Positions 1 through 64,000 of a stretch of DNA of 64,000 bases are shown piece by piece. The notes beneath the pieces were generated by a model, which was given only the letters and a program-made list of their open reading frames with translations, searched no databases and was not told where the DNA came from. The stretch is from NCBI GenBank assembly GCA_009922595.1, contig RFVC01000008.1, forward strand, positions 1 through 64,000. The letters are read 5' to 3'. Numbering within the stretch: the stretch's first letter is position 1; every line of letters begins with the position of its first letter. Source of the DNA: Gammaproteobacteria bacterium. Lineage in GTDB: Bacteria; Pseudomonadota; Gammaproteobacteria; Pseudomonadales; Pseudohongiellaceae. The position numbers and the translations under genes were made by a program.

Positions 1-207
1 CGATGGCAGTCCCTGATACAGCAGCATCAACTTGATGCCGTGGTCTGTGCAGCCTCTGCATTGAAGAGAGGCATCCTAGACAAGACAGAAGCTGAGCGTT
101 ACGAGAAACCCGGCGCAACCCTTCGGGATGGATTTACCATCAGCGGTCTTGGTCAGTTTATCGATGCAGCACAGCAATCAGACCGAGTGATAAATTTTGT
201 AAATTAA
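1..207 (+). CDS. tusD: Sulfurtransferase TusD, C-terminal part (5' end outside window)
   Basis: This is the last 68 codons of TusD (DsrE family), read in the frame that begins at base 1 and ends at TAA 205-207. TusD is the sulfur-accepting subunit of the cytoplasmic TusBCD complex, which passes persulfide sulfur from TusA to TusE for 2-thiouridine formation in tRNA. The fragment keeps the region around the family's active cysteine (AVVCAA, fragment residues 13-18) and the typical ending with a GLGQF segment. The identity is supported by the order tusD-tusC-tusB-tusE that follows, with tusC starting four bases downstream. The start codon and the N-terminal half are not visible. Confidence 0.88.
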   Translation, partial: RWQSLIQQHQLDAVVCAASALKRGILDKTEAERYEKPGATLRDGFTISGLGQFIDAAQQSDRVINFVN

Positions 208-211
208 TGTC

Positions 212-574
212 ATGGGCAGCCAGCACTACCTGATTATAAGCACTGCGGCACCCTATTCAGGGGTGAAGCCGCGTGCAGCACTGGATATGGCCCTGACAGC
301 TGCTGCGTTCGAACAAGAGGTGACCATTGTATTCAGGGACGAAGCGGTCAGGCAGTTACTGAACGGCCAGGTAACGGACAACAGCGGATTGAAAAACATT
401 GGCAAAATGATTTCCGGCCTGAAGATGTACGATGTGAAGCGAATATGTATACACACACCTTCACTTTCGTTGGAGAGTATTAATAACGAGCATTTACTGG
501 ATGGAATAGATACTCTCAGCGATGCTGATTTAAAAACCCTAGTCGCCAGTGCCGACCAGGTAATGGTGTACTGA
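212..574 (+). CDS. tusC: Sulfurtransferase complex subunit TusC (DsrF family)
   Basis: This 120-residue cytoplasmic protein has the usual TusC length (about 119). It carries the N-terminal beta strand followed by the GVKPRAALDMAL helix that typifies the DsrE/F fold. TusC is the structural partner of TusD and TusB in the heterohexameric sulfur relay that feeds MnmA for 2-thiouridylation of tRNA Lys, Glu and Gln. It starts four bases after tusD, and its TGA overlaps the ATG of tusB, so the genes should be translationally coupled. The assignment depends on gene order as much as on sequence, because DsrE/F proteins are short and divergent. Confidence 0.9.
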   Translation: MGSQHYLIISTAAPYSGVKPRAALDMALTAAAFEQEVTIVFRDEAVRQLLNGQVTDNSGLKNIGKMISGLKMYDVKRICIHTPSLSLESINNEHLLDGIDTLSDADLKTLVASADQVMVY

Positions 575-852
575 TGAATCTGCATACACTGAATAAAACT
601 GGCCAGGCTATGCAAGCCTGTTTTAACGCGATTGCTGAGACCGATGCACTTATCTTGCTGGAAGACGGTGTCTACGCGCTGGGAGAATATATAGAGTCCG
701 CTCTCCCAGAATCAGTGAAATGCTATGCAATAGCAGATGATATTTCATCCAGGGCCGTTCGTAATGCTAGTGGTTCCCATGTTGTCCCCATAAACTGGCA
801 AGATTTTGTTTCGTTAAGTGCAAAGTACGACAAGGTGATTAGCTGGGGCTAA
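574..852 (+). CDS. tusB: Sulfurtransferase complex subunit TusB (DsrH family)
   Basis: The 92-residue protein is about the length of other TusB/DsrH proteins. It has the characteristic N-terminal LHTLNK segment, then ALILLEDGVYAL, where the family carries L-L-x-D-G-V. TusB is the third subunit of the TusBCD complex. The ATG overlaps the stop of tusC (TGATG), and tusE begins one base after the TAA. The gene looks intact. Nothing suggests a dissimilatory sulfur-oxidation role, since no dsrAB or other dsr genes are nearby. Confidence 0.88.
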   Translation: MNLHTLNKTGQAMQACFNAIAETDALILLEDGVYALGEYIESALPESVKCYAIADDISSRAVRNASGSHVVPINWQDFVSLSAKYDKVISWG

Positions 853-853
853 C

Positions 854-1192
854 ATGTCTAAAGCACTTGTAGTGGACGACCAACAAATTACCTTGGATAA
901 AGAAGGCTATCTTGAAAATCTGGATGACTGGTCTGAAGACGTGGCAAAAATATTGGCGGCCAGGGAAAATATTTCCCTTTCAGAAGCTCACTGGGAGGTC
1001 ATCAATCTGCTCCGTCACTTTTACGCGAAGCATGGTCTTTCTCCAATGATGCGCATTCTTGTTAAGCAAATGAAACAGGAATATGGAACAGAGAAAGGAA
1101 GCAGTATTTATCTCATGACCCTGTTTCCGGAGTACCCTGCCCTAATTGCCAGTAAAATTGCCGGACTGCCACGACCCACTAACTGCCCTTGA
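854..1192 (+). CDS. tusE: Sulfur relay protein TusE (DsrC family)
   Basis: This 112-residue TusE/DsrC protein accepts sulfur from TusBCD and acts with the MnmA-tRNA complex. The key residue is the penultimate Cys111 on the flexible C-terminal arm (GLPRPTNCP). The second cysteine that dissimilatory DsrC carries about ten residues earlier is absent; the stretch there reads YPALIASKIAG. This supports the tRNA-thiolation TusE class rather than a sulfite-reductase partner. The gene is the last of the tus cluster, one base after tusB, and its TGA overlaps a possible TTG start for pabB. Confidence 0.92.
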   Translation: MSKALVVDDQQITLDKEGYLENLDDWSEDVAKILAARENISLSEAHWEVINLLRHFYAKHGLSPMMRILVKQMKQEYGTEKGSSIYLMTLFPEYPALIASKIAGLPRPTNCP

Positions 1193-1212
1193 TCAGTCAA
1201 AAAACTAAAACA

Positions 1213-2589
1213 ATGGATTCTAAGATTGCCGTGGAGTCCTTGCCGTACAGCAGCACACCTTACCCGTTATTCAAAAAAATACGGCATCTACCCCTGCCTG
1301 TGTTACTGGCCAGCGGGGATGACAGAAACAGAAAGGACGCGCGCTTCGAGTACATCACCGCAGCACCAGACAAAGTGGTGAAATCCACTGGGACCGAAAT
1401 AAGTATTGAAACGCACACTGAAAAGTCAGTTTTTTCAGGAAGCCCTTTCGATGTCCTGGCTCAGGAATTTCCACTAGATGCCAATTCTACATTTGATCAA
1501 GACCTCCCTTTTTCCGGAGGAGCTATAGGCTACTTTGGTTACGAAATGTTGCATCCCTGGTTTGAAATATCCCCAGGACATGAAAAGGACATTGCTTTAC
1601 CCGATATGCTGATCGGGATTTATTCGTGGGTGCTGGTTATAGATCATGTCTTAAAGAAATGCAGCCTGGTATTTCGAGACAACTGTCGAAAAGAGCTTCG
1701 CGATGAAGTGACCAAGGCGTTGACGCAAACTAATGATATTAGCAGCGGAACCTTCAATCTGGCAGGCAGCTTTATTTCCAACTTCACACGAGAGGCATAC
1801 CAGGATGCTTACCAGAAAGTTATCGATTACATTCTTGCAGGTGACTGTTACCAGGTTAACCTAACTCATCGTTTTGTAGCTGATTGCAACGGCGATCCAT
1901 ATACAGCTTTTACACGTCTGCAGACAATTGCCAAAGCACCCTTTGCAGCCTTCATGGAGGATGGTGACCAGGCTGTGCTGTCCTTTTCACCGGAACGTTT
2001 TATCCAGGTTCAAAACCGAAAGGTCATGACGCAGCCGATTAAAGGTACGCGGCCGCGTAATCCAAACCCGAATCAGGATAAAAAAAATAAAATAGATCTG
2101 GAAAGCAGCACCAAGGATAAAGCTGAGAATCTGATGATCGTGGATCTGCTGCGCAATGATCTTGGACGCGTATGTGACACCGGCAGTATCTCCGTACCCA
2201 ATCTTTTCGAAACGCAAAGCTTTACCAATGTGCATCATTTGGTCAGCACTATCACTGGTGAACTTGAAAAACGGGAGGATGTGTTTGCACTTATCAAGGC
2301 GGGTTTTCCTGGTGGTTCAATCACAGGCACTCCAAAAATCCGGTCCATGGAAATCATAAACGAGCTTGAAAACGTTATGCGCTCTGTTTATTGCGGCGCT
2401 TTTGCTTGGATTGACTTTAACGGCAATATGGACAGCAATATCTGTATCCGAACACTCGTCAAGGACAAGGATAAAATCTATTGCTGGGGAGGTGGCGGCG
2501 TGGTGGCTGACAGCGTTTGCGAGCAGGAATACCAGGAATCATTGGACAAAATTAATCTGTTCATGGACGCGCTCAAATCAGGCGTATAA
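1213..2589 (+). CDS. pabB: Aminodeoxychorismate synthase component I (PabB)
   Basis: PabB aminates chorismate to 4-amino-4-deoxychorismate in folate synthesis, using ammonia from the glutaminase PabA, which is not in this window. The chorismate-binding domain fills the C-terminal two thirds. It has the PIKGT motif at about residues 275-279, whose lysine separates PabB from anthranilate synthase TrpE, followed by a DLLRNDLGRV segment and GGSITGTPK. At 458 residues from ATG 1213 it matches the family length. A TTG at 1189, overlapping the tusE stop, would add eight residues; neither start has a clear ribosome-binding site. The gene probably shares a transcript with tus upstream and the Nudix gene 16 bases downstream. 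Confidence 0.92.
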   Translation: MDSKIAVESLPYSSTPYPLFKKIRHLPLPVLLASGDDRNRKDARFEYITAAPDKVVKSTGTEISIETHTEKSVFSGSPFDVLAQEFPLDANSTFDQDLPFSGGAIGYFGYEMLHPWFEISPGHEKDIALPDMLIGIYSWVLVIDHVLKKCSLVFRDNCRKELRDEVTKALTQTNDISSGTFNLAGSFISNFTREAYQDAYQKVIDYILAGDCYQVNLTHRFVADCNGDPYTAFTRLQTIAKAPFAAFMEDGDQAVLSFSPERFIQVQNRKVMTQPIKGTRPRNPNPNQDKKNKIDLESSTKDKAENLMIVDLLRNDLGRVCDTGSISVPNLFETQSFTNVHHLVSTITGELEKREDVFALIKAGFPGGSITGTPKIRSMEIINELENVMRSVYCGAFAWIDFNGNMDSNICIRTLVKDKDKIYCWGGGGVVADSVCEQEYQESLDKINLFMDALKSGV

Positions 2590-2605
2590 CCCCCGGCTTC
2601 TTGCC

Positions 2606-3181
2606 ATGGCTGACTTCACCCTAGAAATCGTTCGTAACATTGGCCGCTCGCTGAATACCGATCATAACCTTGAGACCTTCAGGACCGATCATAAACTGGC
2701 CGCCGTTCTGATTCTTGTCTACCAGGGACGCAGTGAGCCCGAAATCATACTTACCCGTCGCAGCGCTTCCCTGCCAAACCATGCTGGCCAAATCAGCTTT
2801 CCCGGCGGCAATGTCAGTACTAAAGATCAAAGCCCTGTGGAAACAGCATTAAGGGAAGCTGAGGAAGAGATTGCTCTTACAACAGAGTCCGTTGAAATTC
2901 TTGGCATTCTCGACACCACCGTCGTTCCTTCAGGCTTTGCAGTGGCACCAGTGCTCGCCATTGTTGATGAGCTTCCCCCACTTCAGCCTAATCCCGGAGA
3001 GGTCGATGAGATTTTTTCGCTACCGCTCTCCCTGGCCTGTGATTTAACCCGTTATCGAACTGATTTTCTGGTTAGAGATGGAAGAAAACGGGAGTTCTAT
3101 GTTCTGGATTACGAGCATTACTATATCTGGGGTGCCACTGCAAAGATGCTGAGAACGCTAGGGCAGATTTTCAAAAATTGA
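2606..3181 (+). CDS. CoA-type Nudix hydrolase (CoA diphosphatase family)
   Basis: This 191-residue Nudix hydrolase is probably a coenzyme A pyrophosphatase cleaving CoA or its derivatives to 4'-phosphopantetheine and adenosine 3',5'-bisphosphate. The CoA-specific signature lies ahead of the Nudix box: ILTRRSASLPNHAGQ (residues 48-62) followed by FPGG. The Nudix box runs from Gly68 to Leu91 with Arg83, Glu84, Glu87 and Glu88 in place. The usual glycine after the EE pair is Ala90 (EEIAL instead of EEIGL). I chose ATG 2606, 16 bases after pabB; the open frame extends further upstream inside pabB but that part is not Nudix-like. It converges on thrH with an 11-base gap. Confidence 0.87.
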   Translation: MADFTLEIVRNIGRSLNTDHNLETFRTDHKLAAVLILVYQGRSEPEIILTRRSASLPNHAGQISFPGGNVSTKDQSPVETALREAEEEIALTTESVEILGILDTTVVPSGFAVAPVLAIVDELPPLQPNPGEVDEIFSLPLSLACDLTRYRTDFLVRDGRKREFYVLDYEHYYIWGATAKMLRTLGQIFKN

Positions 3182-3192
3182 TGCTCAGAAGT

Positions 3193-3810
3193 TTATAACG
3201 CCAGAGTGCGGTTACTGGCGCGAACAAATTCCTTCTTCAGTTCTTCATAACTAAATACAGCAGGAAACTGCGGAAATTCCTCGATCACATTCTCAGGCGC
3301 CATGAAGAGAATGCCTTCATCCGCCTCGGCAAGCATAGTGGTATCGTTGTAGGAATCTCCTGCCGCAATGACCCGGTACTGCAGGCTGTGAAAGGCCTTG
3401 ACCGATTGTCTCTTAGGATCTTTCTGGCGCAGCTTGTAATCCAGCACCTTGCCATCCGCACCTATTTCGAGGCGGTGACATAGCAAGGTGGGAAAGCCAA
3501 GCTGGCGCATGAGTGGCTGGGAGAATTCATAGAACGTGTCGGAGAGAATCACCACCTGGAAGCGCTCTTTCAGCCAGTTGATGAACTCGACTGCCCCCTC
3601 AAGTGGTGAAAGCGTTGCGATTACTTCCTGGATTTCGTTGTAGCCAAGATCATGCTCCTCAAGGATTCGCAGCCGCTGCTGCATCAACTGGTCGTAGTCA
3701 GGAATGTCCCGTGTGGTAGCCCTGAGCGTGTCGATGCCGGTTTTTTCAGCAAAATTGATCCAGATTTCAGGAATAAGGACCCCTTCCAGGTCCAGGCAGG
3801 CTATTTCCAA
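3193..3810 (-). CDS. thrH: Phosphoserine phosphatase / homoserine phosphotransferase ThrH
   Basis: ThrH is a HAD-superfamily enzyme that hydrolyses phosphoserine and can transfer its phosphate to homoserine, linking serine and threonine metabolism. The 205-residue length is typical. HAD motif I is DLEGV (Asp7 nucleophile, Glu9), motif II SDTF (Ser90-Asp91), and motif IV GDSYND (Asp152, Asp156). The start is TTG at 3810; a strong AAGGAG lies six bases upstream of it, and the N-terminus MEIACLDLEG matches other ThrH proteins, so this start is well supported. It is transcribed divergently from cysH across a roughly 320-base gap. Confidence 0.93.
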   Translation of the reverse strand: MEIACLDLEGVLIPEIWINFAEKTGIDTLRATTRDIPDYDQLMQQRLRILEEHDLGYNEIQEVIATLSPLEGAVEFINWLKERFQVVILSDTFYEFSQPLMRQLGFPTLLCHRLEIGADGKVLDYKLRQKDPKRQSVKAFHSLQYRVIAAGDSYNDTTMLAEADEGILFMAPENVIEEFPQFPAVFSYEELKKEFVRASNRTLAL

Positions 3811-4129
3811 GGAAAGCTCCTTAATACATTACAGCAAGGGCGAAAAAATACTGGACCATTCTCCATGTTTCAAAAATATGATGCAATGCCTGGATCCCTT
3901 ATCTCACCAGATATAGGGGCTCTGTCAAAAATAAACACAATATTTAGCGTTTTTATTTGCCTAGAGCTTCATAAGTCATTAATATTTATAGCTATTTCAC
4001 ATGGAACATAGCTTAAGAACGAGTCAAGGTTTGCCAGCTAAGTGTTTGTAAAATAGCAATTTCATGTAGACGGCCAGCAATGTACAATGCGCCAACTCTT
4101 AATTGCACCAGGCCCGGATTTCAGCAGAA
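3811..4129. other. Divergent intergenic region between thrH and cysH
   Basis: This 319-base gap has no credible gene. It holds the promoters of thrH (leftward) and cysH (rightward). The AT-rich part at about 3935-4000 contains the two elements annotated separately, TATTTGCCTAGA at 3954-3965 and TATAGCTA at 3987-3994. The open frames that cross the gap are the antisense of thrH running on and have no start signal or family resemblance. Confidence 0.6.
3954..3994. promoter_or_regulatory. Candidate regulatory segment upstream of cysH
   Basis: Two short words here recur in other regulatory gaps of this window. TATAGCTA (3987-3994, inside ATATTTATAGCTATTT) appears twice more between cysB and tauE, and TATTTGCCTAGA (3954-3965) recurs in the nuoA upstream region. 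TATAGCTA lies about 135 bases before the cysH start, a plausible place for an activator site. CysB, a LysR-type activator of cys genes, is the obvious candidate protein. This is an inference from repeated words, not a match to a measured site. Confidence 0.35.
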
Positions 4130-4882
4130 ATGGCACTTTCCAAAGAGCAGGTTCAGGATAAAGCCCAGGCTTTAGCTGAAAGTGAACCTAAAGAGATCAT
4201 TAAATTTGCGCTACAAGAGATTGATAATATTGCAATTTCTTTCAGCGGCGCAGAGGATGTCGTGCTTATAGAACTCGGCTCCAAGGTGGCCAGGAAACTC
4301 GGCAAACCCCTCCAGGTTTTTACCCTCGATACCGGCCGCCTGCATCCTGAAACCTACCAGTTTATTGACAAAGTCCGGACGCATTACGGCATTGAAATCG
4401 AGATTCTCTCTCCAGACCGGGACAAGCTGGAAGCCTTCGTGAAGGAAAAAGGCCTGTTCAGCTTTTACGAAACCGATCACCTCGAATGCTGCGGTATACG
4501 CAAAATAGAGCCGCTCAAGAGGAAACTGGCCGGTATTGATGCCTGGATTACAGGCCAGCGCAAGGACCAGAGCCCGAGTACTCGAGACGCGGTACCTGTG
4601 GTGGAAATGGACCCTACTTTCAGCAGCGCTGATAACCCCCTTGTAAAATTTAACCCACTGGCCAACTGGAGCTCAAAGCAGGTCTGGGACTATATCCGTA
4701 TGTTCGATGTCCCCTACAACGAACTGCATGACCAGGGCTACGTCAGTATTGGCTGTGAACCCTGCACGCGGCCTGTAGGCCCCGGGCAGCATGAACGTGA
4801 GGGCCGCTGGTGGTGGGAAGAAGCTACCGCCAAGGAATGCGGTCTGCACCAGGGCAATGTGATAGCCTCTGACACCAAATAA
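4130..4882 (+). CDS. cysH: Assimilatory adenylyl-sulfate / PAPS reductase CysH with Fe-S cluster motif
   Basis: CysH reduces activated sulfate to sulfite in the cytoplasm, using thioredoxin. The 250-residue protein has the nucleotide-binding SGAED loop (39-43), LDTGRLHPE (67-75), a Cys-Cys pair (120-121) and CxxC (209-212), and the catalytic C-terminal ECGLH (Cys237). The CC...CxxC set binds a [4Fe-4S] cluster in the Pseudomonas/plant-type enzymes that prefer APS; E. coli PAPS reductase lacks it. APS is therefore the likelier substrate, which would spare the APS kinase step. ATG 4130 gives an N-terminus of normal length; a TTG at 4103 would add nine residues. It converges on cysB with a nine-base gap. 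Confidence 0.93.
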
Positions 4883-4891
4883 GCGAAACGG

Positions 4892-5863
4892 TTACTTGAA
4901 GGGAATCTCGAGGTCGCTGAACAAAGTGTCATTTCCAGGCTGACCGTGGCTGGCAATAGCCGCATCAACCCTGTCCCTGTCCAGGTGAGGGGCAAACATC
5001 TCGATAAAGTCGTACATGTACTTGCGCATGTAGGTTTTGCGCCGGAAACCAATACTCGTTGTACTGAAATCAAACAGATGGCTGGCATCAATGGCCACCA
5101 GGTCCTCATCGTCATCCTCCACAGCCATACTGGCCAGGATGCCTATCCCAAGTCCCAGCCTAACATAGGTTTTAATGACATCGGCATCCGCAGCCGTGAA
5201 CACCACCCTGGGCTCCAGGAAGGCCTTTTGGAAGGCTTCATCCAGCTTTGACCGCCCTGTGAAGCCATAAACATAGGTGACAATTGGCCACTGTGAGACC
5301 TCTTCTAGGGTTAAACGGCTCGACTGGCACAGTGGATGATCCCTGGGGACCAGTAATGTTCTGTTCCAATGAAAACAGGGCATCATTACCAGGTCTGAAA
5401 AGAGCTCCAGGGCCTCTGTTGCAATTGCAAAATCAGCAGTTCCATCGGCGGCCAGCTGGGAGATTTGCATTGGCGTGCCCTGGTGCATGTGAAGGCTAAC
5501 CTCGGGATAACGGTCGATAAAGGTTTTGATAACTGCTGGCAGGATATATCGGGACTGAGTATGGGTTGTGGCGATACCCAGGTTACCTAGCTTTTCATCG
5601 GTGAATTCCTCGGCAATGGCTTGGATTCCCTCTACTCTGTGCAAGATATCAGCCGCTGCAGCGACTATTTTCTCACCTGCCGGGGTCAGACTGCTAAGAT
5701 GTTTGCCGTTACGGATAAAAATATCGGTGCCAAGTTCCTTTTCTAGATTACGGATCTGCTTGCTGATTCCTGGCTGTGACGTAAAAAGATGCTGTGCCGC
5801 CTGACTGATATTGAACTGGTGGTTGGTGACTTCCCAGATATACTTCAACTGCTGTAGCTTCAT
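4892..5863 (-). CDS. cysB: LysR-type transcriptional regulator CysB
   Basis: CysB is the master activator of cysteine and sulfur assimilation genes, responding to O-acetylserine or N-acetylserine and to sulfate-derived anions. The 323 residues comprise an N-terminal winged helix-turn-helix (about 1-60, with NISQAAQHLFTSQPGISKQI as the recognition region) and a periplasmic-binding-protein-like effector domain (about 90-300). The opening MKLQQLKYIWEV is the CysB hallmark. Its neighbours are cysH (convergent) and a TauE/SafE exporter (divergent), which fit a sulfur regulon. Two TATAGCTA words in the divergent promoter may serve autoregulation. Confidence 0.94.
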   Translation of the reverse strand: MKLQQLKYIWEVTNHQFNISQAAQHLFTSQPGISKQIRNLEKELGTDIFIRNGKHLSSLTPAGEKIVAAAADILHRVEGIQAIAEEFTDEKLGNLGIATTHTQSRYILPAVIKTFIDRYPEVSLHMHQGTPMQISQLAADGTADFAIATEALELFSDLVMMPCFHWNRTLLVPRDHPLCQSSRLTLEEVSQWPIVTYVYGFTGRSKLDEAFQKAFLEPRVVFTAADADVIKTYVRLGLGIGILASMAVEDDDEDLVAIDASHLFDFSTTSIGFRRKTYMRKYMYDFIEMFAPHLDRDRVDAAIASHGQPGNDTLFSDLEIPFK

Positions 5864-5880
5864 CGGGTAACCCTACCTGT

Positions 5881-5909
5881 TATAGCTAATATTTATAAAA
5901 ATATAGCTA
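5881..5909. promoter_or_regulatory. Candidate CysB-type operator: two TATAGCTA words 21 bp apart
   Basis: The 116-base gap between divergent cysB and tauE is strongly AT-rich. It carries TATAGCTA at 5881-5888 and again at 5902-5909, a spacing of 21 bases or two helical turns, with an ATATTTATAAAAATAT stretch between and over them. The same eight bases occur upstream of cysH. Two in-phase copies beside a LysR-type regulator gene suit the usual LysR arrangement of a recognition site and an activation site. No footprint is known to me for this exact word. Confidence 0.4.
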
Positions 5910-5979
5910 AATATTATTATGAGGAATATCAAAATTCCACTACAGTGTGCCTGTTTGAATTTAGGGAGGCCCTGCTCCC

Positions 5980-6798
5980 ATGTTTGATCTTTTGATCCTG
6001 ATGTTTTCTGGCGCCCTGGTTGGCTTTGCCATAGGCCTGACCGGTGTTGGTGGTGGTTCGCTGATGACGCCAATACTGCTGCTGATGGGCTATTCTGCAC
6101 CTGTCGCTATTGGCACAGACCTGCTTTATGCCGCCATTACCAAGAGCAGCGGCGTAATTTTTCACCACAAGAAACAAAACGTGGACTGGAAGGTGATGGC
6201 CTTGCTGGCAGCTGGCAGCATCCCCGTTTCAGTGCTTTTAAGTATCCTGGTGATGAGACATGGCCTCGCTAAAAACGAGCAGTACGAATCTATTCTGACC
6301 ACGTTCCTGGGCGTTATGCTGGCCCTCACGGCGTTGGTGATCGCTTTGCAAAAGCATATACAAAAGCGGCTTTCACCCGGAACCCATCCCCCTGTACATC
6401 ACGGTTTAGAGCCGCCTTTTTACGGCTACCCTCAGAAACACACTGCAATAATGACCCTGCTTCTTGGCCTTGTACTGGGATTCTGCGTCACCATGGCATC
6501 CGTTGGGGCCGGCGCCATTGGTGCTGCCATTCTCTTCCTCCTCTATCCGCACTGGAAAGCCACCATCGTAGTAGGCACAGGGATTGCGCATGCCGTGCCT
6601 TTAACCCTCGTTGCCGGACTGGGTTATCTCGCTAATGGCCTCGTTGATTTGCCTTTGCTTGGCAGTCTTATGATGGGTTCCATCCCGGGAATCTATCTGG
6701 GCACCCATGTGGGGTCTCTTTTCCCGGATAAGGTGATGCGCGCAATTCTGGTAGCCGCGCTGCTCGGACTGGGAATCTATTTTTCAGTAATTCACTGA
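5980..6798 (+). CDS. TauE/SafE (TSUP) family sulfite/sulfoacetate-type exporter
   Basis: This 272-residue inner-membrane protein of the TSUP family has two homologous halves, each opening with a glycine-rich helix: GFAIGLTGVGGGSLMTP (16-32) and later TMASVGAGAIGAAI. About eight membrane segments are visible, with a hydrophilic loop at about 125-150 between the halves. TSUP proteins move sulfite, sulfoacetate or other small organic anions. Sitting divergent to cysB and near cysH, export of excess sulfite or a related sulfur anion is the likely job, but the substrate cannot be read from sequence. A GGAGG lies ten bases before the ATG. It converges on a 5'-nucleotidase gene with a three-base gap. 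Confidence 0.85.
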   Translation: MFDLLILMFSGALVGFAIGLTGVGGGSLMTPILLLMGYSAPVAIGTDLLYAAITKSSGVIFHHKKQNVDWKVMALLAAGSIPVSVLLSILVMRHGLAKNEQYESILTTFLGVMLALTALVIALQKHIQKRLSPGTHPPVHHGLEPPFYGYPQKHTAIMTLLLGLVLGFCVTMASVGAGAIGAAILFLLYPHWKATIVVGTGIAHAVPLTLVAGLGYLANGLVDLPLLGSLMMGSIPGIYLGTHVGSLFPDKVMRAILVAALLGLGIYFSVIH

Positions 6799-6801
6799 AG
6801 A

Positions 6802-7731
6802 TCAGGAATTTTCAGCCTTGAGGTTCGCAATGCCGTGTGGGACATGCCCTGTGGCCACATGCTCACGCGCCGATTCACAGTGGCCCTGCTGGTCATCAAA
6901 GAATACATCGGCATCGTAGGCTCGCAGAAACTCGCCCTTGTCCTCTCCGCCGAGGAAAAGTGATTCATCAATATGAATGTCCCATTCGCGCAGGGTTCTG
7001 ACCACTCGCTCATGAGCCGGCGCGGCGCGGGCTGTTACCAGGCATGTGCGAATGGGCGAGTCTTCATCGCTAAATTCATGTTGGAGCATTTGCAAAGCCG
7101 CCAGGAAGGCCTTGAATGGGCCGCCTGTCAGGGGACGCTTGGCCGCCTTGACCTCACTCTGAGTAAAGGCTTCCAGGCCCTGGGTTTTATAGATTTTTTC
7201 AGCCTCGTCTGAAAAAAGTACAGCATCGCCATCAAAGGCAAAACGTAGCTTCACGTCATCCATGTTGGCCTGTCGGGAGTTAAGGATGGTGGCCGCCGCT
7301 ACCCCATTCTCGAGCGCCATTCTGACATCACTGCCATCTGTGGATAAAAACAGGTGCGAATTAAAGGCTGAAATATAACGGTATGGACTGGAGCCGCCGC
7401 AAAAAGCCGCCTTCTGTATATCTAGTTGATGCTGTTCTATGGAATTGAAGATCCTGAGACCGGTATCGGCGGAATTACGCGAGAGCAGGATCACTTCCAC
7501 GCATTTCTTACCTATCAGGGAATTCAGGTTAAGCAGCTTCTTTACCAGGTGAAAGGCATCGCCAGGTTCAAGTACCTCGTCCTCGTGTTCAATCTGGTAA
7601 TGGCGGTAAGCATCAACACCCTGCTCGATATAAATACGGTGACTATCATCCAGGTTGAACAGCGCCCTGGAAGAGATAGCAACGACGAGTTTGCCTGGAA
7701 AAGCTTTAGCCACAACTGACCCCGGTTCCAC
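6802..7731 (-). CDS. 5'-nucleotidase, cytosolic type 1 (cN-I) family
   Basis: The 309-residue cytoplasmic protein belongs to the 5'-nucleotidase family related to animal cytosolic 5'-nucleotidase 1, which releases phosphate from AMP and other nucleoside monophosphates. It shows a HAD-like [13 protein letters not shown] segment in the middle and a C-terminal [12 protein letters not shown] acidic motif, with a [15 protein letters not shown] strand-helix between. The start is GTG at 7731, so the gene overlaps the 3' end of msrA by 26 bases; a second GTG at 7713 would reduce the overlap to eight bases and remove six residues. The tight overlap implies co-transcription with msrA. Confidence 0.82.
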
Positions 7732-8344
7732 CTAATCCGCAATAACCCGCAGGATTCTTGGCGAGGTACTGCTGGTGATACTCTTCAGCGTAATAGAAGG
7801 TATCCAGAGGCTTAATCTCTGTCGTTATTCTCCCGTAACCGGCAATTTCTAGGGCATCCTGGTACTGCTTTTGACTCTGCATCGCGAGATCAGCCTGTTC
7901 AGCTCCGACCGTGTAAATGCATGACCGGTACTGTGTGCCCCTGTCGTTGCCCTGACGCATGCCCTGGGTCGGATTATGAGACTCCCAGAAACAGGTAAGG
8001 AGTTCTGAAAAAGACGTGGTATCGGGATCAAACACCACAAGAACAACCTCGCTGTGCCCGGTCATTCCGCTGCACACCTCTTCATAGGTTGGATTGGGCG
8101 TAAAGCCGCCGGCATAGCCAACGGCGGTCGAATAAACGCCGGGGATTGACCAGAAACGCCGCTCAGCCCCCCAGAAGCATCCCAGGCCGAATACAGCTTG
8201 ACTGTATTCTTCCGGAAACGGCGGTTTGTTGGGGTGGCCATTAACAAAATGCTGACCAGAGACTGGCATAGCCGTGTCTCTTCCCTTCAGCGCAGCGTTC
8301 GGGCTGACCAGTGTCGTTTTATCCATGAAAATGTCTTTTAACAT
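7706..8344 (-). CDS. msrA: Peptide methionine-S-sulfoxide reductase MsrA
   Basis: MsrA repairs oxidised proteins by reducing methionine-S-sulfoxide with thioredoxin as electron donor. The catalytic motif GCFWGAER places the nucleophilic cysteine at Cys56, the YAGG and GHSEVV motifs follow, and the C-terminal [13 protein letters not shown] supplies the two resolving cysteines. The 212-residue length and the roughly 45-residue N-terminal extension before the core resemble E. coli MsrA. There is no MsrB fusion and no msrB beside it. The ATG at 8344 follows a gene-free region, and the 3' end overlaps the 5'-nucleotidase gene. Confidence 0.95.
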
Positions 8345-8628
8345 CGCTTTCTAACATATTGAATCACCTGAATTTTTCCTATTGTCGGCAATCCCGTAAA
8401 AACGCATAGTAATGACATAATATAAGGCAGTCCTTTTATTGAAAAGACCAGAGTGGTGATTTGTTCTTCATCCCGCGTTACCGCACAGTTTCAGTAAAAT
8501 CTCCCTTAAAGTCAGGTAGTTACAAAAAATTCATAATAAGATGTATTTAGAATTTTTCTGCATGCGCGAGCAGCCACTCACCCTGACCCCTAATACGTAT
8601 TTCTTCCTGGATCTCGATAGTCACCACC
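8345..8628. other. Gene-free segment upstream of msrA
   Basis: About 280 bases separate msrA from the pseudogene remnant. I see no coding frame, no RNA fold I can name and no repeat. It must contain the leftward msrA promoter; an AT-rich TATATTATG word on the minus strand near 8415-8425 could be a -10 region, but no convincing -35 accompanies it. Part of it may be decayed sequence of the gene whose 3' remnant follows. Confidence 0.4.
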
Positions 8629-8956
8629 AGGCGCTGGGCAGACGCTTGGTAAAATGATGATATCGCCACTTACCTGGTAGCTTACTATACCAATTACATG
8701 CCCGCGTATGTTGATACCTATTAGGCCTGGGAAGCGCAGCGCCGTGACAGAATTGATGGTGTACAGGGAATCAACACCAGTTTTGATCGACTGGAATTGC
8801 TTCAGGTCAGTGATGAGCAGATTACGGCCAGGTTCTGGCTCTATTATTCATGTGACAACTACGCCGATGAAACATTAGGAACTCACTTTCATTAACTCAG
8901 CAAGCGAGTGGAAGATTCTTGAAGAGCGTAATATGGAAATTATAACGGGAAAATAA
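8629..8956 (+). pseudogene. Decayed NTF2-like domain gene (C-terminal domain as found in L,D-transpeptidase or TPR envelope proteins)
   Basis: No intact frame exists here, but a protein domain can be read through several lesions. One frame gives RRWADAW, a TAA stop (8650-8652), NDDIATYLVAYYTNYMPAYV, a TAG stop (8722-8724), AWEAQRRDRIDGV, and a segment ending FWLYYSCDNYAD. Near 8878 the sense continues in the next frame as ELTFINSASEWKILEE and ends at TAA 8954-8956. The pattern of W-x-x-A-W, D-(I/V)-x-x-Y, A-W-x-x-x-R-x-x-R-I, YxSxxYxD and WKIxxE is the NTF2-like C-terminal domain seen in some gammaproteobacterial L,D-transpeptidases and TPR proteins. Two stops and a frameshift mark it as dead. 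The 5' part of the gene is unrecognisable. Confidence 0.6.
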
Positions 8957-8968
8957 AATACGTCAGTT

Positions 8969-10192
8969 TCATTTCGGTAGAAGCTCGGCAACATATTCAA
9001 TCCAGTGCCTGACGGATTTGTCAGTTCCCGAGGCAAGATGACACTGGCAGCCAATATTGGCGGTAGCGATTTTATCGACGGACTCTGCGCCAAGCGCTTC
9101 CAGCTTTTGTTTTTTCAATACCTTCGACATGGCTGGCTGAAAAAGTGAATAGGTTCCCGCCGAGCCACAGCACAAATGACGATCCTTCGTCTGTTCAAGC
9201 TGAATCCCCATTTTGGTCAGCAACGATTCGGTGACCTCGTTCAATCCCTGGCCATGCTGCAAGGTGCAGGGTGAATGAAATGCCAGTCGTGTACTGCCGC
9301 TTAACTCAAGTTGGTCGGAGTCCGCGCGAGCAATGAATTCGCCGATATCCATCACTCTGTGGTTAATTTTTTTCACTAATTCCAAGGCAGACGTGTCATT
9401 TTGAAACAGACTGGAATAATGCTTAAGAAAAGTCCCGCAGCCACTCGCGGTACTGACAACAGCCTCTGCCCCTTCATTCAAAGCTGCTTCCAACTGCGCG
9501 AGTAATTTCTTTGCATTGCGTTTGCCCTTCTCTGCATAGTCGCTGTGATAATGTAATGCGCCGCAACAGCTCTCCTGCTCAATCTCCTGTACGGAAATAT
9601 TCAGGCGCGACAACACGGCTCTAGCCGCATTATTGGTCGCTGGAGAAAGTGTATTCTGTACGCAGCCATTAAGCAGGACGACCTTACGCTGTGATGGGCG
9701 CTTAATGGTTAAATTAAATTGACCGGCAGCTGGTAATTGTCTCGACAAGGATTTGGGCAGCACACCCTTTAAAATGGACGCCAGTCGGATCAATGAGCGA
9801 AAAATAATGGGTGTTGAAATGCAGTACAAAAGCAGATGCCTTCTCAAACGTGAGAGCAGCGGTCTGCTGATTTTTTGCAGTAACTGTGCTTTGCCAATAT
9901 CGAGCAGTTCGAGATATTGCACATCAGAGGGGCAGGTTGTTTCACAGGACTGACAGCCAAGACAACGGTCAAGATGCTGAAGGGTTGTTTTGCCGGCAGA
10001 GTCGGGACTGTCTTCCAGCAGCTGCTTGACCAGGTAAATGCGTCCCCTGGGACTATCCAGCTCATTGCCAGTGAGCAGATAGGTAGGACAAGTGGCTGTG
10101 CAAAAACCACAGTGGACGCAGGACCTTAGAATCTCTTCAGCTCTTTGCCCTTCTTTTGAGGACTGAAAGGGTTGCGCTAAAGTAGTCTGCAT
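8969..10192 (-). CDS. glcF: Glycolate oxidase iron-sulfur subunit GlcF
   Basis: GlcF is the Fe-S subunit of the membrane-associated glycolate oxidase GlcDEF, which oxidises glycolate to glyoxylate and passes electrons to the quinone pool. Two ferredoxin-type motifs, CVHCGFCTATCP (Cys25-Cys35) and CLGCQSCETTCP (Cys77-Cys87), bind [4Fe-4S] clusters. Two CCG domains follow (SCCGALHYH and LCCGSAGTY). ATG 10192 gives 407 residues and the family N-terminus MQTTL; an in-frame TTG at 10219 would overlap glcE but has no support. It is the last gene of a glcD-glcE-glcF operon. Confidence 0.94.
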   Translation of the reverse strand: MQTTLAQPFQSSKEGQRAEEILRSCVHCGFCTATCPTYLLTGNELDSPRGRIYLVKQLLEDSPDSAGKTTLQHLDRCLGCQSCETTCPSDVQYLELLDIGKAQLLQKISRPLLSRLRRHLLLYCISTPIIFRSLIRLASILKGVLPKSLSRQLPAAGQFNLTIKRPSQRKVVLLNGCVQNTLSPATNNAARAVLSRLNISVQEIEQESCCGALHYHSDYAEKGKRNAKKLLAQLEAALNEGAEAVVSTASGCGTFLKHYSSLFQNDTSALELVKKINHRVMDIGEFIARADSDQLELSGSTRLAFHSPCTLQHGQGLNEVTESLLTKMGIQLEQTKDRHLCCGSAGTYSLFQPAMSKVLKKQKLEALGAESVDKIATANIGCQCHLASGTDKSVRHWIEYVAELLPK

Positions 10193-10209
10193 CTCAAATT
10201 TCGCCCTGT

Positions 10210-11310
10210 TTACAGCCAATCATGAAAGCGGCCCGGGTTAAATATTCCCTGAGGATCAAAAGCACTTTTTAACGAGGTATACCACTGTTGCAAAGCTGGC
10301 GACACCGGGGCAAAACGCCTCATGGATTCGTTGACGCAAGACCTGAACAAAGTTGCCTGGGCGTCAGACTGGCTTGCCATTCGATGGATAATCTCCGGCT
10401 CGGCAGCAGATTTAAACCAGAGGATAGCGCCGCCCCACTCCGTTAGTCGCGCAGAGTCATTCGGGTAAAAAGCAGAGACATTCTTACCAGGGGCAACCGA
10501 CAAGCGCCACAAATTCTTGTGGCTTTCAGATTCCAGATTAAAAAAAGCGTGTGAGTGGTTTTTAATCTCCACCCATAAAGTGTTATCGGCTTGCACGTTC
10601 TGTTCTACAAAGCCAAAAGACTTCAATAATGTCTTCTCCAAACCTGAAATTTCATCGGCGCCACCGGAAAAACGCACATATAATGTCCCATCAATACTAC
10701 TGGCCGCAGAGACAGGCAATCCTTTCTTGCGCAGTTCGTTCACGAAAACCGCACTTTCCAGAGACTCCACTGAAAAACTGAAAGTCAATTCTCTTTCGGG
10801 AGCCGGGATAACCCTAAGCGTTATTTCCAGAATAAGTCCCAGGCAGCCCAGCGAGCCAGTCATCAGACGGGAGATATCGTATCCTGCCACGTTTTTCATT
10901 ACCTTGCCGCCGTATTCAAGGATCTGCCCTTCTCCCGTAATTATGCGGCAGCCCAGCACGATGTCCGCGATGCTGCTCCTGTAGGGTCTGGCGGGCCCAG
11001 AAAGACCTGCAGCAATAGCGCCGCCTATCGTGGCATCATCTGAAAACCCGGGCGGTTCGCAGGCAAGCATCTGGCCATGAGACGACAATTCCCGCGTTAA
11101 TTCTGCCAGGGAAGTTCCGCCCCGCACTGTCACGGTTAACTCGCTGGGTTCATATTCAACAATGCCGTTATGAATAGTGGTAGTGACAGTTTCTCCGAGA
11201 ACAGGATTGCCGTAAAAAGATTTACTGCTGCCACCAAGAATGAAGAGCGCAGCATTCTCACGGGCGGCGTCCGTTATCTGCTCCTGAAGAATATGTGTAC
11301 TGTCCTGCAT
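10210..11310 (-). CDS. glcE: Glycolate oxidase FAD-binding subunit GlcE
   Basis: GlcE is the second flavin subunit of glycolate oxidase. The 366 residues contain a PCMH-type FAD-binding domain (about 15-170) with LTVTVRGGTSL and ATIGGAIAAGLSGPARP, then GGKVMKNVAGYDISRLMTG, a segment strongly typical of GlcE. The short C-terminal region ends with DPQGIFNPGRF, as in other members of the FAD-linked oxidase family. It lies six bases after glcD and 17 before glcF. No glcC regulator or glycolate permease gene is in the window. Confidence 0.94.
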   Translation of the reverse strand: MQDSTHILQEQITDAARENAALFILGGSSKSFYGNPVLGETVTTTIHNGIVEYEPSELTVTVRGGTSLAELTRELSSHGQMLACEPPGFSDDATIGGAIAAGLSGPARPYRSSIADIVLGCRIITGEGQILEYGGKVMKNVAGYDISRLMTGSLGCLGLILEITLRVIPAPERELTFSFSVESLESAVFVNELRKKGLPVSAASSIDGTLYVRFSGGADEISGLEKTLLKSFGFVEQNVQADNTLWVEIKNHSHAFFNLESESHKNLWRLSVAPGKNVSAFYPNDSARLTEWGGAILWFKSAAEPEIIHRMASQSDAQATLFRSCVNESMRRFAPVSPALQQWYTSLKSAFDPQGIFNPGRFHDWL

Positions 11311-11316
11311 GTCGAA

Positions 11317-12789
11317 TCAGCTGGCAGGAGTTAAATTGCTAATCAGGTTTTCGGGCACACGATTCTGTGAAAGCGCCCTGTATTCCTGGCAATGTTTGAG
11401 CAATGGAATATTCTTGCCGGGATTGAGAATGTTTTGAGGATCAAGTGCGGCCTTAACCTTATGAAATAGCGTCAACTCGGCATCCGTAAACTGCAAAGGC
11501 ATCTGTCGTATCTTTTCAACGCCGACACCATGCTCACCGGTAATTGTGCCGCCAACAGCGATGCATTTTTCCAGTACGCGCGCTCCCATTTCCTCTACCC
11601 GCTCAAGCTGGCCAGGAATGTTCGCATCATAAAGAATCAGCGGGTGAAGGTTGCCGTCACCGGCATGAAAAACATTGGCGACCGGGAAACCATATTCCTC
11701 GGACAGTGTCGAGATCGTATTAAGCACTTCGGCTAGGGACTTGCGGGGAATTGTGCCGTCCATGCAGTAGTAATCAGGAGAAATGCGCCCTACTGCCGGG
11801 AAAGCACTTTTGCGCCCTTTCCAGAACAGCGCCCTCTCTTTGTCATCCCGCGCTATTTTTAGAGATGTGCAGCCAGAAGTATTCAGTATATTGCTGATTT
11901 TCTGCAGTTGCTCCTCACAGCTGGATTTGGCGCCATCAATTTCTATAAGCAGGATGGCGGCAGCATCCCTGGGATACCCCGCTTCTGCAAAATCTTCTGC
12001 CGCACGAATAGCATTGTTATCCATCATCTCGAGGCCGGCTGGTATGACTCCGGCAGAAATAATATTGCTGACTGCTTGCCCCGCTGTATCGATTGCATCA
12101 AATGCTGCTAGCATAACTTCGACATGCTCCGGTATCGGCAGTAACCGAACCGTTATCTCGGTCACCACCATCAGCATGCCTTCGGAGCCAATGATAAGCG
12201 GCATCAGGTTAAACCCGGCGTTGTCCATGCCTCCACAGCCAAGGGTGACAGGCTCACCTTCTACGCTGAAGCCTTTTATTTGCAAAATATTATGGACGGT
12301 TAAACCATACTTTAAACAGTGGACACCGCCGGCGTTTTCAGCGATGTTGCCGCCAATTGAGCAGGCGATCTGGGAAGAAGGATCCGGCGCGTAAAAAAGA
12401 CCATATCTGCCAGTGGCTTCTGAAATTGCCAGGTTTCTTACACCAGGCTGCACCCGCGCCGTCATCGCTGCTGGATTGATTTCCAGAATCTTGGACATGC
12501 GAGATAGTACCAGCAGCAAGCCCTCAGGATGAGGCAAGGCACCCGCAGACAGTCCTGTACCTGCGCCTCTGGTCACAATCGGCACCGCGTACTTGTGGCT
12601 GAGCCTGATGATCGCCTGCACCTGCTGCTCGTCTTCCGGCAGCACGGCGAGTTTAGGAAGCTGTCTGTAGGCTGAAAGGCCGTCACACTCAAAGGGACGC
12701 AGTTGTGTCTCTTCTGTGAGAATGAAATCGTCCTGCAGAATATCGCGCAGTTCTTTCAGCAGGTTATGAATTGCCGCTTCATCCGCCAT
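11317..12789 (-). CDS. glcD: Glycolate oxidase FAD-linked subunit GlcD
   Basis: GlcD is the catalytic flavoprotein subunit that oxidises glycolate (and often D-lactate). The 490-residue protein has the PCMH FAD-binding domain (about 40-220), including VTRGAGTGLSAGA and SIGGNIAENAGGVHCLKYG. The FAD-oxidase C-terminal domain follows, with NVFHAGDGNLHP and GGTITGEHGVG carrying the histidines expected near the active site, and a DPQNILNPGK ending. The first 11 bases overlap the 3' end of pdxJ, so pdxJ and glcDEF probably form one transcript. The functional link between them is not obvious; the arrangement may simply be compaction. Confidence 0.95.
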   Translation of the reverse strand: MADEAAIHNLLKELRDILQDDFILTEETQLRPFECDGLSAYRQLPKLAVLPEDEQQVQAIIRLSHKYAVPIVTRGAGTGLSAGALPHPEGLLLVLSRMSKILEINPAAMTARVQPGVRNLAISEATGRYGLFYAPDPSSQIACSIGGNIAENAGGVHCLKYGLTVHNILQIKGFSVEGEPVTLGCGGMDNAGFNLMPLIIGSEGMLMVVTEITVRLLPIPEHVEVMLAAFDAIDTAGQAVSNIISAGVIPAGLEMMDNNAIRAAEDFAEAGYPRDAAAILLIEIDGAKSSCEEQLQKISNILNTSGCTSLKIARDDKERALFWKGRKSAFPAVGRISPDYYCMDGTIPRKSLAEVLNTISTLSEEYGFPVANVFHAGDGNLHPLILYDANIPGQLERVEEMGARVLEKCIAVGGTITGEHGVGVEKIRQMPLQFTDAELTLFHKVKAALDPQNILNPGKNIPLLKHCQEYRALSQNRVPENLISNLTPAS

Positions 12790-13510
12790 TGCAGATTTCC
12801 ATGTAGCGGCTGACTACGGCTGTCATGCCCTGCTCAAGACACTCAACTGTCAGGGCGTGACCGATCGATACTTCCAGAATATTTGGGATGGTGAGGAAAT
12901 CAGGCAGGTTATTCAGGTCAAGATCGTGTCCGGCGTTGACGCCAAGGCCAAGGTCCTGGGCCAAAATGGCTGTTTCTTTGTAACGCTCAAGCACTTCACT
13001 GTGCTGGGCTGTGAACCAGGCTTCAGCATAGGACTCAGTGTACAGTTCAATTCTGTCGCTTCCGGATTCTGCTGCCAATTCGACCTGTTCCAGGTCAGGA
13101 TCGAGAAAAACTGCCGTGCGCACATCCCATCCGTTGATTTGTGCAACTACATTATGTACCAATTCAGCATGCTCATGAAAATTCCAGCCGTGATCTGAAG
13201 TCAGCTGGTTATCGGTATCCGGGACAAGGGTGCACTGATCAGGACGATTGTCTTCAACTAACCTTAGAAACTCGTCATTAGGGTAGCCCTCGATATTTAA
13301 TTCGACGTTGTCATGCTCCTCTATCAGGGCTGCCAGGTCATAGGCATCTTGGCGGGTGATATGCCTTTCATCCGGCCGTGGATGAATTGTGATGCCTTTC
13401 ACGCCAAGGGCAATAAAACGGCTAGCAAAATCCGTAACAGAGGGGTAATCCCTGCCCCTGGAATTTCGCAGCAGAGCAATTTTGTTTAGATTAACGCTTA
13501 GATCAGTCAT
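12779..13510 (-). CDS. pdxJ: Pyridoxine 5'-phosphate synthase PdxJ, divergent (Bacteroidetes-like) type
   Basis: PdxJ condenses 3-amino-2-oxopropyl phosphate with deoxyxylulose 5-phosphate to give pyridoxine 5'-phosphate. The barrel motifs are visible: ITIHPRPDERHI with the catalytic histidine, ELNIEG with the glutamate, GVNAGHDL and VSIGHAL. Its N-terminus reads LSVNLNKIALLRNSRG, where E. coli-type enzymes have VNIDHxATLR. The HPRPDERHI, ELYTE and LGLGVNAGHDL words resemble, from memory, Bacteroidetes PdxJ. I chose the second ATG (13510), which gives the family start MTDLSVN and 243 residues; the first ATG is at 13519. A TATAAT sits 27 bases upstream. The usual neighbours recO and acpS are absent. 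Confidence 0.88.
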   Translation of the reverse strand: MTDLSVNLNKIALLRNSRGRDYPSVTDFASRFIALGVKGITIHPRPDERHITRQDAYDLAALIEEHDNVELNIEGYPNDEFLRLVEDNRPDQCTLVPDTDNQLTSDHGWNFHEHAELVHNVVAQINGWDVRTAVFLDPDLEQVELAAESGSDRIELYTESYAEAWFTAQHSEVLERYKETAILAQDLGLGVNAGHDLDLNNLPDFLTIPNILEVSIGHALTVECLEQGMTAVVSRYMEICNGG

Positions 13511-13536
13511 GCAATTCATTAATAGTTAAAACCCGA

Positions 13537-13542
13537 ATTATA
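13537..13542 (-). promoter_or_regulatory. Perfect TATAAT -10 box upstream of pdxJ
   Basis: On the minus strand a consensus TATAAT lies 27 bases before the chosen pdxJ start. The best -35 at normal spacing is weak (CAGATT, 17 bases upstream), while a good TTGACG is 28 bases away and too far. Transcription from here would give a leader of only about 20 nucleotides before the 13510 ATG, which is one reason to prefer that start over 13519. It could also serve the whole pdxJ-glcDEF transcript. Confidence 0.45.
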
Positions 13543-13598
13543 GCGGGAATACGCGGCGTAATCTGCGCAGCGTCAAAAAGCTAAGTGATTGATTAAGT

Positions 13599-13685
13599 TG
13601 GTGCCCGAGGCCGGAATCGAACCGGCACGGTATTTCTACCGAGGGATTTTAAGTCCCTTGCGTCTACCAATTTCGCCACCCGGGC
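13599..13685 (-). tRNA. tRNA-Leu (anticodon TAA)
   Basis: The minus strand folds into an 87-nucleotide class II tRNA. It has a GCCCGGG acceptor strand, the GAAATTGGTAGACGC D-arm, anticodon loop with TAA (ACTTAAAAT), a long variable arm, T-arm GGTTCGATTCC and an encoded 3' CCA. The long variable arm and TAA anticodon identify the UUA-reading leucine tRNA, the counterpart of E. coli leuZ. It is the last of three tRNA genes in the order Gly-Cys-Leu downstream of pgsA. Confidence 0.97.
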
Positions 13686-13784
13686 AGTGTCTTCAGCAAG
13701 AAGAAGGCAGTATAAAAGCGAATTGAATAATAACGGAAATTATCGAAAGCATTTTAATTATTGTTATCGGAGCGGAAGAAAAAA

Positions 13785-13858
13785 TGGAGGCCGGAGTCGG
13801 AATCGAACCGGCGTACACGGAGTTGCAGTCCGCTGCATAACCACTCTGCCATCCGGCC
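13785..13858 (-). tRNA. tRNA-Cys (anticodon GCA)
   Basis: This is a 74-nucleotide minus-strand tRNA with acceptor GGCCGGA, D-arm GGCAGAGTGGTTATGCAGC, anticodon loop CTGCAAC (anticodon GCA), T-arm GGTTCGATTCC and an encoded CCA. It is the single cysteine tRNA type. It lies between tRNA-Gly and tRNA-Leu, as cysT lies between glyW and leuZ in E. coli, so the three are probably cut from one precursor. Confidence 0.97.
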
Positions 13859-13887
13859 TTTTAACGATGCGCAAAAGACAGACAATA

Positions 13888-13963
<76 letters not shown>

Positions 13964-14125
13964 TTTGCACCTTGAATGCGCTTGCCAAATTATTTCTTTG
14001 GCTTCTGCATTGACTGAATTTTCATGAAACCAGTTCTTGCAGTCGTTACTCGATTCACCTTATTTAACTACAATCCAAAACCATAGTTATAAACTCAGAT
14101 TTGAGGGTGTTTCAAAGAGGTGGCT

Positions 14126-14153
14126 ATTCTAATCAGACTAGATTGCAAGTCAA
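14126..14153 (-). promoter_or_regulatory. Sigma-70 promoter for the tRNA Gly-Cys-Leu cluster
   Basis: On the minus strand TTGACT (14148-14153) and TAGAAT (14126-14131) are separated by 16 bases, a good vegetative promoter just past the end of pgsA. It points at the tRNA cluster. The -10 lies 162 bases before the mature 5' end of tRNA-Gly, so the precursor would carry an unusually long leader. I see no other RNA gene in that leader. Confidence 0.6.
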
Positions 14154-14187
14154 GCATTATCAGGGGTTTAGGCCAGATTCTCGCAAA

Positions 14188-14745
14188 TTACTTGAGTTCG
14201 GCCCCAAGGATAGACCAGGCACTCCTGAGGTAAAGAAATGCCGACAGTAGGGTGAGCAAGGCTGCGATATAAATCAGCATAAATCCCAGCCCCCAGAACC
14301 AGATTACTCCCTCGGGATCGCTCGCCAGAAGCACGATGATGGCTATCATCTGAACGGTGGTTTTAACCTTGCCTAGCCAGCCCACGGCAACGACATTACG
14401 CTGATTCTGCTCGGCCATCCACTCCCGCAGCGCTGAAATCAAGATTTCGCGAGCCACCATGATGGCCGCTGGAATCACAAACCAGGGGCTGGCAAAGTTC
14501 GCTGCTAGCATGACTAGGGCCACCGTCACCAGGATTTTGTCAGCGACAGGGTCCAAAAAGGCCCCGAAAGGTGTGCACTGGTCCAGTTTCCTCGCCAGAT
14601 ACCCATCCAGCCAGTCCGTAATGCAGGCCAGGATAAAAATCAGGGAGGAAGCCAGGTAGTGGCCGCGAAAATCAGCATAATAGACAGCAATAAAGACAGG
14701 AATAGCCAGAATGCGCAGAAAAGTCATGAAATTGGCAAGATTCAT
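14188..14745 (-). CDS. pgsA: CDP-diacylglycerol--glycerol-3-phosphate 3-phosphatidyltransferase PgsA
   Basis: PgsA is an inner-membrane enzyme that makes phosphatidylglycerophosphate, the committed step to phosphatidylglycerol and cardiolipin. The 185-residue length is typical. The CDP-alcohol phosphotransferase signature D-x2-D-G-x2-A-R-x8-G-x3-D-x3-D runs from Asp44 to Asp69 (DWLDGYLAR, then GAFLDPVADK). About five hydrophobic segments surround it. It lies 39 bases after uvrC, and the tRNA Gly-Cys-Leu genes follow, the same order as E. coli uvrC-pgsA-glyW-cysT-leuZ. Confidence 0.96.
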   Translation of the reverse strand: MNLANFMTFLRILAIPVFIAVYYADFRGHYLASSLIFILACITDWLDGYLARKLDQCTPFGAFLDPVADKILVTVALVMLAANFASPWFVIPAAIMVAREILISALREWMAEQNQRNVVAVGWLGKVKTTVQMIAIIVLLASDPEGVIWFWGLGFMLIYIAALLTLLSAFLYLRSAWSILGAELK

Positions 14746-14784
14746 AGGGTCTTATTCTACAGGAGAATGCCTGTAGCAGGCACT

Positions 14785-16614
14785 TCAGCCATGCAGATAA
14801 TCATAGATATCCCGCGCCAGTGCCTTGCTGATACCGTTAACCCTCTGCAAGTCCTGAAGGCTGGCCCGGCGAATCTCCTGCTGTCCACCAAAATATCGAA
14901 TAAGTTCCCGCCTTTTAGCCGGGCCTATGCCTGGGATCTGGTCAAGGAATGACTCCGTGCGCTTCTTGCCTCTTCTCTGGCGATGCGAAGTAATGGCAAA
15001 ACGGTGGGATTCATCGCGGATATGCTGCAGCAGGTGCAAGGCCGGCGACTCCGGGGGCAAGGCAACTTCCCGCCGTGACCCACCGAGTATAAGGGTCTCC
15101 TGCCCGGCTTTGCGACTTACCCCCTTGGCAATACCGAGCAGGAATACATCCTTGATTTCAAGATTCCCGAGGACCTGTTCTGCCTGGCTTAATTGTCCAG
15201 CACCACCGTCTATCACCAGGATGTCAGGCAGTTTGGCCTCTCCCTTTTTAAGTCGCGTGTAACGCCTGCGAAGGGCCTGCTCCATTGCCGCATAGTCATC
15301 TCCAGGTGTAATATCTTCTATGTTGAAACGCCTGTATTCGGATTTCAGTGGTCCGTTCTGGTCAAAAACTACACAGGAGGCCACTGTGGCTTCGCCGGCA
15401 CTGTGACTGATATCGAAACACTCCAGCCGAAGAGGCGTATTTTTAAGTTTCAGCGCAGTCTGAAGCGCACCCAGGCGCTGTTCCATGCTGCGTTTACTGT
15501 TCAACTTGTTCATAAGACCATGCCCGGCGTTGACACTGGCCAGCTCCAACCACTGCTGCCTATGCCCTCGCACCTGGTGCTTAATTGAGACCTTTCGCTC
15601 AGCAACCTGGCCAAGAGCTGCGGCTAATTGATCCCAGTCATCCGGCTTATAGTTGCAGATAATTTCCCGGGGAATACTCTGCTTGTGCTGCTCCAGCAGG
15701 TAATACTGAGCAATGAAGGCGCGCAGGATATCGCTGCCTTCTTTTTCCATTACGAAGCGGGGATAAAAATTCTTGTTGCCCAGGATTCGCCCTCCTCTGA
15801 CAAAGATCACATGCAGACAGACGGCCCCTGCGTCCTGCGCCATTGCAATTACGTCAACATCGCCCTTTTCGCCCGCCACATACTGACTTTCTTGGATCAG
15901 GCGGATATCCCTGATCTGGTCTCGGACGACAGAAGCTTCTTCAAACTGCAGGTTGTCAGAAAGCTTTTCCATTTTCGCTGCAAGTTCTTTTGAAATCTGA
16001 TCGTTCTTGCCCTCAAGAAACATAATCGAATAGCGTACATCCTCTGCATACGCCTGCTCATCAACCAGGTTTACGCAGGGTCCGGAACAACGTTTGATTT
16101 GGTATTGAAGACAAGGACGCGTCCTGTTCCTGAAATAGGTATCCTCGCATTGCCTGACATGAAAAATTTTTTGCAGCAGCGCCAGGCTTTCCCTGACCGC
16201 TCCGGCACTGGGGAAAGGACCAAAATAACGGCCTTTCTTTTTCTTTGCGCCACGATGGAAAGCCAATCTTGGAAAGGCGTCCTGTGAAGAGAGAAAGATA
16301 TAGGGATAGGACTTGTCATCCCGGAGCAGGATGTTGTATGGAGGCCGGTTATCCTTGATCATGCTCTGTTCGAGCAGCAGCGCTTCGGTTTCGCTGCTGG
16401 TTATCGTGATCTCGATATCCTGGATTCGATTGACCAGGGCAATAGTCTTGTTATCCAGCCCGCCGCCCCGAAAATAACTGGACAGGCGATTCTTCAGGTT
16501 TTTGGCCTTGCCTACGTAAAGAATCTTTCCCTGTGCATCAAGCATGCGGTACACACCAGGGCGAGTGCTGGCGTGTTTCAAGAAATTCTTATGATCAAAG
16601 GCAGGTTCAGGCAT
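14785..16614 (-). CDS. uvrC: Excinuclease ABC subunit UvrC
   Basis: UvrC makes both incisions flanking a DNA lesion in nucleotide excision repair. The 609 residues show, in order, the GIY-YIG nuclease domain (about 14-95: RPGVYRMLD, YVGKAKNLKNRLSSYF), a cysteine cluster at about 149-172, a UVR motif that binds UvrB (about 205-240, with LSDNLQFEEASVVRDQI), the RNase H-like second nuclease with CFDISH and VIDGGAGQL, and a C-terminal helix-hairpin-helix pair (IPGIGPAKRREL and VNGISKALA). The length and all domains match E. coli UvrC. Confidence 0.96.
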   Translation of the reverse strand: MPEPAFDHKNFLKHASTRPGVYRMLDAQGKILYVGKAKNLKNRLSSYFRGGGLDNKTIALVNRIQDIEITITSSETEALLLEQSMIKDNRPPYNILLRDDKSYPYIFLSSQDAFPRLAFHRGAKKKKGRYFGPFPSAGAVRESLALLQKIFHVRQCEDTYFRNRTRPCLQYQIKRCSGPCVNLVDEQAYAEDVRYSIMFLEGKNDQISKELAAKMEKLSDNLQFEEASVVRDQIRDIRLIQESQYVAGEKGDVDVIAMAQDAGAVCLHVIFVRGGRILGNKNFYPRFVMEKEGSDILRAFIAQYYLLEQHKQSIPREIICNYKPDDWDQLAAALGQVAERKVSIKHQVRGHRQQWLELASVNAGHGLMNKLNSKRSMEQRLGALQTALKLKNTPLRLECFDISHSAGEATVASCVVFDQNGPLKSEYRRFNIEDITPGDDYAAMEQALRRRYTRLKKGEAKLPDILVIDGGAGQLSQAEQVLGNLEIKDVFLLGIAKGVSRKAGQETLILGGSRREVALPPESPALHLLQHIRDESHRFAITSHRQRRGKKRTESFLDQIPGIGPAKRRELIRYFGGQQEIRRASLQDLQRVNGISKALARDIYDYLHG

Positions 16615-16646
16615 GCGAGCTATTGAACAGGTAAAAGCTGCAAGTT

Positions 16647-16676
16647 AAAAGTAAAAGGCTTACTCCTTTTACTTTT
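16647..16676. terminator. Perfect 12-bp inverted repeat between murB and uvrC, possible terminator
   Basis: AAAAGTAAAAGG (16647-16658) and its exact complement (16665-16676) flank a six-base loop in the gap between the murB stop and the uvrC start. The stem is long but AT-rich. On the plus strand it runs into TATTTTT; on the minus strand, where murB is transcribed, the U residues lie within the stem itself. It may end murB messages or attenuate read-through into uvrC. Confidence 0.45.
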
Positions 16677-16710
16677 TATTTTTCGCTTATCTTTCTACTT
16701 TAAACTTTTT

Positions 16711-17724
16711 TTAAATAATCCTGACTTCGGGAGTCAGTTTTACCCCAAACTTGTCATGGACTGATTTCTGAATGCGTTCTGACAAATCAACCAGTTCGGC
16801 CCCAGTGGCATTGCCGTAGTTAACCAGTACCAGTGCATGATTTTCGTGCACACCCACATCGCCCTCACGATATCCTTTCCAACCTGCTTTCTCTATCAGC
16901 CAGGCTCCAGCCAGCTTAACCTGCTCTTTATCAGGGTATCCGACAATGTCCGGAAAAGCCTGCTGCAGTTCGGCAAAGCGCTGTTTCGATATGGAAGGGT
17001 TCCAGAAGAAGCTACCGGCGTTTCCGAGACGATTGGGGGCAGGTAATTTACTTCGTCTAATCGTACAGACTGTTTCGCTGACCAGTTCCGGACTAATTTC
17101 AGCTGCTGGCACTTCGGCCAGGGCATTTGCCAGTGCTGAATATTCAATGTTGATGTTGGCCCTTCGGCTGAGACGTAGCACGACTGACGTAATTATATAT
17201 TGCTCCTTCAGACGCTCTTTAAAGATAGAGTCGCGATAAGCAAACTCGCATTGCTGACGATTGAATGTCTGTAATTCTCCGGTTTGGATTTCCAGCGCCT
17301 CCAATGATTCAAAGACATCACAAAGCTCTGCGCCGTAAGCACCGATATTCTGAACGGGTGCTGCTCCTACAGTGCCTGGAATCAATGACAGGTTTTCGAT
17401 TCCGTAACACTTGTTTTCCAGACACCACTTAACGAAAGCGTGCCAGTTTTCCCCTGATTTTGCCTCTACGAGGACGTTATCCCCCTCTTTTGCTTTTATC
17501 CGCTTGCCATGGATATTCATTTCCAGAATTATGCCGGGATAGTTCTCGCGGAAGAGTAAATTGCTTCCCTGTCCGATCATCATGTAAGGCAGGTTCCTGG
17601 CCTTGACGAATCCAAGGGCATCCCTCAGGCAGTTGATGTCGGTCACATTGATAAAATACCTAGCATGAGCGGACACATGAAACGTGTTGTAATGCTGAAG
17701 GTTGAAATGTTCGAGAACTTCCAT
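16711..17724 (-). CDS. murB: UDP-N-acetylenolpyruvoylglucosamine reductase MurB
   Basis: MurB is a cytoplasmic FAD enzyme that reduces UDP-GlcNAc-enolpyruvate to UDP-MurNAc in peptidoglycan synthesis. The 337-residue length and layout are of the E. coli-like type I class. FAD-binding motifs include MIGQGSNLLF (49-58) and SLIPGTVGAAPVQNIGAYG (113-131). The proton-donating serine lies in GNAGSFFWNP (Ser238). It ends a block that begins with lol and exb genes and contains ptp-kdsB-trm112-lpxK, the order found in Pseudomonas. The gap to the phosphatase gene upstream is only nine bases. Confidence 0.95.
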   Translation of the reverse strand: MEVLEHFNLQHYNTFHVSAHARYFINVTDINCLRDALGFVKARNLPYMMIGQGSNLLFRENYPGIILEMNIHGKRIKAKEGDNVLVEAKSGENWHAFVKWCLENKCYGIENLSLIPGTVGAAPVQNIGAYGAELCDVFESLEALEIQTGELQTFNRQQCEFAYRDSIFKERLKEQYIITSVVLRLSRRANINIEYSALANALAEVPAAEISPELVSETVCTIRRSKLPAPNRLGNAGSFFWNPSISKQRFAELQQAFPDIVGYPDKEQVKLAGAWLIEKAGWKGYREGDVGVHENHALVLVNYGNATGAELVDLSERIQKSVHDKFGVKLTPEVRII

Positions 17725-17733
17725 CTGAATGCG

Positions 17734-18231
17734 TCAGACCAGGTTATGCTTTCCAGCGATTTTTCTGACAAGGCTTGCAGAAGCATCTTCGACAAGATCC
17801 AGCACAAGCTCAAAACCATCCTTACCTGAGTAGTAAGGATCAGGCACCTCGTCATAATCGCTGCTACCATGATGAAGAAAGAGAGAGATTTTTTCCTGCT
17901 GATCCGGTAATGCCATCTCCAGCAGGTCATGAAGATTCTGCCTGTCCATGGCAAAAATATAATCGAAGCGTTTCAGGTCCTCAGGTTTTACCTGGCGCGC
18001 TCGCAATGATGAAAGATCATAGTCGCGTTTTTGTGCTGCCCGCATAGAACGATGGTCAGGTGATTCACCTATATGCCAGGAGCCGGTTCCAGCAGAATCC
18101 ACTTCGATGATGCCTGACAGATTTTCTGACGCCACGCTATGCCTGAATACCACTTCGGCAGTTGGAGACCGGCAAATATTGCCCAGGCACACCATTAATA
18201 CTTGGATTAACTTGTCAGCCAATTGTTTCAC
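17734..18231 (-). CDS. Low-molecular-weight protein-tyrosine phosphatase
   Basis: The 165-residue cytoplasmic phosphatase has the CX5R(S/T) loop CLGNICRS (Cys15 nucleophile, Arg21) near its N-terminus and the general-acid motif DPYY near the C-terminus. Both catalytic parts are intact. Relatives act on phosphotyrosine proteins, in enterobacteria often on kinases that control exopolysaccharide. Its place between kdsB and murB suggests a link to envelope synthesis, but the substrate is unknown. The start is GTG 18231, overlapping the kdsB stop by four bases (GTGA), so translation is coupled. Confidence 0.9.
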   Translation of the reverse strand: MKQLADKLIQVLMVCLGNICRSPTAEVVFRHSVASENLSGIIEVDSAGTGSWHIGESPDHRSMRAAQKRDYDLSSLRARQVKPEDLKRFDYIFAMDRQNLHDLLEMALPDQQEKISLFLHHGSSDYDEVPDPYYSGKDGFELVLDLVEDASASLVRKIAGKHNLV

Positions 18232-18965
18232 ACCGCGAAGAGAGCCCGGATTTTTTCCAGGTCTTCTTCAGTATCAACACCGGCCGGCATAGAAGTGCAG
18301 GCTTTCTGCACGTGGATTTTAACGTTATTGGACAGAGCCCTGAGCTGTTCCAGCTGTTCTGACTCCTCGAGGCTGCTGTGCGGCCAGGAGACAAAATCAT
18401 GCAGTACTTTTACACGGTAGCCGTATATTCCGATATGCCTTTTATAACCCTTCATTTCATTCTCACCGCTGCGCGGAAAGGGAATGGGCGCCCGCGAAAA
18501 GTACAAGGCGTAGCCTTCATTGTCAGTCACTACTTTCACGTTGTGCGGATTAAGAATATCCTCACGCTCCTCCAGGTCTTCAAACAGCGTGCAGATCTGG
18601 GCATCAGGATGGGTATTCAGGTCGTGCCCTACCTGGTTAATTGCCTCGGGGGGGATCATGGGCTCATCACCCTGCACATTAATCACGGCCGCATGGTCAG
18701 GCAGGGATAGCTGTCGAGCGACTTCTTCAATCCTGTCAGTGCCTGACTGATGCTCTTTAGACGTCAGGATTACTTCAGCGCCGAACTGTTTGCAGGCTTC
18801 CTGAATACGCTCATCGTCCGTAGCGACATAAACCGCTTCTGCCTCGCTTTCATGTGCCCTGTCTACAACATGCTGGATCATCGGTTTTCCGGCAATGTCT
18901 AGCAGGGGCTTGCCTGGCAGCCTAGAAGACTGGTACCTGGCGGGAATGACAACAACAAAGCTCAC
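18228..18965 (-). CDS. kdsB: 3-deoxy-manno-octulosonate cytidylyltransferase KdsB
   Basis: KdsB activates KDO with CTP to CMP-KDO for the lipopolysaccharide core. The 245-residue length is typical. The nucleotidyltransferase motifs are seen: [20 protein letters not shown] at the N-terminus, VATDD at about 47-51, VNVQGDEP at about 94-101, and YGYRVKVL. The start is GTG 18965, overlapping the stop of the Trm112-like gene by four bases, and the 3' end overlaps the phosphatase gene by four bases. Together with lpxK and msbA this marks an LPS operon. Confidence 0.95.
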
Positions 18966-19156
18966 AGCTTTTTCCTGTTTGCCTTTTCTTCTGGCGTTAA
19001 TGCCCTGGCTTCGTTTTCTAGCATGATAGGAATTTCATCGCGGATAGGAAAAGCGAGGCTGTCCGGGTAGCAGATTAGTTCTTCAGCATCCTTGTTGTAA
19101 AAAAGCTCACCCTTGCAAAGCGGGCAGGCCAGAATTGTCAGTAGTTTTTTGTCCAT
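18962..19156 (-). CDS. Trm112-like small protein (UPF0434 / YcaR family)
   Basis: This is a 64-residue protein of the Trm112/YcaR family, small zinc-ribbon-like proteins of uncertain bacterial role. Only one CxxC pair remains (CPLCKG, residues 10-15); the second half keeps a single cysteine (LICYPD), as is usual in bacterial members. It ends with the conserved [14 protein letters not shown] 19156 is preferred over an in-frame TTG at 19171, because it gives the family N-terminus [12 protein letters not shown]. It lies between lpxK and kdsB, its standard location in gammaproteobacteria. Confidence 0.88.
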
Positions 19157-19167
19157 AAATACTAAGC

Positions 19168-20166
19168 TCAAGTATGTAAATTCAGTTTATTGGTGATGGC
19201 AGACATAAAACCGTCAGGAAGTCTTGCCGCCACCTTGAGATACCAGTGCTGCTCTCCACAGAACTCACTGCACTTCATGGCATCTTTTTCAGTCATAACG
19301 ACATCAAGATCATCATCAAACGTAATATCATCCTCACTGTAAAGATGATGATCCCTGAACATATGTGTAATGATATCAAAGCCGCAACTGCACAGAGAAT
19401 TAAAGAAGCGTTCAGGATTGCCTATACCAGCCAGAGCATGCACTTTTTTAGCCGTGAGACTTTGAAGTATTTCATCGTTCACCGATAGAAACTTGCTGTC
19501 TTTCATATGCACCAGATGCGTAGCCTCAAGATGCATGGTTATGGTATCTACGGGCAACTCAAAGCGTGAGTCACCATTGCAAACCACCAGGTCTACCGAA
19601 TGCAAGCGATCAGGCTTTTCTCTCAACGGGCCCGCTGGCAGAAGGAAGCCGTTCCCAAATCCACGCTGACCATCAATTACCGCAATTTCGAAGTCACGGG
19701 CGAGACGATAATGCTGCATGCCGTCATCACTGATGATGACATCACAGTCATTGAGGGCTTCAAGAAATTTGACTGCTGATACACGATCAGGATCAATAAT
19801 CACCGGGCACTGTGTCTGCCGGGCAATCATCAAAGCCTCTTCGCCAGCTTCTTCGTGGCTGGTTTTAGGTTTTACTGCAAATGGGTACTCAGGTGGCTTA
19901 GCTCCATAACCACGGCTTACTATCCCTGGTTTAAACCCCAGTTCCTGAAGTTGCTGTGCCAGGTAAATAACCAGTGGAGTTTTCCCTGTGCCGCCTACGG
20001 TCACGTTGCCAATCACAATTAGCGGCAGTGCACTTTTGTACCGTCGCTCGGAATTTTGCTGCCACTTGCGCCTTGTGCTGCTGACAAGCGCGAAAACCGC
20101 ACTGAGCGGTCGCAGCAGTTTTACCCATCGGGCATCCTTGTACCAAGCATTGACGAGACGATTCAT
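19168..20166 (-). CDS. lpxK: Tetraacyldisaccharide 4'-kinase LpxK
   Basis: LpxK phosphorylates the 4' position of the lipid A disaccharide at the inner face of the cytoplasmic membrane. The 332-residue length is typical. The Walker A motif is [12 protein letters not shown] (53-64), and other visible family words are [21 protein letters not shown] and LPAGPLREK. An N-terminal amphipathic stretch (about 12-30) suits membrane association. Its ATG overlaps the msbA stop by four bases, so export and synthesis of lipid A are coupled here. Confidence 0.95.
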
Positions 20167-21956
20167 GCGTTGAATTGAAGCTCATGAAGCTTCTGATAGG
20201 CGCCGCCTGCAGCCATGAGTTCAGTATGCGACCCACTTTCAACGATCCGGCCCTTTTCCATGACCAGTATGCGATCTGCAGATTCAATAGTGGACAGACG
20301 GTGCGCAATAACGAATGTGGTGCGTCCATGCATGAGATGCTCAAGAGCTGACTGGATTGCCTTTTCAGACTCCGAATCCAGGGCCGAAGTAGCTTCATCA
20401 AGAATCAATACAGGGGCATTTTTTAAAAGGGCGCGGGCGATGGCGAGTCGTTGACGCTGACCACCGGATAAAAGAAAACCATCATCCCCGATTTTAGTGT
20501 CCAATTCCTCTGGCAGTTCATCTACAAAGCCCCTGGCATTGGCATTATCCAGAGCATCGTAGATTTTCGCGGGCGCTGCATCCTGCAGTTCACCATAGGC
20601 GATGTTGTCTCGGATACTCCCGTTGAATAACACGACCTGTTGACTCACCAGCGCCACATGACTGCGTAAGTTGCGCAGGGTTAAATCAGTAATGGGGATA
20701 TCATCCAGCAGGATTTCACCTTCGCTTTGCTGGTAGAAACGCGGAATCAGGTTCACCAGTGTACTTTTTCCCGAGCCCGACTTGCCGACAATCGCAATGG
20801 TTTCGCCAGGTTGGCACTTGAAGCTGATCTGTTCAAGTACCCGCCCTTTTTCCTTGTCATAACTGAAACTGACTTCTTTAAACTCAACGGCTCCCTGTAT
20901 GCTGCTGACTTCTTGTGTGCCAATATCGGTTTCTTTTTCCTCGTCCAGCAAGACAAAGATTGATTCGGCAGCCGCAAGTCCCCGCTGCACCACCGCGTTG
21001 ATTTTGGATAACTGGCGAATGGGTTTAAGCATTGCGCCGGCCGCCGTTACGTAAGCCACGAACCCGCCTGGCGTCATTTCTGCGAGCACCTGCGGCGACA
21101 TTGCCATCCAGAGCAGCAGTGATAAAGCAGAGGCGACCATCACCTGGACTATCGGCGTGCTGAATGACTGCACAATAGCCATTTTCAGATTCTGTCTGAG
21201 GTTAAGCTCACTGGTTGCAGTAAACTGCTGTTTTACCTGCTGCTCGGCGCCGAATGTTTTAACCTCTTTCATGCCCTTCAACGTCTCTGACAGTATCTGG
21301 GTTACATCGCCCATCGATACCTGAATACGACTGCTGTGTTTACGGAACTTCCTCGCGGCAAACAGCACAACGAGCGAGATTAGGGGAGTTACAGCAACGA
21401 ATAGCAGCGTTAGTTTCCAGTTGAGAAACAGTAGGTAGACAAAAAGCGCGATGACAAATATGCCTTCTCGCAAAATTACTGTCAGCGCATCAGTTACCGC
21501 TGCACTAATTTGTTGAACGTTGAACGTCACAGTGGAAACCAGATGCCCTGCTGTATTGCGATCATAATAAGCGCTGGGTAATTCAATGAAGCGCCCCATC
21601 AACTGGCAACGCAGGCGGTGTATTACATGGTTGGCGATATAGGCCATGTAGTAGGAGCCAAGGAAGCCGCCAACTCCCCTCACCGCCACAATGGCAATAA
21701 GAATAAGCGGTATAGTAACGCGCTGGTCGGAGCTTACGGATTCTCCACTGCCAATAACATCGACAAGTTCCTGCAGCAGATCAAAGAATTTAACACTGGA
21801 CGCAGAGTACATCACGAAGCCAATAACACCAAGAAGGAATAACCCTAAGAGTGGCTTCAGGTAAGAAAGCAGGCGTCCGTAAAGTGAAAAACCGCTGATA
21901 AATTCGGCGGTTTTTTCAGGCTCTGCAGGATTTACTGTCGACTTGGGCTCACTCAT
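20163..21956 (-). CDS. msbA: Lipid A export ABC transporter, ATPase/permease MsbA
   Basis: MsbA flips lipid A-core across the inner membrane. From ATG 21956 the protein has 597 residues, with six membrane helices in the first 330 and then an ATPase domain with Walker A GKSGSGKST (about 389-397), the LSGGQRQR signature (about 496) and Walker B LILDEATSALD. The longer open frame starting at 22019 would add residues with no family resemblance. The chosen start overlaps the exbD stop by eight bases. An msbA between lpxK and exbD is the enterobacterial pairing (msbA-lpxK) set inside a Pseudomonas-like block. Confidence 0.95.
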   Translation of the reverse strand: MSEPKSTVNPAEPEKTAEFISGFSLYGRLLSYLKPLLGLFLLGVIGFVMYSASSVKFFDLLQELVDVIGSGESVSSDQRVTIPLILIAIVAVRGVGGFLGSYYMAYIANHVIHRLRCQLMGRFIELPSAYYDRNTAGHLVSTVTFNVQQISAAVTDALTVILREGIFVIALFVYLLFLNWKLTLLFVAVTPLISLVVLFAARKFRKHSSRIQVSMGDVTQILSETLKGMKEVKTFGAEQQVKQQFTATSELNLRQNLKMAIVQSFSTPIVQVMVASALSLLLWMAMSPQVLAEMTPGGFVAYVTAAGAMLKPIRQLSKINAVVQRGLAAAESIFVLLDEEKETDIGTQEVSSIQGAVEFKEVSFSYDKEKGRVLEQISFKCQPGETIAIVGKSGSGKSTLVNLIPRFYQQSEGEILLDDIPITDLTLRNLRSHVALVSQQVVLFNGSIRDNIAYGELQDAAPAKIYDALDNANARGFVDELPEELDTKIGDDGFLLSGGQRQRLAIARALLKNAPVLILDEATSALDSESEKAIQSALEHLMHGRTTFVIAHRLSTIESADRILVMEKGRIVESGSHTELMAAGGAYQKLHELQFNA

Positions 21957-22374
21957 TATTTGAATCCGGTTCACGTGTCGCAATATTAAGACTGGTAAAA
22001 CCGAGCTGCGCAACGGCATCCATTGCGGTCACCACAGACTGATGGGTCGTATTGGCATCTGCCGTAATGATCATTGGAATCGAATTATCGCCAACTGATA
22101 CCTCGGCCACCACTCTCATAAGTGTTTCCATTTGAGAATTCACGAGCTGACGGCCATTAACAGAATAAGTGCCGTTCTGAGCAATCAGAATTTCTATTTC
22201 AAAAGGTTGCTGTTCTATGGCTTCTCCGCTTGCCTCGGGCAGGTTAATCAGAATATTGGTATTGCGTGAAAAAGTTGTAGTCACCATGAAAAAAATCAAT
22301 AACAGGAAAATTACATCAATCAGCGGGGTCAGATTGACACTTACTTCTTCCTTGAGGCTGCGCTGGAATTTCAC
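21949..22374 (-). CDS. exbD: Biopolymer transport protein ExbD/TolR family
   Basis: This 142-residue inner-membrane protein has one N-terminal helix, in which LTPLIDVIFLLLIFFMV carries the conserved proton-pathway aspartate, and a periplasmic domain. With the ExbB-like gene just upstream it would form a proton-driven motor that energises TonB-type outer-membrane transport or a related process. I chose GTG 22374 (KFQRSLKEE start), five bases after the exbB stop; the open frame extends upstream into exbB but without family similarity. It is the exb pair found beside lpxK in Pseudomonas, not the tol-pal copy. Confidence 0.9.
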   Translation of the reverse strand: MKFQRSLKEEVSVNLTPLIDVIFLLLIFFMVTTTFSRNTNILINLPEASGEAIEQQPFEIEILIAQNGTYSVNGRQLVNSQMETLMRVVAEVSVGDNSIPMIITADANTTHQSVVTAMDAVAQLGFTSLNIATREPDSNNE

Positions 22375-22378
22375 TGTA

Positions 22379-23020
22379 TTACCCCAGCGTTCCTGCGCTG
22401 TCCTTGATTTCAACACCTCTTGAAGAGTGCAGCGCATCAACCAGCTTGATGGATTCCCTCTCCAAGTCAATTACTAGGCTTTCAACTCTACGCAGGAAAA
22501 TCCGGTAAAACATCAATGCCGGAATACCAACACAGAGGCCTGCGGCGGTAGTAATCAGCGCCTCTGAAATTCCACCTGCTAGCGCATTGGCATTACCTGT
22601 TCCCTGCGCCATGATTTCGCTAAATACGCGAATCATTCCCAACACTGTGCCAAGCAGGCCCAATAACGGAGTGATCAAGGCTATCGTGCCAAGAGTGCTC
22701 AGGTAACGTTCAAGATCATGAACTACATGACTTGCTGCTTGTTCAATACTCTCAGTCATGATACTGCGCCCGGCCTTGGAATTAATAAGCCCTTCGGCAA
22801 GAATCTGCCCGAGAGGTGATGACAACCTCAATTCACGTAATCGTGCGGCATCCAGTTGATTGTGCTTGATCTTGCCCCAGACTTCGGCAAGAACATTACG
22901 GGGCGCAATACGGGCGGGATTTAAGGTCCAGAATCTTTCAATGACAATGGCTATGGCTATTATTGAACACAGGATTATTGGCAACATCAACCAACCGCCG
23001 GCCTGCACTATTTCAAACAC
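22379..23020 (-). CDS. exbB: MotA/TolQ/ExbB proton channel family protein
   Basis: The 213-residue protein has three membrane helices, the first at about 10-30 and a pair in the C-terminal half. The latter carry the signature region TLGTIALITPLLGLLGTVLGM and SEALITTAAGLCVGIPALM. It partners ExbD to harness proton-motive force. The start is GTG 23020 with AAAGGA about ten bases upstream. No tonB gene lies in the window. A 178-base gap with a possible promoter separates it from lolE; this gap holds comEC in Pseudomonas as I recall, and nothing of it remains here. Confidence 0.9.
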   Translation of the reverse strand: MFEIVQAGGWLMLPIILCSIIAIAIVIERFWTLNPARIAPRNVLAEVWGKIKHNQLDAARLRELRLSSPLGQILAEGLINSKAGRSIMTESIEQAASHVVHDLERYLSTLGTIALITPLLGLLGTVLGMIRVFSEIMAQGTGNANALAGGISEALITTAAGLCVGIPALMFYRIFLRRVESLVIDLERESIKLVDALHSSRGVEIKDSAGTLG

Positions 23021-23198
23021 TTCAAAATGGTCCTTTTGACATCAAAAATGTTCGTATTAACAATACCTTATAAGCAGGCCACTTTACCATAAAGCGCTCC
23101 TTTCCATAAGCGCTATATCCATACCCGCATTTTCTTTCTGTAAGTTAAGTAACAGACTCTTAAAGGCAGTCTAGGCCATGATAAGCAATCTACCAGAA

Positions 23199-24455
23199 TT
23201 ACTCATAGCGCAGTGCTTTGGCAGGATCAACGAGAGCAGCCGATCTCGCCGGAAGGAGGGTTGCAATCATAGTCAGCAGCAGTGAAACACAGCACACCAG
23301 GAAAACATCAGCGAACTGGATCTGTGAGGGCAGGTAATTGACCGGATATATATCGGCGCTGAGAAATTCGATACCCGAAATTTTTTCCAGCCAGGTGACT
23401 ATGTCACTTACTATTAAAGCAAAAAACAAGCCCAGGAACAGCCCTGCCCCGGTGCCCATGATGCCAATGGAAAAACCCTGTACGAGAAAGATGTTGCGGA
23501 TATTCTCCAGGGATGCCCCCATTGCTCTGAGAATAGCAATATCTCCCTGCTTTTCCTTCACGATCATGACCAGGCTAACCACCACATTAAATGTTGCCAC
23601 TGCAATGAGTAGTGAGAGCAACAACCCAACAAGGGTTTTGGACAGTCTGATATTTTCATAGATATTGCCGTAATCCCAGGTCCAGTTTGAAATCTGGAAA
23701 TTATCACTGACATTTGAGCGTATATCCTGGGAAATTGCATTTACACCAAAAAGATCATCAACCTGCAATCGCAGTCCGTGTATGGCATCGCCAAGCCTGT
23801 ATACTCGCTGCACGTCAGCCATATGTGCAACAGCCAGACTACTGTCTAATTGAGACCCCACTCTGAAAATGCCTCCCACAGTAAACTGCTTCTGCCTAAT
23901 GAACTCGCCGAGTGGAGTAATTGGTACGATCGTTGATACTAGGGTAAGTTTGTCGCCTACAGTCACTTCAAGCAAATCGGCCAGTGCGTCGCCGATTAAA
24001 ATACTGTAAGACCTGTCCTCGAGGTTCTGGTATTCCCCATCTATCAGGAAATCATCAATACTAGAGATATCGCGTTCCGGCTCCGGATCGATGCCGTTTA
24101 GTACTATTCCCTTACTATTACCGTTAGCGAGTAGCATTCCCTGTACCTGCAGGTACGGAGCGCTTCCCGTCACTCCACTAATACTTTGAACACCAGTCTG
24201 GATCTCCGCCCAGGTATTCCGGTCAAGCAAAAAGTCTGAACGGGAAGACTGCATGGTGATATGCGGAACAATGCCGAGCACCCGTTCCCGTAGTTCCCGG
24301 TCAAAACCGTTCATCACTGAAAGAACAGTAATCAATATGGCGACGCCGAGACTGAGGCCGACTACAGATAAGAGAGAAATAAGACCCGTCAGCAAGTGTC
24401 TCGAACGCGCTGAGGCAAGACGTTTACCAATATATAAAGCCAGCGGCGTCTGCAT
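23199..24455 (-). CDS. lolE: Lipoprotein-releasing ABC transporter permease LolE (LolC/E family)
   Basis: This inner-membrane permease of the LolCDE complex extracts outer-membrane lipoproteins and hands them to LolA. From ATG 24455 it has 418 residues: one N-terminal helix (about 25-50, LISLLSVVGLSLGVAILITV), a large periplasmic domain, and three helices after about residue 270. The FtsX/MacB-type ending PARSAALVDPAKALRYE is present. The start lies directly after the lolD stop, and the longer frame from 24542 overlaps lolD without similarity. I call it LolE by its position after lolD; assignment between the two permeases is by order only. Confidence 0.88.
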   Translation of the reverse strand: MQTPLALYIGKRLASARSRHLLTGLISLLSVVGLSLGVAILITVLSVMNGFDRELRERVLGIVPHITMQSSRSDFLLDRNTWAEIQTGVQSISGVTGSAPYLQVQGMLLANGNSKGIVLNGIDPEPERDISSIDDFLIDGEYQNLEDRSYSILIGDALADLLEVTVGDKLTLVSTIVPITPLGEFIRQKQFTVGGIFRVGSQLDSSLAVAHMADVQRVYRLGDAIHGLRLQVDDLFGVNAISQDIRSNVSDNFQISNWTWDYGNIYENIRLSKTLVGLLLSLLIAVATFNVVVSLVMIVKEKQGDIAILRAMGASLENIRNIFLVQGFSIGIMGTGAGLFLGLFFALIVSDIVTWLEKISGIEFLSADIYPVNYLPSQIQFADVFLVCCVSLLLTMIATLLPARSAALVDPAKALRYE

Positions 24456-24456
24456 A

Positions 24457-25140
24457 CTATCTCCCTTCCTCAAGCACACCGTCAACAAGGTGATAAGCCC
24501 TGTCCATCTGGTCGGCAAAGTTCGGGTCGTGTGTGACAACAATAAAACATGTCGTTATTCGCGTCTTTAGTCTCTGCATCAGTTTTTGAATACCCCTGGC
24601 TGTTGTTCCGTCAAGATTACCTGTCGGTTCATCCATCAGAACACAGGCAGGATCATTGACAAGGGCTCGAGCAATCGCCACGCGCTGTCGTTCACCACCA
24701 GACAACTGGGCCGGCTTATGCCGCAGTCTTTCGCCAAGTCCCACCTCGTTCAGGGTAGCTTGTGCGCGCGTTATAGCTTCATCGTATGGGCGCTTGGCAA
24801 TAATGAGCGGCATAGCTGTATTTTCCAGTGCAGTAAATTCTCCTAGCAGATGATGAAATTGGTAAACAAAGCCAAGTGTCTGGTTGCGCAACTTATCCTG
24901 CTCTTTACCTGTTAGTGCAGATAATGCCTGCCCGAGAATTTGAACACTGCCTGAACTTGGCTTATCAATTCCGCCCAGTAAATTGAGTAGCGTAGTTTTG
25001 CCTGACCCTGATGTACCGGTGATCGCAATACTCTCACCCGCATTAACCGTCAGGTTTACATCACGGAGCACTTCAAGCACATTGTTCCCTTCACTGTATG
25101 AACGTGCAAGGTTTTTACAGACAAGGACAGCGCTACTCAT
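24457..25140 (-). CDS. lolD: Lipoprotein-releasing ABC transporter ATPase LolD
   Basis: LolD supplies ATP hydrolysis for lipoprotein release by LolC and LolE. The 227-residue protein has Walker [11 protein letters not shown] (41-50), signature LSGGERQR (146-153), Walker [12 protein letters not shown] (167-177) and a switch histidine in VVTHD. The [17 protein letters not shown] segment after Walker A is typical of LolD. It overlaps the lolC stop by eight bases and is followed at once by lolE. Confidence 0.95.
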
Positions 25141-26380
25141 AACGTAACACCTCAGCGGGCAGAATTCGTGACGCCTTCACTGCCGGATACAGCGTGGCCA
25201 GGAAACTTATCACAAGCGCCATTATGCAGGTAATAACCACATCAGTACCCTTTAAAACTGCAGGCAATGCACTGATTACGTATAAATTTGCCGGCGCCAG
25301 GAACGTTTCAAGGAAAGCCGAGATAGCGGAAAAATTGTCTGCGATTAAAACGCCAACAAGGGCGCCCACAGTCGTTCCGATGATCCCAACTAAGGTTCCC
25401 TGAATGACAAATATGGCAAGAATAGCTTTCTCCCCAGCCCCCATGGTCCTTAGGATAGCAATGTCAGCTTTTTTCTCTGAAACCATCATGACTAGTGTAG
25501 AAATAATATTAAATGCTCCTATAGTCACGATCATCATGAGCATGAACCAGGTCAGCACTTTTTCCATTTTCAGTGCATTGAACAAGCTGGCTTCAGTAAA
25601 ACTCCAGTCCTGTCCCGAAAAGGGCTGCCCGGCAAATTCCGACTGCAGCAAAGCAACGCCTTCATTCACAACTTGTCCTGCAATGTCCGGATCACTGACC
25701 CTTAAGCGTAATTTGATAGCTGCACCAGGATCTTGATTGTTCGAGAGCCTATAACTGTCCTCAAGGTGAACGAGGGCCAAGTCAGAGCCAATAGTGAACT
25801 GGGGATCAAAAATGCCGGCTACTGTGAACCTGAACATATTCAGGGACAGTTTGCCAGACCCTGTGACAGAAGGAACCAGTAAATTCACCGGATCACCTGT
25901 ATTAAGGCGCAAGTTCACCGCGATAGTGCGGCCGAGAATAATGTTATTGCTGCCTGGCGCTAGGTCCTGGAGGCGCCCCTGGATCATGTTCTCGGCAATC
26001 GTTGATACTGAATCTTCTGACGTAGGATCAATTGCTTTAATTTCAGCCACCTGATGATAGTCTTGTTGGCTCAGCATTGCCTCAACTGCGATAAAAGGGG
26101 CAACGCCAATAATCTCAGGATGGGAAATGAGTAAATCAGCAGCCTGCTGCCAGTTATTAAAGCCGCTGTCAGACTGAATCTGGCCATGGGAAACCGTGAT
26201 TAGTGTGCGATCACGCATTATTCCCTGCGAACCATTGAATACAGACAACACTACAACAATTGCCAGCACTCCAAGAGTCAGCCCTGCCATGGAGATCAGT
26301 GAGGTAAAGGAAATATAGCGATTATCTTTCTTCGCCAGGATATAGCGCAGTCCAATAAAGAAAGGCAGTGTTTTGAACAT
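25133..26380 (-). CDS. lolC: Lipoprotein-releasing ABC transporter permease LolC (LolC/E family)
   Basis: This is the first gene of lolC-lolD-lolE. The 415-residue permease has the N-terminal [19 protein letters not shown] signature of LolC/E, a helix at about 25-48, a periplasmic domain, and three C-terminal helices. It ends with [17 protein letters not shown]. The complex releases mature lipoproteins from the inner membrane. The start ATG 26380 follows a 104-base gap, upstream of which lies a serine recombinase gene on the same strand, so some lol transcription could arrive from there. Confidence 0.9.
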
Positions 26381-26484
26381 GTTGGAAACGTTAAATTCCG
26401 ACCCTTACCGGCCCTCAAGGAATGGCACAAGAGCCAGTTTTACTGACATCAGTGGCTTTGAGCCCATCGGGAGAAAACAGTTCC

Positions 26485-27186
26485 CTAGGGGCTGCTCTGC
26501 CTAGAACTCAGTTCGGTTTCATGACGCTTGATTAGTCGCTGCACAGTTTTGAAACTGACTGGCATCATGGGTGTGCTGACTTCAGCCGAGATAGCACGAA
26601 GAGACTTGCCCAGCTTTTTCATTTCCAGGATCTTTTTCAATACGCGCTGTTCCATGGGGTTTTCGATCAGGCGTCCATTGGAATGGATCATGTAGCCAAA
26701 TGGTCGGCTGCCACCAAGAAAACGTCCTTTCTTGCGCTGGCTTTGCTTCACTGTCTTGATGCGTTCAGTAGAACGCCGTTTTTCAAGACTGTGAAACACC
26801 TTCAGTACATCATTAAATTGAGGAGTCATGTCAGCGTCGGTGACATCCCCATCAAGATCTACGACGATCAGTTTCACATTGCGTTTTTTCAGCTCCTGAA
26901 GCGTATTCACCATATCATCACAGTTGCTGAAAATACGCTCTAACGTGCAAACCAGGAGAATGTCACCAGTTTCAAGACGCTTAAGCAATTCCCTTCCCTG
27001 CGGCCTCTTGGCCAGACTTACATTCCATCTCTGATTTTCGTCAATAAAACGTTCATTGACCTTCATGCCCTCACCGAGAGCATAGGTTTGGAGGCGAAGG
27101 TCTTCCTTTTCGAGAATGGTTTCAAGTTCTTGTAACGATTCCAGGCATTCAATCTGAGATGTGCGGGTATAGCTGTAAACCGACAT
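26485..27186 (-). CDS. Serine recombinase (resolvase/invertase family), catalytic Arg replaced
   Basis: The 233-residue protein has an N-terminal resolvase-type catalytic domain (about 3-145) and a helix-turn-helix-containing C-terminal part (about 150-225, with SLRAISAEVS). Arg8 and Ser10 (YTRTS) match the catalytic Arg-x-Ser, and RP at 61-62 and Arg84 (LERIF) are kept. The second arginine of the usual D-R-x-x-R motif is Ser87. That residue contacts the scissile phosphate in characterised resolvases, so activity is doubtful or altered. It stands alone between nuoN and lolC with no transposon features. GGAG lies seven bases before the ATG, right after a perfect dyad. Confidence 0.85.
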   Translation of the reverse strand: MSVYSYTRTSQIECLESLQELETILEKEDLRLQTYALGEGMKVNERFIDENQRWNVSLAKRPQGRELLKRLETGDILLVCTLERIFSNCDDMVNTLQELKKRNVKLIVVDLDGDVTDADMTPQFNDVLKVFHSLEKRRSTERIKTVKQSQRKKGRFLGGSRPFGYMIHSNGRLIENPMEQRVLKKILEMKKLGKSLRAISAEVSTPMMPVSFKTVQRLIKRHETELSSRQSSP

Positions 27187-27198
27187 AACGGGACTCCG

Positions 27199-27237
27199 GG
27201 TCAGTCAGCCTGGAGCATCCCAATGCCCTGACTGACC
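27199..27237. repeat. Perfect 10-bp inverted repeat just upstream of the recombinase gene
   Basis: GGTCAGTCAG (27199-27208) and CTGACTGACC (27228-27237) are exact complements separated by 19 bases. The repeat lies 13 bases before the recombinase ATG and next to its Shine-Dalgarno sequence. It could be an operator for self-repression, a half-site pair of a recombination site, or a hairpin in the leader. I found no second copy elsewhere in the window. Confidence 0.6.
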
Positions 27238-27377
27238 TGTTATTGGTCACTACTACTTTAGCGTGTGGTTATTGTTTTTCTTAATTCCGGAAATATTAGA
27301 TGTGTCTCTGTACGCACAAATAACCAACCGGGGGACGGATTTTAATCACTATGGATTTGTGAATGCAAGCAATCGAT

Positions 27378-27402
27378 AGAAAAAACACTGTTTTCAGTGA
27401 TT
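27378..27402 (-). terminator. Candidate intrinsic terminator downstream of the nuo operon
   Basis: On the minus strand CACTG-AAAA-CAGTG is followed by six T residues. The stem has only five strong pairs but is flanked by A and T runs that extend it with one mismatch. It lies about 150 bases past the nuoN stop and before the recombinase promoter region, so it would separate the two transcripts. Confidence 0.45.
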
Positions 27403-27498
27403 TAATGGTATTGAGGCAGCAGAATTGCTCAATTTTTAAACAGTTAGTGGGAAATCAAGTTGCTTCGCCGAATAGCCTTGCATCTGCAGCGTCACGTC

Positions 27499-27520
27499 TA
27501 GGACAAAAACTGTTGTCCTA
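27499..27520. repeat. 8-bp stem-loop 27 bases after the nuoN stop
   Basis: TAGGACAA and TTGTCCTA form a perfect eight-base stem around a six-base loop, shortly beyond the nuoN stop codon. There is no following U run on either strand, so it is more likely a 3' end-protecting hairpin for the nuo message than a terminator. Confidence 0.4.
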
Positions 27521-27546
27521 CTGGCTTAGTAGGTACCAAGTGAGAG

Positions 27547-29010
27547 TTAAAATGCCGAAGCAAGGTTTTGCAGGGTACTGATCATCGGTGTTGGATAAAC
27601 ACCGAGGTAGATGATGGCGGCTGTCATGGCGAGCATTACAGCATGTACGCCGACCGGCATTGCCGCCGCTGCCCTGTCTTCGCCACTGATATCGGCATTC
27701 TGCAGCATGGTGAAGATCAGGCGCAGGTAATAATAGAGACCAATAGCGCTACCGATGATAAGCATGGTGAGCAGGAACCACAGTTCTCCTTCTACGCCTG
27801 TAGAGAAAATATAAAACTTGCCAATAAAGCCGGCCGTGAGTGGAATCCCAGCAAGTGACAGAAGTACCGTGATAAGAACCGCTGACAGCGACGTGTTGCG
27901 CCAGAACAGACCCCTGAAATCTGCCAGGGTATCGAGTTCGATAGTGCTGTCAGAGATAGCACTGATTACGGCAAATCCGGCCAGCGACATCACAAAATAA
28001 GTCAGCATATAAAAACTTGTTGATTCGACTGATAGTGAATTGCTTACCGAGGCAGCGGCAATGATCACCACGAGAAGATACCCGAGATGAGCGATGGATG
28101 AATAAGCAAACAGGCGTTTAACGTTGGTCTGCAGGACCGCGAGCAGGTTGCCCAGTATCATCGAGGCAGCCGCCATGAACGTCAGCACAGCAAGCACAGC
28201 ATTAAATTCAAGCGCATTGGAAGCCAGAATTAGGCGCAGCGTCACAGCAAGCATAGCCGCTTTTGAAACAGTGGCCAGGTAAGCCGTAACGGGTACTGGC
28301 GCACCTTCGTATACATCCGGAGTCCAGATATGTAATGGCACTAGCGATAACTTGAATGCCGCACCGGCAACAATCATTAGTACGCCCATAATAAACATCG
28401 GTCCGGGGCCGCCTACTGCTTCGAGAGCAGACGGAATCTCATCAAAGCCGAGTGTGCCGATATAGGCATAGAGCAAGGCAATACCAAACAATGTAATGCC
28501 AGAGGCCAGCGCGGAGAGAATGAGGTACTTTATGCCAGCTTCCAGAGGAAACTTGGATGCCTTGGCATCATGCACTGTATAAGCAATCATGGCATAGAGA
28601 CTCACCCCGAGCATTTCCATGCCGATCAGCATGGACACAAAGTGGCTGCTGCAGGCCAATACCACTGCACCTAGCGTTGCGGTCATCAGCAGGATATAAA
28701 ATTCCTCATTCGGTGATTCGTGCGTCTTAAAATACGGGTACGCCAACAAGGCCACTCCTATTGCCCCCACGATAATCAGATTTGAGAAGAACAGGCTGTA
28801 TTCATCGATCAGCAGCAGTTGTGTCGCCTCGAAAGGCAAGACAGGCTCGATTAGAACGAAAGTCATTAGCGAGGCAAACAGACCAAAAACCGTCAGCCCG
28901 CAGACAATCGCATGGTTGCGTTTGAATGCAGCAGTCACCATCACCACAACCGCACTGGCTGTGAGCATGATAATCTGCATCAAATCAATTATGAGATTGT
29001 TATATTGCAT
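27547..29010 (-). CDS. nuoN: NADH-quinone oxidoreductase subunit N
   Basis: NuoN is one of the three antiporter-like proton-pumping subunits in the membrane arm of complex I. The 487-residue protein has about 14 hydrophobic segments. The conserved lysine region is visible as AGAAFKLSLVPLHIWTPDVYEGAP, followed by VKRLFAYSSIAHLGYLL. It is the last gene of the nuo operon, 45 bases after nuoM, and stem-loops follow its stop codon. Confidence 0.96.
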   Translation of the reverse strand: MQYNNLIIDLMQIIMLTASAVVVMVTAAFKRNHAIVCGLTVFGLFASLMTFVLIEPVLPFEATQLLLIDEYSLFFSNLIIVGAIGVALLAYPYFKTHESPNEEFYILLMTATLGAVVLACSSHFVSMLIGMEMLGVSLYAMIAYTVHDAKASKFPLEAGIKYLILSALASGITLFGIALLYAYIGTLGFDEIPSALEAVGGPGPMFIMGVLMIVAGAAFKLSLVPLHIWTPDVYEGAPVPVTAYLATVSKAAMLAVTLRLILASNALEFNAVLAVLTFMAAASMILGNLLAVLQTNVKRLFAYSSIAHLGYLLVVIIAAASVSNSLSVESTSFYMLTYFVMSLAGFAVISAISDSTIELDTLADFRGLFWRNTSLSAVLITVLLSLAGIPLTAGFIGKFYIFSTGVEGELWFLLTMLIIGSAIGLYYYLRLIFTMLQNADISGEDRAAAAMPVGVHAVMLAMTAAIIYLGVYPTPMISTLQNLASAF

Positions 29011-29055
29011 AGTAACTGTCTAGTTCCTGTAAATTTGGCTATGGTGCTGTGGGCT

Positions 29056-30558
29056 CTAGTCAAAGAAAGGCACACCGAGCGATCTCAGCGTTGGCTCGGA
29101 CATTTCCAGCATTGACTGGGGATACATTCCCATCCACAAGAGGCCAATCATCATCAGGCCGAAGCAAATCATTTCTACCTTCGTAAGATCCTTCACGACT
29201 AGGTTATTCTTATTCTCACCATGAAAAACCTTCTGAATCACGATCAGGGAGTACACAGCAGCTACGACCATACCAATAGCCGCTAACGCAGCCGCAACAG
29301 GACTGATCCTGAAGCTGCCAAGCAGCACAAGAAACTCACCTATGAAGTTGCCAAGACCCGGCATTCCAACAGCGGCTACTGTAAAGAACAGTGCCATGAA
29401 GCCCATTTTAGGTGCGGCGCCCCATAATCCACCCATCTGATCCATCTGCCTGGTATGAATACGATGCTGCAGCCCTCCGGCCAGCATAAAGAGCGCGGCA
29501 GCGCTGAAACCGTGTGCCAGCATTGTCATCACAGCGCCCTGCACACCCTGTGAGGTCCAGGCATAAACACCGAGCATGACAAATCCCATGTGGCTGACAG
29601 AGGTGTAGGCAATCAGACGCTTGAGGTCGTTCTGGGCAAAGGCCACTTTAGCGGTGTACAGAATACTGATTACACCCAGCAGCATTGCCGTGGGGGCAAA
29701 GGCCATGCTTTCCGTTGGGAACAGCGGCACGGTAAAACGTATTAATCCGTATGCGCCCGTTTTAAGCAGGATGCCGGCCAGGATCACCGAGCCTGCGGTC
29801 GGCGCTTGTGAGTGAGCGTCCGGCAGCCAGTTGTGAATAGGCACAGACGGCAGTTTCGTGGCAAATGCCAGGAAGAACCCAAGCATTACCCAGAATCCGA
29901 ACGCATCCGGTATTTCTGTGCCTAGGAGGTCAAAGTAGCTAAACGTGATTTCACCGGCGGCCTGGTAGTTGAAGAAGACAAGCACTAGGATAGCCAGCAG
30001 CATGAGCATGCCGCTTACCTGCGTAAAGATGAAGAATTTCATCGCCGCATATTCCTTGTTCTCATGTCCCCATATCGCAATGATGAAATACATCGGAATC
30101 AGCATGACTTCCCAGAAGAAGAAAAACAGGAACAGGTCCAGTGCGGTGAACACACCGATCACTCCGGCAAGCGTCCACAGCAGGTTAAAGTAAAAGAATC
30201 CCGTGCGTTCCTTGATTTCATGCCAGGCCGAACCCAGCGACATCAGTCCTAGGAAAACGGTTAGCGTAACCAACAGCAAGCCAAGGCCGTCGACGCCAAA
30301 TATAAATGAAATACCAAACCGGGGAATCCATTCGGCCGTTGACAGCACTAGCCATTCCCCCGGCTGACCAAGGTCTGAGGAAGAAATTGGCTCGAGCCCC
30401 AGGGCACCGGGTGCAACCAGCATCAGGATCACCAGGAACAGGTCCAGTACTATGGTTGCCAGGGCAATGACCCGCGGCAGCTCTGAATTACTTTTTTCAG
30501 AGAGCCAGGCGCCGATACCGCCTATGAAAAGGATCCCGATTAACCACTCTAGGATCAT
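29056..30558 (-). CDS. nuoM: NADH-quinone oxidoreductase subunit M
   Basis: NuoM is an antiporter-like proton-pumping subunit of complex I. The 500 residues contain about 14 membrane helices. Key segments are FFFFWEVMLIPMYFII with the conserved membrane glutamate, ATKLPSVPIHNWLPDAHSQA with the pumping lysine and histidine, and DLKRLIAYTSVSHMGFV. The ATG overlaps the nuoL stop by four bases, so the two large subunits are translationally coupled. Confidence 0.97.
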   Translation of the reverse strand: MILEWLIGILFIGGIGAWLSEKSNSELPRVIALATIVLDLFLVILMLVAPGALGLEPISSSDLGQPGEWLVLSTAEWIPRFGISFIFGVDGLGLLLVTLTVFLGLMSLGSAWHEIKERTGFFYFNLLWTLAGVIGVFTALDLFLFFFFWEVMLIPMYFIIAIWGHENKEYAAMKFFIFTQVSGMLMLLAILVLVFFNYQAAGEITFSYFDLLGTEIPDAFGFWVMLGFFLAFATKLPSVPIHNWLPDAHSQAPTAGSVILAGILLKTGAYGLIRFTVPLFPTESMAFAPTAMLLGVISILYTAKVAFAQNDLKRLIAYTSVSHMGFVMLGVYAWTSQGVQGAVMTMLAHGFSAAALFMLAGGLQHRIHTRQMDQMGGLWGAAPKMGFMALFFTVAAVGMPGLGNFIGEFLVLLGSFRISPVAAALAAIGMVVAAVYSLIVIQKVFHGENKNNLVVKDLTKVEMICFGLMMIGLLWMGMYPQSMLEMSEPTLRSLGVPFFD

Positions 30559-32390
30559 AGCACTACTCCTATTGTGATCAGGATAAGAAGACCGAAGGCA
30601 ACCGTTGTCGCATACCAGCGCAGCTGCCCGGTCTGAGTTTCGCTCATAACGTTGTGGCAGAAGCGCACCAGACTCGCTGTGCCGTTATAAATCAGGTCAA
30701 TGAAATCATTCCTGTTGAAATTGGCCAGCCATGTGTAAGGCGTCACTATAATCTTGTCGTACAGCCAGTCCATTCCCCACTGGGTAAACCAGAAGCGATG
30801 CAGAGACGCGCCAATACCGGACTCGGTAAGCTTGTCTGTATCAATTTTGCCTTTGATGAATACCCACCACGCAGCGACAAAACCAAGCATTGGCAGCAGG
30901 ATCATCGCGGCCTGGGCCATCACTGAGGGATGGTGCTCCTCCATATGAGGGAACACTTCTTCGACAGGGATATGAATCAGCCCAGAGAAGATCGCACCAA
31001 CGGCCAGCAGTACAAGAGGACCTTGCAAATGCAGCCCCATGACTTCATGGCCATCATGGGTTTTCTTGCCGTAAAAGACGAGGAAGTAAAGCCTGAAACT
31101 GTAGAGATAGGTCATGACTGCGCCAAGCATACCGGCGAGAAACAGTATGAAGCCGCCGTCATGGTTTTCCAGCGCAGAGGCCAGAATTTCTTCTTTTGAG
31201 AAGAAGCCGGAGAAACCCGGAAATGCCACCAGTCCCAAAGTGCCGATCAGGAAAAGTGCGTGTGACCATGGGAGGTCCTTGCGCAGACCGCCCATTTTAA
31301 AAATATCCTGCTCGTGATGCATCGCCAGAATGATTGACCCGGCGGTAAGGAACAGCAGCGCCTTGAAGAAGGCATGCGTCATCAGGTGGAAAATAGCGCT
31401 ACTCCAGGCCCCAATACCAAGGGCTAGGAACATATAGCCGATCTGGCTGACTGTTGAGAAAGCAAGGACCTTCTTGATGTCACTTTGCGTTAAGGCGGTG
31501 AAGCCCGCCATTAGCAGCGTAATCGCACCAATTACACCTACAAGGTACTGCACTTCAGGAGCCAAGAGGTAAAGCACGTGGGTACGGGCGATCAGGTAAA
31601 CACCCGCTGTGACCATCGTGGCGGCATGGATAAGTGCCGATATTGGCGTTGGACCGGCCATTGCGTCGGGCAGCCAGGTCTGCAACGGCAGCTGTGCAGA
31701 CTTACCTACAGCGCCGCCAAGAAGCAGTAATGTCACGGCCGTCGCAATGCCTGAGCCTACTATCCATTCAGATTCTGCATTAAGCATTGACTCCTGAATA
31801 TTGAGACTGCCTGTGCTGACAAAAAGCAGGAACAGGCCAAGGGCCATGAAGGCATCCCCAACTCTGGTCATGACAAAGGCTTTACGGGCACAGTAGCCGT
31901 TGTTCGGGTCGGTATACCAGAATCCGATCAGCAGGTAGGAGCACAGACCAACACCTTCCCATCCCATGAAGAGAAGTACTAGGTTATCGGCCAGCACCAG
32001 GATAAGCATGGCTGATACGAACAGATTCATGTAGGAGAAGAATCGGGCAAAACTGGGATCACCATTCATGTAGCCGGTAGCATAAACATGAATGAGAAAG
32101 CCGATACCGGTGATGACATACATCATCACCAGCGATACGCCATCAAGGTAAAGCGTGAAACCGACTTCAAAGTCGCCTACGGACATCCACGTCCACAATG
32201 TCTGCGAATACGAATTAATATCAGCGGAAAGGAAACTTGTACCCGCCAGTAGAGCAACCAGGAATGACAAGCCGATAGAGCCCGCGCCAACGATACCGGC
32301 AGGACGCTGCGGCAGCTTGCCAAATGTCAGGGTGAGAATCAGAAACCCGATAAACGGGATAACTGGCACCAACCACAAAATATCTAACAT
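30555..32390 (-). CDS. nuoL: NADH-quinone oxidoreductase subunit L
   Basis: NuoL is the distal antiporter-like subunit of complex I. Its C-terminal extension forms the long lateral helix along the membrane arm, here from about residue 510 to the end. At 611 residues it has the E. coli size. The conserved parts include LLFMGWEGVGLCSYLLIGFWY, GKSAQLPLQTWLPDAMAGPTP and IKKVLAFSTVSQIGYMF. It lies 25 bases after nuoK. Confidence 0.97.
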   Translation of the reverse strand: MLDILWLVPVIPFIGFLILTLTFGKLPQRPAGIVGAGSIGLSFLVALLAGTSFLSADINSYSQTLWTWMSVGDFEVGFTLYLDGVSLVMMYVITGIGFLIHVYATGYMNGDPSFARFFSYMNLFVSAMLILVLADNLVLLFMGWEGVGLCSYLLIGFWYTDPNNGYCARKAFVMTRVGDAFMALGLFLLFVSTGSLNIQESMLNAESEWIVGSGIATAVTLLLLGGAVGKSAQLPLQTWLPDAMAGPTPISALIHAATMVTAGVYLIARTHVLYLLAPEVQYLVGVIGAITLLMAGFTALTQSDIKKVLAFSTVSQIGYMFLALGIGAWSSAIFHLMTHAFFKALLFLTAGSIILAMHHEQDIFKMGGLRKDLPWSHALFLIGTLGLVAFPGFSGFFSKEEILASALENHDGGFILFLAGMLGAVMTYLYSFRLYFLVFYGKKTHDGHEVMGLHLQGPLVLLAVGAIFSGLIHIPVEEVFPHMEEHHPSVMAQAAMILLPMLGFVAAWWVFIKGKIDTDKLTESGIGASLHRFWFTQWGMDWLYDKIIVTPYTWLANFNRNDFIDLIYNGTASLVRFCHNVMSETQTGQLRWYATTVAFGLLILITIGVVL

Positions 32391-32415
32391 AGTCTAAATT
32401 CCCTACTCGCCCCGA

Positions 32416-32745
32416 TCAGCCTTTCATGTCGCCCAGGATATTAATATCCAGGGTTTTACGCTTGTGAAAGAACTGCAGCACAAGACCAAGTGCAACGGCT
32501 ACCTCAGCAGCAGCCAGACTAAGAATCATGAGAAACATGATCTGTCCGTCTACCTGTCCCCAACGGGATGCCGCTACGACAAAAGCCAGGCCTGTCGCAT
32601 TCAGCATGATTTCCAGTGACATCAGGATGAAAACCAGGTTGCGCCTTGTCAGCACTCCGATCATCCCGAGCATAAACAGAATTGCTGCGAGCAGTAGTCC
32701 ATGCTCCATAGGAACAGCCTGCATGGTAATCATGGGCATTTCCAT
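32416..32745 (-). CDS. nuoK: NADH-quinone oxidoreductase subunit K
   Basis: NuoK is a small three-helix subunit of the proton-pumping membrane arm. The conserved membrane glutamates are in LMSLEIMLNATG and SLAAAEVAVALGL. The 109 residues are about nine longer than usual, because the start is at ATG 32745, which has GGGAG nine bases upstream. Internal ATGs, such as the one before EHGLLLAA at 32709, would give the classical length. The supported ribosome-binding site favours the longer form. Confidence 0.93.
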   Translation of the reverse strand: MEMPMITMQAVPMEHGLLLAAILFMLGMIGVLTRRNLVFILMSLEIMLNATGLAFVVAASRWGQVDGQIMFLMILSLAAAEVAVALGLVLQFFHKRKTLDINILGDMKG

Positions 32746-32790
32746 TAGTGCAATTCTCCCTGATGAGTTTTAGTTCTTATTCTTTTCATA

Positions 32791-33273
32791 CTATTTACGC
32801 GCCAGGTGATAGGCACCCACCAGCCCTGCAAGCAGCAGCATTGAAGCCAGTTCTACGGCAAGTACGTAAGGTCCAAACAAAGCGGCCCCCACTTCCTTGG
32901 CGCCAACTACGGTATGGGCCATTTCTTCCTGCTGAACATTGATGGCATAAAGCACCTCTGCCAGCAGCGGGATCGCCAGTATGGTTGGCCCTACCCAAAT
33001 TGAGGGGACCAGCCAGGCTTTTTCCTGGTCTTCGGTCACCTGACCCAGGTTGAGCATCATCACGACGAAGAGAAACATCACCATGATGGCGCCGGCATAA
33101 ACAATCACTTCAAGTGCTGCAGCAAATGGAGCGCCAAGCGTATAAAAGATCACGGCTATGGCCAGCAATGAAACAATGAAGTAAAGCAAGGCATGCACGA
33201 TGTTAGTCCGCGTGATTACCATCAGCGTGGCCAGGATAGCGATAATGGCATTGCCGTAAAAAAGCACGCTCAT
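32791..33273 (-). CDS. nuoJ: NADH-quinone oxidoreductase subunit J
   Basis: NuoJ is a five-helix membrane subunit whose third helix carries the conserved tyrosine involved in coupling quinone reduction to pumping, here in [20 protein letters not shown]. The 160-residue length is slightly below E. coli NuoJ (184), mainly in the C-terminal tail. The ATG overlaps the nuoI stop by four bases. Confidence 0.95.
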
Positions 33274-33818
33274 GGCAGCAGGCTCCTACGATCAGTAGGC
33301 GGCAACTCGTTTCTTGCCTCACCCTTGTCTTTTCCGCCAATGGCCTTGCCGGCAACACGGTAAAAATTGTAATCGTGATACTTACCGGTGCCGTCAATCA
33401 ACATATGTTCTTTTTCCCAGACCATGTCCTGGCGGACGTATTCAGCCATTTCAAAATCAGGCGTCAGCTGAATGGCATGCGTGGGACAGGCTTCCTCACA
33501 GAAACCGCACATGATGCAGCGTGAGAAGTTGATCCGGAAAAACTCCGGGTACCAGCGGCCATCCTCATCTTCTGTTTTCTGCAGGGCGATGCAATCCACC
33601 GGGCAGGCAACAGCACACAGGTTGCAGGCTACGCAACGCTCCTCACCGTCGGGGTCACGGGTCAGGATGATTCTTCCACGCCAGCGCGGAAAGGTATGCG
33701 GTTTTACTTCCGGGTATTCAACAGTATCGGCCTTGTGAAACAGGTGCAGGAAAACCAGCCACAGCGAAACAATCTGCGTCCAGATAATCTTGACCTGATG
33801 GACCAATCCTTTAAGCAT
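33270..33818 (-). CDS. nuoI: NADH-quinone oxidoreductase subunit I
   Basis: NuoI carries the two [4Fe-4S] clusters (N6a, N6b) that lead electrons to cluster N2 in NuoB. The motifs [12 protein letters not shown] (Cys62, 65, 68, 72) and [12 protein letters not shown] (Cys101, 104, 107, 111) are complete. An N-terminal amphipathic helix (about 5-28) lies on the membrane surface. The 182 residues match E. coli NuoI (180). It is two bases after nuoH. Confidence 0.97.
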
Positions 33819-33820
33819 TA

Positions 33821-34804
33821 TTAACTCCCCTGCGACAGAACAATGGCGCCGGTAATCAACAGATTAATTAGTGACAGTGGCAACATGACCAGCCAGCCAT
33901 AGCTCATCAGCTGGTCATAACGTGGTCTGGCCAGGGCCGCCCTGACCAGGATGAAAAAGATAACGAATGCGCCCACTTTAACGGCCATCCAGAAAAGTCC
34001 GGAAACAATCGGGTTGCCGAACCCCAAGCCAAACGGCGCATGCCACCCACCGAAAAACAGCACTGGAATCAGGCAGGCCATCAGGAGCATTCCGATGTAT
34101 TCACCGACAAAAAACAAACCGAACTTCATGCCCGAATACTCGGTGTTGAATCCGGAAATAATCTCAGCTTCGCCTTCAGGCAGGTCGAATGGCCAGCGAT
34201 GTGATTCAGCCAACGCCGCAACCATGAAAACAATAAAGCCGATAAACTGGGGAATGACATACCAGCCGTCAGCCTGCGCCTCAACAATGCCGCGCAGAGA
34301 AAAACTGTCTGAGAGAATAACGACACCTAGAATTGAAATGCCCATGAAAACTTCATAGGAAATCATCTGGCCAGCAGCACGCAGTCCGCCGAGAAGGGAA
34401 AACTTGTTGTTCGAGGCCAAACCGCCAAGCATGGCCGAATAGGAAGCCAATCCCGCCATGGCCATTACAAACAGCAGGCCGATATTCATATCAATGATAC
34501 CTACGTCCGGCGCAAACGGAATCATGGCAAAGCTTAGCAGCATGACAATCGGAATAATGATTGGCGCGACAACGAAGGTAAGCTTGTCGGCGAATGGCGG
34601 AGTCCAGTCTTCCTTAGTGATCAACTTGATGACGTCAGCAACGGACTGCAGGATACCGAACGGGCCTACCCTGTTAGGACCGAGCCTGTCGTTAAAGAAG
34701 CCGAGAAAGCGGCGTTCAACCCAGATCAACAGCGCAGCCGAGACCAGCACGGTGCCTAGGATCAGCGCGACATTGAGCAATGAGCCAACCTGGAGCGAAA
34801 ACAT
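33821..34804 (-). CDS. nuoH: NADH-quinone oxidoreductase subunit H
   Basis: NuoH connects the peripheral and membrane arms and forms part of the quinone chamber. The 327-residue protein has eight membrane helices. The signature [23 protein letters not shown] at residues 28-50 and the acidic loop [14 protein letters not shown], with the GFNTEYSGM word, are typical. Its ATG overlaps the nuoG stop by one base. Confidence 0.97.
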
Positions 34805-37521
34805 CAGGCAGTCTCCCCTTCAGCGGCAACTGATTTGTCGCTGATAATAATATTGGCCGCATTCCAGCTGCCTGGAGAGGTCCAGCCCTCGGCTTTCTGC
34901 AGTGAGACAGCACCAGGCAAGTTTCTAAAATTAAGGCCTTCAAGCCCCACGGAGACACCAACAGTCCCAGGCTGGATAGAGCTGCGAACGATATAGGGTA
35001 CGGAGCCGTTATTTTCGACAGCAACCCCGTCACTGGCCTGCAGACCCAGTTTGGCGACGTCGGCCTCATTCAGTGCAATGTAACCCGAAGTGGCTTTTTC
35101 CTGGATAGCCGGCGTCTTGGCCGTTAATTCATCACTGCCAAACAGGTGGTATAGCGGGAATACCTGGTAATCGCCCTTGGCAGATTCGGCTTTTTCAAAC
35201 TCGTTGTAGGTTTTTTCTGATGCGATGTTTTCAATCAGGCAAATGCCATGGCCGGCCTGTTTCAGCGGCCCGCCCGTGTGACTCTGGAATTTGAAAACGC
35301 TCTGATTTGAATTCCAGCCGCCGGACCAGGCCGTGTTAAAGACTGTGCTGTCTCGAGTGGCCGGGACACCTTCCATGGAATAGGACATGATGCCGTCTTC
35401 ATCCTGCTCCTGTTTTGGCTCATGGACATCAACATCGGCGCGCATGGCTGTCCGACCGCTATAGCGATGCTGCTGCCTTGGCACTCTCATGCCCGCAACG
35501 GTGAAGTCTGCTCCAGGCGTAAGACCTACAATGGCGGCACACCCTTCGATTTCTTTTGCGCAGTCCGCTGTTACTTCGGCAAGCGGCTTGTCGCTCAGCC
35601 ATTTCACACTGGACTGAATGCTGTCCACCGGTTTGAAGACCGAGTAGAAATGCTGGGCACGTGTTTCGTAGTTAACAAAAGTACCCGAGGTTTCGGCAAA
35701 GGTGCCTGAGGCCAACACCAGGTTAGCAGCCTCACCGGTTTTATGTTTCATGCTGTCCAGAACAGCGAGACCCTCCATCTTGTTGATAAAGGCATCAACA
35801 TCAGCCGAAGGCGCACGTCGATAAAGATCGTTTTCCAGAACGATGGCATGGGTTTCTTCACAGGCAAATGCCTGCTCCAGGGCCCTGTCACTTTCTTCCA
35901 TCAGCATGGCCAGTCCAAGACTGTTGGCTTCTGGCACAACCAAGGCCAGGTTGGCTTTCTTTTCACCATCTGACAGTGCTGTAGCGATATTCGCGGCGGC
36001 ATTAATTAATGCCGGACTCATGGAACCCGTTCCACTCACAATCAGCGGCTGTTCAGCTCCCTTCAAAGCCTCTGCTATGGTTTTTACAAGTGCCTGAGAT
36101 TCTTTACTGAGGCCGGTTACACCAGGCGCGTTGCCATCTATCGCCGTAGCAATCGCATAACCGATCTTGGCGCTTTCTTCCGCCGAGGCAATGTGTACCT
36201 GGGCAGCCACATCATCGAGTCGGGTCGCATACGGACTGAGTATAAACAGCGGGCTCTTGCAGTCCATGGCCAGCTGGCGAATTGCCGCATCGTGCCAGTC
36301 AGGGAACTTCATATCCCTGGCCATCTTGCGGCCTTCGTTCTTTACTGACTGACGCATGGCCAGGGCCAGGCGCGCTGCTGTATTGGTGACATCTTCACCC
36401 AGGATGACCACGGCATCCGAGGCCTCTATATCTTTTATCCTGGCCACTTTAACCGGCTTCGTGCGGTAGATATCCAGAATCTGTTTGTACATGCCTAGTT
36501 CGGCAGAGGACACGCCGGCGTAAAAATTATCAGGGCCGACGAGTTCACGCAGTGCAAAATTAGCTTCCAGAGACGCTCTTGGAGAACCAATCCCGATGGC
36601 GCCCATCATGCTGTGCAGACTGGTGCGCGCCTCTTCAGGTGAAGCCAGCACTGGATTGTCGTCCCTGGAATCTCTGGTCATGCTTACAATAATGCGCTCA
36701 TCGCTGTTGACGTAACCGGTGCCGAAACGGCCGCGGTCACAGATGAAATAGCCATTCACCTCGTCATTAAACCTGTTCACTACCCTGCGCAGAGTACCGT
36801 AGCGTTCACCGGGATTGGTGTTACAACCTACGCTGCAGCTTGCACAAATCGACGGAGCAGTCTGCAGATCCCATTTACGCACGTAGTGCTTGCTAAAAGG
36901 TTTATCCGTGAAAACACCGGTTGGACAAACTTCAGCCAGATTGCCGCTGAACTCACTTTCAAGAGGGCCTTCCTGCCAGCGACCGAAATAGGTGTTGTCA
37001 TGGGAAGCCTGCGGTCCAAAATCAGTGCCACCTGCGTAATCCTTGTAATAGCGTACGCAGCGATAGCAGGTAATGCAGCGGTTCATCTCATGACCGATGA
37101 AGGGGCCAAGATACTGGTTGGTGTGAGTTTTCTTCTTGCCGTCATAACGCCTGTAGTTATGACCCGACATAACGGTCATATCCTGCAGATGACATTCGCC
37201 ACCCTCCTCGCAGACCGGACAGTCGTGAGGGTGATTGATCATGATGCTTTCAATTGCCTGGGCACGGAACTGGGCCGCTTTCTCTATGGAGTAACGAGCA
37301 CCATCGCGGGGCGAGGTCATGCAGGCCATGTTAAGACGACCACGAGTGTCCTCATCATCAGCATATTCAATCACCGCGCACTGACGACAGGAGCCTACCG
37401 AGCCCATGCTTGGATGCCAGCAGAAATATGGCAAATCTTCACCGTGCGAGAGAACTTCCTCCAGCAGGTTGTTGTTTTCGTCCACTTCCAGGACTTTGCC
37501 ATCAACGGTAATTTTTACCAT
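34804..37521 (-). CDS. nuoG: NADH-quinone oxidoreductase subunit G
   Basis: NuoG is the largest peripheral subunit of complex I. The N-terminal ferredoxin domain (about 1-80) holds the [2Fe-2S] N1b ligands in LPYFCWHPSMGSVGSCRQC. The His-Cys motif region follows (CPVCEEGGECHLQD), then CITCYRCVRYYKDYAGG. An ASCSVGCN motif at about 229-236 belongs to the extra N7-type [4Fe-4S] cluster, of which three cysteines are plain. A degenerate molybdopterin-oxidoreductase fold makes up the rest. The 905-residue length is that of gammaproteobacterial NuoG. It lies 53 bases after nuoF. Confidence 0.96.
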   Translation of the reverse strand: MVKITVDGKVLEVDENNNLLEEVLSHGEDLPYFCWHPSMGSVGSCRQCAVIEYADDEDTRGRLNMACMTSPRDGARYSIEKAAQFRAQAIESIMINHPHDCPVCEEGGECHLQDMTVMSGHNYRRYDGKKKTHTNQYLGPFIGHEMNRCITCYRCVRYYKDYAGGTDFGPQASHDNTYFGRWQEGPLESEFSGNLAEVCPTGVFTDKPFSKHYVRKWDLQTAPSICASCSVGCNTNPGERYGTLRRVVNRFNDEVNGYFICDRGRFGTGYVNSDERIIVSMTRDSRDDNPVLASPEEARTSLHSMMGAIGIGSPRASLEANFALRELVGPDNFYAGVSSAELGMYKQILDIYRTKPVKVARIKDIEASDAVVILGEDVTNTAARLALAMRQSVKNEGRKMARDMKFPDWHDAAIRQLAMDCKSPLFILSPYATRLDDVAAQVHIASAEESAKIGYAIATAIDGNAPGVTGLSKESQALVKTIAEALKGAEQPLIVSGTGSMSPALINAAANIATALSDGEKKANLALVVPEANSLGLAMLMEESDRALEQAFACEETHAIVLENDLYRRAPSADVDAFINKMEGLAVLDSMKHKTGEAANLVLASGTFAETSGTFVNYETRAQHFYSVFKPVDSIQSSVKWLSDKPLAEVTADCAKEIEGCAAIVGLTPGADFTVAGMRVPRQQHRYSGRTAMRADVDVHEPKQEQDEDGIMSYSMEGVPATRDSTVFNTAWSGGWNSNQSVFKFQSHTGGPLKQAGHGICLIENIASEKTYNEFEKAESAKGDYQVFPLYHLFGSDELTAKTPAIQEKATSGYIALNEADVAKLGLQASDGVAVENNGSVPYIVRSSIQPGTVGVSVGLEGLNFRNLPGAVSLQKAEGWTSPGSWNAANIIISDKSVAAEGETA

Positions 37522-37574
37522 TTAAAAAACCTATAAATATTTATATATCAAATACTTATTATATATAGTTAAAG

Positions 37575-38840
37575 TTAATTATAACTACAGCCATGCTCAA
37601 CATGAGCCTTGAATTCATCCATGAAGTACTTCAAACCACTTTGCAGCGGTTCCGCTGCCCCGGGCGCCAGGGCGCAAAAAGTATTGCCCGGGCCCATGTA
37701 GCGGGTCATCTCATCCAGGATGTCGATATCCTTCAGACTACCGGTGCCCTCTTCCATTTTGTTGAGAATATGCTCAACCCAGGGCAATCCGTCACGGCAT
37801 GGCGTGCACCAGCCGCAGCTTTCATGGGCAAAAAACTTGATCAGGTTACGGATACAACCAACGGGACACGTCTTGTCATCGAGGACCATAATCAATGATG
37901 TACCCAGGCGGCTGCCGGCTTTCTGTACTGCACCAGGATCCATTGGCAAATCCAGGTGTTCCGGCATCAGGAAGTCGGTTGATCCGCCTCCAGGCAGGAA
38001 AGCCTTGAGTTCATACCCATCCTGCATACCACCGGCATAATCTTCCAGCAACTCCCTGAACGTAATGCCCACTGGGACTTCCCAGCAACCCGGGTTAATA
38101 ACCCTGCCGCTGACGCCCGAAATTCTTGTGCCGACAAAATCACCGGTTCCAAGGTTCTGGTACCACTCCACGCCATTGGCAACGATACCTGGAATATTGC
38201 AAATGGTTTCAACATTGTTCACCACCGTAGGGCGACCCCAGAGTCCGCTGACCTGTGGAAATGGTGGCTTGGCTCGAGGATTGGCGCGCTTGCCTTCAAG
38301 AGCATTCAGGAGCGCCGTTTCCTCACCGCAGATATAACGCCCAGCACTGGTGTGCAGGTAAATATCCAGGTCAAAGCCTTTTTTACCGGCGACATTCTTA
38401 CCCAGCATGCCGTTGTCGTAAGCCTCGCTGATGGCCTGCAACAGGCGCTCCTCGCAAATGGTGTACTCGCCGCGCAGGAATATGTAACCGGTCTGGGCCT
38501 GCAGTGCATAGCAGGTGGTAATCATGCCTTCTATAAGCAGATGCGGATCGTGCTCAATCAAAAGACGGTCCTTGAAAGTTCCCGGCTCCATTTCATCGCC
38601 GTTAATAACCAGGTAACGCGGCCCACCATCAGGCGGAGGCACGAAGGACCATTTCAGTCCGGTGTTGAATCCGGCGCCCCCACGGCCACCAAGACCTGCA
38701 TCCTTGACCATGTTCACCACATCGCCCGGCTCCATCTTGATTACCTTTCGGACACTGTCGTATCCGCCTGCAGCTTCGTACTGCTTAAAATCAAAAGGCG
38801 CTCTGCCGATCTCGATATTCTTGGTAAGTGGTTTATCCAT
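37575..38840 (-). CDS. nuoF: NADH-quinone oxidoreductase subunit F
   Basis: NuoF binds NADH and FMN and carries the N3 [4Fe-4S] cluster. The FMN/NADH glycine-rich loop GLGGRGGAGFNTGLKW begins at residue 49, and the cluster motif SCGWCTPCRDG lies at about 343-353. NGDEMEPGTFKDR and GAGAYICGEETAL-like segments (here SAGRYICGEETAL) are also present. The 421 residues match the family. It overlaps nothing and follows nuoE by 35 bases. Confidence 0.97.
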   Translation of the reverse strand: MDKPLTKNIEIGRAPFDFKQYEAAGGYDSVRKVIKMEPGDVVNMVKDAGLGGRGGAGFNTGLKWSFVPPPDGGPRYLVINGDEMEPGTFKDRLLIEHDPHLLIEGMITTCYALQAQTGYIFLRGEYTICEERLLQAISEAYDNGMLGKNVAGKKGFDLDIYLHTSAGRYICGEETALLNALEGKRANPRAKPPFPQVSGLWGRPTVVNNVETICNIPGIVANGVEWYQNLGTGDFVGTRISGVSGRVINPGCWEVPVGITFRELLEDYAGGMQDGYELKAFLPGGGSTDFLMPEHLDLPMDPGAVQKAGSRLGTSLIMVLDDKTCPVGCIRNLIKFFAHESCGWCTPCRDGLPWVEHILNKMEEGTGSLKDIDILDEMTRYMGPGNTFCALAPGAAEPLQSGLKYFMDEFKAHVEHGCSYN

Positions 38841-38875
38841 CCGTCTTTTCTTACTTATTTTTACTTACCGAGTCC

Positions 38876-39388
38876 TCAGCCCTTGGCCTTGTACTCAGCA
38901 ATGATTTCATCAATCTTTTCAGTAGTCAGGTTGTAGTAAGTTTCTCGCCCGATCATCATGACCGGAGCTCTGTCACAAGCGCCAAGGCATGGCACAGGGA
39001 TCAGCGTAAACATGTCATCTGCAGTGGTTTCGCCGTAATCAATCCCCAGGGTCTTTTTAAAATGCTCATTGAGCGAATCGCAGCCCAGCATCCAGCACGC
39101 GACACTGTCGCAAAGCAAGATGACATTCTTGCCCACCGGCCTGCGGAAAATCATGTTGAAGAATGTGGCAACACCCTCAAGTTCATCCGGTGGAATATCC
39201 AGATATTCAGAAACAGCCAGCAGGCTTTCATCGGAAACCCAGCCCTGGTATTTCTGGACGATTTTCAGCGCTTCCAGACCTACGGCCTGGGCATAGGGAT
39301 AGTGCGTTTTCTCGTGCTCTATCTCCTTGATCTCCTCCGGGGTTAACTCCCTGGCCTTGACCGCTGTGCTGGCAATAAGGTTATTCAT
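38876..39388 (-). CDS. nuoE: NADH-quinone oxidoreductase subunit E
   Basis: NuoE is the thioredoxin-like [2Fe-2S] (N1a) subunit. The four ligands are Cys93 and Cys98 (LLCDSVACW) and Cys134 and Cys138 (CLGACDRAPVMM). The 170-residue length is typical. It lies 15 bases after nuoCD and 35 before nuoF. Confidence 0.96.
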   Translation of the reverse strand: MNNLIASTAVKARELTPEEIKEIEHEKTHYPYAQAVGLEALKIVQKYQGWVSDESLLAVSEYLDIPPDELEGVATFFNMIFRRPVGKNVILLCDSVACWMLGCDSLNEHFKKTLGIDYGETTADDMFTLIPVPCLGACDRAPVMMIGRETYYNLTTEKIDEIIAEYKAKG

Positions 39389-39403
39389 ATTCTCTTGTCA
39401 GTC

Positions 39404-41179
39404 CTACTTGTCTACATCCGCCATCACGAAGTCAGTGGTCGCAACGACTGCAGTGAAATCGGCCAGCATCAATCCACGGCTCAGGAACGGAATCGCCTGG
39501 ATATGGATGAAGGATGGCGTGCGAATGCGTGTCCGGTAAGAGCCGCTACCGCCATCATTAATCAGGTAATACATGTTGAGCCCTTTTGTCGCCTCAATAG
39601 TCATAGAGACTTCTGTCGGATCCATGATCGGTCCCCAGCTCACGCTCAGGAAGTGGTCAATTAGGGTTTCAATGTCGAGCTTGCTCTTTTCCTTGATAGG
39701 AGGCGTCGTCAACGGATGTTCTGACTTGTAAGGCCCTTCCGGCATGTTCTCCAGGCACTGCTTGATGATGCGGCAGCTCTGGCGCATTTCTTCAACACGC
39801 ACCGCCGCCCTGTCGTAGCAGTCGCCGTTGACGGCAATGGGCACATCAAATTCGAAATTCTCATAACCACTGTAAGGACGGTTCTTGCGGTAGTCCCATT
39901 CAAGGCCTGTCGCTCTCAGCGCCGGACCGGTCATGCCCCAGTCAAAGGCATCCTGGGTATTCATCAGACCCACTCCGCGAGTACGCTGGCGAATAGTGGT
40001 ATTGGCCATGATCAGCTTGTCGTATTCAGCCAGGCGTTTGGGGAACAACTCAACAAATTCGCGAACCAGCTTGTCCCAACCGTTAGGCAGATCCTGGGCA
40101 ACACCGCCAATGCGGAACCAGCTCGGGTGCATGCGGCCGCCAGTAATGGATTCAATAATATTGAAGGCCTTTTCACGGTCCTCAAAACAGTAGAACAGTG
40201 GTGACAGCTGTCCGAGGTCAACCGCCCAGGTGCCATAGAACAGCAAGTGACTGCAGATACGGAAAAACTCTGCCAGCATAACGCGGATGGTTTTGACGCG
40301 GTCCGGGACTTCAATACCGGCCATCTTCTCCACCGCCATTACGTACGGCAAGTTGTTCATTACACCGCCGAGATAATCAATACGGTCTGTGTAGGGGATA
40401 TAGGTATGCCAGCTCTGACGCTCGCCCATCTTTTCGGCACCGCGATGGTGGTAGCCAACGTCAGGCACACAGTTGATGACGTACTCACCGTCGAGCTGAA
40501 GCACAAAACGGATAATCCCGTGCGCCGCCGGGTGGTTCGGTCCAAAGTTCAGGAACATGTACTCGGACGTATCAGATTCGCGGGTCAGCCCCCACTCCTC
40601 CGGGTTGAATTCCAGCGCGCCGAGCTCACGATCCTGGATCTCGTCACTCATCTGGAACCTGTCCATTTCGGTAGCCCTGGCTGGATGATCTTTACGCAGC
40701 GGGTGCCCAACCCAGGTCGGCGGCGTGTAAATGCGTCTCAGGCTCGGATGTCCCTCGACGTTGATGCCGAACATGTCCCACATTTCCCGCTCATGCCAGT
40801 TAGCAGCAGGCCATAGGGAAATCACGCTAGGAATATTCTGGTCATCCTCGGAAAGGGCGACTTTCAGGCGAATATCACAATCGCCTGAATAGGAAATCAG
40901 GTGGTAAACAACAGTGAAATCACTGTCAGGCTGCCCTTCCCTGTGGATACGAACCCGCTCATCGATGGCGGTGACATCGAGCAGCATTTCAAAACGGGGC
41001 TTGTAGTCGTCCTTCAGGTAACGCAGTACCTCTATCAGTCTGTCGCGGCCGACCCAGAGGGTGGGCATGCCTTCGGCTGTATGCTGACGGACAAACTCGC
41101 TCTCGCCGAATTTACGATACAGGGCATCGATAACCGGCGGCAATGCGTCCTGATTGACTTGTTCAGTAACTGTGCTCAA
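39404..41179 (-). CDS. nuoCD: NADH-quinone oxidoreductase subunit C/D fusion
   Basis: This single 591-residue chain joins NuoC (about 1-185) and NuoD (about 200-591), the fusion typical of many gammaproteobacteria. The NuoC part has the Respiratory-chain NADH dehydrogenase 30 kDa region ending HPLRKDHPA. The NuoD part starts at [17 protein letters not shown] and has the quinone-site His and Tyr regions, NPAAHG-like and DRIDYLGG. The start is TTG 41179, with an AGGGA about nine bases upstream; no ATG or GTG near by would give a full N-terminus. Confidence 0.96.
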
Positions 41180-41184
41180 GTGGA

Positions 41185-41889
41185 TTAATCCCTGTTTTCC
41201 TGGTCATGCGGCCCTTTCTTGCCTGACACAACGTCCCAGTAGCTTGGACCTACTTCGTCCGGACTAACCAGTTCAGTGGCACTTATGCGGTCCTTGAGGC
41301 GTTTCTCGCGCTGGATCTCGACTTTTTCACGCTCGTATACCCCCTGGTCGCTGATTACCCAGCTCACTGGGCGGCGTTTCTTGCCGATGGAGTCCTGGAG
41401 CAGGGTTAGTCCCTGGAGCAGGGCTTCGGGGCGCGGTGGACAGCCGGAGACGTAAACATCGACGGGCAGGAATTTATCTACCCCCTGGACCACCGAATAA
41501 ATGTCGTACATGCCGCCGGAGTTAGCACATGAGCCCATACAGATTACGTACTTGGGGTCCATCATCTGCTCGTACAGTCTCTGCACGACCGGGGCCACCT
41601 TGCGAAATACAGTACCGGCAATAATGATCATGTCGGCCTGTCGGGGCGTGGCACGGAATACCTCCGCACCGAAACGGGAAATATCATGGCGGTTGGAAAT
41701 GGCTGTGGCCGCTTCTACATAGCAGCATGACAGGCCAAAGTTATAAGGCCAGAGTGAGTTCTTGCGACTCCATGCCAGCATATCTTCAAGCGTGGTCATC
41801 ACCACATTTTTGCGAATGTAGTCATCAAATTCGCCCATGCCTGGCCTGGGGTCTGATACATCTTCAGGTCGGACAAGTTCCCAACTCAC
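41185..41889 (-). CDS. nuoB: NADH-quinone oxidoreductase subunit B
   Basis: NuoB carries the terminal [4Fe-4S] cluster N2 that reduces quinone. Ligands are the tandem Cys55-Cys56 (GLSCCYVEA), Cys121 (GSCANSGG) and Cys150 (VSGCPPRPE). The 234-residue length is slightly above E. coli NuoB, with a longer charged C-terminus. The start is GTG 41889, which overlaps the nuoA stop by one base. NuoCD follows after five bases. Confidence 0.96.
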
Positions 41890-42374
41890 TAGTGATACCC
41901 TCCGTGAGAATCTGCTTCTTCGTTTTCGTCTTCAATTCGGCGTCCATTGCGGATATTGACAACACCGCCCTCGCCCTTGAGAAAAGAAAGATCCTGCATC
42001 TGACGAGCTGTACGCCATTCCAGAGCGCCGCTGCGCCAGAGATAGATAAGGCCTGCAATCAGGATCGCGATAAAAATAAAGACTTCGATAAAACCAACCC
42101 AGCCCGCTTCACGAATAGATATCGACCAGGCAAACAGGAAAACCGCTTCGAGATCGAAAATGATAAAGAGGATTGCAGTCAGGTAGAAAGGTACTGAAAG
42201 CTTGATGTTTGGGGAGCCGGTTGGCATGGCGCCAGATTCGTAAACGTCATGGGTGGCGTGATCTTCACGTTTCTGGCCAAGGAAGGCTGAGGCGACCAGC
42301 AAGCCGATAATGGCTAAAATGACAATTCCGCCGTAAAGAATCAGGGGAAAGAGATCTATATTCAAACCTGCCAA
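41889..42374 (-). CDS. nuoA: NADH-quinone oxidoreductase subunit A
   Basis: NuoA is a three-helix membrane subunit that, with NuoJ, NuoK and NuoH, shapes the quinone channel. The conserved loop between helices 1 and 2 contains [20 protein letters not shown], and [11 protein letters not shown] lies in the second helix. The protein is 161 residues from TTG 42374; no ATG is available upstream in frame, and the ribosome-binding site is weak. It is the first gene of the nuo operon. Confidence 0.93.
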
Positions 42375-42739
42375 CCTTGTGTAATTAGCTGTTCAGAGCC
42401 GTTTGCTGCTGCCTAGTTACGCTTATTTGCCTAGAATAGATGCCTAGGCAAAATACGAACAATTATTTTCTGGATTGCCAAGACAGGCCAGCAAATTCAG
42501 TATTGTTTAATCATGTGAAAACAATGTTTTCAGTTAAGGTTTTAAAAACAAAGTTTTCAGAAGGCAGGAAAACAGAAATAACAAAAATTATTATGAATTC
42601 CTGTGCTTTTCACTGCTTCGAGCGGGGTGCAAATGTACACTTTTAGCCGTTTTGCTTCAAGTACTTTCTCTTTCAAGAGCCTTAAAAATCAAGGCTTTCA
42701 GCCTGTTCTTCGCAGTTGCGAATGGTTCTTGTTTGGAAG
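42375..42739. other. Intergenic region between sthA and nuoA
   Basis: This 365-base gap contains the nuo promoter region (listed separately) and several small dyads. TGAAAAC/GTTTTCA with a three-base loop lies at 42516-42532, AGCCTT/AAGGCT at 42678-42696, and TTCGCA/TGCGAA at 42709-42722. The last two lie just downstream of the sthA stop and may end or protect its message, although no U run follows. I see no gene; a rightward open frame at 42440-42646 has no support. Confidence 0.45.
42410..42462 (-). promoter_or_regulatory. nuoA: Predicted nuo promoter with overlapping TGCCTAG repeats
   Basis: On the minus strand TTGTTC (42457-42462) and TATTCT (42433-42438) form a sigma-70-like promoter with an 18-base spacer, about 60 bases before nuoA. 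The word TGCCTAG occurs three times in the same orientation, at 42410-42416, 42428-42434 and 42441-42447. The last copy is part of the palindrome TGCCTAGGCA (42441-42450), which sits inside the promoter spacer. Such placement suggests a repressor or an activator that remodels the promoter. The protein is unknown. Confidence 0.4.
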
Positions 42740-44137
42740 CTAAAAAAGCCTGTTCATGCCATTCAGTGCCGCCACCTTGTAAGCCTCTGCCATGGTGGGG
42801 TAATTGAAGGTTGTGTTGATGAAATATTTCAGGGTGTTGGCCTTCCCGCGCTGGTTCATAATGGCCTGTCCAATATGGACAATTTCCGAGGCTTGGTCAC
42901 CGAAACAATGTATACCCAGTATCTCCAAGGTCTCGAAATGGAAAATGATCTTCAGCATACCCACTTCGTCTCCGGTAATCTGGGCACGGGCAATATTACG
43001 GAAAAAGGCCTTGCCAACTTCATAGGGAATCTTCTTTTCAGTGAGCTCTGCCTCGGTATAGCCCACGGTGCTGATCTCAGGAATCGTATAGATGCCGGTG
43101 GCAACGTCCTTAACATGGTGAAATTCATCATTTTCTAGGACCGCATCACTGGCGGCCCTGCCCTGGTCATAGGCGGCACTGGCCAGTGACGGCCAGCCGA
43201 TCACGTCTCCGGCGGCATAAATATTCTCCACGGCTGTCTGGTATTGCTTATTCACCTTGAGACGGCCTCTGCTGTCCGCCTTCAGGCCAACGTTTTCAAG
43301 CCCCAATTTATCGGTGTTGCCCGTCCGGCCATTGGCCCAGAGCAGGATGTCGCTTTTAATTTTCTTGCCGGATTCCAGGTAGGTCACCACGTGGTCATCA
43401 TGGTATTCCAGCTTGCTGAAATGCTCCTGGTGACGACAGCGCACCCCCATGTTTTGCAGGTGATAACTGAGAGCGTCGGTTATCTCGGTATCCAGGAAGG
43501 ACAGCAGGGATTCTGCCGGATTGATCATCTCCACCTTCATTTTCATCCCCGCAAAAATCGAGGCATATTCGCAGCCAATTACACCGGCCCCTATGATGGT
43601 GACCTTTTTTGGGTGATGCTCAAGTTGCAAAATGGTATCGCTGTCAAAAACCAGCGGATGGTCAAAATCCACATCATCCGGGCGATAGGGCCTGGAGCCC
43701 GTCGCAATGATGAATTTATCCGCTTCCAGCTTGGTCTTGCTCTTGCCCGCTTCAACCTGGATATGCCTGTCATCAAGGAAATGTGCCGTGCCTTTGAAAA
43801 TCGGGACATTGTTGCGATCGTAGGCATCACTGCGTGATTTGCCTTGCTCGTACATGACTCTCTCTGCATGCTTGAGGGCCTCCACAAAGGTCAGACGCCT
43901 TATGTCGCTAAGATCCCTGAACAGCGGGCTGTTATGAAAATGCAGAACCTGCTTGACCGAGTATCGTATAGCCTTTGAAGGAATGGTGCCCAGGTAGGTA
44001 CAGCTGCCGCCAGGGTTGTCCTTGTCACTCACTATTGCCACTGATTTGCCGGCCTTGGCAGCATTGATTGCCGCCGCCTCTCCGGCCGGGCCTGTGCCTA
44101 TGACCAGCAAGTCAAATTTTTTCTTGGTTCGTGCCAT
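42740..44137 (-). CDS. sthA: Soluble pyridine nucleotide transhydrogenase SthA
   Basis: SthA is a cytoplasmic FAD enzyme that transfers hydride between NADPH and NAD+, mostly to dispose of excess NADPH. The 465 residues follow the dihydrolipoamide dehydrogenase fold: FAD motif [10 protein letters not shown] near residue 14, NAD(P) motif [15 protein letters not shown] near 183, and YAAGDVIG. The redox-active disulfide of related enzymes is lost: the CxxxxC site reads CTYLGT, which is typical for SthA. It lies between nuoA and apbE, on the same strand as both. Confidence 0.95.
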
Positions 44138-44163
44138 CGTAGCGCGCCTTCCTCGAAAAGAGA

Positions 44164-45222
44164 TCAGAGATACCTGTTGAATGCGTCTGAATGCCAGGAC
44201 TGGATGCCCGCGCCATTATCCAATGCAAAGTAGGCGGCCAATTGTAATTCATTTGCCAGCCTAACGCCTGCCTCTAGGCCAAGAACGAACAAAGCGGTGG
44301 CCCACGCATCTGCCTCCATCGTGGATTCCGCGATGACAGTAACCGAAAGGAGTTCATGTGAAACAGGCCAACCCGTGCGCGGATCAATGATATGGCTGTA
44401 TCGCTGTCCTTCGTGCACGAAGTAATTACGGTAGTTGCCAGAGCCGGCCACGGCCATTTTCTCACTATGGGCCCTTATGGGCTGCAGTAATTCCGCCTCA
44501 CCGGCAACGGGCTTTTCTATTCCGAGTTGCCAAGGAGACCCGTCAGGCCGGTTTCCAACTGACAGCACTTCTCCGCCTATCTCTACCAGAAAATTGCTAA
44601 TCCCCCTCTCTTCCAGGAGTTTCCCGATCTCATCTACGGCAAAACCCTTGGCAATGCCAGACAGGTCAATGGCAACTCCAGACTTTTTTTGAACAGTGCC
44701 AGCATTACTGGCAATTCTGATATCCGTAAGCCCCTTTAAACCAAACACCGCTGCCAGCACATCAGGAGACGGGACTTCCTGGCGGCCTACCTGCGTTCCA
44801 AAGCCCCATAAATCAACCACGGGTTTTAAGGAAGGATCAAAGGCGCCGTCACTTAATCGGTGTATCTCAAGCGCACGCTGCAATACAGTGATGAATTCAG
44901 GGGAGGCATTAAAAACGCCCTGATCTGCCTGGTTGAAAACAGAGATTTCAGAGTCAGGGACATAGGTCGAAAAAATCGTTTTGTCGAGGATTACCAGGCG
45001 CGTTTCGATAGCTGCCTGCAATTCGGTATTTACACTGGAATTGACGGCTTCATCTGCCTGTAACAGCACACGATACCCGGTCCCCATGGTCCGGCCGTCA
45101 AGCGATATAAGGCTGCCTGAATCGTCAGTTGAACGAGATAACTGCTGGTAGGAGAAAAAAAGAGTGGCAGATGCAATCAGTGCAGACAGCAGGAGAAGCC
45201 CCTTGTTGCCTGCACCACGCAT
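44164..45222 (-). CDS. apbE: FAD:protein FMN transferase ApbE
   Basis: ApbE attaches FMN covalently to threonine residues of exported flavoproteins, classically NqrB, NqrC and RnfD/RnfG. The 352 residues have an N-terminal membrane helix (about 8-26) with no lipobox cysteine, [11 protein letters not shown] at about 42-52, [12 protein letters not shown] in the middle, and a [10 protein letters not shown] segment with the catalytic histidine region. It lies between sthA and gap, where Pseudomonas carries apbE next to nqrF-A, but no nqr gene is present in the window. Its targets must be encoded elsewhere (rnf or another flavoprotein), or it is a relict. Confidence 0.93.
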
Positions 45223-45223
45223 A

Positions 45224-46696
45224 TCAATTCGCCATGGAGTCTTTTTCCGGGTAGGTCAGGAATTTAACGCCTGCCATCCTGTTGACCATCCTGACTACCT
45301 GGGCACTGTAGCCGAACTCATTGTCATACCAGAGGTAGAGGATCATGTTCTTGCCATTTACCTTGGTGGCAGTGGCATCAACAGTACAGGCCTCACGCGA
45401 GCCAATAAAGTCACTGGAAACCGCGTCAGGCGATTCCGTATAACCAATCTGATTCTGCAGGGGTGAATGCAGGGCGATTTCACGCAGGTATTCGTTTATT
45501 TCATCGGCGCTGGATTTAGTGAGCAGAGTCAGGTTCAGGATAGCCACTGAAACATTTGCAACGGGCACACGCACGGCATTACCTGTCAGCTTACCTTCCA
45601 GTTCAGGCACTGCCTTGGAAACGGCCTTGGCCGCGCCAGTTTCAGTCAGCACCATGTTCAGCGGTGCGCTGCGTCCACGTCGATCCGCCTTATGGAAGTT
45701 ATCAATCAGGTTCTGGTCGTTGGTATAGGCATGCACCGTTTCAACATGGCCATGCACAATGCCGTACTTGTCGTGGATGAGTTTCAGTACCGGAGCGATG
45801 GCATTGGTCGTACAGGACGCAGCGGAAATAATCTTGTCGCCGGGCTCAATAGTGTCATCGTTGATACCCATCACGATGTTTTTAAGGTCGCCCTTGCCAG
45901 GCGCAGTCAGCATTACCTTGCTCACGCCCTTGGATTTCAGGTGTAGACCGAGTCCTTCCTCGTCTCGCCACTTACCGGTATTGTCGATGACAAGTGCATC
46001 CTCGATGCCATACTGGGCGTAATCAATAGAATCCGGGCTGTCGGCGTAAATAATCTGGACAATATTGCCATTGGCAATAATACGGTTGTTCTCTTCATCA
46101 ACCCTGACCGTACCGGAAAAGGAGCCATGCACTGAATCTTTTCGCAGCAGGTTCACCCTTTTTTCCAGGTCACCTTCCCCTGCTTTTCTTACCACGATGG
46201 CACGCAGCCTCATCAACTCACCGTTACCGGTCTGATCAAGCAGAAGACGCATTACCAGGCGGCCGATACGGCCGAAACCATAGAGTATTACGTCAGTTGG
46301 CTTGTTAATCGGCTTGTAGTTCACGCCGACAAGATGAGCCAGTTCTTCTGCAACAAGCGCATCAAGATCTACATCAGCATCTTTTTCCATGGCTTCCATA
46401 CACTTAACGGTGAGTTTGCCAAGATCTATCTGTGCCGGGCAAAGATCCAGCTTGGCCAGGGATTTCAGAATAGGATTGCTTTCAAATTCAGAGAGTTCGT
46501 TTCGGGCCACCTCACGCACGCGACGGTGAGATTTCATGATATTGGCCACTGAACGATTGTTCAGGGTACGACCATAAAGGAAGATCTGGACACCCTTTTC
46601 ATTTTCCAGTTTACCCATGATGGGCAGCATTTCCTGTGCCAGTGCCTCACGGGCTTTCCAGTCACCAAAATAGTCATCTACACTCGGTCGTTCCAC
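45224..46696 (-). CDS. gap: Long-form glyceraldehyde-3-phosphate dehydrogenase
   Basis: GAPDH interconverts glyceraldehyde 3-phosphate and 1,3-bisphosphoglycerate. The core begins at about residue 134 with YGFGRIGRL, and has the catalytic Cys295 in SAASCTTNAI, His322 in VHAYTNDQ, and WYDNEFGYS near the C-terminus. About 130 residues precede the Rossmann fold, mostly charged and helical, as in the long GAPDH of Pseudomonas beside mfd. The function of this extension is unknown. The start is GTG 46696, with AGGA nine bases upstream. It is divergent from mfd and ends two bases before apbE. Confidence 0.94.
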   Translation of the reverse strand: MERPSVDDYFGDWKAREALAQEMLPIMGKLENEKGVQIFLYGRTLNNRSVANIMKSHRRVREVARNELSEFESNPILKSLAKLDLCPAQIDLGKLTVKCMEAMEKDADVDLDALVAEELAHLVGVNYKPINKPTDVILYGFGRIGRLVMRLLLDQTGNGELMRLRAIVVRKAGEGDLEKRVNLLRKDSVHGSFSGTVRVDEENNRIIANGNIVQIIYADSPDSIDYAQYGIEDALVIDNTGKWRDEEGLGLHLKSKGVSKVMLTAPGKGDLKNIVMGINDDTIEPGDKIISAASCTTNAIAPVLKLIHDKYGIVHGHVETVHAYTNDQNLIDNFHKADRRGRSAPLNMVLTETGAAKAVSKAVPELEGKLTGNAVRVPVANVSVAILNLTLLTKSSADEINEYLREIALHSPLQNQIGYTESPDAVSSDFIGSREACTVDATATKVNGKNMILYLWYDNEFGYSAQVVRMVNRMAGVKFLTYPEKDSMAN

Positions 46697-46898
46697 GTTT
46701 AAATATCCTGTAAAATTAAGATAGAGAATTGCCCTAAAAACCGGCGCGTATTATCCAAGGATGCACCATAGAAGTCCATCCGAAGTCTGAATTAGGCCTG
46801 CTTTGTAACCAGTTCACCTCTCCAGAAGAATGCGATTTTAATACCGGCGATATTCGGGCATTAATCACGACGACTAGAAACGTAACTCATCAACTGAT

Positions 46899-49800
46899 AT
46901 GAATAAGATTCAACTGGAATTCCTGCCACTGGCTAATGGTGCAGGCAACAAACAGCGCTGGGGCGGCATTTCCGGCGCTGGCAGCAGCCTGTTGCTGGCC
47001 CAGGCGGCAAGCCAGAGCGATTCCCTGACACTGGTGGTTACGGAAAACACTCAGCAAGCCGAACGCTTACAGCAGGAAGCAGTCTTTTTTTGTGAGAATA
47101 ACATTGCCCCTCTAGAGTTTCCGGATTGGGAAATTCTGCCATACGATAATTTTTCCCCACACCAGGACATTATCTCAACTCGCTTGACGACACTGGCAAA
47201 GTTGTCTGACGCCGGCAAAGCGCTGCTAATCATCCCTGTCAGCACCCTGCTGCACAGGATTGTGCCTGCCAAGTATATCAAGGGTATGACCCTGAACTTG
47301 GCAACCGGACAGCAACTGGACCTGGCCATTATGCGCAGGGAGCTCGAATCAGCCGGGTACCTCTGCGTCGAATCGGTTTATGAGCATGGTGAGTTTGCTG
47401 TCAGGGGATCTATCTTAGACATATTCCCGATGGGAGGTAACAAGCCAGTTCGCATTGAGCTGTTTGATGAAGACATTGAAAGTCTTAGGCACTTTGATCC
47501 GGAGACCCAGCTTTCAAGCAATAAAATCGAAGCGGTAAAACTTCTTCCTGGCAAAGAGTATCCACTGACTGAATCCGGCATCACCAAGTTTCGCCAGAAT
47601 TTCCGGGACCAATTTGATATTGATGTCAGAAAGTGCCCGCTTTACGAGGACATCAGTCGCGGTGTTTCAGTGGCGGGCATTGAATACTACCTGCCGCTCT
47701 TTTTTGACGAAGTCAGCACCCTTTTTGATTATCTGCCGGCAGACACCCATATTTTTTCTGTCGGCGAAATCGAAGATGCGGCGGACCTGTTCTGGCATGA
47801 CGTCAAGCTGCGGTACGAGGACAGAAAAGTTGATCTGGAACGTCCTATCCTGGCACCGGAAAAATTATTCCTGAAGATAGATGAGCTATTCAATGGCTTA
47901 GGCCAATTTCCCTGGGCAACGTTACATCCGAGCCATACAAACGGCGATCATGCAGTCTTGCCAGTCAAATCTATTCCTCCCCTTGATATTGAACACAAGG
48001 GAGAAGCCCCCCTCGCAAGACTTCAGTCATTCTTGGATTCAGCAAAGAACCAGGCGGTTCTATTCTGTGCTGATTCTCCCGGAAGGCGTGAGGCTCTGCT
48101 TGAGCTGCTTGGTAGTGCCGGCATAAAACCTGAGCCCGTTGCTGATTGGTTCGCCTTTATTCAGTCAAAGAAGGATTTAGCCATTACCGTAGCGCCACTG
48201 GAAACCAGTATCTGGCTGGAGGAGCCGGGCGTCATCCTGATTACCGAAAGTCAGCTCTTCACCGACCATGTCAGCCAGCCACGGCGTCGCGGCAAGTACA
48301 CCGATAACGCTGATTTTATTATCAAGAGCCTGACTGAATTACACCGGGATGCTCCTGTTGTACACCTTGATCACGGCATTGGACGTTACAAGGGGTTAGA
48401 AACGTTTGAAGTGGAGGGACAGTTAACAGAGTTCCTGGTACTGGAATACGCAGATGAGGCCAAGCTCTATGTTCCAGTCTCTTCACTACATTTGATTAAC
48501 CGCTATAGCGGCGCCGACGCCGATCATGCACCGCTCAATAAACTTGGAAGCGATCAGTGGGAAAAAGCGAAGAAAAAAGCGGCTAAAAAAGTTATTGATG
48601 TCGCAGCCGAACTTCTGGATGTCTATGCCCGCCGGGAGGCCCAGAAAGGGAAAAAGTTTGCACTGCATGAAGATGACTATAGGCTCTTTGCCAACAGTTT
48701 TCCCTTTGAAGAAACCGATGATCAGCAGGATACGATTGCCGGAGTGCTCAAAGACCTGCAGCAGGAAAAATCCATGGATCGGCTGGTTTGTGGTGATGTG
48801 GGATTCGGAAAAACAGAAGTTGCCCTGCGCGCGGCTTTCGTTGCTGTCAGCAACAACACGCAGGTGGCCATTCTTGTTCCCACTACCCTGCTGGCCCAAC
48901 AGCATTACGATAACTTCAGGGACCGTTTTGCCGACTGGCCGGTCAATATTGCCTTAATGTCACGCTTTGTCAGCAACAAGCAGCATGCCGAGAACATGAA
49001 GCAGCTTGCCGCTGGCAAGATAGATATCGTCATCGGTACCCACAAGCTGCTGCAGTCAGACGTTAAATACAAAAACTTGGGGCTTCTAATCATAGATGAA
49101 GAACATCGGTTTGGCGTCAGGCAAAAGGAAAGACTTAAATCGCTGCGAGCCAACGTTGATATCCTGACATTGACGGCCACGCCAATCCCGAGAACCTTGA
49201 ACATGGCCATGTCGGGCATAAGGGATTTATCCATTATCTCTACGCCGCCTGCACGCAGACTTTCGGTAAAGACATTTGTCAGGCAATCCACTCCGGCGCT
49301 GATCAAGGAAGCTATTCAGAGAGAACTGCTTCGCGGCGGCCAGGTGTTTTACCTGCACAACGAAGTTAAAACTATAGAGAATGCCGCCGATGAAATAAGC
49401 AAGCTTATTCCCGAGGCTAAAGTCTGTGTCGGCCACGGACAGTTAAGGGAGAGCCGCCTTGAAAAAGTCATGTCGGATTTCTATCACCGGCGTTATAACG
49501 TGCTGGTCTGCTCAACAATCATCGAAACCGGAATCGATATTCCTACAGCCAACACGATTATCGTAGAACGCGCTGATAAATTTGGGCTGGCACAGCTGCA
49601 TCAACTGCGCGGCAGGGTTGGACGCTCTCACCACCAGGCCTACGCCTACCTTCTGACGCCTCACCCCAAAGCAATGAGTGCTGATGCTCTTAAACGGATC
49701 GACGCTATAGGCGCTGCTGACACCCTTGGCGCCGGTTTTGTCATTGCCAGTCATGACCTAGAAATTCGCGGCGCAGGAGAACTGCTTGGGGATGAACAAA

Positions 49801-50363
49801 GCGGTCATATTCAGAGCATTGGTTTTAGCCTTTACAGCGAAATGCTTGAATATACTATCAAGCTCATGAAACAGGGCAAGAGCCCCGACCTAGATAGACC
49901 TCTGCACTCCGGTGCTGAGATTAACCTGCATATACCAGCACTAATCACAGAGGATTATCTGCCGGACGTACACACCAGGCTCATTATGTACAAGCGTATA
50001 GCCAATGCAGAAAATAACAATGAGCTTGATGGCCTGAAGATAGAAATGATAGATAGATTTGGCCTGCTTCCCGAAGCCACAAGACTACTGTTTGAAGTGA
50101 CGCAGTTAAAACTACAGGCGCAGTCACTCGGCATCAAAAAAGCGGAGGCAAATGCGCGCTTTGGCAAGATCCAGTTTGAAGCCGATACTGCCGTCGAACC
50201 TTATGCCGTCGTAAAGCTGGTTCAGGAACAACCCGCCGTTTACTCCATGAGTGGCGCCACCGAATTGAAGTTTCGGCATGACCTGGATAATGCGGAGGCA
50301 AGACTGGCGTTTATGAAGAACACACTGTCCGCTTTAACTCCAAGTACACTTCAGGTAGCCTGA
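46899..50363 (+). CDS. mfd: Transcription-repair coupling factor Mfd
   Basis: Mfd is a DNA translocase that removes stalled RNA polymerase and recruits UvrA. The 1154 residues follow the known order. A UvrB-like module with FAVRGSILDIFPMG lies in the N-terminal third. The RNA-polymerase-interacting CarD-like domain starts at about residue 485 (HLDHGIGRYKG), the helicase motor has Walker A GDVGFGKTE (about 629) and DEEH (about 732), then the TRG region with HQLRGRVGRS, and a C-terminal D7 domain from about 1010. The length equals E. coli Mfd (1148). It is four bases ahead of csiV. Confidence 0.97.
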   Translation: MNKIQLEFLPLANGAGNKQRWGGISGAGSSLLLAQAASQSDSLTLVVTENTQQAERLQQEAVFFCENNIAPLEFPDWEILPYDNFSPHQDIISTRLTTLAKLSDAGKALLIIPVSTLLHRIVPAKYIKGMTLNLATGQQLDLAIMRRELESAGYLCVESVYEHGEFAVRGSILDIFPMGGNKPVRIELFDEDIESLRHFDPETQLSSNKIEAVKLLPGKEYPLTESGITKFRQNFRDQFDIDVRKCPLYEDISRGVSVAGIEYYLPLFFDEVSTLFDYLPADTHIFSVGEIEDAADLFWHDVKLRYEDRKVDLERPILAPEKLFLKIDELFNGLGQFPWATLHPSHTNGDHAVLPVKSIPPLDIEHKGEAPLARLQSFLDSAKNQAVLFCADSPGRREALLELLGSAGIKPEPVADWFAFIQSKKDLAITVAPLETSIWLEEPGVILITESQLFTDHVSQPRRRGKYTDNADFIIKSLTELHRDAPVVHLDHGIGRYKGLETFEVEGQLTEFLVLEYADEAKLYVPVSSLHLINRYSGADADHAPLNKLGSDQWEKAKKKAAKKVIDVAAELLDVYARREAQKGKKFALHEDDYRLFANSFPFEETDDQQDTIAGVLKDLQQEKSMDRLVCGDVGFGKTEVALRAAFVAVSNNTQVAILVPTTLLAQQHYDNFRDRFADWPVNIALMSRFVSNKQHAENMKQLAAGKIDIVIGTHKLLQSDVKYKNLGLLIIDEEHRFGVRQKERLKSLRANVDILTLTATPIPRTLNMAMSGIRDLSIISTPPARRLSVKTFVRQSTPALIKEAIQRELLRGGQVFYLHNEVKTIENAADEISKLIPEAKVCVGHGQLRESRLEKVMSDFYHRRYNVLVCSTIIETGIDIPTANTIIVERADKFGLAQLHQLRGRVGRSHHQAYAYLLTPHPKAMSADALKRIDAIGAADTLGAGFVIASHDLEIRGAGELLGDEQSGHIQSIGFSLYSEMLEYTIKLMKQGKSPDLDRPLHSGAEINLHIPALITEDYLPDVHTRLIMYKRIANAENNNELDGLKIEMIDRFGLLPEATRLLFEVTQLKLQAQSLGIKKAEANARFGKIQFEADTAVEPYAVVKLVQEQPAVYSMSGATELKFRHDLDNAEARLAFMKNTLSALTPSTLQVA

Positions 50364-50367
50364 TTCC

Positions 50368-51279
50368 ATGAAAGATACGTTACCTGACCTAATCAGGCCG
50401 CTCATTGTGCTCACCCTCTGCGTAGGATTGACCTTGCCTGTTTGCACAACTGCACAGACCTTTAGTTACGATGGTAATCGCTGGTATGAAATAGAGGTCA
50501 GTATTTTTGCCAATGAAAGCACCTCTACCAGTAACGAACTTCTGATATCTGATAGCAGCAATCTTGTCTTTCCAGAATCGTTGAGAGTCCTTGTTCCGGC
50601 CACCAGCAGTTACCAGGTTGATTTTGTCGAAACTGATTCGCAAGCGGATCTTGTCGAGATGCCCGCTGCCCTTCTTCAACCATTGGCGCAAATGGATGAG
50701 CCTATCGAGTCAAAGATAGATCATGAACGTGTTATCGGGCCCGTTTTTTTCTCCGGCGAAAGCAGCTTTCAGCTGACTGACTTTGAGCGAACGCCCTTTA
50801 TCGCGCTTGGAGATGAGGCAGCTCATTTTCTTGACTACAACGAAGATCTGCAAAATTCATCTGATCATCGTCTGCTCTTTCACGCCGTCTGGCGACAACC
50901 CGTGATGAATCGTATTCAGAGCACTCCCATACTGGTTACTGGGGGAGAATCCTTTCAAGGACATTTTGAACTCGAAGGCAACCTGCGCTTTAGCTACAAC
51001 ATCAACCGCGTCGATGTTGAGGCAAATCTCTGGATTATTGAATTTGCAGAAACTGGCAATCCGAACAGTGTTTTCTGGCAGCTGCCACCCTTACCAGAAA
51101 TGAATGACGATGATGACAATACAGATAACGGTGCAGTAGCGGCTAACGATATCAGTTTTATGAATGAAGTGCGCAGCATGATCAGCAACGAACTTCATTA
51201 CCTCGACCACCCTGACATCGGCATGCTTGTTCAAATCAGGCCTTACCGACTGCCCGAGATAATAGATTTTAGTTTCTAG
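50368..51279 (+). CDS. CsiV family envelope protein
   Basis: This 303-residue protein has an N-terminal signal sequence (hydrophobic stretch about 10-27, with a likely cut near TTAQ) and is probably periplasmic. It resembles the CsiV family at WYEIEVSIFANES (about 40-52) and in the C-terminal segment ending FVxIRPYRLP-like (LVQIRPYRLPEI). Members are found downstream of mfd in Pseudomonas; in Shewanella CsiV affects growth with cell-wall inhibitors. An acidic loop (EMNDDDDNTDNG) lies at about 245-256. It converges on the phosphorylase gene with a six-base gap. Confidence 0.82.
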   Translation: MKDTLPDLIRPLIVLTLCVGLTLPVCTTAQTFSYDGNRWYEIEVSIFANESTSTSNELLISDSSNLVFPESLRVLVPATSSYQVDFVETDSQADLVEMPAALLQPLAQMDEPIESKIDHERVIGPVFFSGESSFQLTDFERTPFIALGDEAAHFLDYNEDLQNSSDHRLLFHAVWRQPVMNRIQSTPILVTGGESFQGHFELEGNLRFSYNINRVDVEANLWIIEFAETGNPNSVFWQLPPLPEMNDDDDNTDNGAVAANDISFMNEVRSMISNELHYLDHPDIGMLVQIRPYRLPEIIDFSF

Positions 51280-51285
51280 ACTAGA

Positions 51286-52050
51286 CTAATCACCGAAGTT
51301 CTCGATAACGTGATTGAAGATGTTATGTATACCGCCCACCCCCTGGCCCAGGGTACTTGCGATTTCTGAAAATTTAATGACATCAGAGGTAATGCCGGCA
51401 GCCCAATTCGCAACAAGGCACAAGGAGGCATAGGCAATTCCGAGTTCACGTGCCAGCCCGGCTTCCGGCATGCCGGTCATGCCTACCAGGGTGCAACCGT
51501 CTTGCGCCATTCGCTTGATCTCAGCTGCACTTTCCAGGCGGGGTCCTTGTGTCGCCCCATAGGTACCACCATCATGAATGGGTGAACCCAGCACTCTTGC
51601 GGAATGTAAAAGCCGCTGCCTTAACGATTCGTCGTAAGGGTAAGTGAAATCCACATGTGATTCCGCTTCCGTCATTTCTTCAAAGCGGTCATCGGAAAAA
51701 GCTTCAAAATAGGTGTGTGCCCTGCCCCAGGTGTAATCAATAATCTGGTCGGGCACCGCCAGCACGCCTGGAGCCATGTCTTTAACTATTCCCCCAACCA
51801 CGTTGGCGGCCAGTACCGTTTTAACACCGAGGGTTTTTAGCGCCCAGAGATTTGCTCGGTAATTTACTCGATGCGGGGGGGCAGCATGTTGCGCGCCGTG
51901 TCTTGGCAGAAAGTAAACGGGGTGCTTATGTTCAGAGGCATACAGGATGATAGGATCATCACTGTAGGGAGTGTCTTGCTGGATTTGTCTGGCTGTTTTA
52001 TCAAAGGAGTAAAAACCGCTCCCGCCAATCAGGCCAATGGCATTGCTCAT
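51286..52050 (-). CDS. S-methyl-5'-thioadenosine/thioinosine phosphorylase (MTAP/MTIP family)
   Basis: This 254-residue phosphorylase belongs to the MTAP family of nucleoside phosphorylases. It has IGGSGFY (8-14), the phosphate-binding FLPRHGAQH and HRVNYRANLWALK, and GMTGMPEAGLARELGIAYA, where the substrate base is bound. In Pseudomonas the homologue at the same place after csiV is an S-methyl-5'-thioinosine phosphorylase, which works after deamination of MTA in methionine salvage. The sequence alone does not settle whether MTA or MTI is preferred. It is nine bases after nfuA. Confidence 0.88.
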   Translation of the reverse strand: MSNAIGLIGGSGFYSFDKTARQIQQDTPYSDDPIILYASEHKHPVYFLPRHGAQHAAPPHRVNYRANLWALKTLGVKTVLAANVVGGIVKDMAPGVLAVPDQIIDYTWGRAHTYFEAFSDDRFEEMTEAESHVDFTYPYDESLRQRLLHSARVLGSPIHDGGTYGATQGPRLESAAEIKRMAQDGCTLVGMTGMPEAGLARELGIAYASLCLVANWAAGITSDVIKFSEIASTLGQGVGGIHNIFNHVIENFGD

Positions 52051-52059
52051 CCTTAAAGC

Positions 52060-52641
52060 TTACTTGTAGAAGGCGTTTTCTGCAAAACTGTGATCTGTCA
52101 CGTCCCTGATTTCCTTGATCTGGGGAAGCTGCTCCATTAGGGTCTTTTCCACGCCGTCTTTCAGCGTGACATCAACCATGCCGCAGCCTTGACAACCACC
52201 ACCAAAACGTAGAACAACGACTGCATCTTCAGTCACTTCCTCTAAGGAAATAAACCCCCCGTGGGCAGCAAGGCCCGGATTAATTTCGTTGTAAAGAATG
52301 TAGTTGATTCTATCCTCTAAGGGGCTGTCTTCAGTAATCTTGGGCATGCGGGAATTTGGCGCACGGATCGTCAGCTGACCACCCATGCTGTCCTTGGCAA
52401 AATCAACGACAGCCTCTTCGAGATATTGCTTACTTTTTCCTTCAATGAAAGCTCGAAAACCGTTGTATTCAAATACCTCATCATCCTGCTCTTCCTCACC
52501 TGGACGGCAGAAGGCAATACAGGTCTCAGCTTTTGGCGTACCACCATCAATAACAAACACGCGAATGGCGATGCCATCACAATCCTGTTTGTCCAGCAGT
52601 TGCTTGAGATAGGTTTGTCCTGATTCAGTAATTTCAATCAT
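52060..52641 (-). CDS. nfuA: Fe-S biogenesis protein NfuA
   Basis: NfuA is a cytoplasmic carrier that delivers [4Fe-4S] clusters to client enzymes under oxidative or iron stress. Its 193 residues have a degenerate A-type (IscA-like) N-terminal domain (about 1-95) and a C-terminal Nfu domain with the cluster-binding Cxx[14 protein letters not shown] (Cys150, Cys153). The length equals E. coli NfuA (191). A small palindrome, ACGGTT/AACCGT around two bases (52649-52662), lies eight bases before the start and could influence translation. The IscR site known for nfuA in other species is not recognisable to me. Confidence 0.95.
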
Positions 52642-52863
52642 GTTAGTGACGGTTCCAACCGTTGATACTGCTTATACGCAATGAATGAATTTTATATTGC
52701 TTGATTTGGCGCTAAGTCGGCCAATTTCAAGTGGATGCTATTGTCCTGCATCTTGCGGCGGATTTAAAGCAAGCCCGCACAAAGGGTAAGGATTTCATAG
52801 ACTTGGCCATGGAACTTCCAGCCGTAGCATAGTATTATCGCGGGCTTTGAATTTCCCAGTCCT

Positions 52864-52909
52864 GATGAGCGTATTGGCAGCCTGGACTCTGCACAAGATA
52901 ACGCTCATC
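52864..52909. repeat. Inverted repeat in the cysI leader
   Basis: GATGAGCGT (52864-52872) and its exact complement ACGCTCATC (52901-52909) are separated by 28 bases and lie 21 bases before the cysI ATG. A smaller dyad, GCAG/CTGC (52877-52880 and 52889-52892), nests inside the loop. The dyad could form a leader RNA hairpin or be a protein-binding site such as a LysR-type operator. No named riboswitch motif fits. Confidence 0.45.
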
Positions 52910-52930
52910 GAACATTACCAGGATATGTAA

Positions 52931-54586
52931 ATGTATATTTACGATGCTTATGACAAGCAAATGCTTGATGATCGAATCAAGCAGTTTCGCAATCAGACTG
53001 CCAGGTATCTGGACGGTAAACTGACCGACGAGCAGTTCCTCCCCCTTCGTCTGCAAAACGGCCTGTATATACAGCGTCTTGCCCCGATGCTGCGAGTAGC
53101 TATTCCCTATGGCTGCCTTTCATCAACGCAACTAAGAAAACTGGCCTCTATTGCCCGGGACTACGATAAGGGCTATGCCCACTTTTCTACCCGCCAGAAC
53201 ATACAGTACAACTGGCCGAAACTGGAACAGGTGCCGGACCTGCTGGCCGAACTGGCCGAAGTGGAAATGCATGCCATTCAGACTAGCGGCAACTGTATTC
53301 GTAATACGACGACCGACCAGTATGCCGGTGTCGCCGTGGGTGAAATAGAAGACAGCCGCCCCTGGTGTGAAATTATCCGCCAGTGGTCGACATTTCATCC
53401 TGAATTTGCCTACCTTCCGCGCAAATTCAAAATCGCTGTCTGCGGCACGCCCAATGATCAGGCCGCTACCCAAGTCCATGACATCGGGCTGTACATTAAG
53501 AAAAACAGTGACGGTGAAATCGGTTTCCAGGTACTAGTTGGCGGCGGTCTCGGCAGAACACCGGTTATTGGCGTTGAGATTTGCGATTTCCTGCCTTGGC
53601 AGCATTTACTGACCTACCTCGATGCAATTATGCGTGTCTATAACCGCTACGGACGTCGTGATAACAAGTACAAGGCTCGAATCAAAATCCTGGTCAAAGC
53701 ACTTGGTGCTGAAGCCTTCAAGAAAAAAGTAGAGGCTGAATGGCAAAACGATAAGGATGGCCCGGCCACACTGACAGAGGAGGAAGTTAAACGCTGTAAA
53801 AGCTTTTTTACCGATCCTAATTACGAGGAAGATAGCGATTCCTCAGACATTGAAGCAGCAGCCGCTAAAGACCTGCTCTTTGACCACTGGCTGGAACGCA
53901 ATGTCGCTTCTCACAAACAACTTGGATACCGTATTGTTAATATATGCCTCAAAGAGACAGGCGTTGCTCCAGGCGATGTGACAGACGGGCAAATGGAATT
54001 TATCGCCGACCTCGCGGATAAGTATAGTTTTGGAGAAGTCCGGGTCACGCATGAACAAAATGTTGTTCTCACTGATGTCAAACATGCCGATCTTTATGCC
54101 GTTTACCAGGCCTGTCAGAAAGAGTCCCTGGCCACTCCATTTCTGGGACTGATCAACGATATAGTCTGCTGCCCGGGAGGTGACTTCTGTTCTCTGGCAA
54201 ATGCCAAATCGATCCCCATTGCAGAATCGATCCAGCGTCGTTTTGATGATTTTGACAAGCAGAAAGATATCGGCGATATCACATTGAATATTTCAGGGTG
54301 TATGAATGCCTGCGGCCATCATCATGTCGGTAACATTGGGATCCTCGGTGTGGACAAAAAAGGAGAAGAGTTTTACCAGGTTACCCTGGGCGGTTCAGCC
54401 GACCGGGAAACGGCCCTTGGCAAAGTTCTGGGTCCTGCTTTTGCTCAGGAAGACATGCCGGATGTCGTGGAAAAAATAGTCGACGTTTACCTGGAAAACA
54501 GAAAAGATGGTGAAAACTTTCTGGCCACCTATCGCCGGATTGGAATCGATCCATACAAGGAGCGTGTTTATGCCAAAGCTGATTAA
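52931..54586 (+). CDS. cysI: Assimilatory sulfite reductase hemoprotein (Pseudomonas-type CysI)
   Basis: This cytoplasmic siroheme-[4Fe-4S] enzyme reduces sulfite to sulfide. The 551 residues contain two ferredoxin-like half domains (for example RLQNGLYIQRLAPMLRVAIP at about 41-60) and the cluster motif in two parts, CPGGDFC (Cys414-Cys419... with a preceding Cys413) and CMNAC (Cys457-Cys461), followed by GHHHVG. The protein matches the Pseudomonas sulfite reductase that is paired with a DUF934 gene, not the E. coli CysIJ pair; no cysJ is present. It overlaps the DUF934 gene by 17 bases. The product of CysH is its substrate. Confidence 0.92.
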   Translation: MYIYDAYDKQMLDDRIKQFRNQTARYLDGKLTDEQFLPLRLQNGLYIQRLAPMLRVAIPYGCLSSTQLRKLASIARDYDKGYAHFSTRQNIQYNWPKLEQVPDLLAELAEVEMHAIQTSGNCIRNTTTDQYAGVAVGEIEDSRPWCEIIRQWSTFHPEFAYLPRKFKIAVCGTPNDQAATQVHDIGLYIKKNSDGEIGFQVLVGGGLGRTPVIGVEICDFLPWQHLLTYLDAIMRVYNRYGRRDNKYKARIKILVKALGAEAFKKKVEAEWQNDKDGPATLTEEEVKRCKSFFTDPNYEEDSDSSDIEAAAAKDLLFDHWLERNVASHKQLGYRIVNICLKETGVAPGDVTDGQMEFIADLADKYSFGEVRVTHEQNVVLTDVKHADLYAVYQACQKESLATPFLGLINDIVCCPGGDFCSLANAKSIPIAESIQRRFDDFDKQKDIGDITLNISGCMNACGHHHVGNIGILGVDKKGEEFYQVTLGGSADRETALGKVLGPAFAQEDMPDVVEKIVDVYLENRKDGENFLATYRRIGIDPYKERVYAKAD

Positions 54587-55070
54587 GGACGGCGCCATTA
54601 CAGACAGTTCATGGCACACCGTTTCCAGTCAAACCGTCTACGAAGACGCCTTTGCCACCAAAGCAGAACAGCTACTCGTGCCTTTCAACATGTGGCAAGA
54701 ACATAAAGCAGAATTAAAGGCGTCAGATTTAGAGATTGGCGTCTGGCTGGACAGCGAGGATGACCCTTATGAACTGTCTCATGAGGTTGGTAACCTTCCA
54801 CTGATTGCCGTCAACTTTCCTATTTTTCGTGATGGCAGAGCCTTTTCTAGTGCGGCTATCCTAAGGCAGCGCCTGGGCTATACAGGTGAGTTAAGAGCCA
54901 TAGGGGATGTGTTGTGCGACCAGGCCTTTTACATGAAAAAATGCGGCATCAACAGTTTTGAATTGCCTGATTCAGGCGATGCCGATGATTTTATTCGCGC
55001 CTTAAGTGACTTTACGGATTCATACCAGAGCACGGTTGAAATTCCAGATCCGCTGTTCAGGCGACGCTAA
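54570..55070 (+). CDS. DUF934 protein partnered with sulfite reductase
   Basis: This 166-residue cytoplasmic DUF934 protein starts at ATG 54570, inside the last codons of cysI, giving MPKLIKDGAI. It has the family words VGVWLDSEDDPYEL-like (IGVWLDSEDDPYEL), FPIFRDGRAFSSAAILRQRLGYTGELRAIGDVL (shown in parts: FPIFRDGRAFSS and GELRAIGDVL), and QAFYMKKCGINSFEL. DUF934 genes follow Pseudomonas-type cysI in many proteobacteria, and a role in electron supply or assembly of sulfite reductase has been assumed. The real biochemical function is not known. The overlap implies coupled translation. Confidence 0.85.
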   Translation: MPKLIKDGAITDSSWHTVSSQTVYEDAFATKAEQLLVPFNMWQEHKAELKASDLEIGVWLDSEDDPYELSHEVGNLPLIAVNFPIFRDGRAFSSAAILRQRLGYTGELRAIGDVLCDQAFYMKKCGINSFELPDSGDADDFIRALSDFTDSYQSTVEIPDPLFRRR

Positions 55071-55081
55071 GCGTCTAACTC

Positions 55082-56140
55082 TCAGCTAATCAGCTCGTCC
55101 TTGTTTCCTGAGCGCTGTAGCCAGCGCATAAGAATATTATCGAGCGCTCCCTCCAGCACAGACCCGAGCTTGTCAGTAATCTTCTTTTTCTTTTCGTAAG
55201 CTACTTCGTAAACCTCGGCGTTGTCACAGGCTGCCGCGATATATTCATCACTGGTGCCCGTCTCATCCACAAGTCCTAGTTCCCTGGCGCGGCTTCCAAG
55301 CCAGGTTTCACCTGTAGCCAGTTTATCTATGGCCATATCAGGCCTGGATGTTCTGACAAAATCCTTAAATAGTGTATGCACTTCCTGGATATCTTCTTCC
55401 ATTTTCTCCCTGTCCTTCTTGGTATTTTCACCAAACATGGTCAAGGTGCGCTTGTATTCACCCGCCGTCACCATTTCATAATCAACATGCTTATCCTTGA
55501 GCAGCCTATTGAAATTTGGCATCTGGACGAGCACACCGATTGAGCCGATATAGGCAAAGGGGGCCGCGATAAGTTTATTGGCAACACAGGCCATCATGTA
55601 ACCGCCACTGGCAGCCACCTTGTCCACACAAATCGTTAGCGGTATTTCCCTGCTCCTGATTCGCTGTAACTGGGATGCCGCTAATCCATAGGCATGAACC
55701 ATGCCTCCCGGGCTTTCCAGTCTGAGCATAACCTCGTCTTTCTCCGGCTTGGCCATGGTCAGTACTGCTGTAATAGCCTTGCGCAACTCATCAACCTGGC
55801 TAGCTTTAGGGTCACCATCGAAATTCAGAACAAAAATTCTTTTCTTGGCATCGCCTTCCTTGCCTAATGATTTCTTTTTCGCTTTTTTTTCCTTCTTAGC
55901 TTTCTTTTTTTCTTCCTTGTGAACTTTTTTGAGAGTGTGTTCGTCTTCTACAGCCTTAACAATCTCATCCTTGAGGTCATTAATTTCCTTATTGAGATGA
56001 GTAATAATGATACTGCCCTTATCCTCGACTCTCTGCTTCATTGTATTGGCAACCGCTGTCGCCATGATAATTATGATAGCAATGACAATCGTGACGGTCT
56101 TTGCAAGAAACAGACCGTATTCAGCTAGAAATTCGACCAT
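55082..56140 (-). CDS. sohB: Inner-membrane S49 protease SohB
   Basis: SohB is a membrane-anchored serine protease related to signal peptide peptidase A. The 352-residue protein has an N-terminal membrane segment (about 8-30), a charged linker, and an S49 domain with catalytic Ser178 (VAASGGYM) and Lys230 (GEYKRTL). The linker at about 71-101 is extraordinarily rich in lysine, with words such as EEKKKAKKEKKAKKK. This is longer and more basic than I would expect from E. coli SohB. It converges on the DUF934 gene with an 11-base gap and is followed upstream by the terminator of the transporter gene. Confidence 0.92.
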   Translation of the reverse strand: MVEFLAEYGLFLAKTVTIVIAIIIIMATAVANTMKQRVEDKGSIIITHLNKEINDLKDEIVKAVEDEHTLKKVHKEEKKKAKKEKKAKKKSLGKEGDAKKRIFVLNFDGDPKASQVDELRKAITAVLTMAKPEKDEVMLRLESPGGMVHAYGLAASQLQRIRSREIPLTICVDKVAASGGYMMACVANKLIAAPFAYIGSIGVLVQMPNFNRLLKDKHVDYEMVTAGEYKRTLTMFGENTKKDREKMEEDIQEVHTLFKDFVRTSRPDMAIDKLATGETWLGSRARELGLVDETGTSDEYIAAACDNAEVYEVAYEKKKKITDKLGSVLEGALDNILMRWLQRSGNKDELIS

Positions 56141-56214
56141 GATTACTCCAAAAACGTAAAACTACGATGCAGAAAGATAGTTATTCTAAAAACTAAGATA
56201 AAGACATCTATAAA

Positions 56215-56249
56215 AAAACGGGGGCTGAGCTCTAACAGTCCCCCGTTTT
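56215..56249 (-). terminator. Rho-independent terminator after the ArsB/NhaD transporter gene
   Basis: On the minus strand a hairpin with arms AAAACGGGGG and CCCCCGTTTT, extended by a further CTG/CAG with one bulged base, is followed by a run of T residues (GTTTTTTTA). It begins 17 bases after the transporter stop codon. This is the clearest intrinsic terminator in the window. It separates the transporter from sohB. Confidence 0.85.
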
Positions 56250-56265
56250 CGCAAACAATGCAAAT

Positions 56266-57654
56266 TTAATGGGCTGCTGCTTCTGTTACGTTTTCAATTC
56301 CACCAGACATTGCAGTAATGCCATCAGGGTTGGAATAGAAATCGAAGAATAACGTCATTATGATAGAGCAGATAATTAAAGTTAGGATCATGATTGGAGA
56401 TCCTTTTTTGATCCATAGTCCAGGTGTTATGGCCAGCTCGGGTCGACCTTCATCCTTAGCAAGTTTCTCAGAAATTGTAACAATAAAAACGTTTGCTGTA
56501 GATCCGAGGTGACTACCGTTTCCTCCCATACCTACACCGGCAGCCAGGGCCCACCACAGTGCATTAACATTAACGCCCTGCTGCTCTAGGCCAATGATTA
56601 TTGGAATCATTGCCGCTGTGAATGGAATATTGTCTATAAAGGCTGAGAGAAATGCCGCTACCCACATCAGTAGAATGCATGCTACAAGCAAGTCTTCCTG
56701 AACAAACGGCAGTATGAACTGACCAATGTACTCCAGAAATTTGCTGTGCTCTACGCCACCAACGATGATGAATAGAGCCATGAAAAATACCAATAAAGTT
56801 AATTCAATTTCAGCAAAGTGATCATCCATATCAACGTCTTTACCGAAGAACACCAACAAGGTAAGGCCTAATCCTGCAACAAACCAAGCCTCCCAATGGA
56901 ATTGTCTGTGTAAAACAAAACCTACAACCATTATGCCAAGAACTGCTAAGGCCACCTTCCAGGTGTAAGGATCTTTAAGTTCCTCTTGCTGACTGAAGTC
57001 CTGCAGGACAGGCTTTTCGGCTAATTCTTTCTTGAATATTACTTTCAGAAAAAACAACGTGGCAATCCAAGCCACAAAGACAATTCCACCCATGTGGTAG
57101 AAGAAGGTATTAAAATCGATGCCAGCAGCAGACCCTATCATTAAGTTTGGTGGATCGCCTACCAAAGTGGCTACTCCACCTGTGTCTGACAGTAGTGCTG
57201 CAGCAAGCAAGTAGGGAATCGGATTAACTTGCATTGAACGTGCTATTAGAATTATGAGCGGTCCAAAGATAACTACAGTCGTAACATTATCAAGGAGTAG
57301 AGAAAGCACGGTAACCAACGTGCCCATCATTGCCATTAGTAGGAATAATTTACCCTTACTTAAATCAGCAATTTTGTAAGCGAGCATCTGGAAACCGCCC
57401 GTAGGAATCATGATGGCGACAACAGTCATCATGGCGCCGAGCAAGAAAATAACATTCCAGTCGATAGACTCAATAGCCAATTCGGGACTATAAAAGCCAA
57501 AATACTGCCCCGCCAGAACCATTGCGCCGGCCCCACCAAGTGCAAATTTAGCACGGTGAAAACCGTGGACACCCTCCGTAAAAATGCCAATGAAGGTTAA
57601 AACCAAAATAATACCGGATACCATCATGGGTGTATCCATAACGAGCATTTCCAT
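56266..57654 (-). CDS. ArsB/NhaD-family ion transporter (probable Na+/H+ antiporter)
   Basis: This 462-residue inner-membrane protein of the ion-transporter superfamily has about 11-13 helices in two homologous halves. The signature parts are LSLLLDNVTTVVIFGPL (about 115-131), SDTGGVATLVGDPPNLMIGSAAGI, and the second-half AFLSAFIDNIPFTAAMIP and GVGMGGNGSHLGSTANV. These match the NhaD/P-protein group of Na+/H+ antiporters and also arsenite permease ArsB relatives. No ars genes are near, so an Na+/H+ role is more likely but is an inference. An AAGGA lies six bases before the ATG. A possible FNR box lies about 90 bases upstream. Confidence 0.8.
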   Translation of the reverse strand: MEMLVMDTPMMVSGIILVLTFIGIFTEGVHGFHRAKFALGGAGAMVLAGQYFGFYSPELAIESIDWNVIFLLGAMMTVVAIMIPTGGFQMLAYKIADLSKGKLFLLMAMMGTLVTVLSLLLDNVTTVVIFGPLIILIARSMQVNPIPYLLAAALLSDTGGVATLVGDPPNLMIGSAAGIDFNTFFYHMGGIVFVAWIATLFFLKVIFKKELAEKPVLQDFSQQEELKDPYTWKVALAVLGIMVVGFVLHRQFHWEAWFVAGLGLTLLVFFGKDVDMDDHFAEIELTLLVFFMALFIIVGGVEHSKFLEYIGQFILPFVQEDLLVACILLMWVAAFLSAFIDNIPFTAAMIPIIIGLEQQGVNVNALWWALAAGVGMGGNGSHLGSTANVFIVTISEKLAKDEGRPELAITPGLWIKKGSPIMILTLIICSIIMTLFFDFYSNPDGITAMSGGIENVTEAAAH

Positions 57655-57744
57655 AGGAGTTCCTTAAGATTTATTTTTAGTAAAATTAATTATTGAGAAA
57701 CAAGGGTTTATAATTTTTGTTGACTCCAAATTATATTCACGGCG

Positions 57745-57758
57745 CTGATTTACATCAA
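57745..57758. promoter_or_regulatory. FNR/ANR-like site upstream of the NhaD-type gene
   Basis: CTGATTTACATCAA agrees with TTGAT-N4-ATCAA in nine of ten positions. It lies about 90 bases upstream of the transporter start and just behind dnaQ. An oxygen-sensing regulator of the FNR/ANR/Crp type could bind here, but a single match of this size occurs by chance fairly often. Confidence 0.3.
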
Positions 57759-57780
57759 GAAAATATATTTCTTGAATAGA

Positions 57781-58488
57781 CTAATTTTTTAGCCAGATAC
57801 AACCAGATTCAGATTTATTTTGAATCTCCTGAAGTCTGGCTTCATGAGCGGCCAGCTCATCATCTGAGGGTCTGATTACAGGCAGTGGTTTTCGGTCTGC
57901 TGCCAGCCTATTAATAGCTGACTGGCTATTTTCCAGGGCCGATTCCTCGTAGCCTAAAGAGAAACTAGACTGCCCCCCTGTCATCATCAGGTATACGTCA
58001 GCGAGTATTTCGGCATCAAGCAGGGCGCCATGTTGTTCGCGCTGAGTATTGTCAACCATATAGCGTTTACAGAGCGCATCGAGGTTATTTTTCTGGCCCG
58101 GATGCTTCTTGCGAGCCATGACTAGTGAATCAAGCACCGAGCAATACTCACTCATGGGCATATACCCTTTTTTCAATGCTTTTAATTCGTGATCAAGGAA
58201 GCCGATATCAAAAGGCGCGTTATGAATCACCAGCTCTGCCCCGTCCACAAAAGTGATGAAGCTTTCGGCAATATCCTTAAACAGGGGTTTATCGGCAAGA
58301 AACTCATTGGTGATGCCATGAACTTCAAGAGCGGCAGCCTCGATTTCACGCTGCGGATTGATATACACGTGCAGATGATTCCCTGTGAGCTTGCGATTAA
58401 CTAATTCCACGCAGCCGATTTCAATAATCTTGTGCCCCTGCGCAGGGTCAAGCCCGGTGGTTTCTGTATCTAGTACGATCTGTCTCAT
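57781..58488 (-). CDS. dnaQ: DNA polymerase III epsilon subunit, 3'-5' exonuclease DnaQ
   Basis: DnaQ is the proofreading subunit of the replicative polymerase. The 235-residue protein has ExoI DTETTGLD (Asp7, Glu9), ExoII NAPFDIGFLDHE, and ExoIII HGALLDAEILADVY, with the catalytic acidic and histidine residues in place. The C-terminal portion that binds the alpha subunit is divergent, as usual. It lies two bases after rnhA; the dnaQ-rnhA adjacency is standard, but here the two genes run in the same direction and in the order gloB-side methyltransferase, rnhA, dnaQ, as in Pseudomonas. Confidence 0.95.
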   Translation of the reverse strand: MRQIVLDTETTGLDPAQGHKIIEIGCVELVNRKLTGNHLHVYINPQREIEAAALEVHGITNEFLADKPLFKDIAESFITFVDGAELVIHNAPFDIGFLDHELKALKKGYMPMSEYCSVLDSLVMARKKHPGQKNNLDALCKRYMVDNTQREQHGALLDAEILADVYLMMTGGQSSFSLGYEESALENSQSAINRLAADRKPLPVIRPSDDELAAHEARLQEIQNKSESGCIWLKN

Positions 58489-58491
58489 AGA

Positions 58492-58929
58492 CTACAACTC
58501 ATCAATTCCACGGTTGGCTAACTGATCAGCCAATTCATTTTCGGGATGGCCGCTGTGCCCTTTTACCCAGTGCCATTTGATATCGAAGGGCTGCACCAGC
58601 TCATCCAATCGCTGCCATAAGTCGGCATTTAGAACCGGTTTCTTGCTGGCGTTGCGCCACCCTCTCTTTTTCCAGCCTTCAATCCACTCGGTGATTCCCT
58701 GGAGAACATACTTGGAGTCCGTCGTGATATCGATGGGCCACTTGTTACCTTTCAGGCATTCCAGCGCCTTAATAACAGCCGTCAGCTCCATACGGTTATT
58801 AGTTGTGGAAGTCTCACCACCATGGAGTGTTTTTTCCTTTTCGCCGTATCGCATCACGGCGCCCCACCCGCCGGGACCCGGATTGCCGCGGCACGCCCCA
58901 TCGGTAAATATCTGCACCTTATCGCTCAT
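58492..58929 (-). CDS. rnhA: Ribonuclease HI
   Basis: RNase HI cleaves the RNA strand of RNA-DNA hybrids. The 145-residue protein has the four catalytic carboxylates Asp10 ([11 protein letters not shown]), Glu48 (NRMELTAV), Asp71 (TTDSKYV) and Asp135 (ENELADQLA), and the conserved histidine of [11 protein letters not shown]. The length is typical of short bacterial RNase HI (E. coli 155). It lies eight bases after the methyltransferase gene and two before dnaQ. Confidence 0.96.
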
Positions 58930-58937
58930 CGTCGCTG

Positions 58938-59747
58938 CTACTGCTCTTCGTTACTACCGGCGTTGAGTTCCCTTGAGACTCTTGTGATGTTTTCAGCGAT
59001 TGGAAGCCCAACATGTGTACTAGTTATGTATCGCCAAGGGGTCTGGATAGGGGTCAGTGGCAGCACCTGCTTTTTCGCTGAGATCATATAGACACCGCCA
59101 GTCGGCCAGTTAACATGTTTCGCTGCACTCTCCAGCAGACCTGAATATCTGATCACAGCCGGCGAATTTATCGGTAAGGCATAAGCAGCATATCTTACCT
59201 GCTCAACCTGGAAGTCCAGCAGCTTGAGCCAGTCTTTTACTCGGCTGGTGCTCAGTAACCTGCCCTGCCAGGGACTTTTCTTGCGTCCTGGCATGCGTGT
59301 CCTGATGCCCCAAATACTGTAAGGATTGAAACCCAGGACAACCACGCAGCCTCCCGCGATAAGAACGCGCGAAACCTCTCTGAGCAGCTGGTGTTGGTAT
59401 TCTGCGAAATCGAGGGAGTGATGAAGCAGGACCAGGTCAACAGAATCATTAGCCAACGGTAGAGCCTCACCCCTGGCAACGATGCCAGACTCTTCCTTAC
59501 CCGGCTCTCGAATGACTGTAAACTTGTGACCGATAGGGCTACTGCCTGTCATATCCAAGTTAGAGCAACCGATTTGCAAAAGGTGATAACCAAAGCGTCT
59601 GGACAGGCAGTCCTCTAGGAGGTCTTTTTCATCATCAAGTACATACTGGCCAAGCGCTGTTTCATACCATTTCTGCATGGCACCGCAAAATCCTGGTGTT
59701 TCCAGGCTGTCCCTTGGGCGGTTGGCAAAAAATTTTTTAATTGGCAT
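58938..59747 (-). CDS. SAM-dependent methyltransferase of unknown substrate
   Basis: This 269-residue class I methyltransferase has [10 protein letters not shown] as motif I, a long insert, then [24 protein letters not shown] (seen as [13 protein letters not shown] and HHSLDF) as motif II-III region, and a [27 protein letters not shown] segment that resembles the ubiE-like group (parts: [11 protein letters not shown] and GFNPYSIWG). The substrate is not known. I chose ATG 59747 rather than TTG 59768. The gene is located between gloB and rnhA in many gammaproteobacteria, a link noted but not explained. Confidence 0.85.
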
Positions 59748-59837
59748 GAAGGCTACGTGACCAGGCAATTTTTTGTATCATACCGGAGTCGTTAGTTTCA
59801 TGCGATATAGCTATCTCTCAGAATTTCGGAGTTCCAC

Positions 59838-60620
59838 ATGCTTGAAGTCTCTCCAATCAGGGCATTTTACGATAACTACTTCTGGCTGTTCAGAGAGAAA
59901 ACCAGCCATGAATGCGGTATCGTTGATCCGGGTGATGCCGGGCCGGTGATCAGTTACCTGGAAGCCAACGACCTCGAACTAAGCGTTATCCTCATTACAC
60001 ATCATCACGCAGACCATACCGGCGGGATCAGTGCGTTACGGGAACGATTTGATATGCCTGTCTACGGGCCTGAGTCACCTAATATTCCCGAGATAACTTA
60101 TCCCATGCGTGACGGCGACATAATAGATGTGCTTGATACTACATTCCGAATCATCGAAATACCCGGGCATACCTTGGACCATATCGCGTATCACGCTGAT
60201 GGGCTAAATGGGCAGGACGCCATACTTTTTTGCGGAGACACGTTATTTGCCGGCGGCTGTGGCAGAGTTTTTGAAGGTACTCATGCCATGATGCATCAAT
60301 CACTGAAAAAACTGGCGGACTTAGCTGGAGAAACCAAGGTTTTTTGCGCTCATGAATACACGATGGCTAACCTGGCTTTTGCTAATGCTGTGACCCCTGA
60401 GAGCTCTACACTAAAGCAGAGAATGGAAGTCGAGCAGGAAAGGCGCAACCGGGACATCCCAACGGTGCCTACGAGCATTCGCATCGAATTGGAAACCAAC
60501 CCATTTCTGCGTTGTAGTGAAAAAGAAATAATTGAGGCCGCATCAGCTTATTCAGGCAAAGCATTAAACTCTGCAGAGGATGTGTTTGCCGTCATCAGAA
60601 GCTGGAAGGACAATTTCTAG
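59838..60620 (+). CDS. gloB: Hydroxyacylglutathione hydrolase (glyoxalase II) GloB
   Basis: GloB hydrolyses S-lactoylglutathione to lactate and glutathione, the second step of methylglyoxal detoxification. The metallo-beta-lactamase fold binds two metal ions by the THHHADH motif (His55, His57, Asp59, His60), with further ligands in GHTLDH, FCGDTLF and CAHEYT. The 260 residues match the family (E. coli 251). It is divergent from the methyltransferase gene, with its stop overlapping the ABC transporter stop (convergent). Confidence 0.95.
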   Translation: MLEVSPIRAFYDNYFWLFREKTSHECGIVDPGDAGPVISYLEANDLELSVILITHHHADHTGGISALRERFDMPVYGPESPNIPEITYPMRDGDIIDVLDTTFRIIEIPGHTLDHIAYHADGLNGQDAILFCGDTLFAGGCGRVFEGTHAMMHQSLKKLADLAGETKVFCAHEYTMANLAFANAVTPESSTLKQRMEVEQERRNRDIPTVPTSIRIELETNPFLRCSEKEIIEAASAYSGKALNSAEDVFAVIRSWKDNF

Positions 60621-62236
60621 AAGTCGCCAGTGCTCTGAACCTGCTCGGTCGACAAGAGTGTTTTACCGGGAATCGCATTTAACAAAGACCGTGTATATTC
60701 CTGCGAAGGATTATCAAAAACGTCTTCGACTGAGCCTGTCTCTACAAGCTTACCATCATGCATCACTACTATTCTGTCAGACAGATAACGCACTACGCCA
60801 AGGTCGTGTGATATAAACAGCATAGTCAAGTGATACTCTTCAACCAGTTTCAGCAGTAGATCAAGAATCTGCGCCTGGATAGTCACATCAAGTGCCGAGA
60901 CCGGCTCGTCAGCAACGATGAAAGAGGGTTTTGTCGCAATGGCGCGGCCGATGGCAATACGCTGGCGTTGACCTCCGGAAAATTCATGCGGATAACGTAA
61001 CACGCTCTCCCGGGCGAGCCCGACCGAATCCATCAGGGCAAACACAGTTTCATCCAGTTCTTTTTTGCTGCAAATACGGTGCAGAAGAAGCGGTTCTGCC
61101 AGCGTGTCATAAACCGTCATCCTGGGATTCAAACTTGCGTAAGGGTCCTGGAAAATCATTTGCACCTGGCGTCGTAAAGGCTTCATCTGTGATGAGGAAT
61201 AATGACTGATATTTCTCCCGTCGTAGATCACTTTTCCACTAGAAGGTTCTAGTAAACGCAGGATCGTCCTTCCAAGCGTAGATTTGCCCGAACCGGACTC
61301 GCCCACCAGCCCCAGAATTTCCTCTTTCCTGATATCAATACTAACGTTTGAGACTGCCTTAATCGTTTCCAGCCCTTTTGCCCCGGCAAATTCAACACTA
61401 ACATCTTCAACCCTGATTAGTACCTCATCCGCGTCATACGAATGAATCTTTTGTTCAGAGGGAACGGCCGCGAGTAATTTTCTCGTGTATTCGTGCTGAG
61501 GCGCATTGAATATCGAGTCACAGTTTCCTTTTTCCACAAACACGCCCGACTGCATCACGGCAATTTCATCGGCAATATCTGACACAACACTAAGGTCGTG
61601 ACTAATAAATATCACGCCGATATTTCGTCTTTCCTGTAATTCCTTTAACAGTTTAAGGATCTGCGCCTGAACAGTGACATCGAGCGCTGTGGTAGGTTCA
61701 TCCGCAATGATAATTTCGGGTTCGGTAACCAGCGCCATGGCAATGACCACTCGCTGGCGCATTCCCCCTGAAAACTCAAAAGGCCAGGCATTCATTCTCT
61801 GGGCGGCATTCTTGATACCAACCTCTTCCAGTATTTCTATGCCTTTTTGCCAGGCCTGTTTCTTGTCCATACCGAAATGCTGACGCAGTGGCTCAATAAG
61901 CTGATCACCGATTTTGAGGAAAGGGTTCAAGGTAGTCATAGGATCCTGAAAAATAATGGAGATCCCTTTTCCGCGCACTTTGCGTAGTTCTTTTTCCGAG
62001 AGAGACAACAAATCCTGCCCCTGGAACATTACCTGGCCCGACTCGAATCTCCCCGGCGGCATTGGCACCAGCCCGAGTATGCTGTAGCAGGCAACTGATT
62101 TACCTGAACCGGATTCGCCGATAATGGCAAACGTCTTGCCAGCCTCAACATTAAAACTGATACCGTCAACGGCCCTGACGATACCGTTACGGGTGTGGAA
62201 ATGGACTGAAAGATTATCAACGCTAAGCAGCGACAT
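60617..62236 (-). CDS. Oligopeptide ABC transporter ATPase, fused OppD-OppF type
   Basis: This 539-residue protein contains two ABC ATPase domains in tandem, as in YejF and other fused OppDF-type proteins. The first domain has Walker A GESGSGKS (40-47) and LSGG-type signature FSGGMRQRV; the second has GESGSGKSTLG at about 312 and FSGGQRQRI. Both Walker B regions (IIADEPTTALD, IVADEPVSALD) are intact, so both sites should hydrolyse ATP. It lies eight bases after oppC. The peptide-binding protein gene is not within the window, so the substrate is unknown. Confidence 0.9.
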   Translation of the reverse strand: MSLLSVDNLSVHFHTRNGIVRAVDGISFNVEAGKTFAIIGESGSGKSVACYSILGLVPMPPGRFESGQVMFQGQDLLSLSEKELRKVRGKGISIIFQDPMTTLNPFLKIGDQLIEPLRQHFGMDKKQAWQKGIEILEEVGIKNAAQRMNAWPFEFSGGMRQRVVIAMALVTEPEIIIADEPTTALDVTVQAQILKLLKELQERRNIGVIFISHDLSVVSDIADEIAVMQSGVFVEKGNCDSIFNAPQHEYTRKLLAAVPSEQKIHSYDADEVLIRVEDVSVEFAGAKGLETIKAVSNVSIDIRKEEILGLVGESGSGKSTLGRTILRLLEPSSGKVIYDGRNISHYSSSQMKPLRRQVQMIFQDPYASLNPRMTVYDTLAEPLLLHRICSKKELDETVFALMDSVGLARESVLRYPHEFSGGQRQRIAIGRAIATKPSFIVADEPVSALDVTIQAQILDLLLKLVEEYHLTMLFISHDLGVVRYLSDRIVVMHDGKLVETGSVEDVFDNPSQEYTRSLLNAIPGKTLLSTEQVQSTGDF

Positions 62237-62244
62237 AGGGTTAC

Positions 62245-63135
62245 CTAATCCTTTGAAGCCTTGGGATCTAGGGCGTCACGCAGACCGTCACCCAGAAAAT
62301 TAAGCGCAAACAGTGTCAGAGTGAGTACCAGACCTGGAAAAATCAGCAGCCATGGGTACTCCTCCATCGTTTCAACACCATACGAAATCAAGACTCCCCA
62401 TGATGACTGCGGTGGCTGAATTCCCAACCCAAGAAAACTTAGAAAAGCTTCCAGTAACATAACATTAGGTATGGTCAAGGTTGTATAGACAATGACAGGG
62501 CCAAGTGCATTAGGAATAAGGTGCTTAATAATAATGGCTGCTGGAGAGAGTCCCAACGACATGGCGGCCTCGACGTACTCCTGCTGGCGAAGGCTTTGTA
62601 TCTGCCCGCGGACGATCCTGGCCATGACCAGCCATTCCACTGCGCCAATGGCAAGAAACAGCAGCAGAAGATTTCTTCCAAACACCACCATCAGCAAAAT
62701 AATAAAAATCATGTAAGGCAGCGCGTAAAAGATATCGACCAGCCGCATCATCACGTTATCGGTTTTACCCCCTGCATAACCGGCAATGGCACCGTAGGTA
62801 ACACCAATCACCAGGGCTACTGCTGTAGCAATAAAGCCGACCAGCAGGGACAACCTGCCGCCGTATAGAATGCGGGTCAGCATATCTCTGCCAAAGGTGT
62901 CAGTGCCTAGCCAGTGCTCGGCATTTGGAGGGACAGCGCCTAGGCGAAGATTCTGCTCCTCGTAGCCATAGGGGGCGATCCATGGCGTCAGCAGACAGAT
63001 GATGACCATGAAAATCAGGTAGACCATGCCGATCATGGCAAGTTTGTTCTGGCGCAGACGATAAAGTGCATCTTCCCAGAGAGAGGTTCCCCTGATTATG
63101 TTGTCCAACAATTCGCTGTGCTGAGTACTGTTCAT
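62245..63135 (-). CDS. oppC: Oligopeptide ABC transporter permease OppC
   Basis: This 296-residue inner-membrane permease of the Opp/Dpp family has an N-terminal helix (about 33-55), a periplasmic segment with the GTDTFGRDMLTRILYG motif, and five more helices. The EAA loop reads EYVEAAMSLGLSPAAIIIKHLIPN and the C-terminus GDGLRDALDPK is a family hallmark. I chose ATG 63135; the frame extends to 63189, but the additional residues overlap oppB and are not conserved. It follows oppB by four bases. Confidence 0.92.
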   Translation of the reverse strand: MNSTQHSELLDNIIRGTSLWEDALYRLRQNKLAMIGMVYLIFMVIICLLTPWIAPYGYEEQNLRLGAVPPNAEHWLGTDTFGRDMLTRILYGGRLSLLVGFIATAVALVIGVTYGAIAGYAGGKTDNVMMRLVDIFYALPYMIFIILLMVVFGRNLLLLFLAIGAVEWLVMARIVRGQIQSLRQQEYVEAAMSLGLSPAAIIIKHLIPNALGPVIVYTTLTIPNVMLLEAFLSFLGLGIQPPQSSWGVLISYGVETMEEYPWLLIFPGLVLTLTLFALNFLGDGLRDALDPKASKD

Positions 63136-63139
63136 GAAT

Positions 63140-64000
63140 TTAATTCCTGAACTGGTAGCGCAGCCTGGGATTGAGCCAGGCCGCCACAATGTCAGACAGC
63201 AGGTTGAAGACCACGATCAGTGTGGAAAGAAAAACCGTGGTACCCAGAATCATGGTGTAGTCTCGGTTAAAAGCGGCCTGGATATAAAACCTGCCCAGCC
63301 CTGGAATCTGGAAAACCGTTTCTACAACGAATGAGCCACTCAGCAACGCTGCAAATGCCGGCCCTAAGTAGCTGATCACTGGCAGCAGACCGCCACGCAG
63401 CGCATGCTTAAGCACAACCACGTGTTCCGGCAAACCTTTTGCCCTGGCTGTGCGCAGGTAGTCCTGATTCATCACTTCAAGCATGCCTGAGCGACTCAGG
63501 CGCGCAATATAGGCTGCATACATAGCGCCCAGAGTGATGCTCGGAAGAACCTTGTCCCCAGGCGAATTGCCCCACCCTGAAATTGGCATTACATCGAGCC
63601 ATATTCCAAACACCAGCACGAGTAATGGCCCAAGCAAAAACGAAGGCATACAAATACCCACCATCGCGATGCTCATGGGCACATAATCCTGGGCTGAGTT
63701 AGGTTTCAGGGCAGCAAACACTCCGGCGAGTGAGCCGATGAATAAGGCAAACACTAATGCATAAAAACCGAGTTCTGCGGTGATAGGCAGTCCCTGAAAG
63801 ATAAGGTCATTGACACTGCGACCCGGGTAGTAAAAAGACGGCCCCATGTCTCCTTTGAACAGGTCTCCGAGGTAGGACAAGTACTGCTCGTGAAGTGGTA
63901 GGTCTAGCTGATAGCGTGCCTCCAGTACGGCCCTGACCTGTTCACTGACCGCTTTTTCAGTATCAAAGGGACCGCCAGGAGCAGCACGGACTAGAAAGAA
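63140..64000 (-). CDS. oppB: Oligopeptide ABC transporter permease OppB (5' end outside window)
   Basis: The reading frame runs from the edge of the window to its TAG/TGA end at 63140, so this gene lacks its start. The visible 286 residues include an opening APGGPFD (about 6-12 of the visible part), the ARYQLDLPLHEQYLSYLGDL segment, GDMGPSF, five helices, and the EAA-type loop DYLRTARAKGLPEHVVVLKHAL. This is the OppB/DppB permease of the same transporter. The first base of the visible part encodes Phe. The binding protein gene probably lies further upstream on the minus strand. Confidence 0.92.
   Translation of the reverse strand, partial: FFLVRAAPGGPFDTEKAVSEQVRAVLEARYQLDLPLHEQYLSYLGDLFKGDMGPSFYYPGRSVNDLIFQGLPITAELGFYALVFALFIGSLAGVFAALKPNSAQDYVPMSIAMVGICMPSFLLGPLLVLVFGIWLDVMPISGWGNSPGDKVLPSITLGAMYAAYIARLSRSGMLEVMNQDYLRTARAKGLPEHVVVLKHALRGGLLPVISYLGPAFAALLSGSFVVETVFQIPGLGRFYIQAAFNRDYTMILGTTVFLSTLIVVFNLLSDIVAAWLNPRLRYQFRN

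Follow-up and report, generated by a model that had tools for sequence, protein, structure and literature searches.

A serine recombinase-like protein lacking its second catalytic arginine, conserved upstream of lolCDE in Pseudohongiellaceae, is a predicted autorepressor

There are serine resolvases which act as repressors of their own promoters and still recombine, and a dimer-type site lying over the transcription start of the binder's own gene is a common arrangement for an autorepressor. In Tn3, the resolvase TnpR is reported to act from res on its own promoters and to control both tnpR and tnpA (PMC7157771). Mobile-element enzymes which have turned into repressors are already known: the TldR proteins are described as TnpB-like nuclease-dead repressors, still targeted to DNA after the loss of catalysis and now associated with new genes (PMC13418256). 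In the open-licence literature, judging by titles and the openings of abstracts, we recognised no paper describing a catalysis-dead serine recombinase as a regulator of this kind, or one which is linked to lolCDE.

Here we describe a serine-recombinase-like protein without the second catalytic arginine, hereafter X, which is encoded at 26485..27186 on the minus strand of the window (the whole stretch of 64,000 nucleotides which was analysed, from contig RFVC01000008.1 of a member of the Pseudohongiellaceae); all window features given below lie on the same strand. X is 233 amino acids long and its frame is intact, starting with ATG and translating without a stop or frameshift. The Pfam Resolvase profile (PF00239) matched X at 61.8 bits (cut-off 23.3), this was the sole PF00239 match in its own genome, and X aligned with the chains of Tn3 and gamma-delta resolvase. 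The AlphaFold model has a recombinase fold (mean pLDDT 81, pTM 0.60, weak at residues 121–180), matching Tn3 resolvase by Foldseek (E 9.6e-9) and serine recombinases by VIA-align (Z 13–15); the catalytic-domain profile and the fold thus both place X in the serine recombinase superfamily. Residues 1–150 (26737..27186) comprise the former catalytic domain and the long helix E, on the evidence of VIA-align and of the AlphaFold model, in which confidence is low from residue 121; the helix itself spans residues 124–152 in the model and is followed by C-terminal helices at 177–191, 196–203 and 212–231. Residues 151–217 (26536..26736), on the evidence of column conservation and the model helices, contain an arm with the pattern GR-LGGS-PFGY and a helix-turn-helix. 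Among 102 sequences, 35 of the 67 columns in this second part were at least 95% identical vs 16 of the 150 columns in the first. No known sensor domain was found in X using Pfam.

We compared X to recombinases from outside the family, which were matched in 740 plasmid records and 16 phage records. From these, 16 stretches (15 plasmid, 1 phage) were taken, chosen by closeness to X or to the Methylobacterium bullatum recombinase (L242). Eleven distinct stretches, together with a relative with an intact active site from a family assembly (L155), gave the 12 outside relatives used in alignments; L250 and L253 served only for the repeat test described below, and L255 and L256 carry the Gluconobacter gene (L243) again. 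The best plasmid matches were to M. bullatum (36% identity over 95% of X) and Gluconobacter (33% over 94%). The recombinases of both have R8, S10 and D-R-x-x-R all intact, and the neighbours of the Gluconobacter gene are plasmid and IS genes. The L155 relative (L155:3845-4534, from G110:C60) lies beside two frames which we take to be a RepA-like ATPase and a helix-turn-helix protein, and its contig is perhaps a plasmid or mis-binned.

In the place of the D-R-x-x-R motif, X has E83-R84-I85-F86-S87 (codons at 26926..26940, from the translation, column counts and outside relatives): Glu83 stands for Asp, R84 is kept and Ser87 stands for the second Arg. An earlier note, made on the sequence of this DNA, had reported the retention of R8, S10 and R84 and the substitution at Ser87, all of which the translation confirms; Glu83 had gone unnoticed. 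We counted residues over 106 orthologues, leaving out L155 and the remnant in genome G155. The second Arg (Arg71 position) was found in none of them (S in 94, G in 6, N in 4 and T in 2), and neither was Asp (Asp67 position: E in 95, Q in 7, R in 2, L in 1 and V in 1). R61 was kept in all 106, R84 in 105, R8 in 98 (A in 5, C in 3; the R8 counted for G014 is doubtful, as the N-terminal region there has no profile match) and S10 in 95 (T in 9, G in 1, R in 1). All 12 outside relatives kept the second Arg; Asp was kept in nine and replaced by Ser in three, and therefore the loss of Asp alone is a weak criterion. Since contacts to the scissile phosphate are made by R8 and R68 and have been proposed for R71 (PMC4499144), the absence of the second Arg from every orthologue makes it likely that X has lost its chemistry. 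That S10 and R8 are so often retained suggests, as judged from these counts, that the active site is not completely free to change. The possibility that S87 arose from an alignment shift was ruled out, as it aligns in the second-Arg column with no gap nearby in the alignments with the 12 outside relatives.

Two orthologues stand apart. The most diverged (G103, L153:1416-2099) is changed at the R8, S10, Asp67, R68 and Arg71 positions and keeps R61; lolC still lies downstream of it. In G014 (L051:6322-7008, minus strand, with coordinates on the reverse complement) the first ~70 residues of X have no profile match and the DNA-binding part is preserved.

A profile built from 28 orthologues was used to determine the distribution of X over 137 genomes of its family, a group of mostly uncultured gammaproteobacteria. 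Matches were found in 109 genomes; after the removal of G007 and G065, which contain only ordinary recombinases, and of G155, which contains a remnant, 106 of the 137 genomes had an orthologue of X. One of these belongs to a named member of the family, Pseudohongiella sp. O18. Outside the family, weak matches were found in 3 genomes of the order (293 genomes, E up to 1e-10) and 3 genomes of the class (369 genomes, E up to 1e-12), with E values from 7e-11 to 5e-17 and frames of 204–568 amino acids. In a tree of 103 orthologues and 7 outgroups, X formed one clade (support 100/99), within which the eight groups need seven changes, the minimum; g4 is split in two, with six g4 rows joining g3, and the long branches (G014, G103 and most outgroups) are unsure. 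We read this as a single acquisition followed by vertical descent within the family.

X is under purifying selection, which is strongest on its DNA-binding part. The median dN/dS was 0.113 over 105 pairs with dS of 0.15–1.2 (pairs which share ancestry and so are not independent), and by region it was 0.126 for residues 1–150 vs 0.048 for residues 151–217; dS is saturated within the window's own genus. The constraint which the earlier note proposed looking for is therefore present, and decay into a pseudogene, which it named as an alternative, was ruled out by the open frame and low dN/dS. The only decayed copy was seen in G155 (L156:5257-5580), where a degenerate C-terminal part alone remains upstream of lolC. 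X is absent from 30 family genomes, some of them complete, and is therefore dispensable. Intact X is lacking from 31 genomes; lolC was present in all 14 of these which we looked at, and apart from the G155 remnant the sequence upstream of lolC, read for up to 1500 bp, gave no trace of X in the other 13.

X lies between nuoN and a lolCDE cluster. Downstream by 104 bp is lolC (25133..26380; NCBIfam lolCE TIGR02212, 363 bits, cut-off 362.45), which was named by position because this family does not separate LolC from LolE. It is followed by lolD (24457..25140), for which the best NCBIfam match was LolD at 293.8 bits, below the cut-off of 307.75, and which is supported by synteny, and by lolE (23199..24542; NCBIfam lolCE, 426.4 bits, and synteny), the true start of which is probably internal, as the profile match begins at residue 30–33 of the listed reading frame. 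Upstream is nuoN (27547..29010; TIGR01770, 360.1 bits, cut-off 332.6), and between nuoN and the X promoter there is a weak terminator-like hairpin (27386..27399; 2 such sites in the region vs 1.1 expected). In every one of the 103 loci where X is intact and the contig continues, lolC was the next gene downstream on the same strand (3 further loci end at a contig edge), with lolD and lolE coming next wherever the contig was long enough. X and lolC overlapped or were separated by no more than 6 bp in 24 of these loci, and in 93 the gap did not exceed 150 bp. In contrast to lolC, the upstream neighbour varies: nuoN is found there in three genera only (g1, g2 and g8), and in 14 of the 22 representatives with listed upstream frames there is a divergent rne-like gene, which we take from its sequence to be rne. 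A link between X and nuo was therefore rejected; the regulatory role which had been suggested for either side of X is supported on the lol side only.

It should be noted that in the five genomes of g2 the gap between X and lolC, as computed, is 462–918 bp. Three of these gaps were read and contain opposite-strand reading frames, of ~155 amino acids in two of the three, which makes a separate promoter for lolC probable in this genus. The ~155-residue frames (L027 and L029) are alike between G013 and G023, and in G023 lolC apparently begins inside the computed gap. No second operator was found near lolC in g2. Both X and its candidate operator persist in this genus though lolC is separated, so X does not need a nearby lolC in order to be kept.

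Upstream of X we identified an operator-like site of 28 bp (27300..27327) by phylogenetic footprinting, a matrix and a held-out test. In the alignment of upstream regions from g1, g2 and g8, an almost invariant CAGAGACACA lies 3' of a conserved promoter, and in other genera CAGAGACACA forms the right-hand arm of GTGGCTTTG-N6-CAAAGACAC, so that in most genera the site is a 9-6-9 inverted repeat. In the window's genus the half nearer X (CAGAGACACA) is strongly conserved and the other half is weak, with only 4–5 of 9 arm pairs complementary. The mean pairing of the arms is 6.9 of 9 positions across 69 genomes, and 4.7, 1.6 and 3.5 of 9 in g1, g2 and g8, where one arm varies and the other is fixed. 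Conservation is lowest in the six bases between the arms (0.56 mean identity vs 0.82 and 0.88 for the arms). The putative promoter consists of a -10 element TAAAAT (27339..27344), conserved in the genus and across genera and 11 bp upstream of the site, and a -35 element TTGCAT (27363..27368), conserved as CTTGCAT in the genus alignment and 18 bp before the -10. A consensus scan for the X promoter found none (1.7 expected), and so the promoter is called from conservation alone. Other repeats at 26.0–27.7 kb around X were short and imperfect.

Using a 28-position matrix, 88 of 105 upstream regions scored above 7.6, which was the maximum of 525 shuffled regions. With the addition of G117, which had been left out of the 105, and G138, where the site is 715 bp upstream, the site is present in 90 of 106 genomes; a further 4 have a weak site only and 12 have no clear site, including all four X-bearing genomes in the genus of Pseudohongiella and one genome which offers only 153 bp of upstream sequence. 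As this matrix was trained on the same sites, a second matrix was built without g1, g2 and g8. Its best hit in 400 bp was at the expected position in all 20 genomes from these genera, with a score beyond the maximum of the genome's own shuffles in only 7 of the 20. The spacing from the -10 to the site was 8 bp in 43 of 88 regions and 5–11 bp in 83, each -10 box having been taken as the top match within 30 bp with no comparison to shuffled sequence; the distance from the end of the site to the ATG ranged from 2 bp (G026) to 687 bp (G138). When both strands were scored, using one assembly per species, all 90 sites had the same orientation to X. An invertase switch would be expected to show the site or promoter in both orientations, which was not seen in these 90 genomes. 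In G094 (L129) there is a second good site (score 23.8) 31 bp before X, besides the usual one.

The site is unique in its own genome, where a search allowing 3 mismatches over 20 bases gave no other copy (307 contigs; more diverged copies would escape), and in the 64-kb window the next best score was 6.8 vs 24.7 at the X site. An exact short pattern gave 73 matches in the 137 genomes, of which, by hand count, 48 were at X and 25 elsewhere vs 26 for a reversed control; there is therefore no excess of the pattern elsewhere in the family. This pattern is strict, covering 48 of the 106 X genes, and so diverged sites elsewhere would escape it. Within the fetched loci, nine positions outside the main sites scored above 9: four belonged to the G138 and G117 sites, one was the extra site of G094, one was on the contig of L155 (13.6) and the remaining three were weak (9.4–10.2). 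Upstream of lolC in the 13 X-less genomes and G155, only G069 scored above the shuffled maximum, and only just (8.1), the other 13 scoring at most 2.8; in G155 there is a degenerate operator-like sequence near the X remnant (2.8). The X-less genomes G069 (L181) and G066 (L179), both from the genus of Pseudohongiella, share an operator-like sequence upstream of lolC (scores 8.1 and 1.2), which is possibly a remnant of the site.

We also looked for inverted repeats upstream of the recombinase gene in 14 relatives, and found an excess of those with a total length of 26 and 10-bp arms. Repeats of this length with at least 8 of 10 pairs were found in 7 loci (mean 3.3 and maximum 8 in 60 shuffles), and the sum-of-squares measure was reached in none of the 60 shuffles; it should be noted that several neighbouring repeat lengths were also in excess. 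The half-sites of the relatives have little in common beyond TGT, in three of them. Descent of the operator from a recombination subsite of res is suggested by these repeats, and only suggested.

Taking together the loss of the residues at the Asp67 and Arg71 positions, vertical descent, purifying selection, the adjacency of lolC and a conserved site tied to the promoter, we propose that X is a former resolvase which now represses the promoter of its own gene, predicted to be in the same operon as lolCDE in most genera, and give this a probability of roughly 65%. A resolvase of plasmid or phage type would have entered the family ancestor once, upstream of lolCDE, and would then have lost its strand-cleavage residues while being retained for its sequence-specific binding of DNA. 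X, as a dimer, would sit on the operator, which overlaps the predicted transcription start of the X promoter, and would hinder RNA polymerase there and so hold its own transcription at a set level; the output of lolCDE would be set likewise where these genes are co-transcribed with X. We infer binding by X and self-limiting transcription from the autorepressor layout of the site and the precedent of Tn3 resolvase. X has the traits of a domesticated mobile-element protein, namely lost catalytic residues, a conserved DNA-binding part, vertical inheritance and a fixed association with a host gene, and the earlier note's idea of a domesticated, DNA-binding and cleavage-poor protein is well supported by these comparisons.

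The fixed place of X before lolC could have a less adaptive origin, in which an inserted promoter became needed by lolCDE and autorepression does no more than keep that promoter tolerable. X and lolC overlapping or nearly touching in 24 loci, the lack of a known Pfam sensor domain and the continuation of lolC in the 13 X-less genomes tested would all fit such a neutral lock-in. However, X is retained in g2 where lolC is separated, and selection on the DNA-binding part is strong, so that we consider a purely neutral origin doubtful; it is in any case compatible with autorepression by X and is not exclusive of it. Somewhat less probable again, and in our view unlikely, is that the palindromic site is bound by some other regulator and X is kept for a nucleoid, envelope or protein–protein role. 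The link between X and the site is indirect, 12 X-bearing genomes have no clear site and X persists in g2 despite its separation from lolC. Against this, the site was not clear upstream of lolC in the 13 X-less genomes tested (G069 being marginal), it is degenerate together with X in G155 and its pattern is not in excess elsewhere; moreover, the 9-6-9 geometry suits a resolvase dimer, and 26-bp repeats are found upstream of the gene in some relatives, in modest excess.

A further rival reading is that X is still an active recombinase with another active-site solution (Glu for Asp, no Arg71), as the earlier note had allowed, and acts at its site, for example as an inversion switch or on incoming DNA. 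Against the retention of S10, R8, R61 and R84 in most orthologues, with the Thr which replaces S10 in nine genomes leaving a possible nucleophile, must be set the Ala or Cys at R8 in eight genomes, the Arg or Gly at S10 in two and the changes at all five positions examined in G103, R61 excepted. The site is also single in its own genome at up to 3 mismatches and so has no close partner there, its orientation never varies and its central six bases are its least conserved part. These further losses in sublineages and the missing second site leave an active X very unlikely, even with S10 and R8 kept in ~90% of genomes. The most improbable of the alternatives is that the element works at the RNA level, as a hairpin in the 5' leader, instead of as a DNA operator. 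Its position inside the predicted transcript and the pairable arms in most genera would allow this; yet the arm changes in g1, g2 and g8 are uncompensated while the other arm is fixed, the spacing is nearly fixed to the -10 and variable to the ATG, and the site had no Rfam match at gathering score.

If X is indeed an autorepressor, its family looks like an end point at which the repressor alone is left, fixed before a core operon of envelope biogenesis, with many species and some natural losses available for comparison. It would give a protein–operator pair for studying the passage from recombinase to transcription factor, and a lead on possible tuning of lipoprotein export in the X-bearing family. 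It also serves as a warning that genes annotated as "recombinase family protein" can be regulators.

X shares with the small serine resolvases (Tn3/gamma-delta TnpR and Sin, PF00239) the same fold, the long helix E and the C-terminal helix-turn-helix, and has in common with them a dimer-type inverted repeat upstream of its own gene. It differs in lacking the residues at the Asp67 and Arg71 positions, in having no second site found in its own genome and in being chromosomal, vertically inherited and tied to lolC. Its best plasmid matches, from M. bullatum and Gluconobacter, have an intact active site, unlike X. The D protein of mini-F, which is described as a repressor and resolvase (cited in PMC7157771), shares the double role; it is a plasmid protein reported to resolve, whereas X is chromosomal and without the catalytic Arg. 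The likeness to TldR, as far as that system is described in PMC13418256, lies in a mobile-element enzyme without catalysis, with DNA targeting kept and a new gene linkage; however, TldR is RNA-guided and belongs to another enzyme family, while X would read its site directly. On a wider reading, for which we hold the chances to be even, the family turned a resolvase and one ancestral subsite into a one-operator autorepressor which sets LolCDE expression, and X would be the serine-recombinase counterpart of the nuclease-dead TnpB repressors.
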